Shown here: positions 1 to 39,026 of the stretch, piece after piece
Layout of the letters: each line of letters begins with the position of its first letter
Position numbering within the stretch: position 1 is the stretch's first letter
Source: Treponema sp.
GTDB lineage: Bacteria > Spirochaetota > Spirochaetia > Treponematales > Treponemataceae
DNA: 39,026 nucleotides
Assembly: GCA_024690865.1 (NCBI GenBank)
Contig: JAILON010000144.1
Location: 1 to 39,026, forward strand
Reading direction: 5' to 3'
Made by a program: the position numbers and the translations under genes
The notes under the pieces: model-generated
Databases searched by the model: none
What the model saw: only the letters and a program-made list of their open reading frames with translations
What the model was told of the DNA's origin: nothing

Positions 1-1
1 T

Positions 2-124
2 AATGCTTTTCAAGTTTTGAGCGATGGGGGTGTAATTATCGAACCTATCGGAGAACTTCCATGGAGTAAATGTTGTGCCACCATTATTGATAAATATGGT
101 GTATGCTGGTGGATATCAATTTAA
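2..124 (+). CDS. VOC/PhnB-like protein, C-terminal fragment
   Basis: The frame is open from the window edge to a TAA at 122-124 and gives 40 residues ending DKYGVCWWISI. The pattern of a short strand, E-P-I-G-E, a Trp, and a D-K-[YF]-G-V-x-W ending resembles the C-terminus of PhnB-like proteins of the vicinal-oxygen-chelate (glyoxalase/bleomycin-resistance) superfamily. The 5' part lies outside the window, so metal ligands and substrate cannot be judged. The family call comes from the tail motif only. Whether the gene is intact upstream is unknown. Confidence 0.5.
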   Translation, partial: NAFQVLSDGGVIIEPIGELPWSKCCATIIDKYGVCWWISI

Positions 125-150
125 CTGATTCCGGTTAAAGCAATACAATC

Positions 151-183
151 GGAGGCTCCCTGATGAATGAGACGAAGCGTGCG
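151..183 (+). repeat. 33-bp direct repeat, left copy (duplicated gene start)
   Basis: These 33 bases are identical to 849-881, which carry the ribosome-binding site and first codons (MNETKRA) of the hydrolase gene at 861. Here the copied start reads only about eleven codons (from 163) before a TAG at 193-195, so it is a vestigial gene start. The two copies flank a 665-bp segment that holds the minus-strand exported protein. Confidence 0.85.
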
Positions 184-215
184 TGCGGGGGTGAATAGCC
201 CCGCGCTCTCCGCTG

Positions 216-743
216 CTACAGTTCCTGTTCTGCCATATAGCTTTTCAGGAAGCGCATATGGCAATCCGGCCCGGTCGCCTTGTAGAAGCGTTCGCCGTAT
301 TCTTCTATATACAGGTATTCGCCTTCGACCCGGAATGTCAGGGGGTACCATTCGTTTATCGTATAAAAGATCTTTCCGTCCGCAGAAATGGAATCAAGCT
401 GCATCACTTCCGTGACGCCGGCGCCCTTGAAATACCATTCTCCGTCCCAGTAGGAAACATCGAGCGTTTCGGGACCGAAGTCAACGTAGTCCATTCCCCA
501 GATGGTGTTGCTCAGTTCTAGGTCTCCGACTGACGCGGGCGGGCCGTCCTTTATGTACACGCCTGCAAGCGTTTCCCACGCCTGCTTGTCCAGTTCCGAA
601 GCGAATTCGGACGTGCGGTAGTTGAAATAGAGGCCTGAGTTTTCGAGCACATCGTAGAGGGCCGGTTCACCGTCGTCTGCACATAGCTCCGTGAGGGGCA
701 GTACGGCCACGGCTGCCGCAATAAGCAGGGCTTTTGTCTTCAT
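216..743 (-). CDS. small exported protein, function unknown
   Basis: A 175-residue protein starting MKTKALLIAAAVAVLPL, a clear Sec signal peptide. Likely cleavage is after L-C-A, just before D-D-G-E-P; the Cys there is not in a convincing lipobox. The mature part is acidic and rich in Tyr, Trp and Phe (for example WDGEWYFKG and NEWYPLTFRVEGEYLYIEEYG), suggesting a small beta-sheet lipocalin-like or copper-resistance-like fold, but I do not recognise a family. The start at 743 is chosen because the signal peptide begins there; the open frame continues upstream but only as antisense of the hydrolase. No strong ribosome-binding site is visible. The gene lies wholly inside the segment bounded by the 33-bp direct repeats. 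Confidence 0.7.
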   Translation of the reverse strand: MKTKALLIAAAVAVLPLTELCADDGEPALYDVLENSGLYFNYRTSEFASELDKQAWETLAGVYIKDGPPASVGDLELSNTIWGMDYVDFGPETLDVSYWDGEWYFKGAGVTEVMQLDSISADGKIFYTINEWYPLTFRVEGEYLYIEEYGERFYKATGPDCHMRFLKSYMAEQEL

Positions 744-848
744 ACCAGTATAAATTCCGCTGCAGGGATTTGGTAACAGGATTAGGGTGGCCCGGGGGCG
801 GCCCGGCCAGCCTTGCGGAAAGCCTTCCCGCCGTGCTATAGTAGGGGA

Positions 849-881
849 GGAGGCTCCCTGATGAATGAGACGAAGCGTGCG
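849..881 (+). repeat. 33-bp direct repeat, right copy
   Basis: Identical to 151-183. This copy is functional in context: GGAGG at 849-853, then the ATG at 861 of the hydrolase gene. Confidence 0.85.
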
Positions 882-1517
882 ATAATTTTCCCCGGGTTGG
901 GATACGGCCCCGATCGCCCTCTCTTGTATTACGCGGGAAAGCTCGCACGGGAGGCGGGCTACAGTCTGGTCACGGTGTCGTATGGTGAGCTGCCCCGCGT
1001 GGAGCGTCCCTCGCCGGGAAAGCCGCTCGACACGGGGAAGCTGGAGGAGTGCTTCCGTCTCGCGCTGGAGCGGGCAAAGCAGCAGCTGGCCGGGGTGCTG
1101 GGGGCGTTGTGTGGCGGAAAGCCCGGGCAGGAACAGGGGAAACAGTCGGGCGGAACGGGAACGGACTGCTTCCCCGACATCCTTGTCATCTCCAAGAGCA
1201 TCGGCACGGCGGTGGGGGCGGCATGGGCGGCCTCCCGCGGGCTTTCTCCCCGCCAGCTCCTCTACACGCCGGTGGCGCGGACCTTTGCCTTCCCTCTTGC
1301 CCATTCCGTTGCCTTTCACGGGACGGCTGACCCTTGGATTCAGGTCGGTGACTGCGTGGCCGGATGCAGGAACGCCGGGGTTCCCCTGCACCTGTTCGAG
1401 GGGGCGAACCATTCGCTTGAGGTCGCGGACGTGCAGGAGAGCATACGGCATCTTGCCCGGGCGATGCGGCTGACGGCGGAGTTCATCGATGGACTCACGG
1501 ACGGGGGCAGTGCCTGA
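861..1517 (+). CDS. alpha/beta-hydrolase-fold protein
   Basis: A 218-residue cytoplasmic protein with no signal peptide. An N-terminal strand and turn (IIFPGLGYGPDRPLLYYAGKL) resembles the oxyanion region of small alpha/beta hydrolases. SKSIG near residue 114 is a nucleophile-elbow variant in place of GxSxG. HGTADPW supplies a candidate acid Asp and GANHSL a candidate catalytic His, so a Ser-Asp-His triad is plausible. It resembles the Tex30/KANL3-type or dienelactone-hydrolase-like group; the substrate is unknown. The ATG at 861 sits 7 nt after GGAGGAGG. A Gly/Gln-rich loop (about residues 88-103, GGKPGQEQGKQSGGTG) is probably a surface insertion. A weak promoter candidate is TTGCGG ... TATAGT just upstream. 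Confidence 0.75.
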   Translation: MNETKRAIIFPGLGYGPDRPLLYYAGKLAREAGYSLVTVSYGELPRVERPSPGKPLDTGKLEECFRLALERAKQQLAGVLGALCGGKPGQEQGKQSGGTGTDCFPDILVISKSIGTAVGAAWAASRGLSPRQLLYTPVARTFAFPLAHSVAFHGTADPWIQVGDCVAGCRNAGVPLHLFEGANHSLEVADVQESIRHLARAMRLTAEFIDGLTDGGSA

Positions 1518-1551
1518 GAAGGCTTAGGTCTAACGGAAGCTTACAGGAGGA

Positions 1552-2372
1552 ATGTTTTTACGCGGAAGGGTGCATTTGCAGCAATCATTTTTATGATGAG
1601 TTCGTTCTGCTCCGCGCAGACGGCCTCTGTCTTTGGCGTGGACGCGCAGTCGTTCCTGCGGGACGAGAAGAATATAATACGGTATAACCCGCTGAATGTC
1701 TTTGACAATAACCCGGATACCGTGTTCGCGGTCAACGGAAAATCGTTTGACAACGATGAGCCGTTGGTTCAAATATTCCTTGGCAACAGCATAAGCATAG
1801 ACGAAATACGAATAAAGGCCGGCTATTTTGACAAGAGGTATTTCAAGGCAAATTACCGGATTAAATCCGGCGAGATAGTCCTGTTTGACGTGAAGGGGGA
1901 GCTGGCCAGAAAAGAATTTCGCTTTGCGGATGCCATGTCCGCGCAGTCCGTCATGTTTGGCTCTTCCTCTGAAGTGTGCAAAATCCAGATATATGTCTCG
2001 GAACTGTATGACTGTGAGAAATGGGATGACATAGTGATAAGCGATATAGCGTTCTGCCTTCATGGTTCGGAATATCGCTGTGATTATGGGGCATATGGCA
2101 ATGCGTACGCATCGTACAAGGAAAGGAATGAATATGACGGAAAGGGGCTGCTTATCCACCAGTCAAAGGATTATCCTCCTTTCTGGGGCTACAATTACAG
2201 GAATGCCTATGATTCAGGCGGCAGGCTTCTTTTCTCATGGAGGGACGGCGGTGACGGCCCCGGCGACACGTACGTTCTGTATGATTATACCCTGTCTGCT
2301 TACTTTCGCTTTGCCGTACAGCGGGATAAACAATGTTTTGTTCACTTCATTCATGTGCAGACCTTATCCTAA
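1552..2372 (+). pseudogene. exported discoidin-like protein with apparent start frameshift
   Basis: From 1593 the frame encodes about 259 residues. The N-terminal part of the mature protein (PLNVFDNNPDTVFAVNG, then LGNSISIDEIRIKAGYFDK) looks like a discoidin/F5-8-type or NADase-type glycan-binding domain, a beta-sandwich that usually binds carbohydrate at the cell surface. The best initiation signal is AGGAGG at 1545-1550 followed by the ATG at 1552, but this ATG is in another frame and hits a stop after 14 codons. If the T5 run at 1555-1559 had one more T, translation would read MFFTRKGAFAAIIFMM and SSFCSA, a textbook signal peptide joined to the open frame. So the gene is either frameshifted, misread by one base, or starts at 1593/1596 without a ribosome-binding site and with half a signal peptide. 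The C-terminus after DTYVLYDY looks unrelated to the rest and may also be out of frame. Confidence 0.6.
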
Positions 2373-2441
2373 TCTGCCCTTTACCCTGTGTCAATGCTTT
2401 TATACAAGCCGTCTGTAATCTCGGCCAGCTTCCCCGAACAA

Positions 2442-2513
2442 AGGTCGATGTGGGACTCGAACCCACGTTGACAGGATGAAAACCTGTTGTGCTGACCCTT
2501 GCACTAATCGACC
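2442..2513 (-). tRNA. tRNA-Glu (anticodon TTC)
   Basis: Read on the minus strand, the acceptor arms GGTCGAT and ATCGACC pair over 7 bp. The D-stem is GTGC/GCAC. The anticodon arm is ACAGG - TTTTCAT - CCTGT with TTC at positions 34-36. The T-arm is GTGGG - TTCGAGT - CCCAC. About 71 nt plus a U discriminator; CCA is not encoded. Part of a four-gene minus-strand cluster. The 3' side of the anticodon arm and variable loop shares 14 nt with the CRISPR repeat. Confidence 0.88.
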
Positions 2514-2519
2514 GGAAAA

Positions 2520-2593
2520 GTGGACGTACCAGATTCGAACTGGTGAAATCCTGATCCACAGTCAGGCGCGTTAACCTCTCCGCCAACGACCAC
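2520..2593 (-). tRNA. tRNA-His (anticodon GTG)
   Basis: The minus-strand fold has an 8-bp acceptor with the extra G(-1):C73 pair typical of tRNA-His (GTGGTCGT against ACGTCCAC), with one T-T mismatch. The anticodon arm is CCTGA - CTGTGGA - TCAGG (GTG). The T-arm is ACCAG - TTCGAAT - CTGGT. CCA is not encoded. It lies 6 nt upstream (in transcription order) of tRNA-Glu. Confidence 0.85.
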
Positions 2594-2600
2594 ATAAAGA

Positions 2601-2764
2601 GAATCTGATGGGCCTCGAACCAACGATGCCACTTTTGGAAATGGTCGAAATTCATCTGCGAGGACCACAATTGCACGAAGTGTGATGAGGTCCTCGTGTG
2701 TCAGTGCAAAAGTAACCGACTTTTGCACTGACACAGGTGTCTTAACCATCTTGGCTACAGATTC
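2601..2764 (-). ncRNA. oversized tRNA-like gene with two inserted hairpins
   Basis: The ends look like one tRNA: acceptor strands GAATCTG (5') and CAGATTC (3') pair perfectly, a D-arm-like stretch GCCAAGATGGTTAAGAC follows the 5' strand, and a T-arm-like GTTGG - TTCGAGG - CCCAT (one mismatch) precedes the 3' strand. Between them are about 125 nt in place of an anticodon arm and variable loop. They contain two abutting hairpins: 2697-2735 with perfect 17-bp arms and a 5-nt loop, and 2659-2696 with perfect 8-bp arms. No convincing anticodon can be assigned. It may be a tRNA gene interrupted by a palindromic element, a decayed tRNA, or a stable structured RNA. It sits between genuine tRNA-Trp and tRNA-His genes. 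Confidence 0.55.
2697..2735. repeat. dispersed palindromic element, copy A
   Basis: A perfect inverted repeat: 17-bp arms (2697-2713 and 2719-2735) around the loop AACCG. Its core, AGTGCAAAAGT - AACCG - ACTTTTGCACT, recurs with two base changes at 23604-23630, so this is a repeated element and not a one-off hairpin. Neither copy has a U-run, so neither looks like a terminator. Confidence 0.75.
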
Positions 2765-2766
2765 TA

Positions 2767-2839
2767 CACACGCAGGAGGATTCGAACCTCCGACCGGCAG
2801 TTTTGGAGACTGCTGCTCTGCCAGCTGAGTTATGCGTGT
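2767..2839 (-). tRNA. tRNA-Trp (anticodon CCA)
   Basis: The minus-strand acceptor ACACGCA/TGCGTGT pairs over 7 bp, the D-stem is CTC/GAG-like, and the anticodon arm is GCAGT - CTCCAAA - ACTGC (CCA). The T-arm is GGAGG - TTCGAAT - CCTCC, with discriminator G. CCA is not encoded at the 3' end. First gene of the tRNA cluster in transcription order. Confidence 0.9.
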
Positions 2840-2845
2840 AGGATT

Positions 2846-3133
2846 TCATGCTATAAGGCTTTCCGCCCCCTCACTTCTCTCAAGACTGACCTCGACCTGC
2901 CTCGTTACGAGCAGGGCGTCAACGGTCGTTCCCAGAATCTGGGCGAGCACGACGAGGTTGTCGATGATGGGCATGTTCTTGCCCGTGAACCAGTTGTAGA
3001 TGGTCTGGACGTAGGGAAAGCCCATGATTGCCTGGAGCTCGCGGGCGGAAATACCCCGCTGCCCCATCAGTGTCTTGATTTTCCTGCCCGTGGCCGTCAT
3101 GTCGATCACGGGCTTAAAGTATGTGGTCCTCAC
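2846..3133 (-). CDS. XRE-family helix-turn-helix regulator
   Basis: A 95-residue cytoplasmic DNA-binding protein. A single Cro/CI-type HTH spans about residues 12-70 (GRKIKTLMGQRGISARELQ, then the recognition segment FPYVQTIYNWFTGKNMP and the helix DNLVVLAQILGTTVDALL). The GTG at 3133 is chosen because AGGAG lies 8 nt upstream; the ATGs further up have no such site. The gene starts 44 nt after the stop of the 49-residue Cys-rich ORF on the same strand, so the two are probably one transcript, and it ends next to the tRNA-Trp gene. There is no sensor domain, so any ligand or partner must be a separate molecule. The target is unknown. Confidence 0.8.
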   Translation of the reverse strand: MRTTYFKPVIDMTATGRKIKTLMGQRGISARELQAIMGFPYVQTIYNWFTGKNMPIIDNLVVLAQILGTTVDALLVTRQVEVSLERSEGAESLIA

Positions 3134-3177
3134 GTTGAAAGCTCCTCTCATTATGGAACCCAACGCCGTATGGAAGT

Positions 3178-3327
3178 TTACGCCCGGGCTCCGCTCGCAG
3201 AATCAATGGCGCATCCGCGCCAACACTCACACCAGCAACAGGGATGTTCGTGGACATGGCATTCCTGCCAGGAACAGCGTTCTTCATGCGCGAGAAAAGC
3301 GGAAAACGTTCGGTTCATGTCGGTCAT
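3178..3327 (-). CDS. 49-aa Cys/His-rich small protein
   Basis: A short gene with a strong initiation signal: AAGGAGG, 7 nt, then the ATG at 3327, ending in TAA at 3178. The 49-residue product begins MTDMNRTFSAFLAHEERC. It then has a cluster of seven cysteines and three histidines in the pattern C-x4-C-H-x-H-x-H-x-C-C-x-C-x-C-x3-C, with three Trp among them. That density suggests binding of zinc, copper or an iron-sulfur cluster, or a disulfide-rich fold. No signal peptide is visible. It precedes the XRE regulator by 44 nt on the same strand. I recognise no family. Coding is supported by the ribosome-binding site and composition only. Confidence 0.55.
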   Translation of the reverse strand: MTDMNRTFSAFLAHEERCSWQECHVHEHPCCWCECWRGCAIDSASGARA

Positions 3328-3506
3328 CCCTGATCCTCCTTGCTGGTATAAGCCTGCACAAGCGGGCTTTCGCGTCGCCCCGACGCTTTATAATCATACT
3401 CTATCACAAATCGCGGGTCGTGTCATTAAAGGCGTTCTTTAATTGGCAGATTTCTGCGAACAAGGCATCCTGCCTCCTGTGCAGGTTGTTTTCAATCGGC
3501 CGATTT

Positions 3507-4133
3507 CTACTTTCCCACGACGGCAACGAGTTGTACGATTGTAAGGGCGCTCGTGAGGCCGGCGGTGTCTTTGTGGAGAAGTCCATCCGAACCATCCGGC
3601 GAACCTGTGCCGGAGAATGCAAGGCGGATTTCACCGCTTGCAGTATTGAAGCCTGCCGGAATGACCGCCTCGTAAATGACGGACGGCTGCCCGTTCACGC
3701 CGGAATTCTTCTTCGTATAAAAAGCATTGTAGTCAAAGCTCGTGTTGAACTCAGCCCGTATTACATACGCTCTGTCATCCAGCTCTGCATCGAAAACAAT
3801 TCCGCCTTTCGGGGTTGCGCCTGTAACCGCGTCCAGCTCCAAATCTGGTGAAGCCTTTTTTGAAGGATCAAACTGTGAGGCGTGGTACCAGACCGGAAGC
3901 GATTCCGGGCGGCCTTCTTTCGGGCCCATAATCCAGCTTTTGTGGCTGGCTCGCTCTGTCACATAAAGCGTCCTGATATAATTTCCGTCGGTATCCTCAA
4001 GCCATATTGCTACTTGGGGTGTCCGTTTCTGCTTCCAGTTTTCACCGGCCCCAACGGAAATGGTGATGCCTTTTGCGCACGCCACGCCAAGGCACAGCAT
4101 CATAAGCGCAATCGCTGCTACAACTCTTTTCAT
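3507..4133 (-). CDS. exported DUF2271-like protein
   Basis: A 208-residue protein with the signal peptide MKRVVAAIALMMLCLGVACA, probably cleaved after ACA. The mature part has QVAIWLEDTDGNYIRTLYVTE followed by W-x-M and LPVWYHAS, the layout of DUF2271 (uncharacterised secreted domain, often beside flavin or FMN-linked periplasmic proteins). GGAGG 6 nt before the ATG lies inside the end of the flavodoxin-like gene, whose stop is at 4137, so the two are translationally close. Third gene of the TetR operon. Function is unknown; a periplasmic partner of the upstream reductase is only a guess. Family assignment is moderate. Confidence 0.65.
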   Translation of the reverse strand: MKRVVAAIALMMLCLGVACAKGITISVGAGENWKQKRTPQVAIWLEDTDGNYIRTLYVTERASHKSWIMGPKEGRPESLPVWYHASQFDPSKKASPDLELDAVTGATPKGGIVFDAELDDRAYVIRAEFNTSFDYNAFYTKKNSGVNGQPSVIYEAVIPAGFNTASGEIRLAFSGTGSPDGSDGLLHKDTAGLTSALTIVQLVAVVGK

Positions 4134-4136
4134 ATA

Positions 4137-4661
4137 TTACCTCCGCTTTGTATTTGAAAGGTTTGTTTTTCTGATTACCTTGAAGCCTGATGATTTCAAA
4201 ACTTCCCTTACGGCCCTGACTGCCCCGCCCGACTGCCCGCAGATATAGTTGAAGGGAAATGGTGTCGTGCAGCTGGTCACAATGGCTGCCTTCTTTCCTT
4301 TATGAAGGGGAATCGGGATGCCATGCTTTGATTCTCCCATCATGACTCCAACAAGGCGGTCGAAGAGGCATTTGAGCTTGCCGTTCATGTTGCCCCAGTA
4401 AACCGGAGTTCCAACTACAAGCATGTCGCATTCTTTGATTTCCTTTTCGATTTTATGCGCATCGTCTTCCGGCAATACGCAGCTGCCTTTTGAGCGGCAT
4501 GCCATGCATCCGTGGCAGAAATCAAAGTTCAGGTCAGAGACGTTCTCCCAGAGAATTTCTGCGGACGGGTTTTTCTTGAGCAGCCTGTCGCCTTCTTTTT
4601 TAAGCAGGCCCGCCACATTCCCGCTTTTCCTCGGGCTTCCCTGTAGTACAAGGATTTTCAT
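4137..4661 (-). CDS. flavodoxin-like NAD(P)H-dependent FMN reductase
   Basis: A 174-residue cytoplasmic flavoprotein of the NADPH-dependent FMN reductase/iron-sulfur flavoprotein group. The phosphate-binding loop is at residues 6-14 (LQGSPRKSG). The segment CHGCMACRSKGSC (about residues 50-62) has four Cys, and the D-M-L-V-V-G-T-P-V-Y-W-G-N-M motif contacts the flavin. The Cys spacing (C-x2-C-x2-C-x4-C) resembles iron-sulfur flavoproteins that bind a cluster, but a cluster is not proven. It starts in an ATGA overlap with the TetR gene and is followed after 3 nt by the DUF2271-like gene. Electron acceptor unknown; the TetR context suggests induction by a toxic or redox-active compound. Confidence 0.78.
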   Translation of the reverse strand: MKILVLQGSPRKSGNVAGLLKKEGDRLLKKNPSAEILWENVSDLNFDFCHGCMACRSKGSCVLPEDDAHKIEKEIKECDMLVVGTPVYWGNMNGKLKCLFDRLVGVMMGESKHGIPIPLHKGKKAAIVTSCTTPFPFNYICGQSGGAVRAVREVLKSSGFKVIRKTNLSNTKRR

Positions 4662-5260
4662 TTCTCATCCTCCTGGAAAACTGAGTTGCACCACAGTTTG
4701 GTGAAACGGTCGGTGTATGCTTTTCCGCAATCCCAATATTCGGCTTCGCATTTTCTCAGCAATACGGATTCGATGCAGCCCCAAAGTCCTGAAACGAGGA
4801 TGCTTACATCAAAACGAGGGTCCGAAGATTTTGCCAGTCCCTGCTTTATTGCTTCCCGAAGCAGCTTTTCGCCCGTTCTGTTGCAGACATAAAACTCTTC
4901 CATCTGTTCCGGCGTGATACCTTCTGCCGATTTGATTCCCTGCATGACAAGAAGGCATCTCCTGGGATTTTCGAAACACCAGTCGCGATAGGCAACTGCT
5001 GCGTTCTTAATCTGTGTCTTGATGGATTTTCCACGGGCAGCATTTTCTTTGATTCTTTCATTCAGCTGATTCAGGCAGTCCAGAGAAAGTGATTGGAAAA
5101 GTCTGTCTTTATCTTTGAAATAATGATAAATATTCGTCGCCGTGATGTTGCATTCGGAGGCGATGTCGCGCATTCCAATCTGTTCGGGTTCTTTTTCCAT
5201 AAGCAGTTTGAGCGCGGCTTCTTTTATCTGGTTGATAAGCTCTGGATTCGGATTTCTCAT
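4658..5260 (-). CDS. TetR-family regulator
   Basis: A 200-residue repressor-type protein. The N-terminal HTH (residues about 8-55) has the TetR hallmarks: IKEAALKLLMEKEPEQIGMRDIA, then CNITATNIYHYFKDKDRLF. The all-helical C-terminal ligand and dimerisation domain follows (YRDWCFENPRRCLLVM typical). The start at 5260 gives MRNPNPELINQ and has GAAAGGGA just upstream; longer in-frame extensions run into the promoter. Leader of a three-gene operon with the reductase and DUF2271-like protein, probably autoregulated through the palindrome at 5279-5289. Ligand unknown. Confidence 0.85.
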   Translation of the reverse strand: MRNPNPELINQIKEAALKLLMEKEPEQIGMRDIASECNITATNIYHYFKDKDRLFQSLSLDCLNQLNERIKENAARGKSIKTQIKNAAVAYRDWCFENPRRCLLVMQGIKSAEGITPEQMEEFYVCNRTGEKLLREAIKQGLAKSSDPRFDVSILVSGLWGCIESVLLRKCEAEYWDCGKAYTDRFTKLWCNSVFQEDEK

Positions 5261-5278
5261 CGTGTCCCTTTCAAAATA

Positions 5279-5289
5279 TAACAATGTTA
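5279..5289. promoter_or_regulatory. candidate TetR operator
   Basis: TAACA-A-TGTTA is a perfect 5-bp inverted repeat about 20 bp ahead of the TetR start, in an A+T-rich patch. On the minus strand TTGACA (5309-5314) and TATAAT-like sequences lie just upstream. Placement fits autorepression, but this is one short palindrome. Confidence 0.35.
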
Positions 5290-5314
5290 AACTAACGCAA
5301 TTATATAATAGTGT

Positions 5315-5333
5315 CAAGCGCTGGCTGTGGTGT
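5315..5333. repeat. 19-bp direct repeat, copy 1
   Basis: These 19 bases (CAAGCGCTGGCTGTGGTGT) recur at 5389-5407, 74 bp downstream, in the intergenic region between the TetR operon and the cyclase. Confidence 0.7.
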
Positions 5334-5388
5334 TTGTTCGGTTCCGTTGGCGGCATAGCTTTTTTCCCTCAACACGCCCTGTTGCTTC

Positions 5389-5407
5389 CAAGCGCTGGCT
5401 GTGGTGT
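5389..5407. repeat. 19-bp direct repeat, copy 2
   Basis: Exact copy of 5315-5333. It is 54 bp upstream of the cyclase start and may contribute to its promoter region or mark a small duplication or deletion junction. Confidence 0.7.
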
Positions 5408-5460
5408 CCCGCCGTCGCAGTGTTGCCAAAAAGGGCGCATTCCAGTACACTGGGGCTGTA

Positions 5461-6996
5461 ATGAAGCCCAAGGCCTTTTTCCTTAAATACCACATCTACT
5501 TCTACGGGCTCATCTGCCTGCTGGCGAACGCGCTGGCTGTCCTGTCCACGGACCTGACGGAATGCCCCGTGCCGGGGGGGGCGGAATTCTCGGGCTGGGC
5601 CACGTTCGCGGACTGGCTGGAATACCTTCGCGGCAACAGCCTGCTGGTCAACGTCCTCGGCCCCGTCTGCTATGCGGTCCCCGTCCTGCTCTGCGTCCTG
5701 TATGCGCTGAAAACGCGCGGGCTTCCCCAGGACGACAAACGCTGCGTGCAGGTCATGGTGAACATGCCGGGGGCCTTTGCCCTGCGCGGCATTTCCGGCT
5801 GGGTGTGCAACTTCGTCATGGAGATGTCCCTCATGCTCTATTTCAGGCGGGAGACGGGACTGGACGTGGCCTTCATCGCCGTGTACTCGAGCTTCTCCTA
5901 CGTCTTCCTCGCCACGCTGTCGTTCACGCTCATCTACTTCACGCTGGAAACGCTGAACCGGGGCCTCGTGCTGCCCCACATGTACCCGGAAGGAAAGATT
6001 TCCGCTACCGCGCGGATGAGCCTTTCTTCCATAAAGAGCCTCTTCCTCTTCTATTTCTGCTCGGCGGCCCTCTTCCCGTCCGTGTTTCTGGGGACACGGC
6101 TCTATCTTGCCAGCTTTTACGGGCTCAGCAGCAGGAGCGGCGGCAACTTCGTCTTTGCCGGAATCATCCTCTTCCTGGGCCTGAGCCTGACAATCCTCCT
6201 GATGAACTTTTTCCGCAAGCCCCTGAAGTGGCTCACGGCGGACGTGCGGGAAATCTCGGCGGGGAACTACGACAGCAGGGCAGTCATCTGCTCCAACGAC
6301 GAGATGGGCGTGCTGGGCGACGCGTTCAACGAGATGGCGGCCTCGCTCAAGGAAAAGGAGTTCATGCGGGACACCTTCGGCAAGGTGGTCACCCCCCAGG
6401 TGCGCGACTACCTTTTGCAGGGCAACGCGGAACTCGGCGGCAGGACGCTGGACGTGACGGTGATGTTCTGCGACATACGGGGCTTCACCAGCCTGTCCGA
6501 GACGATGCCGCCGCCCGAGCTCGTTTCCCTGCTGAACGAATACTTCACCGGCCTGGAGAAGTGCATCCGGGCGCACGGCGGGGTCATCAACAAGTACATC
6601 GGGGACGCGGTGATGGCCCTCTTCGGTGCGCCGGTCCCTTCGGAACGGCACGCCGAGGACGCGTTCGCGGCGGCGCAGGACATGCGGCGGGAGCTCGTCC
6701 TGATGAACCGGGGCTTTGCCTCGCGGGGCCTGCCCCAGCTGCGCTTCGGCATCGCGCTGCACTCCGGCCCGGTGCTCGCGGGGAACATCGGGGCCTCAAG
6801 CCGCATGGAATACACGGTCATCGGCGACACGGTGAACACGGCGAGCCGCATCGAGGGCCTGTGCAAGCAGTACGGGAAGGACCTGCTCGTTTCCGAAAGC
6901 ACGGAGCGGCTTTTGGGCGGGGGCCTTGAGTTCGTGGACGAGGCGGACATCCGGGGGCGCAAGGAGAAGGTGCGCCTGTACACGGACGGGCAGTAA
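5461..6996 (+). CDS. membrane class III adenylate cyclase with HAMP domain
   Basis: A 511-residue integral membrane cyclase making cAMP from ATP. Order: an N-terminal module of about six hydrophobic segments (residues 8-265), a HAMP linker (about 260-310, with KPLKWLTADVREISAGNYDS), a short signalling stretch (FGKVVTPQVRDYLLQG), then the catalytic domain (about 335-510). Metal-binding Asp residues are visible in VMFCDIRGFTSLSE and NKYIGDAVMALFG. The transition-state Asn and Arg are in GDTVNTASRIEG. The Lys of NKYIGD and the Thr of EYTVIGD favour adenine over guanine. The ATG at 5461 is preferred over a GTG at 5401 because the hydrophobic region begins directly after it; its ribosome-binding site is weak. 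No cAMP effector is in the window. Confidence 0.85.
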   Translation: MKPKAFFLKYHIYFYGLICLLANALAVLSTDLTECPVPGGAEFSGWATFADWLEYLRGNSLLVNVLGPVCYAVPVLLCVLYALKTRGLPQDDKRCVQVMVNMPGAFALRGISGWVCNFVMEMSLMLYFRRETGLDVAFIAVYSSFSYVFLATLSFTLIYFTLETLNRGLVLPHMYPEGKISATARMSLSSIKSLFLFYFCSAALFPSVFLGTRLYLASFYGLSSRSGGNFVFAGIILFLGLSLTILLMNFFRKPLKWLTADVREISAGNYDSRAVICSNDEMGVLGDAFNEMAASLKEKEFMRDTFGKVVTPQVRDYLLQGNAELGGRTLDVTVMFCDIRGFTSLSETMPPPELVSLLNEYFTGLEKCIRAHGGVINKYIGDAVMALFGAPVPSERHAEDAFAAAQDMRRELVLMNRGFASRGLPQLRFGIALHSGPVLAGNIGASSRMEYTVIGDTVNTASRIEGLCKQYGKDLLVSESTERLLGGGLEFVDEADIRGRKEKVRLYTDGQ

Positions 6997-7038
6997 TCCG
7001 CGGGTAGCTGTGGGCTGCCGGGCCTGCGGGCTGTTTGG

Positions 7039-7083
7039 TGCGACGCACAGTTGCAACGCACCGGTGCAACGCACACTTGCACC
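7039..7083. repeat. 13-bp tandem repeat, about 3.5 units
   Basis: Units start at 7039, 7052 and 7065 (TGCGACGCACAGT, TGCAACGCACCGG, TGCAACGCACACT) with a partial fourth, TGCACC. The junction holds the palindrome GCACCGGTGC. It lies between the cyclase and the ilvC promoter and could be a terminator remnant, an operator array or a small satellite. Confidence 0.65.
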
Positions 7084-7095
7084 TGCCGGGGTATA

Positions 7096-7124
7096 TTGCC
7101 TTAATCCCCAATATAGTATACAAT
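7096..7124 (+). promoter_or_regulatory. ilvC promoter candidate
   Basis: TTGCCT (7096-7101), a 17-bp spacer, then TACAAT (7119-7124). The ilvC ATG is about 42 nt downstream of the -10 box. No leader peptide or T-box-like structure fits in that short leader. Confidence 0.5.
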
Positions 7125-7165
7125 CACTTCAAACCCTTCAATAAAACTACAGAGGTATAGGAAAA

Positions 7166-8653
7166 ATGGGTCAGAACTATTTTAATGCTATTCCTTGGCG
7201 CGTGGCGCGCCAGGAGCTTGGTCACTGCCGCAAGATGGCGCGTGAGGAATTCAAGGACGGGACGAAGGCCCTGCAGGGCAAGAAGATCGTTATCGTCGGC
7301 TGCGGAGCGCAGGGCCTGAACCAGGGGCTGAACCTCCGCGACTCCGGCCTGGACGTGAGCTACTGCCTGCGCAAGGAGGCCATCGAGCAGAAGCGGCAGT
7401 CCTGGAAGAACGCCACGGAAAACGGTTTCAAGGTCGGCACCTACGAGGAGCTGCTCCCCATCGCCGACGTGGTGGGCAACCTGACCCCGGACAAGCAGCA
7501 TCACGAGGTCGTCGCCAACCTGATGAAGTATATGAAGAAGGGCGCGGCCCTCTGGTACAGCCACGGATTCAACATGATTGAGGAAGGCGAGCAGATCAGG
7601 GACGACATCACGGTGTTCATGATTGCTCCCAAGGGCCCCGGCACCGAGGTCCGCGCCGAGTACCTGCGCGGATTTGGCGTTCCCGAGCTCATCGCCGTCC
7701 ACCCCGACCACGACCCCGAGGGCAAGGGCTGGGCGCTCGTCAAGGCGATGGCATGCGCCCACCGTGGCGAAACCGCCGGCGTGCTTGAGTCATCCTTCGT
7801 CGCCGAGGTCAAGTCCGACCTGATGGGCGAGCAGACGATCCTCTGCGGCATGCTCCAGACGGGTACGATACTCTCCTATGACTTCATGACCAGCCACGGA
7901 ATTGACAAGAACTACGCCGTCAAGCTTTTGATGCACGGCTGGAACGTGATAAGCGAGGCCCTCAAGTGGGGTGGCATCACCCTGATGATGGACCGCCTGT
8001 CCAACCCCGCCAAGCTGCGCGCCAACGAACTGAGCAAGGAGCTCAAGGCCCTGCTTACCCCCCTCTACCAGAAGCACATGGACGACATCATCTCCGGAAA
8101 GTTCTCCGCCACGATGATGAAGGACTGGGCCGCGGGCGACCACGACCTCTTCACCTGGCGCGAGGAGTTTGCCAAGCATCCCTTCGAGCACGAGGACGAG
8201 TCCAAGGAAGCGATTGACGAGCAGGAGTACTTCGACAAGTGCATCCTCCTGGTCGCGATGGTCAAGGCCGGCTGCGAGCTTGCGTTTGAGACGATGGTTT
8301 CCGCCGGCATCATGCCCGAGAGCGCCTACTACGAGTCACTGCACGAGGTCCCGCTCATCGCCAACCTGATTGACCGCAAGAGGCTCTACGAGATGAACAA
8401 GGTCATCTCCGACACCGCCGAGTACGGCTGCTACCTCTTTGCCAACGCCGCCATTCCGCTCCTGCGCGACAAGTTCATGGGCAAGGTGACGCTGGAGGAC
8501 GTGGGCAAGGGCCTTTCCGTCAAAAGCAACTCCGTGCCCAACACGGTGCTGGTCAAGGTGAACGACGAAATCCGCAACCACCCGATTGAGGAAGTGGGCA
8601 AGAGGCTCCGCGCCTACATGACGTCGATGAAGCCGATTGACGCGACGAAATAA
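7166..8653 (+). CDS. ilvC: ketol-acid reductoisomerase, class II (long form)
   Basis: A 495-residue cytoplasmic enzyme of valine and isoleucine synthesis. It isomerises and reduces 2-acetolactate or 2-aceto-2-hydroxybutyrate with NADPH and Mg2+. The Rossmann motif is [14 protein letters not shown] (about residues 37-50), followed by [14 protein letters not shown], the NADPH-phosphate loop. [10 protein letters not shown] and the acidic helices of two knotted domains follow. At 495 residues it is the duplicated long (E. coli-type) form, not the 330-residue short form. AGGA just upstream supports the ATG at 7166. No other ilv or leu genes are next to it; the following gene, after 20 nt, is a CsoR-type regulator, which may be co-transcribed. 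Confidence 0.95.
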
Positions 8654-8673
8654 CAGGAAGGAAGGTAACGAAT

Positions 8674-9099
8674 ATGGCAAGACCGAAGAAGAACGCCGCG
8701 GCTGAGGCCCCGGCAAAGGCCACGAGGGGCAGGAAGGCTGCCGCCGAAAAGCCCGCGAAGGCAACGAGGTCCAGGGCTTCCGGCAGCGACGAGAAGGTGT
8801 ACAAGTGCCTGTCCAAGCGTTCGACAAAGCGCGACGCGGAGGCAAAGCGGGCCCTTACGTCACGGCTGAACCGTGCGGCAGGGCAGATCAACGGGCTCCA
8901 GGGCCTGCTTGAGAATGACGCCTACTGCACGGATATCCTGGTGCAGGTTGCCGCGGTCCAGTCCGCGCTCAAGGCCTTTTCCCGCGAAATCATCGTGAAC
9001 CATTTGGAGACCGTGGTTTCCGTGGACTTGAAGAAGGGCAACACCGAGTCCATGAACGAGTTTGTCAAAGTTCTGCAGAAGCAGTTCATGAACGGCTAG
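8674..9099 (+). CDS. csoR: CsoR/RcnR-family metal-sensing repressor with H1-like tail
   Basis: A 141-residue protein. Residues about 60-141 form the all-helical CsoR/RcnR domain: TSRLNRAAGQINGLQGLL, then YCTDILVQVAAVQSALKAF and NHLETVV. Copper CsoR uses Cys-His-Cys. Here the first Cys (YCTD) and the His (NHL) are present but the residue four after the His is Val, so the third ligand is missing and the metal may differ. Residues 1-45 are a Lys/Ala/Arg tail with two KATR repeats (KATRGRKAAAEKPAKATRS), resembling histone-H1 or HU-like tails and unusual for this roughly 90-residue family. It lies ahead of the copA gene on the same strand, which supports a copper role. GGAAGG precedes the ATG. Confidence 0.85.
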   Translation: MARPKKNAAAEAPAKATRGRKAAAEKPAKATRSRASGSDEKVYKCLSKRSTKRDAEAKRALTSRLNRAAGQINGLQGLLENDAYCTDILVQVAAVQSALKAFSREIIVNHLETVVSVDLKKGNTESMNEFVKVLQKQFMNG

Positions 9100-9110
9100 C
9101 TTCCTAATGT

Positions 9111-9142
9111 AAGGGGGAGGAGGACTGTGCCTCCGCCCCCTT
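9111..9142 (+). terminator. hairpin after csoR, possible terminator
   Basis: AAGGGGG-A-GGAGG pairs with CCTCC-G-CCCCCTT around ACTGTG. The stem is strong but is followed by TCCCCTG and not a U-run, so Rho-independent termination is uncertain. Confidence 0.4.
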
Positions 9143-9281
9143 CCCCTGCCTGATGTAAAAAGCCAGTCCGCCTGGCGTATAGAATCTTTCCTGTGAAATT
9201 CCATATTGCGACGTGCGTAGCTGAGCCTGCGCCAATCCTCCTCCCAATGCAAGCCAGCTCCATTCCCACTGTGTGACCTCA

Positions 9282-9564
9282 CTCTGGCACTGTGCGCCAG
9301 CTGCTCTGGCACTGTGTGACGCTCGCTCTGGCACTGTGTGACGCTCGCTCTGGCACTGTGCGCCAGCTGCTCTGGCACTGTGCGTCGGCTGCTCTGGCAA
9401 CGTGTGCCAGCCGCTCTGGCAACGTAGCACGGCCGCTTGGCAACGTAGCATGGCCGCTTGGCAACGTAGCATGGCCGCTTGGCACTGTGCGCCGGCTGCT
9501 TTGGCAATGTAGCACGGCTGCTCTGGCAACGTGCGCCAGCCGCTTTGGCAATGTAGTACGGCCG
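9282..9564. repeat. 22-bp minisatellite between csoR and copA, 13 units
   Basis: Thirteen consecutive units of 21-22 bp, each beginning CTCTGGCA, CTTGGCA or CTTTGGCA, then (A/C)(C/T)GT, and ending near GCCAGCTG, GCCGGCTG or CACGGCCG. A degenerate unit precedes the array (from about 9261). Each unit has a small internal inverted repeat (TGGC ... GCCA). Units 7-9 and 2-3 are near-identical neighbours, as expected of slippage. All six frames stay open because 22 is not a multiple of 3 and no unit contains a stop; I do not call it coding. The rest of the 9100-9727 gap shows only the csoR hairpin and the copA promoter. Confidence 0.85.
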
Positions 9565-9670
9565 CCTGCGCACTGTGCCCTTGCCTTCGGCCGGCAGGAC
9601 GCTGGGCCTGCTCCAGACCGAGTGTTTATGGACTGTGACGGGGTCTGTCTGCCGATGCCGGACGGGCCGG

Positions 9671-9699
9671 TTGAAAAAAGCGTTCCTTTATGTTACTAT
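9671..9699 (+). promoter_or_regulatory. copA promoter
   Basis: TTGAAA (9671-9676), 17 bp, TACTAT (9694-9699), followed by AGGAGG at 9715 and the ATG at 9728. No perfect CsoR operator is obvious, although the minisatellite directly upstream offers many short inverted repeats. Confidence 0.6.
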
Positions 9700-9727
9700 A
9701 GGCTAATTGCAGACAGGAGGTTTGGGT

Positions 9728-12328
9728 ATGGAACGTTACGCCGTCACGGGAATGAGCTGCGCGGCCTGCCAGGCGCGGGTGGAGAAGGCCGTCTCCAAGC
9801 TTGAAGGCGTGACCGCTTGTTCCGTCAGCCTGCTCACCAATTCGATGGGGGTGGAGGGCGACGTTCCTCCGTCCAAAGTGATTGCCGCCGTCAAGAAGGC
9901 CGGCTACGGGGCGCGGAAGATTCCGGGGCCGCCGGGCCAGTCCACCGGGGACGGAACAGAACCCCAGTCCCTGCCGGACGGCGACGGCCTCCTTGCCGAC
10001 AGGACGTCCGCCCCGCTTGTGCGGCGGCTTGTCTTTTCCATCGTGTTCCTACTTGTCCTCATGTACGTCAGCATGGGCCATTCCATGTTCGGCTGGCCGC
10101 TCCCGCCCTTCTTCGTGGAAAACCATGTTGCCGTCGCCCTCCTTGAGATGCTCCTCGCCGCCGTCGTCATGATTATAAACGGACGTTTCTTCACGTCGGG
10201 CTTTATGGCCCTCCTGCACGGCGGCCCCAACATGGACACGCTGGTTGCGCTCGGTTCGGGCGTGAGCTTCGCATACAGTACGGCGGTCCTCTTCCTCATG
10301 ACCGGCAGCGTGCTGGACGGCCCTGAGCGGCTTCCCAGGCAGATGCATTCCCTCTACTTTGAAAGCGCGGCGATGATCGTTGCCCTCATCACGTTGGGCA
10401 AGCTCCTGGAATCGCTGAGCAAGGGGCGAACGACCGACGCGCTCAAGGCCCTGATGCGCCTGTCGCCAAAGATGGCGGTGTTGGTCAGGGACGGGGAGGA
10501 AGTGGAGGTTCCCGTTTCTCACGTCGCGGTCGGGGATGTGTTCGTCGTGCGGCCTGGATCCAACATACCTGTGGACGGCATGGTTCTGGAAGGAAATTCC
10601 GCCGTGGACGAGTCGGCCTTGACCGGGGAGAGCGTTCCCGTGGACAAGGAGCCGGGAAGCGCGGTGAGCGCGGCGACCGTGAACAGGAGCGGCTTCCTCA
10701 AGTGCCGCGCCACCCGCGTCGGCAACGACACCACCCTCTCGCAGATCATCGCCCTCGTCAGCGAGGCCGCCGCAACCAAGGCTCCGATTGCGAAAATCGC
10801 GGACAGGGTGAGCGGCGTGTTCGTTCCCGCCGTAATCGCCGTCGCCGCCGTCACGTTCGCCGTCTGGATGTTTTCCGGGGCGGAGGCTTCCTTTGCCTTG
10901 GGGCGGGCAATTTCGGTCCTCGTCGTTTCCTGCCCCTGCGCCCTGGGGCTGGCCACGCCCGTCGCCATCATGGTTGCGGGCGGCGTGGGCGCGAAGAACG
11001 GCATCCTGTTCAAGAGTTCCGCCGCGCTGGAGGAGGCCGCCCGGATACGGACCGTGGCCTTGGACAAGACGGGTACGATTACGAGCGGAATTCCCCGGCT
11101 GACGGACATAGTTCCGGCTGACGGCGTTTCCGAGGAAGAGCTTTTGCAGGCCGCCCTTGACCTTGAATCCAAGAGCGAGCACCCGCTGGCCAGGGCCGTG
11201 CTGGACTTCTGCGGGGGCAGGGGAATGCGGGCCGGGGAAACGACGGACTTCGCCGCACTGGGCGGGAAGGGGCTTCGCGCACGTGCCTCGGACGGCGGGG
11301 AACTCCTGGGGGGAAGCCTTGCCTTTGTTTCGGAGCGGGTCGGCCTTCCTGCGGGTCTGCGGGAGCGGGCGGACGCATTGGGCGGCCGGGGCAGGACGCC
11401 CCTGCTCTTTGCCCGGGGGGAACGGCTCCTGGGAATCCTGGCCGTCGCCGATACGGTGCGCCCCGACAGCGCGGATGCGGTGCGGGAAATGAAGGCGCTG
11501 GGCCTGCGCGTCGTCATGCTGACCGGCGACAACGAGCTGACTGCCCGTGCCATAGGGAAGGAGGCCGGTGTGGACGAAATCGTGGCCGGGGTCCTTCCCG
11601 CCGGCAAGGAGGAGGCCGTGAGGAGCCTGCAGCGGACGGGAAAGGTCGCGATGGTGGGGGACGGGATAAACGACGCGCCCGCCTTGACCCGGGCCGACCT
11701 GGGAATGGCGATAGGGGCGGGGACGGACGTGGCCGTCAGTTCCGCCGACGTCGTGCTCATGGGCGGATCGCTGGTGGACGTGGTTGCGGCAATCCGCCTG
11801 GGGCGTGCGACGCTCGCGAACATCCGCGAGAACCTCTTCTGGGCCTTCATCTACAACGTCATCCTCATACCCATAGCTGCCGGAGTATGGTATAGGACGT
11901 TCGGCCTGAAGATGAACCCGATGTTCGGGGCGGCGGCGATGAGCCTGTCCAGCTTCACGGTGTGCATGAATGCCCTCCGCCTGAACCTGGTTGACATACG
12001 GGCGGATGCCGGCAGATGCCGGCATAGCGGCCGTGACAGGAACGCGGAATCGGCGTATAATAGAAAGCCGCCCGTCAGGGGCAAGGAGAAGAAGATGTTT
12101 GGATTTGGAAAGGAAAAGGAAGTGTCGGAGCGGACGCTCAAGGTCGAGGGCCTCATGTGCTGCAACTGTGAGAAGCACGTCAAGGAGGCGCTGGAGAAGG
12201 TCGGCGGGATTGTGGAGGCGACGGCCAGCCACGAGAAGGGCGAGGTCGTCATCCGATGCAACAAGCCCGTTTCTGATGACAAGCTGCGGGACGCAATCGA
12301 AGGCGCGGGCTACAAGATGATCGGGTAG
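9728..12328 (+). CDS. copA: copper-translocating P1B-type ATPase fused to CopZ-like domain
   Basis: An 866-residue inner-membrane Cu(I) export pump. An N-terminal HMA domain has GMSCAAC at residues 8-14. Eight membrane segments follow, with the ion-binding CPC at 402-404. The phosphorylation site DKTGT starts at 446, SEHPLA is the HP motif, and GDGINDAPAL (about 644) is the hinge. The usual CopA end (MNALRLN) is near residue 756. The frame continues through a polar linker of about 40 residues into a second metal-binding domain with MCCNC at 810-814, a CopZ-like chaperone. That linker DNA contains a promoter, a ribosome-binding site and an ATG (see 12095), so the fusion looks like loss of a stop between copA and copZ. 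AGGAGG 7 nt before 9728 fixes the start. Confidence 0.93.
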   Translation: MERYAVTGMSCAACQARVEKAVSKLEGVTACSVSLLTNSMGVEGDVPPSKVIAAVKKAGYGARKIPGPPGQSTGDGTEPQSLPDGDGLLADRTSAPLVRRLVFSIVFLLVLMYVSMGHSMFGWPLPPFFVENHVAVALLEMLLAAVVMIINGRFFTSGFMALLHGGPNMDTLVALGSGVSFAYSTAVLFLMTGSVLDGPERLPRQMHSLYFESAAMIVALITLGKLLESLSKGRTTDALKALMRLSPKMAVLVRDGEEVEVPVSHVAVGDVFVVRPGSNIPVDGMVLEGNSAVDESALTGESVPVDKEPGSAVSAATVNRSGFLKCRATRVGNDTTLSQIIALVSEAAATKAPIAKIADRVSGVFVPAVIAVAAVTFAVWMFSGAEASFALGRAISVLVVSCPCALGLATPVAIMVAGGVGAKNGILFKSSAALEEAARIRTVALDKTGTITSGIPRLTDIVPADGVSEEELLQAALDLESKSEHPLARAVLDFCGGRGMRAGETTDFAALGGKGLRARASDGGELLGGSLAFVSERVGLPAGLRERADALGGRGRTPLLFARGERLLGILAVADTVRPDSADAVREMKALGLRVVMLTGDNELTARAIGKEAGVDEIVAGVLPAGKEEAVRSLQRTGKVAMVGDGINDAPALTRADLGMAIGAGTDVAVSSADVVLMGGSLVDVVAAIRLGRATLANIRENLFWAFIYNVILIPIAAGVWYRTFGLKMNPMFGAAAMSLSSFTVCMNALRLNLVDIRADAGRCRHSGRDRNAESAYNRKPPVRGKEKKMFGFGKEKEVSERTLKVEGLMCCNCEKHVKEALEKVGGIVEATASHEKGEVVIRCNKPVSDDKLRDAIEGAGYKMIG
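12006..12025. promoter_or_regulatory. palindrome in the copA-copZ linker, possible operator
   Basis: ATGCCGGCA-GA-TGCCGGCAT is a perfect 9-bp inverted repeat, 8 bp upstream of the internal -35 box. Its G+C-rich symmetry and placement suit a CsoR-type operator; it could also be the stem of an old terminator. It is inside the coding frame of the fusion. Confidence 0.4.
12033..12061 (+). promoter_or_regulatory. internal promoter ahead of CopZ-like domain
   Basis: GTGACA (12033-12038), exactly 17 bp, TATAAT (12056-12061). It is followed by AAGGAG at 12083-12088 and an in-frame ATG at 12095, a complete gene-start arrangement inside the long open frame. Confidence 0.6.
12095..12328 (+). CDS. copZ: internal start for a free CopZ-like copper chaperone
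   Basis: In the same frame as the ATPase, an ATG 6 nt after AAGGAG would give a 77-residue protein starting MFGFGKEKEVSERTLKVEG. It is a single HMA domain with the copper-binding CCNC motif and the KHVKEALEKVGGI helix. Free CopZ shuttles Cu(I) to CopA. The separate promoter at 12033 and the ribosome-binding site make independent expression likely, in addition to the fused form. This is a nested product, not an extra frame. Confidence 0.6.
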   Translation: MFGFGKEKEVSERTLKVEGLMCCNCEKHVKEALEKVGGIVEATASHEKGEVVIRCNKPVSDDKLRDAIEGAGYKMIG

Positions 12329-12344
12329 GTCCGTGCCGACAAGT

Positions 12345-12370
12345 CGGGCCGTGCAGCAGTGCACGGCCCG
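12345..12370. terminator. hairpin between copA and amt
   Basis: CGGGCCGTGCA - GCAG - TGCACGGCCCG is a perfect 11-bp stem 17 nt after the copA stop. The tail (TCACATTTCT) is only moderately T-rich. A second stem (GGAGGC ... GCCGCCTCC) at about 12393-12415 follows, with T-rich sequence on the minus strand near the amt end, so the pair may serve both convergent genes. Confidence 0.55.
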
Positions 12371-12438
12371 TCACATTTCTACGGAGGGAAGGGGAGGCAG
12401 CCGGTGCCGCCTCCGGACACCTGCCGCCCGTTTTTGTT

Positions 12439-14118
12439 TTAGTCCTGCAGGGCCTCGTAGCCTTCTTCGCCGGTGCGGACCTTGATCACGTTGTCCACGT
12501 CGTAGACGAAGATCTTGCCGTCGCCGATGTTTCCGGTGTACAGGGCTTCCTTGGCTGCCGAAACCACCAGGTCCACGGGAACCTCGCTGACCACGATGTC
12601 CACCTTTATCTTGGGCAGGACGGTCATGTCCATCTCGACGCCGCGGTACTTCTGCGTCTTGCCGTGCTGCACTCCGCAGCCCAGTACGTTGGTGACGGTC
12701 ATCCCGTTCACGTTGATGCTGTTCATCGCGTTCTTAAGCTCGTCGAACTTGCTCCTGCGGGTGATGATGGTCACCATGTGGAACTTTGCGTCGGGCCGTG
12801 ATGTCGCCTTCGTGACGGGCACTGCCTTTTCCACCGGGACGGCGGCGCTGGCGGAGATTCCTCCGGCCTCGCCTTCGGTCATCACCTGCGGCGCCATGAT
12901 GAATCCGGCGTAGCTTGAGTCGATTCCATGCTCCAGCTTGTCCAGTCCTATGATTTCCTCCTCGCGGCTGGCCCTGAGCCCGTGCAGCTTCTTTATGAGT
13001 GCGAAGGTGACGAGCATGCAGGCCGTGGTCCATGCGACGATCGTTAATTCTCCCAGGGCCTGTACGCCAAGGTGCGATACGCCACCGCCGTAGAATACGC
13101 CGGACTCGACGTTGAAGAGTCCGTCGGCGAGGGTTCCCCAGATTCCGTTGGCGAGGTGGACGCCGACGGCACCGACCGGGTCGTCGATGTGGAGCTTCAG
13201 GTCAAGGCCTTCAACCACGAACACGACGATGAAGCCCGCGACGATTCCGATGATGCTGGCTCCCAGGGCATCGACCGTGGCACAGGGGGCGGTGATTGCG
13301 ACCAGTCCCGCGAGCGAGGCGTTCAGGGTCATGGACACGTCGGGCTTGCCGTTCTTTGCCCAGGTGAAGAGCATTGTCGTGATGCAGGCAAGGGCGGGAG
13401 CGATGGTCGTCGTCGTGAATACGGCGGCAAGGCCTCCTACGCCGGTCAGCTGGGTACAGGCGGCTCCGTTGAATCCGTACCATCCGAACCAGAGGATGAA
13501 GGTTCCCAGCGCGCCCAAGGTGAGCGAGTGGCCGGGGATGGCGTGGACTTTCGTGATCTTTCCGTCCTTGCCGTATTCGTATTTGCCGATGCGGGGTCCA
13601 AGGAAGATTGCGCCGATCAAGGCCGCGGTTCCGCCGACGGAGTGTATGGCCGCGCTTCCGGCGAAGTCAACGAATCCCAGCTGCACGAGCCAGCCCTGCG
13701 GGTTCCAGACCCAGCCTGCCTCTATGGGGTATACGACCGCGCTGATGACCGCCGAGTAGATGCAGTACGCGCTGAACTTGGTGCGTTCCGCCATGGAGCC
13801 GGAGACGATCGTCGCCGCCGTCGCGCAGAAGACCAGGTTGAACACGAAGCTGGACCAGTCCAGCTCTGCGAACTGGGTGAACAGCTGCATGTTGGGCTTG
13901 CCGATGAAGCCGAAGAAGTAGTTCTCGCTCATCATCAGGCCGAATCCCAGCAGCATGAACATGGGCGTTCCGATGCAGAAGTCCATCAGGTTCTTCATTA
14001 TGATGTTTCCCGCGTTCTTCGCGCGGGTAAATCCCGTCTCTACCATTGCAAAGCCGCACTGCATGAAGAATACCAGCGCGGCCCCGATAAGGAACCAGAC
14101 ACCCCAGATTTCAGACAT
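12439..14118 (-). CDS. amt: ammonium transporter fused to a PII signalling domain
   Basis: A 559-residue membrane protein. Residues 1-400 are an Amt/Rh/MEP ammonium channel with about 11 membrane helices; the pore twin histidines are H159 (AAIHSVGG) and H321 (GVHLANG). A Pro/Ala/Val-rich linker follows (about 405-445). Then comes a complete PII domain (about 446-559): MVTIITRRSKFDELKNAM, the T-loop with Tyr491 in QKYRGVE (the usual uridylylation Tyr), the B-loop region TGNIGDGKIFVYDV and the C-loop VRTGEEGYEAL. Normally GlnK is a separate protein that plugs the channel when nitrogen is plentiful; here it is tethered. AAGGAG lies 8 nt before the ATG. A terminator-like hairpin lies in the leader. 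Confidence 0.93.
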   Translation of the reverse strand: MSEIWGVWFLIGAALVFFMQCGFAMVETGFTRAKNAGNIIMKNLMDFCIGTPMFMLLGFGLMMSENYFFGFIGKPNMQLFTQFAELDWSSFVFNLVFCATAATIVSGSMAERTKFSAYCIYSAVISAVVYPIEAGWVWNPQGWLVQLGFVDFAGSAAIHSVGGTAALIGAIFLGPRIGKYEYGKDGKITKVHAIPGHSLTLGALGTFILWFGWYGFNGAACTQLTGVGGLAAVFTTTTIAPALACITTMLFTWAKNGKPDVSMTLNASLAGLVAITAPCATVDALGASIIGIVAGFIVVFVVEGLDLKLHIDDPVGAVGVHLANGIWGTLADGLFNVESGVFYGGGVSHLGVQALGELTIVAWTTACMLVTFALIKKLHGLRASREEEIIGLDKLEHGIDSSYAGFIMAPQVMTEGEAGGISASAAVPVEKAVPVTKATSRPDAKFHMVTIITRRSKFDELKNAMNSINVNGMTVTNVLGCGVQHGKTQKYRGVEMDMTVLPKIKVDIVVSEVPVDLVVSAAKEALYTGNIGDGKIFVYDVDNVIKVRTGEEGYEALQD

Positions 14119-14149
14119 AGTTTTTTCTCCTTACTCTATATGTGCATAT

Positions 14150-14200
14150 AAAAAAACGCCGCAGACAAATCTCCCGACAGCGGGAAACTTCTCTGCGGCG
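14150..14200 (-). promoter_or_regulatory. terminator-like leader hairpin ahead of amt
   Basis: On the minus strand CGCCGCAGA pairs with TCTGCGGCG, continuing inward through a nearly unbroken stem (AAGTTTCCCG - CTGT - CGGGAGATTT, one G-G mismatch). Seven T residues follow (14150-14156). It ends 32 nt before the amt ATG. It could terminate glnN transcripts, attenuate amt, or both. No convincing separate promoter was found between glnN and this hairpin. Confidence 0.75.
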
Positions 14201-14295
14201 CCATTGCCGAACTTAAAACAGTTGCTGCCCCAGCTGCAATCCGGGAATGCCCCGGAGGGTTGGCCGCCGGCAGCGGGCGGCCGTTGCGGAAATTA

Positions 14296-16401
14296 CTAGC
14301 GGACGCTGAACAGCAGGTCCCCGTAGCTGGGGAAGGGCCACAGCTCCTTGGGCGTGATGACCTCAAGCTCGTCAGCGCAGGCGCGCAGCTCGCTCATCGC
14401 GGCGAATACCCGCTCGCGGTAGAACATCGCGGTCTTGCCGGAGTCCCCGGCTGACGCAAGTTCCTTCGCTTCCAGGACGGCCTTTTCCAGTGCGCCGGTC
14501 TTCCGGTAGATGGAGGCGGTCAGCTCCGACACGCGGGAAAGGCTTTCCGCTTCGTAGGCGGAATCCGCCGGGACGCCCGCCGCCTTCTTGAGCCCTATCG
14601 TCTCCGCCAGGATCCGGGCGTACTTGCTCGCGCAGGGAAGGATGTCCTTCTTTGACATGTCGAGCATCGTCTCCGCCTCGATGTTGATGATCTTCGAATA
14701 GTTCTCGTTGTGTATCTCGTAGCGGCTCTCCAGTTCCACCTTGCTGTACACGCCGAACTTTTCAAAGACGCGGACGTTCTTTTCGTCAAGGATGTGGGGC
14801 AGGGCCTCGGGCGTGGACTTCAGGTTGTACAGTCCGCGCTTTTCCGCTTCCTTGACCCAGGAATCGTCGTAGCCGTTCCCGTTGAAGATTATCCTCTTGT
14901 GCTCCTTTATCGTCTTGAGGATGAGCTCGTGCAGGTCGGCCTTGAAGTCCTTGGACTTTTCCAGCACGTCGGCGAACTGCGACAGCTCCTCCGCGACGGC
15001 GGTGTTCAGGAAGACGTTGGCACAGGCGATGGACTCGCTGGATCCCAGCATGCGGAACTCGAACTTGTTTCCGGTGAATGCGAAGGGGGAGGTCCTGTTG
15101 CGGTCCGTCGTGTCCTTGTTGAATTCCGGCAGGACGGTCACGCCAATCTGCATCTTCTCCTTCTCGTGCTTGCCGTAGGGCTTGCCCTGCTCTATGCATT
15201 CAAGGATCTCGCTCAGCTCGTCGCCAAGGAATATCGAGATGATTGCGGGCGGGGCCTCGTTTGCGCCCAGCCTGTGGTCGTTGCCCGCGCTCGCCACCGA
15301 AATGCGCAGGAGGTCCTGGTATTCGTCCACGGCCTTGATGACCGCGCACAGGAAGATCAGGAACTGGGCGTTGCTTTCGGGCGTCGCGCCGGGGTCCAGG
15401 AGGTTCTTGCCGGTGTTCGTGCTGATGGACCAGTTGTTGTGCTTGCCGCTCCCGTTCACGCCCGCGAAGGGCTTTTCGTGCAGGAGGCAGACCATGCCGT
15501 GCCGGGCGGCCACCTTGCGCATCATCTCCATCGTCAGCTGGTTGTGGTCGCAGGCGATGTTCGTCGTGGAGAAGATCGGGGCCAGCTCGTGCTGGGCCGG
15601 GGCGACCTCGTTGTGCTCGGTCTTGGCAAGGATGCCCAGCTTCCACAGCTCGCGGTTCAAGTCCTTCATGAACTCTTGCACGCGGGGCTTTATCATGCCG
15701 AAGTAGTGGTCTTCAAGCTCCTGTCCCTTGGGCGACTTCGCACCGTAGAGGGTGCGGCCCGTGAAAATCAAATCCTCGCGCTTGTCGTAGACGCTCTTGT
15801 CCACCAGGAAGTATTCCTGCTCCGGTCCGACGGTCGTCTTTACGCCCGTGACGGCCTCGTTCCCCTCGAACAGGTGCAGGACGCGGACGGCCTGGCTGCT
15901 GATGGCCTGCATGGAGCGCAGGAGCGGGGTCTTTTTGTCCAATGCCTCCCCCGTGTATGAACAGAAGGCCGTGGGGATGCAGAGCGTCCCGTCCTTGATG
16001 AAGGCGTATGACGTGGGATCCCATGCCGTGTAGCCTCGGGCCTCGAAGGTGGCGCGGATACCCCCGGAAGGGAAGCTGGACGCATCGGGCTCGCCCTGCA
16101 CCAGCTCCTTGCCGGAGAATTCCATGATGACCTTGCCGCCTTCGAGCGGGCTGATGAAGCTGTCGTGCTTTTCGGCGGTTATGCCCGTGAGGGGCTGGAA
16201 CCAGTGGGTGAAGTGGGTCGCGCCCTTTTCCACGGCCCAGTCCTTCATCGCGTTGGCGACCACGGCCGCAACGGAAGCGTCCAGCTTCTCGCCGCCGCGG
16301 ATTGTCTTCATCAGCTGCTTGAAGGTTTCCTTCGGCAGCTTTTCCTTCATCACCGTCTCGTTAAAGACGTTCTCCCCAAAAATGGAAGTCACCTCGTCCA
16401 T
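14296..16401 (-). CDS. glnN: glutamine synthetase type III
   Basis: A 701-residue cytoplasmic ATP-dependent ligase making glutamine from glutamate and ammonia. Length and motifs fit the GSIII (GlnN) class, not the 450-470-residue GSI: the N-terminal [17 protein letters not shown] block, [13 protein letters not shown] (active-site glutamates), [15 protein letters not shown] (glutamate-binding His and Gly), and [21 protein letters not shown]. The start at 16401 has AAGGAG 7 nt upstream; the longer frame upstream is leader RNA with hairpins. Followed on the same strand by amt. Expression is probably attenuated by the two leader hairpins. A second, truncated GS gene is at 23647. Confidence 0.95.
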
Positions 16402-16477
16402 CGTTCTGCTCCTTGACGTTCCGTGACAGTCCTGAAAACCTGCGGCAGCCGTGCCGCGCCGCTTCCGGGAATGCCCG

Positions 16478-16537
16478 AAAAAAAAGCGCCGTATTCTCCG
16501 GGCTGCCTGACGGAAGCCTGGAAAACACGACGCCTTT
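16478..16537 (-). promoter_or_regulatory. glnN leader hairpin 2 (terminator-like)
   Basis: On the minus strand AAAG(G)CGTCGT pairs with ACGGCGCTTT with one bulged G. The stem continues inward through TTTTCC/GGAGAA and GGCT/AGCC, and is followed by eight T residues (16478-16485). It ends about 77 nt before the glnN ATG. Second of two in tandem. Confidence 0.75.
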
Positions 16538-16551
16538 GTCGATTTAAAAAC

Positions 16552-16584
16552 AAAAAGGCCGCGAAGGTTCATTCCCTGCGGCCT
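16552..16584 (-). promoter_or_regulatory. glnN leader hairpin 1 (terminator-like)
   Basis: On the minus strand AGGCCGC - AGGGAATGAACCTTC - GCGGCCT, followed by TTTTT (16552-16556). The stem begins about 14 nt after the predicted transcription start, so RNA polymerase meets it almost at once. Confidence 0.75.
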
Positions 16585-16604
16585 CATTGCCATCTGATGA
16601 TTGA

Positions 16605-16633
16605 TTTATACAGCGTCTGAAAAAAAATGTCAA
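16605..16633 (-). promoter_or_regulatory. glnN: glnN promoter
   Basis: On the minus strand TTGACA (16628-16633), exactly 17 bp, TATAAA (16605-16610). It lies just upstream of the two leader hairpins, which shows that they belong to the glnN transcript and are not terminators of the preceding MCP gene. Confidence 0.8.
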
Positions 16634-16765
16634 GGGTCTATCGTTTTTTTGTCCATCGAATTTTTCTTTTTCTTTAGAGGGGGTCCCCCGGAAATTGTGC
16701 ATGCGGCTGCCGGGCCAAGCAGCGATTGCTCCGCCTGCGTCATCCGTTCGCTTCCATACCCCCGC

Positions 16766-18526
16766 CTATTCCTTCAGCTGCTCGGATATAGTCTTCAGCT
16801 TCTGCGAGGCACTGGAGATGTTGTTCGTCGCCGTCGTGAAATTTTCCACGCCTGCCGCGATCTGCTTGATCGTCATCAGTATCTGCTCGCTCGCGGCCGC
16901 CTGCTGCTGGATTATCGTCGTTATGTCGCCCGCGCTGGCCGCCGTCACTTCGGACGCGTTCTTTATGCTCGCGAAGCGTTCCGACAGGGACCGGGCGTTT
17001 TCAACCCCGGACTGTATCTTTTCCGTGCCGCTTTCGCTCGCCAGGATCAGGCTGTCAGAGCTTTGCTGTATCTCGCTTATCCGTTCCTTGATTTCCTTTG
17101 TTCCGTCGATGATGCCGTCGGCCAGGCGGCGTATCTCTGCCGCAACGATGTGGAAATTCTTTCCCGCCTCGCCCGCGCTGCTCGCCTCAAGCTCCGCATT
17201 GAACGCGATGATTTTGGCCTGGTCGGCGACCGAATTGATGAGGGTCACGATGTCCCAGATGTTGTCTATCTTTTCACCCAGGTTCTTTATGCCGTCTATT
17301 GTGTTCTGGTTGGCGGCGGCAATCTCGTGCAGCTGGGCGACGTTCTTTTCCAGCCGTTCCACGCCGTCGGACACGTCGCCGCTCGCCTTGCCGGCTACGG
17401 CCGATACGTCCTTTATCTTTACCGCGATGTTTTCCGACAGGTCGTTGTTGTCTTCCATTGTTGCGACGATTTTCTTGACGGCCGTACTCTGTTCCTGGCT
17501 TGTCGCCGCGGTTTCCCTGGCCACCACGACGAGGCTCTGGGTTTCGGAGAGCAGGCTCTCGCTGACCGAACGCTCGCGTCCCCGCATCCTGTTCATCGCA
17601 AAAAAGATGACGAGGCCGGAAAGGATGACAATCAGCAGTGTGTAGGGGATGACGACCAGTATCACCGTGCTCGCAATCTTACGCACGTCGGAGAGGTCCT
17701 TCGCGATGAACAGCATTCCGCTCACGTCCCCGTTGTCGGACGTGAGCGGCTGGTATACGGACAGGTAGGATATGCCGTTGACCGTGTTCCTGCCGACAAA
17801 GATGTTCTTTTCCTCCAGCACTTCGCGCAGTATGACGGGATTGTCCAGCCGGCTGCCGGCTCCCACGTCAAGCGTCGTTTCCATGCGCTCGCCGCCGCGG
17901 AACACCGTGCATTCGACATCAAAGCCGTTTTTCATGAGTTCCACGAAGGAGCCGGTCGTAAGGTCGTAGGCGGAGACCACCGTTCCCAGAAGCCCCCCGC
18001 TCGGATCGCGGACGGGAAAGGAAAATGCTATGGCATAGCTTATGTCGCCCAGAGGCTCGAAGGTCAGCCCTTCGCGGCCCTTCAGGGCGTCCGACACGCC
18101 CGCATGGTCCTGGATGCTCGTGCCTTCGTCTATGTTATAGCCTCCGCCCGGCAGGACGACGCCGGTCCTGTCGGTGAAAGCGATGAGCTCCACGTCGCTG
18201 GAACCCGAGAACGTGGACACGATCTCCCGGAGCTGCTCAGCATCGCCGTCCCGCATGGCCTGCACGAGGTCGGGGCGGACGGCGGAGGCGGAGGTCAGGC
18301 CCTTGAGCGTCAGTGCCCAGTCGTTCATTATGCCCATCGCTCCCTCGGCCGTATGGACAATCAGATTCTGCGTGTTGCGCATATAGCCGTTGCTGAACAC
18401 GGTAATGGACAGGATGACGACGCTTACCATGCCGAGCATCATTGAGCCGACAATGATGCCTGTGACCCGGCGGAGCATTGATGAGCCGTTCCCCGCGCCT
18501 GCGTTCTTCAAAAATGTGAACCTCAT
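16766..18526 (-). CDS. methyl-accepting chemotaxis protein
   Basis: A 586-residue inner-membrane chemoreceptor. First membrane segment at about residues 20-42 (VTGIIVGSMMLGMVSVVILS), a periplasmic Cache-like sensor domain (about 43-270, with DRTGVVLPGGGYN and AFSFPVRDPSGGLLGTVVSAYDL), a second membrane segment (about 280-303, VILVVIPYTLLIVILSGLV), then a long helical signalling domain. The tip reads DQAKIIAFNAELEASSAGE in place of the usual QTNLLALNAAIEAARAGE, a divergent tip. No CheR-tethering pentapeptide at the C-terminus (SEQLKE). Start at 18526 is chosen by AAGGA upstream and a short cytoplasmic N-terminus before the first membrane segment; in-frame ATGs at 18613 and 18571 are possible. 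Ligand unknown. Confidence 0.88.
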   Translation of the reverse strand: MRFTFLKNAGAGNGSSMLRRVTGIIVGSMMLGMVSVVILSITVFSNGYMRNTQNLIVHTAEGAMGIMNDWALTLKGLTSASAVRPDLVQAMRDGDAEQLREIVSTFSGSSDVELIAFTDRTGVVLPGGGYNIDEGTSIQDHAGVSDALKGREGLTFEPLGDISYAIAFSFPVRDPSGGLLGTVVSAYDLTTGSFVELMKNGFDVECTVFRGGERMETTLDVGAGSRLDNPVILREVLEEKNIFVGRNTVNGISYLSVYQPLTSDNGDVSGMLFIAKDLSDVRKIASTVILVVIPYTLLIVILSGLVIFFAMNRMRGRERSVSESLLSETQSLVVVARETAATSQEQSTAVKKIVATMEDNNDLSENIAVKIKDVSAVAGKASGDVSDGVERLEKNVAQLHEIAAANQNTIDGIKNLGEKIDNIWDIVTLINSVADQAKIIAFNAELEASSAGEAGKNFHIVAAEIRRLADGIIDGTKEIKERISEIQQSSDSLILASESGTEKIQSGVENARSLSERFASIKNASEVTAASAGDITTIIQQQAAASEQILMTIKQIAAGVENFTTATNNISSASQKLKTISEQLKE

Positions 18527-18790
18527 GCAGCTGTTTTCCTTGTTCTCAAGCGTTCCTAAAAATGATAGCATTTTTTTCTTTTCTGTGTCCAGAATGAAAA
18601 CAGGAGCTGCCATGTGGCGGGGACAGAGGGGGGGGCAGTCGTGGCAAGATGCGGGAGTGGAGGTGGTTTAGTCGTGGAAAGGGGGCGTGAGTGGGCTCAG
18701 CCGCGGCGACCATAGGTACCCCGTGCTGCACCGGGACGAATCTCCCGCCAGCGCGCTCCCACAAGTGCGTCCCGCCTGCGTTTCCCCCGC

Positions 18791-18819
18791 TTGACAGTTT
18801 TCCGTGAAAGTTCTACTAT
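18791..18819 (+). promoter_or_regulatory. carA: carA promoter
   Basis: TTGACA (18791-18796), 17 bp, TACTAT (18814-18819); an alternative -10, TATAAT, at 18817 would give a 20-bp spacer. The predicted start near 18826 puts the leader hairpin about 4 nt into the transcript. The rest of the 18527-18790 gap is G+C-rich sequence in which I see nothing else. Confidence 0.7.
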
Positions 18820-18829
18820 AATATAGAAC

Positions 18830-18894
18830 AAAGGCGTTCATTCTGGTCCAGCGGAACTGTTCCCGCAGGTCTTGGATGGGCGCCTTTTTTCTTT
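18830..18894 (+). promoter_or_regulatory. carA leader hairpin (terminator-like)
   Basis: AAAGGCG (18830-18836) pairs with CGCCTTT (18881-18887). The stem continues inward through TTCATTC/GGATGGG (wobbles) and CCAGCGG/CCGCAGG (one A-A mismatch) to the loop AACTGTTC. Six T residues (18885-18890) then CTTT follow, and the ribosome-binding site begins 4-8 nt further on. Same design as the leaders of glnN and asnB. Confidence 0.78.
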
Positions 18895-18907
18895 GTTAGG
18901 AATGGCT

Positions 18908-20287
18908 ATGGACAAGGCATATTTGATTCTTGCGGACGGGACGGTTTTCGAGGGAAAGGCGATGGGCGCACGGGGCAGGACGACCGGCGAGACGGTGTTC
19001 ACCACCGGGATGACCGGCTACCTGGAGACGCTGACCGACCCCAGCTACTACGGGCAGATCGTTACCCAGACCTTTCCGCTTGTCGGCAACTACGGGGTAA
19101 TCGGGGAGGACTTCGAGAGCGGACGGTCCTGGGTCCGGGGCTACGTGGTGAGGGAGCTGTGCGAAAGGCCCTCCAATTTCCGCTGCGGGGGCGACCTGGA
19201 TTCCTTCCTCAGGGTACAGGGGATAGTCGGTATATACGGTATAGACACCCGGGCCCTCACGAAAAGGCTCAGGGAAGCCGGGGTTATGAACGGCATGATT
19301 GTAAGCGGGGAAGAGGCTTCTCGTATGGCCGGCTGCGGGCAGGCAGGAAACCCCGGCGGCGGGAAGGACGGCGTTGATGCCCGCATCCTTTCGGAAATAA
19401 AGGCCTATAAGATAGAAGGGGCGGTGAAAGCAGTCCAGGGGGCAGGCGGCGTCAGTCCGGCGGAAGGGGGCAGGGCGGATGCGGCGGCCAAGCTTCCCGC
19501 AGCCACTGCAGTTCCCGCGCCTGTTCCGGGCGGAGCGCAGGCGGTGCACTCCGCAGTTCCTGCGTCCGGTCCGCTGCGGCACGTGGCCCTGCTGGACTTC
19601 GGGGCCAAGGAGAACATCCGGCGCGAGCTGGAAAAGCGGGGCTGCCACGTCACCGTCCTTCCCTGCGACACGGGCGCGGAGGAGGTTGTCGCGCGTGCCC
19701 CTGACGGCATCATGCTTTCCAACGGACCGGGAGATCCTGCGGAAAATGTGGGAATAATCGAAGAAATAAGGAAACTGTGCGGGACGGGCATACCTATCTT
19801 TGGTATCTGCCTGGGCCACCAGATGCTGGCGCTCGCCCGCGGGGCCAGGACGGAGAAGCTCAAGTACGGGCACCGGGGAGGAAACCATCCGGTGAAGGAT
19901 CTGGAAAGCGGCCGCGTGTACATCACCAGCCAGAACCACGGCTACGCGGTCGTGGCGGAAAGCCTCCCGCCCCATGCGAAAATGAGCTACGTGAATGCAA
20001 ACGACGGGACTTGCGAAGGCATTTCCTACGGAGACATTCCGGCATTCAGCGTGCAGTTCCACCCGGAAGCCTGCGGCGGTCCGCACGATACGAACTTCCT
20101 GTTTGACGATTTTATGCGGATGATTGACAGGGTGCGGCGTGGCGCGGCAGGAAACGGTCCGGCCCAGCCCAGCACGGCGCAGGCAGGAGCGGACGGCCCT
20201 GGCGTGGGGCGGCCTGACGTAGGGCGACACGGTGCGGGACGGCCACAGGAATCTTATGGCGAGAAGGGGGCAGCAGGATGCCGCTGA
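18908..20287 (+). CDS. carA: carbamoyl-phosphate synthase small subunit
   Basis: A 459-residue glutaminase subunit: it splits glutamine and passes ammonia to CarB for carbamoyl phosphate (arginine and pyrimidines). The N-terminal CPSase domain is at about 1-175 (LILADGTVFEGKAMG, TGMTGYLETLTDPSYYGQIV). The class I GATase domain (222-415) has nucleophile C301 (FGICLGHQ) and H385/E387 (FHPEA). Unusual: a Gly/Ala/Pro linker at about 178-221 separates the domains, and a Gly/Ala/Arg-rich tail of about 40 residues follows the GATase domain, so it is 80-100 residues longer than usual. ATG at 18908 is preferred over 18902 because AGG lies 7 nt upstream. Overlaps carB by 10 nt. Confidence 0.93.
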   Translation: MDKAYLILADGTVFEGKAMGARGRTTGETVFTTGMTGYLETLTDPSYYGQIVTQTFPLVGNYGVIGEDFESGRSWVRGYVVRELCERPSNFRCGGDLDSFLRVQGIVGIYGIDTRALTKRLREAGVMNGMIVSGEEASRMAGCGQAGNPGGGKDGVDARILSEIKAYKIEGAVKAVQGAGGVSPAEGGRADAAAKLPAATAVPAPVPGGAQAVHSAVPASGPLRHVALLDFGAKENIRRELEKRGCHVTVLPCDTGAEEVVARAPDGIMLSNGPGDPAENVGIIEEIRKLCGTGIPIFGICLGHQMLALARGARTEKLKYGHRGGNHPVKDLESGRVYITSQNHGYAVVAESLPPHAKMSYVNANDGTCEGISYGDIPAFSVQFHPEACGGPHDTNFLFDDFMRMIDRVRRGAAGNGPAQPSTAQAGADGPGVGRPDVGRHGAGRPQESYGEKGAAGCR

Positions 20288-23200
20288 ACAAAGATATACA
20301 CAAGGTTATGATAATAGGGTCCGGCCCCATCGTGATAGGACAGGCGGCGGAATTCGACTATGCGGGAAACCAGGCATGCAAGGCCCTGAAGGCGCAGGGG
20401 CTGGAGGTCTGCCTGGTCAACTCCAACCCCGCCACCCTCATGACCGACCGTTCCATGGCGGACGAAATCTACCTTGAGCCGCTTACCCTGCGTACTCTGG
20501 AGCGCATTATAGAAAAGGAAAAGCCCGATTCCCTGCTTTCCACGCTGGGCGGCCAGACGGGGCTCACGCTGAGCATGGAGCTTGCCAAGTCGGGCTTCCT
20601 GAAAAGCCACGGGGTCAAGCTTTTGGGGGCCAGGCCCGAAACCATAGACAAGGCAGAAGACCGTCAGCTGTTCAAGGATACCATGGAATCCATCGGCGAA
20701 CCCTGCATTCCGTCCAAGGTCGTGACCGACTACCAGGCTGCGGCTGACTTCGTGCACAATGAGATAGGCTTTCCTGCGATAATCCGTCCTGCCTTCACGC
20801 TGGGAGGAACCGGTGGGGGTATAGTGAACAACGACCGCGAACTGGACGAGGTTGCCCACAACGGACTGCACCGTTCGCCCATCCACCAGATCCTCGTGGA
20901 AAAGTGCATTTCCGGCTGGAAGGAAGTGGAGTTCGAGGTGATGCGGGATTCGCATGGCAACGTGATCACCGTCTGTTCCATGGAAAACTTTGACCCGGTC
21001 GGTGTGCACACGGGGGATTCCATCGTCGTTGCGCCGACCGTGACGCTGGCCGACAAGGAATACCAGATGCTGCGCAGCGCGGCGCTGAACATCATCTGCG
21101 CGCTTGAGATAGAGGGCGGATGCAACTGCCAGTTCGCGCTGAACCCGGACAGCTTCGAGTACGCCGTGATAGAGGTGAACCCCCGCGTCTCGCGTTCTTC
21201 CGCGCTCGCGAGCAAGGCGACGGGCTATCCCATCGCGAAGGTGGCCGCCCTCATCGCGGTGGGATATACGCTGGACGAGATTCCCAACTTTGTTACGCAG
21301 AAGACCGCGGCCTGCTTTGAGCCGGTGCTTGATTATGTCGTGGTCAAGATGCCCAAATTCCCCTTTGACAAGTTCGTGTATGCCTCGCGCAAACTGGGCA
21401 CGCAGATGAAGGCGACCGGCGAGGTCATGGCGATAGGCCAGAACTTCGAGGAGGCCATACTGAAGGCGGCGCGCGGCCTTGAGGTCGGCGTCAGGGATTT
21501 GAACCTGGGTGCGTTTGAAAAGGAAGGCGACCAGAAGATACGGGAGCGGGTGGGCCGCTGCACCGACCAGCGGATTTTCGCCATATACCAGGCGCTCAAG
21601 CGCGGGATTATGGGCGTGGAAGAGATACACGCGCTGACGAAGATAGACCGCTGGTTCCTGTGGAAGCTGGAGAACATCTGCGCGATGGAGCGGGCGGCCG
21701 GCGGGGCCATGCTGTTCCCGCCGCGCTCCTTCAAGATGGTGGACACCTGTGCGGGCGAGTTCAATGCGGAAACCCCCTATTTCTATTCGACGGCGGGAGG
21801 CGAGAATGAAGCCGAGCTGTTCCTGAAGGAGCGGGCGGCGGGCGGTGCTTCTGGCGGCGGGAACGTGGGCAAAGTCACCGGGACTACGGGCGGAACTGCC
21901 GCGGCCACTACAGCCACGGGCGGCGGGGAGCTGGCGGGTGCGAAGAAGGGCACGATCGTGGTATTGGGGTCCGGCCCCATCCGCATTGGGCAGGGCATAG
22001 AGTTCGACTACGCGAGCGTCCAGTGCGTCCAGGCCCTGAAGAAGCTGGGCTACGATGTCGCCATAATCAACAACAATCCTGAGACGGTCAGTACGGATTT
22101 TGATACTGCGGACCGGCTGTACTTTGAGCCGCTCACTCCGCCGGACGTGATGAATGTCCTTGCCGTGGAAAAGCCGCTGGGGGTGGTCGTCGCGTTCGGC
22201 GGGCAGACTGCCATAAAGCTGACCAAGTTCCTTCATGAGAAGGGAATCCGCATATTGGGAACCAGCGCGGATTCCATAGACCTTGCGGAAGACCGGGAGC
22301 GCTTTGAGGAGCTGTGCGACCGCCTGCACATAAACCGTCCCAAGGGAAAGACCGTCTTCACCGAGGTGGAAGCCCTTGAGGCGGCCGCCCGGCTGGGCTA
22401 TCCCGTTCTGCTGCGTCCCAGTTACGTCCTTGGCGGCCAGAACATGATTGTCGCGAGAAATGCCGCGGACGTCAAGGAATACATGAAGATTATACTGGCA
22501 CAGGGCATAGAGAACCCGGTGCTCATAGACAAGTATATGGAAGGCCGCGAGCTGGAGCTGGACTGCATCTGCGACGGCACGGACGTCCTCATTCCCGGCA
22601 TCATGGAGCACGTGGAGCGCACGGGCATACACTCCGGGGATTCCATCGCGGTATATCCCGGCAGTTTCAGCGCGGAGTCGGAGGAGAAGATTGTCCGCCA
22701 GTCCGTTGACCTGGCGCTTGCGTTGGGAACCAAGGGGCTGGTGAATATCCAATACCTGCTTGCCCCTGCGAAGGACGGTGGCGAGGATCTGTACATAATA
22801 GAGGCGAATCCCCGCTCCAGCCGTACCGTTCCATACCTGTCCAAGGTTTCGGATGTTCCCATGATAGAGCTTGCCACCCGCGCCATGTTGGGAGAACCCT
22901 TGGCCGGGATGGGCTATGGGACGGGCCTGTACCGAAAGCCGTCCTATTTTGCCGTGAAGGTTCCCGTGTTCAGCTTTGAAAAGCTGATGGACGTGGATAC
23001 CCACCTGGGGCCTGAGATGAAGTCCACGGGGGAAGTGCTTGGCATAGCGCCGGACCGTGCGGAAGCCCTCTTCAAGGGGATGTCGGCGGCAGGATGGAAG
23101 ATGGTCCGCCCCCTTGCGAGGGACGGCTTTCAGCCGGACGGTTTTCAACCGGATGATGCAGGCGCTCTGCCACAGGGGGGCGGAAAACCGCAGGAGTGCG

Positions 23201-23616
23201 GGGACGCTGTTCCGGGGGTGCTGTTTTCCGTGCGCGATTCCGACCTGCCGGAGCTTCCGCCGCTGGCCCGCAAGTTCCACAGGCTGGGCTTCAAGCTGTA
23301 TGCGACGACGGGCAATGCCGCCACGATCGAGCGGTCCGGCATGGAGGTGGCGCACGTTGCGAAGGTCCACGAAGATTACCATGACAACGTGATGACCCTT
23401 CTGGAAAGCGGGAAGGTTGCCTACGTCGTTTCCACTTCGGCAAAGGGGCGGGATCCCGTGGCCGAAAGCGTGAAGCTGCGCCGTCTTGCGGTGGAGCGCG
23501 ACATAGACTGCCTTACGGCGATGGACACCGCCAATGCCTTGGCGGACTGCCTTGCCAGTTCCTATTCGCTGGACAATGTGGGGTTGGTTGATATAAAAAG
23601 TATAGTGCAAAAGTAA
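20278..23616 (+). CDS. carB: carbamoyl-phosphate synthase large subunit
   Basis: A 1112-residue synthetase. Two homologous ATP-grasp halves each start with VxxxGSGPIxIGQ...EFDYA (residues about 10-30 and 560-585). The first makes carboxyphosphate and carbamate, the second phosphorylates carbamate. The oligomerisation region lies between, and the MGS-like allosteric domain at the C-terminus (about 985-1110, KLYATTGNAATIERSG). Two low-complexity inserts sit at domain junctions: Gly/Ala/Thr at about 519-555 and a Gln/Pro/Gly stretch at about 951-980. The last codons and the TAA overlap the palindromic element at 23604. Second gene of carA-carB-glnA-like-ANTAR. Confidence 0.95.
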   Translation: MPLNKDIHKVMIIGSGPIVIGQAAEFDYAGNQACKALKAQGLEVCLVNSNPATLMTDRSMADEIYLEPLTLRTLERIIEKEKPDSLLSTLGGQTGLTLSMELAKSGFLKSHGVKLLGARPETIDKAEDRQLFKDTMESIGEPCIPSKVVTDYQAAADFVHNEIGFPAIIRPAFTLGGTGGGIVNNDRELDEVAHNGLHRSPIHQILVEKCISGWKEVEFEVMRDSHGNVITVCSMENFDPVGVHTGDSIVVAPTVTLADKEYQMLRSAALNIICALEIEGGCNCQFALNPDSFEYAVIEVNPRVSRSSALASKATGYPIAKVAALIAVGYTLDEIPNFVTQKTAACFEPVLDYVVVKMPKFPFDKFVYASRKLGTQMKATGEVMAIGQNFEEAILKAARGLEVGVRDLNLGAFEKEGDQKIRERVGRCTDQRIFAIYQALKRGIMGVEEIHALTKIDRWFLWKLENICAMERAAGGAMLFPPRSFKMVDTCAGEFNAETPYFYSTAGGENEAELFLKERAAGGASGGGNVGKVTGTTGGTAAATTATGGGELAGAKKGTIVVLGSGPIRIGQGIEFDYASVQCVQALKKLGYDVAIINNNPETVSTDFDTADRLYFEPLTPPDVMNVLAVEKPLGVVVAFGGQTAIKLTKFLHEKGIRILGTSADSIDLAEDRERFEELCDRLHINRPKGKTVFTEVEALEAAARLGYPVLLRPSYVLGGQNMIVARNAADVKEYMKIILAQGIENPVLIDKYMEGRELELDCICDGTDVLIPGIMEHVERTGIHSGDSIAVYPGSFSAESEEKIVRQSVDLALALGTKGLVNIQYLLAPAKDGGEDLYIIEANPRSSRTVPYLSKVSDVPMIELATRAMLGEPLAGMGYGTGLYRKPSYFAVKVPVFSFEKLMDVDTHLGPEMKSTGEVLGIAPDRAEALFKGMSAAGWKMVRPLARDGFQPDGFQPDDAGALPQGGGKPQECGDAVPGVLFSVRDSDLPELPPLARKFHRLGFKLYATTGNAATIERSGMEVAHVAKVHEDYHDNVMTLLESGKVAYVVSTSAKGRDPVAESVKLRRLAVERDIDCLTAMDTANALADCLASSYSLDNVGLVDIKSIVQK

Positions 23617-23630
23617 GCGACTTTTGTACT
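23604..23630. repeat. dispersed palindromic element, copy B
   Basis: AGTGCAAAAGT - AAGCG - ACTTTTGTACT, 25 of 27 bases identical to the core of copy A at 2703-2729 and in the same orientation. It overlaps the carB stop codon (23614-23616), so it encodes the final residues of CarB. Confidence 0.75.
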
Positions 23631-23646
23631 GGCTCAGGAGATTGAA

Positions 23647-24813
23647 ATGTATACGGAAAGGGAAGTCTTGGACTATATTGCTGAAGAGGATGTGAAATTT
23701 GTGCGCCTGGCGTTTTTTGATTTGAACGGGGTGCAGAAGAACATTTCGATTATGGCGGGGCAGCTTGAAGGCGCCTTTCAGAGGGGGGTGGGCTTTGACG
23801 CTTCCGCAATCTATGGTTTTGAATCGGCTGAAAAGTCGGACCTCTTCCTTTTCCCCGATCCTGCTACCCTTTCTGTCCTTCCCTGGCGGCCTAGTTCTGG
23901 AAAGGTCGTGCGCTTGTTCTGCACCATACGGTATCCGGATGGAAGGGAATACGAGAAGGACTTCCGCAGCAGGCTCAAGAACACGGTGCTGGCCGCCCGC
24001 GAGGAGTGTGGCGTGGAATTCCGCATCGGTACCGAGATAGAGTTCTACCTTTTCAAGCTGGACGAGGCCGGCCGCCCCACGAAGGTTCCCTTTGACAGGG
24101 CGGGCTACATGGACATAGCCCCGGACGACAAGGGGGAGAACATCCGGCGCGAGATATGCTTCACATTGGAGCAGATGGGAATCGTGCCGGAGTCCAGCCA
24201 CCACGAGGAGGGGCCGGGGCAGAACGAGATAGACTTCCACTACGCCGATGCGGTGACTGCCGCCGACAATGCCGCGACTTTCAAGTGGATAGTGCGGACC
24301 CGGGCCGCCAGCGCGGGGCTGTATGCGGACTTTTCCCCGAAACCCCTTGAGGGCATGCCGGGCAGCGGCTTCCATATCAACCTTTCCTGTTCGGATCCGG
24401 GCAAGAATGCCCATGCACTGGCAGGTATATTGAAGCATGCCAGGGAGATTACCTATTTCTTGAACTGCTGCGAAGATTCCTACCGGCGTCTGGGTGAGAA
24501 CAAGGCTCCGAAGGCCATCTGCTGGGGACATGGGGACAGGCTGGCGCTCGTCCGTGTGCCCGACGTTACCGACAGGGGTGCCGCACGGCTTGAGATACGG
24601 TCGGCCGACTGCGAGTGCAATGTGTACATCGTCCTGGACCTCCTGATCCGTGCGGCGGTCGATGGCATCAAGGCCGGGCTGGAGCCGCCCCCGGCCTCAC
24701 ATGCCGGGGTTGGGAATGTCTCGTTTCTTCCCGCGAGCCTCAAGGAGGCGAAGAAGGTTGCCGAATCTTCCAGCTTCATAAAAAGCGTCCTAGGGGATGC
24801 CATTGAGTTCTGA
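23647..24813 (+). CDS. short glutamine-synthetase-family protein (GSI-like)
   Basis: A 388-residue protein with the GSI beta-grasp and catalytic fold: GTEIEFYLF, SSHHEEGPGQNEIDFHYADA (metal and nucleotide glutamates), PLEGMPGSGFHINLS (glutamate site), and ARLEIRSADCECNVYIVL. It ends SVLGDAIEF, about 50 residues short of typical GSI, and so lacks the C-terminal tail that follows this point. The usual adenylylation-loop sequence near the end is also not recognisable. It may be an active short GS, a gamma-glutamyl-ligase relative, or a regulatory pseudo-enzyme. AGGAG lies 6 nt before the ATG. The next gene starts 2 nt after its stop. Confidence 0.8.
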   Translation: MYTEREVLDYIAEEDVKFVRLAFFDLNGVQKNISIMAGQLEGAFQRGVGFDASAIYGFESAEKSDLFLFPDPATLSVLPWRPSSGKVVRLFCTIRYPDGREYEKDFRSRLKNTVLAAREECGVEFRIGTEIEFYLFKLDEAGRPTKVPFDRAGYMDIAPDDKGENIRREICFTLEQMGIVPESSHHEEGPGQNEIDFHYADAVTAADNAATFKWIVRTRAASAGLYADFSPKPLEGMPGSGFHINLSCSDPGKNAHALAGILKHAREITYFLNCCEDSYRRLGENKAPKAICWGHGDRLALVRVPDVTDRGAARLEIRSADCECNVYIVLDLLIRAAVDGIKAGLEPPPASHAGVGNVSFLPASLKEAKKVAESSSFIKSVLGDAIEF

Positions 24814-24815
24814 AG

Positions 24816-25382
24816 ATGATCGTAGATACCCATAGCGTCCTTGTCGCTACGAAAGACAGGCAGCTTTCCTCCCTGGTGGAAGCCATGTTGGTTGCTCCGG
24901 TGTTTGAAACCAAGATCACCGGAGACTTCAACGAGGCGCGTCGCCTTTCGTCCGAGCGGACCTACAACATCATCCTTGCCGACTATGCCGACGGGGCGGG
25001 AGTGGATTTTGCGTCTGACGTTTCCGATTCGCTCAGTACGGTCCTCCTCCTGGCACCGCAGGCCCTGTATGAGGAGACCAGCTACCGCATGGAAGGATTC
25101 GGAATAATCACGTTGGCAACTCCATTTGACAACTTTGCGTTCTACAGCAGCATAAAGGCGGCCATCGCCGTGCAGTACAAGGTGCAGGCCCTTTCACGTC
25201 AGACCGTCAAGCTGAAGATCAAGATGGAGGAGATACGGCTGGTGAACCGGGCCAAGATGCTCCTGATGCAGTTCCTGAAGATGACGGAGCAGGAGGCCCA
25301 CCGCTATATCGAAAAGGAGGCGATGGACCGTGGAATGAAGAAGACCTCCATTGCGGAGGAGGTCATTCGGACATACGGTTGA
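24816..25382 (+). CDS. ANTAR-domain RNA-binding antitermination regulator
   Basis: A 188-residue cytoplasmic protein of the NasT/AmiR/EutV kind. Residues about 1-115 are receiver-like but degenerate: the acidic pair near the N-terminus is replaced (VATKDR), and the position usually occupied by Lys-Pro reads ATPFDN, so phosphorylation looks doubtful although ILADYADG has an Asp at about the acceptor position. A helical linker follows (about 116-135). The ANTAR domain is at about 136-188 (VNRAKMLLMQFLKMTEQEAHRYIEKEA, then the conserved tail TSIAEEVI). ANTAR proteins bind RNA hairpins overlapping terminators and permit read-through. Last gene of the carA operon and the obvious candidate to act on the leader hairpins of carA, glnN and asnB. 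Confidence 0.85.
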   Translation: MIVDTHSVLVATKDRQLSSLVEAMLVAPVFETKITGDFNEARRLSSERTYNIILADYADGAGVDFASDVSDSLSTVLLLAPQALYEETSYRMEGFGIITLATPFDNFAFYSSIKAAIAVQYKVQALSRQTVKLKIKMEEIRLVNRAKMLLMQFLKMTEQEAHRYIEKEAMDRGMKKTSIAEEVIRTYG

Positions 25383-25388
25383 AACATG

Positions 25389-25428
25389 AAAGGGCCGATC
25401 CTGCACGCGTTGCAGGCGGCCCTTTTTG
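25389..25428 (+). terminator. terminator after the carA operon
   Basis: AAAGGGCCG - AT - CCTGC - ACGCGTT - GCAGG - CGGCCCTTTTTGT: a strong two-part stem followed by TTTTT, 6 nt after the ANTAR stop. The reverse strand also ends in a T-containing tail, so it may help terminate the convergent gltD transcript. Confidence 0.88.
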
Positions 25429-25446
25429 TATGGTGCTGGCGGCCCG

Positions 25447-27057
25447 CTATGCTTTCTTCCGTTCCGTAAGGAAGGCGTCGATCTGCTTGGCGCATTCGCG
25501 TCCTTCCGCGATGGCCCACACGACGAGCGACTGGCCCCGGTGCATGTCGCCCGCGGTGAATACCTTGGGGACGTTCGTGGCATAGCCGTTGGGGCTTGCA
25601 AGGTCGGGTGTGTCCGCGCCGACGGAGGCCACCGTTCCCCTGGGGCCCAGTTCCGCTCCGAACTCCCGTGCCGTATATTCCTCGCAGCCGGTGAATCCGG
25701 CCGCTACCAGCAGCAGGTCGCAGGGCAGGACCTTTTCGGTTCCGGCGCGTTCGCAGAGGGTCCGTTTTCCATCGACCGTCTTGAATTCCACTTCGACCGT
25801 GCGGACGGCCTTTATATGCCCGCCTTCGCTGACGACTTCCTTGACGGTCGTTTCATAGATGCGGGGATCGTGGCCGAACTTTGCGATGGCTTCTTCTGCC
25901 CCGTAGTCAACCTTGAGCACCTTGGGCCACTGCGGCCAGGGATTGTTTGCCGTCCGCTCCACGGGCGGGCAGGGCATCATTTCGATTTGGGTGACGCTGG
26001 CTGCTCCAAGCCGTATGCTTGTTCCGCAGCAGTCGTTGCCCGTGTCGCCTCCGCCTACGATTACGACGTGCTTTCCCGTGACCTGGATGCCATATTTTTC
26101 GATGATCGTCTTGGCAATCTGTCCGTTCGTGCTTTCCACGCCAATTCCCTCAAGGGCGGCGTTCGTCTGGATGACGCATTTCGTGACGGCGGTCAGGAAG
26201 TCCACTGCGAACATCATGCCACCGTCGGCTCCCTTCCGCCCCGTGTTCAAAAGGGATATGCCTTCCGCCGTCAGGGACCGGGCCTTCTTTGCCCCGCAGC
26301 ACAGGGCCACGGCGTCATGTCCATCAAGGATGTGGCCAGCGGCTACACCGTGGCCGACGTCGGCGTTGAAGACAAACTGGACGCCTTCGGCTTCCATGAG
26401 CCGTATGCGTCGCTCCACAATCTTCTTGTCCAGCTTCATGTTGGGAATACCGTAGGTCAAAAGTCCGCCGGCCCTGTCCTCGCGCTCAAAGACGGTGACG
26501 CTGTGTCCCCTCCGGTTCAGGAAGTCTGCAACCGCAAGTCCGCTGGGGCCGGCCCCAATGACGGCGACCTTTTTGCCCGACCGCGTGCGGGGAACCTGGG
26601 GCTTCATGTAGCCCGTTTCAAAGGCCCGCTCGATGATGAACAGCTCGTTGTCGTGCACCGTGACCGCACCGTCGGACTTTTTCTGCCCGTCCTCCTGGTA
26701 CTCGCGTCCCAGGTTGCAGGCTTTTTCGCAGAGCGCGGGACATACCCTCCCGGTGAACTCCGGGAAACTGGATGTCTTCAGGAGCCTCCAGGCCGCCATG
26801 TCGAACTGTCCGTTATAGAGCGCGTCGTTCCACTCCGGGATGTAGTTGTGCAGGGGGCAGCCCGTCACCATGCCCGCGAGCCGTATTGCGCTCTGGCACA
26901 TCGGGACGCCGCAGTTCATGCACCTGGCGGCCTGTTCCCGCCGGGCCTTTTCATCCAGCTTCGGGTGGAATTCCTTGAAGTCGGCGCTCCGTTCCATGGG
27001 GGGCCGGCTTCCGTTTTCAATGCGCCCGTATTCTAAAAATCCTGTCGCCTTTGCCAT
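25447..27057 (-). CDS. gltD: glutamate synthase small subunit
   Basis: A 536-residue NADPH-oxidising subunit of NADPH-GOGAT. It has an N-terminal cysteine-rich region for two 4Fe-4S clusters (CMNCGVPMCQ about 46-55, then TGCPLHN and RVCPALCEKACN). The FAD-binding Rossmann motif is VAVIGAGPSGLAVADFL (about 150) and the NADPH site VVIVGGGDTGNDCCG (about 325). Electrons pass to GltB, which converts 2-oxoglutarate and glutamine to two glutamates. GAGGAGG lies 6 nt before the ATG. Last gene of asnB-gltB-gltD; 22 nt after gltB. Confidence 0.95.
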   Translation of the reverse strand: MAKATGFLEYGRIENGSRPPMERSADFKEFHPKLDEKARREQAARCMNCGVPMCQSAIRLAGMVTGCPLHNYIPEWNDALYNGQFDMAAWRLLKTSSFPEFTGRVCPALCEKACNLGREYQEDGQKKSDGAVTVHDNELFIIERAFETGYMKPQVPRTRSGKKVAVIGAGPSGLAVADFLNRRGHSVTVFEREDRAGGLLTYGIPNMKLDKKIVERRIRLMEAEGVQFVFNADVGHGVAAGHILDGHDAVALCCGAKKARSLTAEGISLLNTGRKGADGGMMFAVDFLTAVTKCVIQTNAALEGIGVESTNGQIAKTIIEKYGIQVTGKHVVIVGGGDTGNDCCGTSIRLGAASVTQIEMMPCPPVERTANNPWPQWPKVLKVDYGAEEAIAKFGHDPRIYETTVKEVVSEGGHIKAVRTVEVEFKTVDGKRTLCERAGTEKVLPCDLLLVAAGFTGCEEYTAREFGAELGPRGTVASVGADTPDLASPNGYATNVPKVFTAGDMHRGQSLVVWAIAEGRECAKQIDAFLTERKKA

Positions 27058-27079
27058 AAATTCCTCCTCTCTCCCTTCC

Positions 27080-30000
27080 TCATCCTGCGCATTTCATGAA
27101 TGCCGCAAGAACGGCCTGGTCATGGTCCGTTCCGTTCCGCTCCAGCGACGCAACTTCACCCATGATCCTCAGGTAGTCGCCGGGTATGATCTTCTTGAAG
27201 TATGTGCGGTAGTTCTGCCAGTCGTCGAGGATTGCCTTGCCACGGACGCTTCCCGTTTCCGCAACGTGCTGCTCTATGAGGGAGCGGAGCTTTTTTTCGT
27301 CGTTCCCGTCCGGCAGGGTGGACACGCTGTCGTCCAGCGCGTACATCTTCACAAGCTCGTGGTTCAGCCGCCGGTACAGGGCGTGGTCCCTGTCGAATAC
27401 GTATGCGACGCCGCCGCTCATGCCCGCGCAGAGGTTCTTTCCCGTTTCGCCTAGGATTACGGCGGTTCCGCCGGTCATGTACTCAAGCCCATGGTCTCCG
27501 CAGCCTTCCACGACGACCGTGGCTCCGGAGTTCCGTACGCAGAACCTTTCTCCTGCGACTCCGTTTATGAAGGCCTTGCCGCTCGTGGCACCGAACAGGG
27601 CGACGTTGCCCACGATGATGTTCTGTTCCGCAACGCCTTCAAAGCCGGCCGCCTTCTTTATGATCAGCTTTCCACCGGAAAGCCCCTTTCCAAAGGCGTC
27701 GTTCGCGTCGCCTTCCAAACGCAGGGTCAGGCCGCTCGGTATGAATGCACCGAAGCTCTGCCCTGCGCCTCCCGTGAAGTCAACGCGGAAGCTATCTTCG
27801 GCAAGGCCGCTGCCGAAGCGCCGCTGTATCTCGCTTCCCAGTATGGTGCCGACCGTCCTGTCCGTGGACTGGACGGATATGGGGGCGGTGTATGTGCAGG
27901 TTCCTTCCGTTGCCTTGCCTGCATTTTTGCCCGTGCATTCTTCCAGCCAGGGCAGGAGGACTTTTTCATCGACGCTGCCTGCAAGCTTGAAGTCGAATGG
28001 CGAGCGGTCGGCCTTCCAGCCTTCCCCGGAAGACTTTGCGTCCATGCCCGCGCCGTTTCTGCCCGCAGCATCCGCACCGCCTTCGCTGGAAGCCTTCGCG
28101 AGGATGCGGGCAAGGTCCACGAGGCCTGCCCGTTTGAATCCCTGCGAGTCCTTGAGCTTGAGCAGGTCGCTGCGGCCGCACATCTGTTCGACTGAACGCA
28201 CTCCCAGGCGGGCCATGATCTCCCGCATTTCCTGGGCGATGAAGCGCATGAAGTTTTCGACGTATTCAGGTTTGCCCGGGAAGCGCTTCCTGAGCTTTTC
28301 GTTCTGCGTGGCCACGCCGAAGGGGCAGGTGTCAAGCTGGCACACCCGCATCATGGAGCAGCCCATCGCGATGAGGGGGGCCGTCGCGAAGCCGAATTCC
28401 TCCGCGCCTAAAAGCGATGCGATCACCACGTCGCGCCCGCTCATCAGCTTGCCGTCGGTTTCCAGTGCGACCCTGCCGCGCAGTCCGTTCTGGATCAACG
28501 TCTGGTGGGTTTCCGCAAGGCCCAGCTCCCAAGGCAGGCCCGCATGGTGTATGGAGCTTATCGGTGCGGCACCGGTGCCGCCGTCATGGCCTGAAATCAA
28601 GATGACCTGGGCCCCGGCTTTTGCAACTCCCGCCGCAATCGTGCCGACTCCGGCCTCGCTGACCAGCTTGACGCTGATGCGGGCAGACCGGTTGGCGTTC
28701 TTCAAGTCGTATATCAGCTGCGCCAGGTCTTCGATAGAATAGATGTCGTGGTGGGGCGGCGGGGAAATCAATGCAACGCCCGGTGTCGCGTAGCGGGTCT
28801 TTGCAATCCAGGGGTAGACTTTCTTTCCGGGAAGGTGGCCGCCCTCGCCGGGTTTCGCCCCCTGCGCCATCTTTATCTGTATTTCCTTGGCCGAAAGGAG
28901 GTATTCCTCCGTGACGCCGAACCTGCCGCTCGCCACCTGCTTTATCGCGGAATTGCGCTCGCTTCCAAGGCGCTCCGGCTTTTCGCCGCCTTCTCCGCTG
29001 TTGCTCTTGCCGTGCAGGCGGTTCATTGCGATGGCCATGCAGCTGTGCGCTTCCTCGGAAATCGAACCGTAGGACATTGCGCCGGTCTTGAAGCGTTTGA
29101 CGATTTCGTCAACGCTTTCGACTTCGTCGATCGGGATGCCGCCGTCCGGGGCAAAGTTGAAGTCCAACATGGCCCGGAGGGTATGCGGATGGGAATTGTC
29201 ATCCACCAGGGCGGTGTATTCCTTGAACCGCGCGTAGTCGCCGTTCCGTGTCGCCTCCTGCAGGGCGACGATCGTTTCCGGATTGTACAGGTGGCTTTCC
29301 GCGTTGGGACCGCGCCGGAATTTGTGTGCGCCCACGGAATTGAGGTGGGTGTTCACGGCGAGGCCCTCCGGGTCAAAGCCCTGGGCGTGGTGGTAGCGCA
29401 CGTCCTCTTCGATTTCCTTGAGCGTGATGCCACCGACGCGGCTGACGGTGTTCGTGAAGTACTTTTCCGTCACTTCCCGGCTTATTCCAACCGCCTCGAA
29501 AATCTGGGAGGACTGGTAGGACTGCACCGTGCTTATGCCCATTTTTGCCGCAATCTTCACCACGCCGTTTATGACGGCCTTGTTGTAGTCGTCTATGGCG
29601 GTGTGGTAGTCCTTGTCCAATATCTTCTGGTCAATCAGCTCGGCAATCGCCTCGTGCGCCAGGTATGGGTTTATGGCCCTGGCCCCGTAGCCCAGGCACA
29701 TGGCGGCCTGGTGTACGTCCCGCACTTCCGCGCTTTCCAGGATTATTGAAATGGCCGTCCGCCGCTTCGTGCGGATGAGGTGCTGCTCCACAGCCGAGAC
29801 CGCAAGGATGGCCGGTATTGCCGCATGTTCCCTGTCTACGCCGCGGTCGCTCAGTATGATGATGTTGTAGCCTTCGGCATACGCGGCGTCTATCTGTTCG
29901 AACAGACCTTCCAGGGCCGGGGCCAGGAGCGGTCCGTGCCTGCCGTCGTCAAGTTTGAACAGGATGGAGATGGTTTTTGTCTTGAGCCCGCCCCGGTCCA

Positions 30001-31843
30001 GCGCGGCGATCTTGAGCAGGTCCGTACCGGTGAGGATCGGGTTGTTTATCTCAAGGACGTGGCAGTTCTTTCCCTGCGGATCAAGCAGGTTCCCGTCCTT
30101 GCCCACGTAGACTGTCGTGTCGGTGACGATTTTTTCACGCAGGCTGTCGATCGGCGGGTTGGTGACTTGGGCGAACAGCTGCTTGAAGTAGCTGAACAGG
30201 CTGGGGTGCTTTTCGCTCATCACGGCGAGGGGGGTATCTATTCCCATGCTGGCCGTCGGTTCAACCCCGTTCCGTGCCATGGGCAGGACCATTTCGTTCA
30301 AGTCCTCGTAATTCCAGCCGAATGCACGGTACAGGATGTCGCGCTCCTCCTGGCTGCTGACGGGTATCTTCTTGTTGGGAATCTTGAGCTCACGCAGCTG
30401 TACCAGGTTCATGTCCAGCCATTCCCCATACGGGTAGAGCCCCGCATAGGAGGACTTGCACTCCTCGTCGCTGATTATCTTTTTTTGGACCGTATCAACC
30501 AGCAGGATGCGGCCGGGCATGAGGCGGGACTTCACCTGTATGTCCTCTTCCGCTATGTCCAGGACTCCGACCTCGCTGGAAAGCACCAGCATTCCGTCCT
30601 TTGTGACGTAGTAGCGGCTGGGGCGCAGGCCGTTCCTGTCCAAGGTTGCTCCCAGGACGTCTCCGTCGCTGAACAGTATTGCCGCAGGTCCGTCCCAGCT
30701 TTCCATCATCGTTGCCCAGTAGTGGTAGAAGTCCCGCTTTGCGGCCGGCATGCTGCCGTCGTGCTTCCATGGTTCCGGGATGCAGACCATGACGGCGAGG
30801 GGGAGGGGCATTCCGTTCATCACGAGGAACTCAAGCGTGTTGTCCAGCATCGCGCTGTCGCTGCCGGACGTGTCCACGGCGGGAAGGATGCGCTTCATGT
30901 CTTCAGGGGACATCTTTGACGAGGCTACGGTCTCTTCGCGTGCCAGCATGCGGTCCACGTTGCCCCGGATCGTATTGATTTCACCGTTGTGGGCGATGAA
31001 GCGGTTGGGGTGGGCGCGCTGCCAGCTGGGGTTCGTGTTGGTGGAAAAGCGCGAGTGCACTATGGCGAGCGACGACTTGTAGTCGGAAGACCGCAGGTCC
31101 TTGTAGAAGCTCCTGAGCTGCTGAACCAGGAACATACCCTTGTAGACTATCGTGCGGCTGGAAAGGGAGCAGACGTAGGTCCCGCCGGTTCCGGCTGTGG
31201 CGGGCAGGCTCCTGCCGGCTGCCGTGCCGTCCTTGTCCGCTGCTCCGCCGGTGCGGGCGGCGTTTTCAAAGGCGCGGCGGAGGATGTAGAGCTTCCGGTC
31301 GAAGTCCAAACCTTTCCCGCAGTCTGCGGGACGGGCGATGAATCCCTGCCATATCCCGGGCATGCAGTCGCGGGCCTTCTTTCCCAGCACTGCTGAATCC
31401 ACGGGGACGGCACGCCAGCCCAGGAAGTCCAGCCCCTCACCGGCGCAGGCCGTCTCAAAGCGCTTCCGTTCCGAAGTGGCCCTGTCCGCATCCGGCGGGA
31501 AGAAGAACATCCCCACGCCGTAATCGCGTTCCCCGCCAAGGTCCGCGCAGAGGCTGCCGTCCATGCGGACTATCTCTCCCGCCCGCGCCGCCGCCGTGAA
31601 GAACTCATGACCGACCTGGACCAAAATTCCCACGCCGTCGCCGGTTTCGCCCGTCGCGTCCTTGCCTGCGCGGTGCTCCAGCTTTTCCACGATGCACAGG
31701 GCGCTGTCCACGATCTTGTGCGTCCTGCTCCCGTCGATGTTCACGACGGCGCCTATGCCGCAGTTGTCATGTTCGAAAGATGGCTCGTAAAGCGTCCTCA
31801 TACCCTTCCCCTCATTGCCGGATAGACTTTCAGTAAGACTCAT
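27080..31843 (-). CDS. gltB: glutamate synthase large subunit
   Basis: A 1587-residue glutamine amidotransferase/synthase. The class II GATase begins after a short propeptide at C(GIGAV) near residue 24; the N-terminal Cys is the nucleophile. The central domain, the FMN-binding (beta/alpha)8 synthase domain (SISEEAHSCMAIAMNRL, ISGHDGGTGAAPISS), the 3Fe-4S region (RVCQLDTCPFGVATQ) and the C-terminal beta-helix (GGKLIIKKAAG) follow. Two low-complexity inserts, at about 196-218 (in the GATase domain) and about 1248-1280 (before the beta-helix), make it longer than usual (about 1500). ATG at 31843 is chosen over GTG at 31852 because AGGAGG overlaps the latter. It overlaps the end of asnB by 14 nt. 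Confidence 0.95.
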   Translation of the reverse strand: MSLTESLSGNEGKGMRTLYEPSFEHDNCGIGAVVNIDGSRTHKIVDSALCIVEKLEHRAGKDATGETGDGVGILVQVGHEFFTAAARAGEIVRMDGSLCADLGGERDYGVGMFFFPPDADRATSERKRFETACAGEGLDFLGWRAVPVDSAVLGKKARDCMPGIWQGFIARPADCGKGLDFDRKLYILRRAFENAARTGGAADKDGTAAGRSLPATAGTGGTYVCSLSSRTIVYKGMFLVQQLRSFYKDLRSSDYKSSLAIVHSRFSTNTNPSWQRAHPNRFIAHNGEINTIRGNVDRMLAREETVASSKMSPEDMKRILPAVDTSGSDSAMLDNTLEFLVMNGMPLPLAVMVCIPEPWKHDGSMPAAKRDFYHYWATMMESWDGPAAILFSDGDVLGATLDRNGLRPSRYYVTKDGMLVLSSEVGVLDIAEEDIQVKSRLMPGRILLVDTVQKKIISDEECKSSYAGLYPYGEWLDMNLVQLRELKIPNKKIPVSSQEERDILYRAFGWNYEDLNEMVLPMARNGVEPTASMGIDTPLAVMSEKHPSLFSYFKQLFAQVTNPPIDSLREKIVTDTTVYVGKDGNLLDPQGKNCHVLEINNPILTGTDLLKIAALDRGGLKTKTISILFKLDDGRHGPLLAPALEGLFEQIDAAYAEGYNIIILSDRGVDREHAAIPAILAVSAVEQHLIRTKRRTAISIILESAEVRDVHQAAMCLGYGARAINPYLAHEAIAELIDQKILDKDYHTAIDDYNKAVINGVVKIAAKMGISTVQSYQSSQIFEAVGISREVTEKYFTNTVSRVGGITLKEIEEDVRYHHAQGFDPEGLAVNTHLNSVGAHKFRRGPNAESHLYNPETIVALQEATRNGDYARFKEYTALVDDNSHPHTLRAMLDFNFAPDGGIPIDEVESVDEIVKRFKTGAMSYGSISEEAHSCMAIAMNRLHGKSNSGEGGEKPERLGSERNSAIKQVASGRFGVTEEYLLSAKEIQIKMAQGAKPGEGGHLPGKKVYPWIAKTRYATPGVALISPPPHHDIYSIEDLAQLIYDLKNANRSARISVKLVSEAGVGTIAAGVAKAGAQVILISGHDGGTGAAPISSIHHAGLPWELGLAETHQTLIQNGLRGRVALETDGKLMSGRDVVIASLLGAEEFGFATAPLIAMGCSMMRVCQLDTCPFGVATQNEKLRKRFPGKPEYVENFMRFIAQEMREIMARLGVRSVEQMCGRSDLLKLKDSQGFKRAGLVDLARILAKASSEGGADAAGRNGAGMDAKSSGEGWKADRSPFDFKLAGSVDEKVLLPWLEECTGKNAGKATEGTCTYTAPISVQSTDRTVGTILGSEIQRRFGSGLAEDSFRVDFTGGAGQSFGAFIPSGLTLRLEGDANDAFGKGLSGGKLIIKKAAGFEGVAEQNIIVGNVALFGATSGKAFINGVAGERFCVRNSGATVVVEGCGDHGLEYMTGGTAVILGETGKNLCAGMSGGVAYVFDRDHALYRRLNHELVKMYALDDSVSTLPDGNDEKKLRSLIEQHVAETGSVRGKAILDDWQNYRTYFKKIIPGDYLRIMGEVASLERNGTDHDQAVLAAFMKCAG

Positions 31844-33596
31844 TGTGAACACCTCCTATGGCGCGTCCGCTCGGTTCGTCCATTCCCTTCCATGCCGCGT
31901 CCCACTCCAGCGCCTTCGCCGTGGAGCAGGCTACGCCCGCTTCGTGCGGAACCGTACGGGCCGCGCTGTCGCTTGGGAAGAGGCGGCTGTATATCTCCCG
32001 GTAGTAGTACTCTTCCTTCGTCTTGGGCGGGTTCACCGGGAAGCGGCTTTCCCTGCGCTGGAACTCCGCGTCGGAAACTTTTTCTTCCGTCATCTTCTTG
32101 AGCGTGTCTATCCAGCTGTAGCCCACGCCGTCCGAGAACTGCTCCTTCTGCCGCCAGACTATCTCCTCCGGCAGCATGTCTTCGAATGCCTTGCGCAGGA
32201 TCCATTTTTCAATCCGTGCCTTTCCGTCCGGGAGGGGTATGCACATCTTGTCGGAAGGGTTCAGTCCCATCGCCAGGTCTATGAAGTCCTTGTCCAGGAA
32301 GGGGACGCGGCCTTCCACGCCCCAGGCCATGAGGCTCTTGTTGGCGCGCAGGCAGTCGTACAGGTGCAGCTTGCTCACCTTGCGCACCAGCTCCTCGTGG
32401 AACTCCTTGGAATCGGGAGCCTTGTGGAAGTAGAGGTAGCCGCCGAAAAGCTCGTCGCTTCCCTCTCCGGAGAGGACCATCTTTATGCCCATGGACTTGA
32501 TGACCCGCGCGAGCAGGTACATGGGGGTGCTGGCCCGCACCGTCGTTATGTCGTATGTCTCTATGTGGTAGATGACGTCGGGGAGCGCGTCCAGCGCCTC
32601 CTGGATCGTGAAGTGCACCTCGTGGTGGACGGTTCCGATGTAGTCCGCCGCCTTTTTTGCCGCCGCCAGGTCAGGGCTGCCTTCAAGCCCCACCGCGAAG
32701 GAGTGCAGGCGGGGCCACCATGCGCCCTCGCGGCTGTCGCTTTCCACACGCTGCCTGCTGAACTTCTGGGTGACCGCCGCTATTATGGAAGAGTCCAGAC
32801 CGCCGCTGAGCAGCACCCCGTAGGGAACGTCGCTCATCAGCTGGGCACGGACGGCTGCCTCCAGCCCGTTCCTGAGCTTTTCTATGATGCCGGGGTTTAT
32901 GACCGTGCCCTTGTCGTCCGTGGCGCGGGGGGCGGACTTGACTGCCTGGAATGATTCCCAGGAACGTTTGTACCAGCGGACGGGCTTTGCCCCTCCTGCT
33001 TCCTTGGACCACAGGTAGCAGCCGTTCGGGAATTCCTCCAGGCTTACGCAGTGCCCTTCCAGCGCCTTCAGTTCGGAGGCGACGTAGTACCTTCCGGTCC
33101 TGTCCCAGCCCTGGTACAGGGGAATTACGCCAATTTCGTCGCGGCCCACCAGGTATGCGTCCCGCTCGCTGTCGTAGAGCGCGAACGCGAAAATGCCGGA
33201 AAGCTTTTCGATCATTGCGGCAAAATCCCCGTTCCCTTCCATGCATTTCTTGTAGAGGGGGATTATCACCTCGCAGTCGCTCTGCGTGCGGAACTCATAG
33301 CTTCCGGCCAGCTCCCGCCGAAGCTCCTTGTGGTTGTAGATTTCCCCGTTTACTGCGAGGATGATCTTGCCGTCCCCGCTGATGAGGGGCTGCTTTCCGC
33401 TCAGGGGGTCCACAATGGCAAGCCGCTCATGGCTCACTATCGCGTTGTTCCCGCAGTACACCCCGCTCCAGTCCGGTCCCCGGTGGCGGAGTTTCCTGGA
33501 CATCTCCAGCACCTGCCCCCTCAGTTCTTCACGCAGCCCTTCCGCAATGGGCCGGCCGCCGTCGTTCAAATCAAAAGCTCCGACAAATCCGCACAT
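31830..33596 (-). CDS. asnB: asparagine synthetase (glutamine-hydrolysing)
   Basis: A 588-residue amidotransferase making asparagine from aspartate, ATP and glutamine. MCGFVGAFD: removal of Met exposes the catalytic Cys, which fixes the start at 33596 (AGGGG upstream); the open frame upstream is leader. GATase II domain about 2-210 (LRHRGPDWSGV, SHERLAIVD, NGEIYN). Synthetase domain with the pyrophosphate loop VLLSGGLDSSIIAA (about 265) and LSGEGSDELFGGY. First gene of asnB-gltB-gltD, so glutamine-consuming steps are co-expressed. The transcript starts with a terminator-like hairpin. Confidence 0.95.
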   Translation of the reverse strand: MCGFVGAFDLNDGGRPIAEGLREELRGQVLEMSRKLRHRGPDWSGVYCGNNAIVSHERLAIVDPLSGKQPLISGDGKIILAVNGEIYNHKELRRELAGSYEFRTQSDCEVIIPLYKKCMEGNGDFAAMIEKLSGIFAFALYDSERDAYLVGRDEIGVIPLYQGWDRTGRYYVASELKALEGHCVSLEEFPNGCYLWSKEAGGAKPVRWYKRSWESFQAVKSAPRATDDKGTVINPGIIEKLRNGLEAAVRAQLMSDVPYGVLLSGGLDSSIIAAVTQKFSRQRVESDSREGAWWPRLHSFAVGLEGSPDLAAAKKAADYIGTVHHEVHFTIQEALDALPDVIYHIETYDITTVRASTPMYLLARVIKSMGIKMVLSGEGSDELFGGYLYFHKAPDSKEFHEELVRKVSKLHLYDCLRANKSLMAWGVEGRVPFLDKDFIDLAMGLNPSDKMCIPLPDGKARIEKWILRKAFEDMLPEEIVWRQKEQFSDGVGYSWIDTLKKMTEEKVSDAEFQRRESRFPVNPPKTKEEYYYREIYSRLFPSDSAARTVPHEAGVACSTAKALEWDAAWKGMDEPSGRAIGGVHNESY

Positions 33597-33675
33597 TCTT
33601 CTTTCGCCCCTCTTTATGCCGCTCGGAGGCGTGGGCCCGGCGTGTTTTCGCAAGCCCGCATCCTCGTGGACGGAA

Positions 33676-33740
33676 AATAAAAAAAGAGGCCGTAGACACG
33701 ACCCCCGCGCTACCGCTGGGGTTCCATCTACGACCTCTTT
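33676..33740 (-). promoter_or_regulatory. asnB leader hairpin (terminator-like)
   Basis: On the minus strand AAAGAGGTCGTAGA pairs with TCTACGGCCTCTTT (14 bp, one G-T), with an inner stem ACCCC/GGGGGT, followed by TTTTTTTATTTT. It begins about 6 nt after the predicted transcription start and ends about 80 nt before the asnB ATG. Confidence 0.8.
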
Positions 33741-33752
33741 GTCGTATCGCTA

Positions 33753-33782
33753 TTTATACTCCAATGGGCCCGCTTTTGTCAA
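33753..33782 (-). promoter_or_regulatory. asnB-gltB-gltD promoter
   Basis: On the minus strand TTGACA (33777-33782), 18 bp, TATAAA (33753-33758). The -10 box overlaps the stop codon of the upstream nth gene, so the promoter is embedded in the end of nth. Confidence 0.75.
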
Positions 33783-34509
33783 GGGGAGTTTCAGCCTCTT
33801 TCGGCATGGGGCACAGCCCTGCCAGGACGCAGTCCCCGCAGCGGGGTTTCCGCGCGGTGCAGGTGTAGCGGCCGTGCAGCAGCAACCAGTGGTGTGCGTC
33901 CAGGGCGTACTCCGCCGGGACCCGGACTTCCAGGCCTTCCTCCACCTCCAGCACGTCCCTTCCCGGTGCAAGCCCCGTCCTGTTGCACACGCGGAACACG
34001 TGGGTGTCCACCGGCATCGTTGGTTTGCGGAACACGACGTTCAGGACGACGTTTGCCGTCTTCCTTCCTACGCCGGCCAGCTTCATCAGGTCTTCCCGCG
34101 TGGAAGGCAGCGTTCCCCCGAATTCTTCCTCCAGCTGCCGGCTCAGGCGGATTACGTTCTTTGCTTTTGCATTGTACAGGCCTATGGGCTTGATGTAGCG
34201 GATGAGTCCTTCTTCTCCCAGCTCCAGCATCTGGCGGGGGGTGGAAGCCACGGCATAGAGGGGGGCCGTCGCCTCGTTCACGCTTTTGTCGGTCGCCTGC
34301 GCGCTCAGCACCACCGACACCAGGAAGCAGAAGTCGTTGGGGGCATCCAGTTCGGGCCTGGGGTCCGGCATGCGCTCCTTCAGCCTGCGGAACAGTTCCC
34401 TGACTTCGGGTTCCGAAAGCCTGACGGGGGAAGGGCCGTCCATGTCGTGTTCACAGCCGTCCGTCGCGGGCCCCCCTCCGGCTGCATGTTTCCTGCCGAG
34501 AGGCTTCAT
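33754..34509 (-). CDS. nth: endonuclease III
   Basis: A 251-residue DNA glycosylase/AP lyase that removes oxidised pyrimidines. The helix-hairpin-helix and catalytic region is LAGVGRKTANVVLNVVF followed by PVDTHVFRV, giving the catalytic Lys and Asp. The 4Fe-4S cluster ligands are C-x6-C-x2-C-x5-C near the C-terminus (CTARKPRCGDCVLAGLC). About 28 Gly/Ala/His-rich residues precede the normal N-terminus. Starts in an ATGA overlap with the oppD-like gene, so the two are translationally coupled, an odd pairing of function. Its stop overlaps the asnB promoter. Confidence 0.93.
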   Translation of the reverse strand: MKPLGRKHAAGGGPATDGCEHDMDGPSPVRLSEPEVRELFRRLKERMPDPRPELDAPNDFCFLVSVVLSAQATDKSVNEATAPLYAVASTPRQMLELGEEGLIRYIKPIGLYNAKAKNVIRLSRQLEEEFGGTLPSTREDLMKLAGVGRKTANVVLNVVFRKPTMPVDTHVFRVCNRTGLAPGRDVLEVEEGLEVRVPAEYALDAHHWLLLHGRYTCTARKPRCGDCVLAGLCPMPKEAETPLDKSGPIGV

Positions 34510-35615
34510 TCCGCAGCGCTCCGGCCCTTCATCCGCTCAATGCGTTCCCGGATGGAAGCAGGCATCTCCACATGGGGGGCGTCCGGGTGCAGGAGCCAGG
34601 TGGCCGCGTAATGGGTCGGGGAAATCTGGAACATCGGCGGCGCCTGCTCGAAGTCTATCTGCATGGCGTACTTGTTGCGCGGCGCGAAGGCGTCCCCGGG
34701 CGGCGGGTCCAGCATGTTCGGGGGGCTTCCGGGTATGGCGTCCAGGCTGCCCGTCGTGTCCAGGTCCGGCATGGAGGACAGCAGCGCCCAGGTATACGGA
34801 TGGGCAGGTGCGTAGAAGATGTCGTCCGCCGTCCCGATTTCCACGATTTTACCCGCATACATCACGGCGATGCGGTCGGCGACGTTGGCCACCACCCCCA
34901 GGTCATGGGTGATGAAAATGACCGACATGGCCCGCGACTCCTTGAGCGAGTTGATGAGTTCCAGTATTTGGGCCTGCACGGTCACATCCAGCGCGGTCGT
35001 CGGCTCGTCGCAGATAAGCAGCTCGGGGTGCGAGGCAATCGCGATTGCAATGACAATCCGCTGCCTCATGCCGCCGGAAAACTCGAAGGGGTACTGATCA
35101 AAGCGCTTTTCCGCGTCCCGTATACCCACGTCCCGCATCAGCTGCAAGGCACGCTCGCGGGCTTCCGCCTTGGAAAGCCGCCCGCCGGATTCGTTATCGT
35201 CTGGCCCGCCGTCTTTCCCGGACCCGACCTTCCGTTCCTGCTGTCCGTTCAACAGCATGGCCTCCATCAGCTGCGGGCCCACCTTCATGATGGGGTCCAG
35301 CGAGGACATGGGGTCCTGGAATACCATCGAGATATGCCGTCCCCGTATGCGCTTCCGCTCGAAGTCCTTTTCCGTGTACGTGAGCAGGTCCTCTCCCCGG
35401 TACAGGATGTGCCCGCCGCCAATGACGGCGTTGGGGGCCTCTATGCCCAGCAGGGCACGGGCGGATACGGACTTGCCGGAGCCGCTTTCTCCCACGATGG
35501 CCAAGGTTTCGCCCCGCTTCAGGTCGTAGGAGATGCCCCGGACGGCCCGAACCATTCCCTTGTTCGTGCGGAACGATATGACGAGGTCCTTTACCTCTAC
35601 GATATTCTCTTCCAT
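34506..35615 (-). CDS. peptide/nickel-type ABC transporter ATPase (OppD/DppD-like)
   Basis: A 369-residue cytoplasmic ATPase. Walker A is VGESGSGKSVSA (about 39-50), the Q-loop is in MVFQDPMSSLDP (about 98), the signature is FSGGMRQR, and Walker B is LLICDEPTTALD. ITHDLGVV has the switch His, and the C-terminal oligopeptide-transporter extension has PHPYTWALL-like and PGSPPN motifs. A hydrophilic insert of about 25 residues (GSGKDGGPDDNESGG) lies between the Q-loop and signature. No permease, binding-protein or OppF genes are in the window, so its partners must be elsewhere. The ATG at 35615 lacks an obvious ribosome-binding site. Overlaps nth by 4 nt. Confidence 0.88.
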   Translation of the reverse strand: MEENIVEVKDLVISFRTNKGMVRAVRGISYDLKRGETLAIVGESGSGKSVSARALLGIEAPNAVIGGGHILYRGEDLLTYTEKDFERKRIRGRHISMVFQDPMSSLDPIMKVGPQLMEAMLLNGQQERKVGSGKDGGPDDNESGGRLSKAEARERALQLMRDVGIRDAEKRFDQYPFEFSGGMRQRIVIAIAIASHPELLICDEPTTALDVTVQAQILELINSLKESRAMSVIFITHDLGVVANVADRIAVMYAGKIVEIGTADDIFYAPAHPYTWALLSSMPDLDTTGSLDAIPGSPPNMLDPPPGDAFAPRNKYAMQIDFEQAPPMFQISPTHYAATWLLHPDAPHVEMPASIRERIERMKGRSAAE

Positions 35616-35655
35616 AAAAAAAGATATAAAGAAGTGCGGTCCAGTCCTGCGGGGC

Positions 35656-35877
35656 CTACATCTGATAGCCGGGTTTTATGACGGTGTCGTTGTCGGCAAG
35701 CACCTTGTCGTAGACCTTTGCCTTCCATTCGTCCTGCGGAACGTCCACCACGCTGACCGAAAAGTGCGCCTTCTCGCGCCCGAGCGTCTTCGAGGCTGCG
35801 TCCAGCAGGGCCTCGGCAACTTCCTTCTTGAGCTCCATGCTCCTGCCGGGGTACATCTGAATCGTAATATGCGGCAT
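35656..35877 (-). CDS. 4-oxalocrotonate tautomerase-family protein
   Basis: A 73-residue cytoplasmic enzyme of the tautomerase superfamily. MPHITIQMYPGRS: after Met removal Pro1 is the catalytic base. The beta-alpha-beta layout with SMELKKEVAEALLDAASKTLG as the helix and FSVSVVDVPQDEW as the next strand is typical. It usually works as a hexamer. GGAGG lies 4 nt upstream of the ATG. It is 40 nt upstream of the ABC ATPase on the same strand. Physiological substrate cannot be read from sequence. The 35878-35965 gap before the CRISPR array holds a short hairpin (TGTCCCC/GGGGACA) and nothing else I can support. Confidence 0.85.
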   Translation of the reverse strand: MPHITIQMYPGRSMELKKEVAEALLDAASKTLGREKAHFSVSVVDVPQDEWKAKVYDKVLADNDTVIKPGYQM

Positions 35878-35965
35878 ACATCCTCCATGCTGCCGCAGGA
35901 CCGCTTGTCCCCGGCAGCTTACGGGGACAGTGTACAGGAATGTGACCCTTTTGGCAACAATGTGA

Positions 35966-36661
35966 CGAGAATGTTGACAGGATGAATTAATCAGTTATAA
36001 TCTTCGGCTGTCTCAGCTGGGCTTCCAGCTGGTTGCAGGTTGACAGGATGAATTAATCAGTTATAATTTGTACCAATGTTGGTACACCGTTTTCCCTGTT
36101 GCAGGTTGACAGGATGAATTAATCAGTTATAATCATGAGTAAATCACCAACAACTAAATCCTTGTTGCAGGTTGACAGGATGAATTAATCAGTTATAATC
36201 AACTCATAGTCATTAAGGTCAACATTCTGGTTGCAGGTTGACAGGATGAATTAATCAGTTATAATTTTAGTACCTTCAATCCTAGAATCAAGCGTGTTGC
36301 AGGTTGACAGGATGAATTAATCAGTTATAATTCAGCCTCCGAAGAAGGAACATCAGAAAAGGTTGCAGGTTGACAGGATGAATTAATCAGTTATAATAGC
36401 CACCAATAAAGTAAGGCTTAGTCAGCCGTTGCAGGTTGACAGGATGAATTAATCAGTTATAATTCTCCTGGTTTTGTTAATATTCCTAAAATTGTTGCAG
36501 GTTGACAGGATGAATTAATCAGTTATAATGGGAAAGACCTTGCGTATACATCGCATCTGGTTGCAGGTTGACAGGATGAATTAATCAGTTATAATGTCCT
36601 TCTCAAGGTCCTCCTTCTTCTGCTGGTTGCAGGTTGACAGGATGAATTAATCAGTTATAAT
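35966..36661 (+). CRISPR. CRISPR array, 11 repeats, 10 spacers
   Basis: Repeats of 36 bp at an exact 66-bp period, starting 35966, 36032, 36098, 36164, 36230, 36296, 36362, 36428, 36494, 36560 and 36626; every spacer is 30 bp. Ten repeats are identical. The first (35966-36001) differs only in its first eight bases. The repeat begins GTTGCAGG and ends CAGTTATAAT, the polarity of type II-C repeats, so crRNAs should run left to right, convergent with the cas genes. Within each repeat TTGACA (positions 9-14) and TATAAT (31-36) are separated by 16 bp. Spacers show no match elsewhere in the window by eye. Confidence 0.97.
35974..36001 (+). promoter_or_regulatory. repeat-embedded sigma-70 promoter (first of 11)
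   Basis: TTGACA - 16 bp - TATAAT, both boxes perfect, at positions 9-36 of the repeat. Identical promoters occur in each of the other ten repeats. Transcription would start about 7 nt into the following spacer, leaving about 23-24 nt of guide, the length used by type II-C crRNAs. Confidence 0.7.
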
Positions 36662-36663
36662 AT

Positions 36664-36720
36664 GTCCGATGCATTTCTTTTCCAGACAAGGGATTGAAGT
36701 GCGTCGGACGTATTATTTTT
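36664..36720 (+). terminator. terminator at the 3' end of the CRISPR array
   Basis: GTCCGATGCA (36664-36673) pairs with TGCGTCGGAC (36700-36709, one G-T), followed on the plus strand by GTATTATTTTT. The T-rich tail exists only on the plus strand, so it would stop array transcripts before they enter cas2 antisense. The loop is long (26 nt). Confidence 0.55.
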
Positions 36721-36729
36721 GGGCAAAAA

Positions 36730-37065
36730 TCAGAACAAAAGGAGCTGTTCCTGCCGTTTTTTGGGTGTTTTCTCTGCGGCCGTGTAACTGATGATGTTCT
36801 CATACTGCTTGTCCGTTATCGTGATTATATCCACTTTCCCCTCGGAAGGCAAGTTCCTGCCGATGAGCTTGTAATACTTCTCGCAGGCATCCTTGCCGGA
36901 GAAGAGCTTGGTGTAGATGGAGTACTGCACCATGGAGAAACCGTTGTCCAGCAAAAAGTTGCGGAAATCCGTCGCCGCCTTCCTTTCCGCTTTCTCGACT
37001 ACGGGCAAATCGAACAGAACCAGCATCCACATAAGCTCATACCTGTTCAGCTCCGGCATCGCCAT
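36730..37065 (-). CDS. cas2: CRISPR-associated endonuclease Cas2 (type II)
   Basis: A 111-residue subunit of the Cas1-Cas2 spacer-integration complex. It has a ferredoxin-like fold with the first strand WMLVLFDLPV carrying the conserved Asp. FLLDNGFSMVQYSIYTKLF is the typical Cas2 helix-strand, and KVDIITITDKQYENI the C-terminal strand. The start at 37065 has GGGAGG 9 nt upstream; ATGs at 37071 and 37059 are alternatives. It overlaps the end of cas1 by 29 nt. Last cas gene before the array; no csn2 or cas4 follows, which points to subtype II-C. Confidence 0.9.
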   Translation of the reverse strand: MAMPELNRYELMWMLVLFDLPVVEKAERKAATDFRNFLLDNGFSMVQYSIYTKLFSGKDACEKYYKLIGRNLPSEGKVDIITITDKQYENIISYTAAEKTPKKRQEQLLLF

Positions 37066-37963
37066 CCTCATTTCCCTCCCATTCAGGCAAATCAATGACA
37101 GCTTTCCCATCTTCCAATGCGTGCACATAGGAAGCGACAAGATACTGCATGCTCTGAAAAGCAGGGGAGTCCCCCTGCGAAGTATGCAGCTTTATCCACA
37201 AAGCGTCCGTAAGCTTCGCCTTATGCTCCCGGCCCAGCTCCGCCTTTTCAGGCAAGCCCATGCTGAACACAAGGCTGTCCACCATAGGCCGGTAAATCTC
37301 AAAGAGGTCGTCCGCGAGCGCGAACTGGTTCAGGTGGTTGTCGTGGTGGATTCCCAATGCGGGAAGCAGGCCGCCGGAGCACACGGCCCGCGCCATGGAT
37401 CCTCGCATGACCGCGTATCCGTAGTTCAGGAAAGAGTTGATGCCCGGCAGGTTCCTGTCGCGGACAAAATCCTTGCCGAACAAGGCCTTCCAGTACATCC
37501 GGGCGGCGTAAGCCTCCCTGTTGTCCGGGTCGCCGGATTTTACCATCGTTGCTATCTTGTCTATGAGGACGGATTCCTTCTCCATGCCACAAAGCCGCAG
37601 CGCAAGGGCCTGGTTCCTGATTTTCCTTACGACGACCTGCTGCCAAATCCGTTTTCTGAATGGTACGGAGGCTTCTATCTGGCTTTTGATGACTTTGGCG
37701 AAAAGATAATGGCTGTAGACAGGCAGGACCATTCCCTGAGGGGCATAGTTCTTTCCGCAGAGCACCGTGACCCCGCCTTTTTCGGCAATGGCGTTCAAAA
37801 GGTTCTTGGAAACAGTCACTCCTTGGGCCGAAAGCAGCAGCACCCCGATGTCGTCAAGGGGCACCCTGCCCAGCTCCTCCGCCCCGTGCCGGATGACGGC
37901 GAAGCCTCGGCTGAGAGACAGACAGCGGTTTTCTTCCTGAATCTCCAGAACCCTGTTCAGCAT
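37037..37963 (-). CDS. cas1: CRISPR-associated integrase Cas1 (type II)
   Basis: A 308-residue metal-dependent integrase that inserts spacers with Cas2. N-terminal beta domain (CLSLSRGFAVIRHGAEELG, then the strand DDIGVLLLSAQGVTVS). The helical catalytic domain has the conserved Glu in NREAYAARMYWKALFG, the His in LPALGIHHDN and the acidic pair in FALADDLFEIYRP. Length fits type II Cas1. The ATG at 37963 is chosen because the cas9 frame ends at 37999 and no good site exists between; its ribosome-binding site is weak (GAAAG). Follows cas9 after 35 nt. Confidence 0.92.
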   Translation of the reverse strand: MLNRVLEIQEENRCLSLSRGFAVIRHGAEELGRVPLDDIGVLLLSAQGVTVSKNLLNAIAEKGGVTVLCGKNYAPQGMVLPVYSHYLFAKVIKSQIEASVPFRKRIWQQVVVRKIRNQALALRLCGMEKESVLIDKIATMVKSGDPDNREAYAARMYWKALFGKDFVRDRNLPGINSFLNYGYAVMRGSMARAVCSGGLLPALGIHHDNHLNQFALADDLFEIYRPMVDSLVFSMGLPEKAELGREHKAKLTDALWIKLHTSQGDSPAFQSMQYLVASYVHALEDGKAVIDLPEWEGNEDGDAGAEQV

Positions 37964-37998
37964 ACTTTCATTATCGGTATACAGAACAGGGTATAAGC

Positions 37999-39026
37999 TT
38001 ATTTTCTGAAAACCCTGCCTATCGGGTTCACCGTGATGAAGCGGGCCTGCTTCTCGCCGAAGAGGACGTTGACGGAAATCCAGTTCTGAGTTTTTTGAAG
38101 CTTCCAGCAAGGTTCTATTTGATATTCATTCGTTGCGATTATCCAATCAGCACAGTTTGTAACCGAAAAGATAGGTCGAACATCAAGTTTGTTGTTCGTT
38201 GCGGCGAACCCCGCCACCCTGCACTTGTACCAGGCTCCCTTGTCGCTGAACTCCAGGTAGTCGTTCTTGTGCAGGATTCCGATTTTCTTGGCCGCCGGGT
38301 GCGGGGCCTTTGATACACCATCCTTGGGCTTGTTGTCCCTGCCGACCTCGTCCCTGCGGATATACTGGGCCTGATACGTCGGCTTTGCCCCCGCTTTCTT
38401 CGGCGGAACTTCCCATATTATCGCCGCAAAGTAATCCTCCGGGGCAAGGTATCGGGGAGTACTGCCGTTTATGACGATGGGTGTCTGCACGCGGTTCAGG
38501 CAGCGGACTTTCTTTATTCCCGTCTCTTCGCTGAATGCCTGAAGGATATCCTCGAACTTCCCGCCCTTGTGGGAGTCGGCGAAGCTTTGCAGGCGGGAAC
38601 GGATCTTGGCATCCACGATGTCACCGATGTTCTTCTCGGAAAGGCTCGTTATGGGACCCCGGGCGACAAAGTACTCCCGGTAGAGCTTCACCTGCGGGTA
38701 GATGTCCTTGAGTGCCTTTCGGACAAGCTTGATGTCCTTCGTTCCTGCCAGTTCGCGCTCAAAGTCCGCGCGGACTTTCTCATGCTTGATGAGGGGAATG
38801 TCCTTCTCCTCAAGTCTGGCGATATCTACGGCCTCTTCCCGCTTGATTTTCCCCAGGAGCGTCTCCTTGGAAAGCTTGCCTTCCGCCCCGTGGTCTGGCT
38901 TGAAGCTGACGACGATGTGACGCACCTTCTCCTGCAGTTCCATGCGCGGAACAGCCATGGGAGGCACTTCTATCCTGTTTTTCTGGGACCGGGCGTTGAG
39001 CGTCGAAATCTCCCGTACCAGCGACG
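37999..39026 (-). CDS. cas9: Cas9, C-terminal part (cut by window edge)
   Basis: About 342 residues from the end of a Cas9 RNA-guided DNA endonuclease; the frame is open to the window edge. MELQEKVRHIVVSFKPDHG followed by GKLSKETLLGKIK matches the segment after RuvC-III in compact Cas9 proteins (in NmeCas9-type enzymes: a VSR/VSF-x-P-x(2) motif and a GxxHxET-like loop). The remainder (about 200 residues, with VRCLNRVQTPIVINGS, FAAIIWEVPP and WYKCRVAGFAATNN) is the wedge and PAM-interacting region. RuvC-I, the HNH domain and the bridge helix are outside. Gene order cas9-cas1-cas2-array without csn2 suggests subtype II-C. The tracrRNA is not in the window. Confidence 0.88.
   Translation of the reverse strand, partial: SLVREISTLNARSQKNRIEVPPMAVPRMELQEKVRHIVVSFKPDHGAEGKLSKETLLGKIKREEAVDIARLEEKDIPLIKHEKVRADFERELAGTKDIKLVRKALKDIYPQVKLYREYFVARGPITSLSEKNIGDIVDAKIRSRLQSFADSHKGGKFEDILQAFSEETGIKKVRCLNRVQTPIVINGSTPRYLAPEDYFAAIIWEVPPKKAGAKPTYQAQYIRRDEVGRDNKPKDGVSKAPHPAAKKIGILHKNDYLEFSDKGAWYKCRVAGFAATNNKLDVRPIFSVTNCADWIIATNEYQIEPCWKLQKTQNWISVNVLFGEKQARFITVNPIGRVFRK

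What the first reader, a model, noticed from the sequence alone, without database searches (positions are those of the whole stretch)
35966..36661. Every CRISPR repeat is a perfect consensus sigma-70 promoter
In the sequence: the 36-bp repeat holds TTGACA at positions 9-14 and TATAAT at 31-36, 16 bp apart, so all 11 repeats point a full-consensus promoter into the next spacer. Known: in Neisseria meningitidis and Campylobacter type II-C loci a promoter element in the repeat (mainly an extended -10) makes individual crRNAs without RNase III. Inference: here the repeat has evolved both boxes to consensus. Initiation about 7 nt into a 30-nt spacer leaves about 23-24 nt of guide. Eleven strong tandem promoters with identical sequence would be an extreme case, and new spacers would be expressed at once wherever they are inserted.
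Basis: partly seen in the sequence, partly recalled or inferred. Interest (0 to 1): 0.78.

Follow-up and report, generated by a model that had tools for sequence, protein, structure and literature searches.

The report
CRISPR repeats that double as promoters
Every repeat of this bacterial CRISPR array carries a textbook start signal for making RNA, so each stored virus fragment can be read out on its own; that trick is known in this CRISPR subtype, but here the repeat has both halves of the signal and the array ends in a matching stop signal, and the same repeat design recurs in at least four bacterial phyla.

Summary
Eleven 36-nt repeats (35966-36661) each hold TTGACA-N16-TATAAT, at repeat positions 9-14 and 31-36. 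They are 11 of only 16 exact copies in the 3.85-Mb genome; the reversed pattern occurs 0 times. The locus is type II-C (cas9-cas1-cas2, array convergent). Repeat-borne promoters are known for II-C, but described as a -10 or extended -10 at the repeat's 3' end; I found no paper describing a -35.

A survey of 102 II-C loci found through cas1, not repeats, shows the design is not unique. TTGACN-N16-TATAAT at the same positions occurs in Treponema, Alphaproteobacteria and Deferribacterota; pattern-found arrays add Planctomycetota. The sixth -35 base varies, and TTG at 9-11 is widespread, so the box was built on an older crRNA:tracrRNA segment. After correction for the Cas1 tree and G+C, -35 quality rises with -10 quality and falls where an extended -10 (TG) exists: promoter-like compensation. 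A hairpin with T-run follows the last repeat, supported by covariation in relatives and pointing with the promoters. The oldest repeat has lost its 5' end but keeps both boxes. No RNA data were available. Verdict: new variant of a known kind.

The parts
35966..36001 (+). Repeat 1: oldest or 'extra' repeat, first 7 nt degenerate; -35 at 35974-35979 and -10 at 35996-36001 intact
36032..36661 (+). Repeats 2-11, identical, 66-bp period; -35 hexamers start at 35974+66n, -10 hexamers at 35996+66n
36002..36625 (+). Span of the ten 30-nt spacers, interleaved with repeats 2-10; expected start near spacer nt 7 (inference from the -10 position)
   Evidence: start site inferred
36660..36720 (+). Intrinsic-terminator-like hairpin directly after the last repeat, 18-bp outer stem then a T-rich run (TATTTTT), pointing rightward (-33.2 kcal/mol, z -8.3); covaries in relatives
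36730..37140 (-). cas2, convergent with the repeat promoters
   Evidence: TIGR01573
37037..38110 (-). cas1 of type II (the true start is probably inside the listed ORF)
   Evidence: TIGR03639
37999..39026 (-). cas9, C-terminal part; the contig ends inside the gene. The N-terminal part and tracrRNA are on contig C63 of the same genome bin (L009)

Best explanation
This is a type II-C CRISPR array in which each repeat is a sigma-70 promoter. RNA polymerase binds TTGACA-N16-TATAAT in a repeat and starts about 7 nt into the following spacer. It makes a crRNA with about 24 nt of guide followed by the next repeat. A tracrRNA from its own TTGACA-N17-TATAGT promoter pairs with repeat positions 4-30; RNase III probably makes the 3' cut. 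Polymerases that run on stop at the hairpin terminator after the last repeat, before the convergent cas2. The -10 box is the general II-C element. The -35 box lies in an older crRNA:tracrRNA segment that, in this group of II-C systems, appears to have been co-opted as a -35; it replaces or adds to the extended -10 of the Neisseria/Campylobacter type. Shown: anatomy, recurrence, covariation, statistics. Inferred: initiation, start position, processing, termination in the cell.
For: Both boxes in all 11 repeats. The genome has 15 exact TTGACA-N17-TATAAT sites and 5 N16 sites outside the array against 0 reversed controls; one lies just upstream of a tRNA-Val gene, so this sigma-70 consensus looks used here. 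tracrRNA with a near-consensus promoter in this bin, and TTGACA-type tracrRNA promoters in most Treponema relatives where a tracrRNA was found. Same box positions in Treponema, Alphaproteobacteria, Deferribacterota and Thermoguttaceae although much of the rest differs. Contrasts over 102 cas1-found loci: -35 match rises with -10 match (t about 3.1, permutation p 0.002) and falls with extended -10 TG (t about -3.4, p 0.001), also without the close Treponema clade. In several Alphaproteobacteria the first two -35 bases fall in an internal loop of the crRNA:tracrRNA duplex yet stay TT. Oldest repeats are mutated at 28% of bases in positions 1-8 but 1.9% in the -10. Array-end hairpin: 9 of 12 pairs with changes on both sides, 0/500 shuffles as good. 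II-C repeat promoters are experimentally established elsewhere (PMC3656092; PMC12080349).
Against: No RNA data. TTG at 9-11 is conserved even where the -10 is weak or displaced (TTGATT...TGTAAAATAAT), so crRNA:tracrRNA or Cas9 contact explains part of the -35 match. In degenerate oldest repeats the TTGAC is kept in only 15 of 27, and the -35 is not spared more than its neighbours 15-20. No purine preference at spacer nt 7 among 694 spacers. The TTGAC+TATAAT combination changed only about 4 times on the Cas1 tree, so there are few independent events. The regression was chosen after looking at the data.
Confidence: 0.7

Rival explanations
1. The repeat is a II-C promoter through its -10 box alone. 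The TTGACA is a by-product of the repeat segment that pairs with tracrRNA and contacts Cas9; it happens to lie 16 bp upstream and adds little.
For: TTG at 9-11 occurs across a broad II-C group including repeats with weak -10 boxes. The segment pairs fully with tracrRNA in Treponema. The oldest repeat does not protect -35 bases beyond the 5'-to-3' gradient. The sixth base is free.
Against: Phylogenetically corrected coupling of -35 with -10 and compensation with the TG element. T9 T10 kept in a tracrRNA internal loop in several Alphaproteobacteria. A perfect 12/12 at a workable spacing.
Confidence: 0.22
2. The array is transcribed from one promoter outside it into a long precursor, and the boxes are irrelevant.
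For: tracrRNA pairing over 27 nt would support ordinary RNase III processing.
Against: No promoter-like + strand site found between 34000 and the first repeat. II-C arrays elsewhere are transcribed from repeats (PMC3656092, PMC12080349). The -10 of the oldest repeat, which has no handle function, is kept in 25 of 27 degenerate copies.
Confidence: 0.04
3. The conserved 3' end (TATAAT) is an integration signal for Cas1-Cas2 next to the leader, not a promoter.
For: New spacers enter at the last repeat in II-C (PMC12080349), so the repeat's 3' end adjoins the leader.
Against: The oldest repeat, far from the integration site, keeps TATAAT while losing its 5' end. The -10 covaries with the -35 and TG elements. 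Not exclusive: both functions could apply.
Confidence: 0.04

Closest known systems
Campylobacter jejuni type II-C CRISPR with individual crRNA promoters (PMC3656092)
   Same: cas9-cas1-cas2, a start site for each crRNA, -10 box in the 3' part of the upstream repeat
   Different: C. jejuni repeat GTTTTAGTCCCTTTTTAAATTTCTTTATGGTAAAAT (PMC4607530) has an extended -10 and no -35 box; its sigma-70 promoters generally lack a clear -35
Neisseria-type II-C CRISPR (repeat of N. lactamica given in PMC4607530; N. meningitidis initiation within each repeat as cited in PMC7038990)
   Same: Promoter in each repeat, array convergent with cas genes
   Different: Repeat GTTGTAGCTCCCTTTCTCATTTCGCAGTGCTACAAT has extended -10 TGCTACAAT and TCCCTT where this repeat has TTGACA
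Clostridium cellulolyticum H10 type II-C (PMC7038990)
   Same: Array transcribed against the cas genes; last nine repeat nt resemble an extended -10; crRNAs with 23-26 nt of spacer
   Different: A -35 in the repeat is not described in the passages read
Treponema II-C relatives, e.g. T. socranskii and T. lecithinolyticum
   Same: Same repeat family GTTGCAGGTTGACN...TTATAAT, terminator after the last repeat in loci of the same clade
   Different: Sixth -35 base usually C or T instead of A

Membership tests
Type II-C CRISPR-Cas | cas9, cas1 and cas2 with no csn2 or cas4 | tested here: met
   cas2 TIGR01573, cas1 TIGR03639, Cas9 TIGR01865 (559 bits for the N-terminal part on C63); no csn2 or cas4 gene seen between cas9 and the array or next to the tracrRNA. 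cas9 is split over two contigs
Type II-C CRISPR-Cas | Array convergent with cas genes, sigma-70 -10 at the repeat 3' end | tested here: met
   compared with PMC4607530
Type II-C CRISPR-Cas | tracrRNA with anti-repeat near cas9 | tested here: met
   L009 2766-2792, 27 paired positions with two G-U; on contig C63, possibly from a sister strain
Type II-C CRISPR-Cas | Oldest repeat at the promoter-proximal end mutated in its 5' part | tested here: met
   repeat 1 differs in its first 7 nt only; PMC12080349
Repeat-promoter crRNA biogenesis | Primary transcript 5' ends inside spacers | not testable with these tools
   no RNA data; promoter sequence and conservation only
Repeat-promoter crRNA biogenesis | RNase III dispensable (N. 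meningitidis form) | not testable with these tools
   needs a mutant; a long tracrRNA duplex is retained
Extended -10 repeat promoter (Neisseria/Campylobacter type) | TGN before the -10 hexamer | tested here: not met
   AGTTATAAT in this repeat; TG is present in many other II-C repeats

The most novel reading that the evidence does not exclude
II-C repeats come in interchangeable promoter architectures: extended -10 only, -35 plus -10, or all three. The -35 was co-opted from the tracrRNA-pairing segment and trades off with the TG element. In the -35/-10 group the array is a self-contained bank of tandem transcription units closed by its own terminator, at the very end where new spacers are added, so the newest spacer sits in the most transcripts.
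Probability: 0.45. Interest if true: 0.6.

Novelty: new variant of a known kind. Interest (0 to 1): 0.45.

Why it matters
It turns a remark about II-C repeats ('they end in a -10 box') into a testable rule: the promoter in the repeat has alternative parts that compensate, and one part must also pair with tracrRNA. That is an unusual case of a DNA promoter element and an RNA-guide handle sharing the same bases. It also predicts which II-C arrays could express crRNAs without extra parts in a new host, and that arrays with strong repeat promoters carry an array-end terminator.

Tried and rejected
Uniqueness of the perfect promoter array: rejected, since the pattern scan and the cas1-based survey find the layout in several phyla. 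Phage records similar to the array: none. Purine preference at the expected start in spacers: none. Special protection of the -35 in oldest repeats: not seen. Terminator coupled to strong repeat promoters: clear in raw counts (31/34 versus 25/68, Fisher p 7e-8) but only t about 2 after tree correction, so left as suggestive.

Full report
What is there. The repeat GTTGCAGGTTGACAGGATGAATTAATCAGTTATAAT occurs 11 times with a 66-bp period between 35966 and 36661. TTGACA is at repeat positions 9-14, TATAAT at 31-36, gap 16 bp, in every copy. Repeat 1 has CGAGAAT in place of GTTGCAG, but both boxes are intact. Ten promoters face a spacer; the eleventh faces a hairpin. In the 3.85-Mb genome the exact string occurs 16 times, 11 of them here, and the reversed control 0 times. 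The 17-bp version occurs 15 times against 0, and one of those sites lies directly upstream of a tRNA-Val gene. So exact sigma-70 consensus sites appear to be used in this organism, and the array holds most of the 16-bp ones.

The locus. cas2 (36730-37140), cas1 (37037-38110) and the C-terminal part of cas9 (from 37999 to the contig end) lie to the right on the - strand, so the repeat promoters point toward cas2. The N-terminal 880 or so residues of Cas9 are on contig C63, overlapping slightly divergent sequence, which suggests strain mixture in the genome bin. Upstream of cas9 on C63 is a tracrRNA gene: promoter TTGACA-N17-TATAGT, then an anti-repeat that pairs with repeat positions 4-30 (25 Watson-Crick, two G-U), then further hairpins ending in a terminator-like hairpin with a T-run. 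This is a type II-C system.

What is known. PMC3656092 shows individual crRNA start sites in C. jejuni with a -10 box in the upstream repeat, and RNase III for the remaining cut. PMC4607530 reports gnTAnaaT at the 3' end of II-C repeats and convergence with cas genes. PMC7038990 notes an extended -10 in C. cellulolyticum repeats. PMC12080349 states that in II-C each repeat has a promoter, that spacers are acquired at the last repeat, and that the first (oldest, extra) repeat is mutated mainly in its first 15 nt and needs to keep its promoter. Full-text searches found no paper describing a -35 in a II-C repeat; the library is open-access only, so this is not proof of absence.

Not unique. A pattern scan of 84,980 species genomes for two neighbouring TTGACN-N16-TATAAT units gave arrays in Treponema, rumen Alphaproteobacteria, Rhodospirillales, Micavibrio, Mucispirillum and other Deferribacteraceae, and Thermoguttaceae. 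They have 36-nt repeats with the boxes at the same positions although much of the rest of the repeat differs. Because that scan selects on the motif, I also collected loci through cas1 alone in Spirochaetota, Alphaproteobacteria, Deferribacterota and Planctomycetota. Of 102 loci kept for the tree, 34 have both boxes at 5 or more of 6, 16 have the -10 with TG but a weak -35, and the rest are weaker in one or both. TTG at 9-11 is widespread in a large II-C group, including repeats with poor -10 boxes, so the -35 was not built from nothing. The sixth base is A here and in a few relatives, C or T in most.

Is the -35 used? Two lines for, two against. (1) For: over 102 loci, independent contrasts on a Cas1 tree with G+C controlled give a positive link of -35 match with -10 match (t about 3.1; permutation p 0.002) and a negative link with the extended -10 TG (t about -3.4; p 0.001). 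Both stay significant without the close Treponema clade (t about 2.6 and -3.2). This is the pattern expected of promoter elements that compensate. It was found after looking, on one tree. (2) For: in several Alphaproteobacteria the first two -35 bases fall in an internal loop of the crRNA:tracrRNA duplex yet remain TT, whereas in Treponema they are paired; pairing alone therefore does not explain them. (3) Against: in degenerate oldest repeats, found by whole-length identity, the -10 is intact in 25 of 27 but TTGAC in only 15 of 27, with per-base mutation of 28% (1-8), 12% (9-14), 6% (15-30) and 1.9% (31-36). The -10 is clearly held; the -35 follows a 5'-to-3' gradient. (4) Against: repeats with a displaced -10 still carry TTGATT. 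I conclude that the -10 is a promoter element with high confidence, and that the -35 probably contributes.

Array end. Immediately after the last repeat a long hairpin followed by a T-rich run points rightward (-33.2 kcal/mol, z -8.3). In 15 loci of the same clade its outer helix keeps 95.6% of pairs with 9 of 12 pairs changed on both sides, 0 of 500 shuffles as good, and an almost invariant T-run. Terminator-like structures follow the last repeat in 31 of 34 loci with both boxes and in 25 of 68 others, against about 7% in shuffles, but the link with promoter strength is only marginal after tree correction. It would stop array transcripts before cas2. Its position at the spacer-insertion end means every new spacer is inserted just upstream of it (inference, using the insertion end given in PMC12080349).

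Mechanism proposed. Each repeat starts a transcript about 7 nt into the next spacer (guide 24 nt), tracrRNA pairs with the next repeat, RNase III probably trims, and read-through stops at the hairpin. Because read-through from upstream repeats accumulates, the newest spacer, next to the terminator, would lie in the most transcripts. Initiation and termination are inferred; no RNA data exist here. Starts 66 bp apart are close to a polymerase footprint (general knowledge), so neighbouring promoters may interfere.

Assessment. The phenomenon is known for II-C; the two-box form, its compensation with the TG element and the covarying array-end terminator are what appears new here.

Noticed in passing
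window 37999-39026 and L009 (G000:C63) 1-400: cas9 is split over two contigs whose overlapping ends differ at several residues, suggesting strain mixture in this genome bin; the tracrRNA read here may belong to a sister strain.
   Followed up: partly
window 36660-36720: Hairpin plus T-run abutting the last repeat at the spacer-insertion end, with strong covariation in relatives; downstream terminators of II-C arrays did not turn up in the papers searched.
   Followed up: yes
window 36068-36097 (spacer 2) and 36002-36031 (spacer 1): Spacer 2 contains a perfect inverted repeat (TGTACCAA-TG-TTGGTACA) and spacer 1 a hairpin-forming CAGCTGG...CCAGCTG; folded guides might be poor guides.
   Followed up: no
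window 37037-38110: The listed cas1 ORF probably starts about 45 residues too early and overlaps the cas9 end; matches of distant relatives begin near residue 44-50.
   Followed up: no
G000:C54:44357-45148: A second, non-type-II cas1 in the same genome bin, so another CRISPR-Cas system is probably present.
   Followed up: no
L036-L038, L394, L398, L400: A related Treponema group has repeats with the -10-like motif shifted 3 nt (TGTAAAATAGC or TGTATAATAGC); some of these loci (e.g. L036, L400) lack the array-end terminator. How those arrays are transcribed is open.
   Followed up: no
window 2442-2839: Cluster of three tRNA genes on the - strand (Rfam).
   Followed up: no
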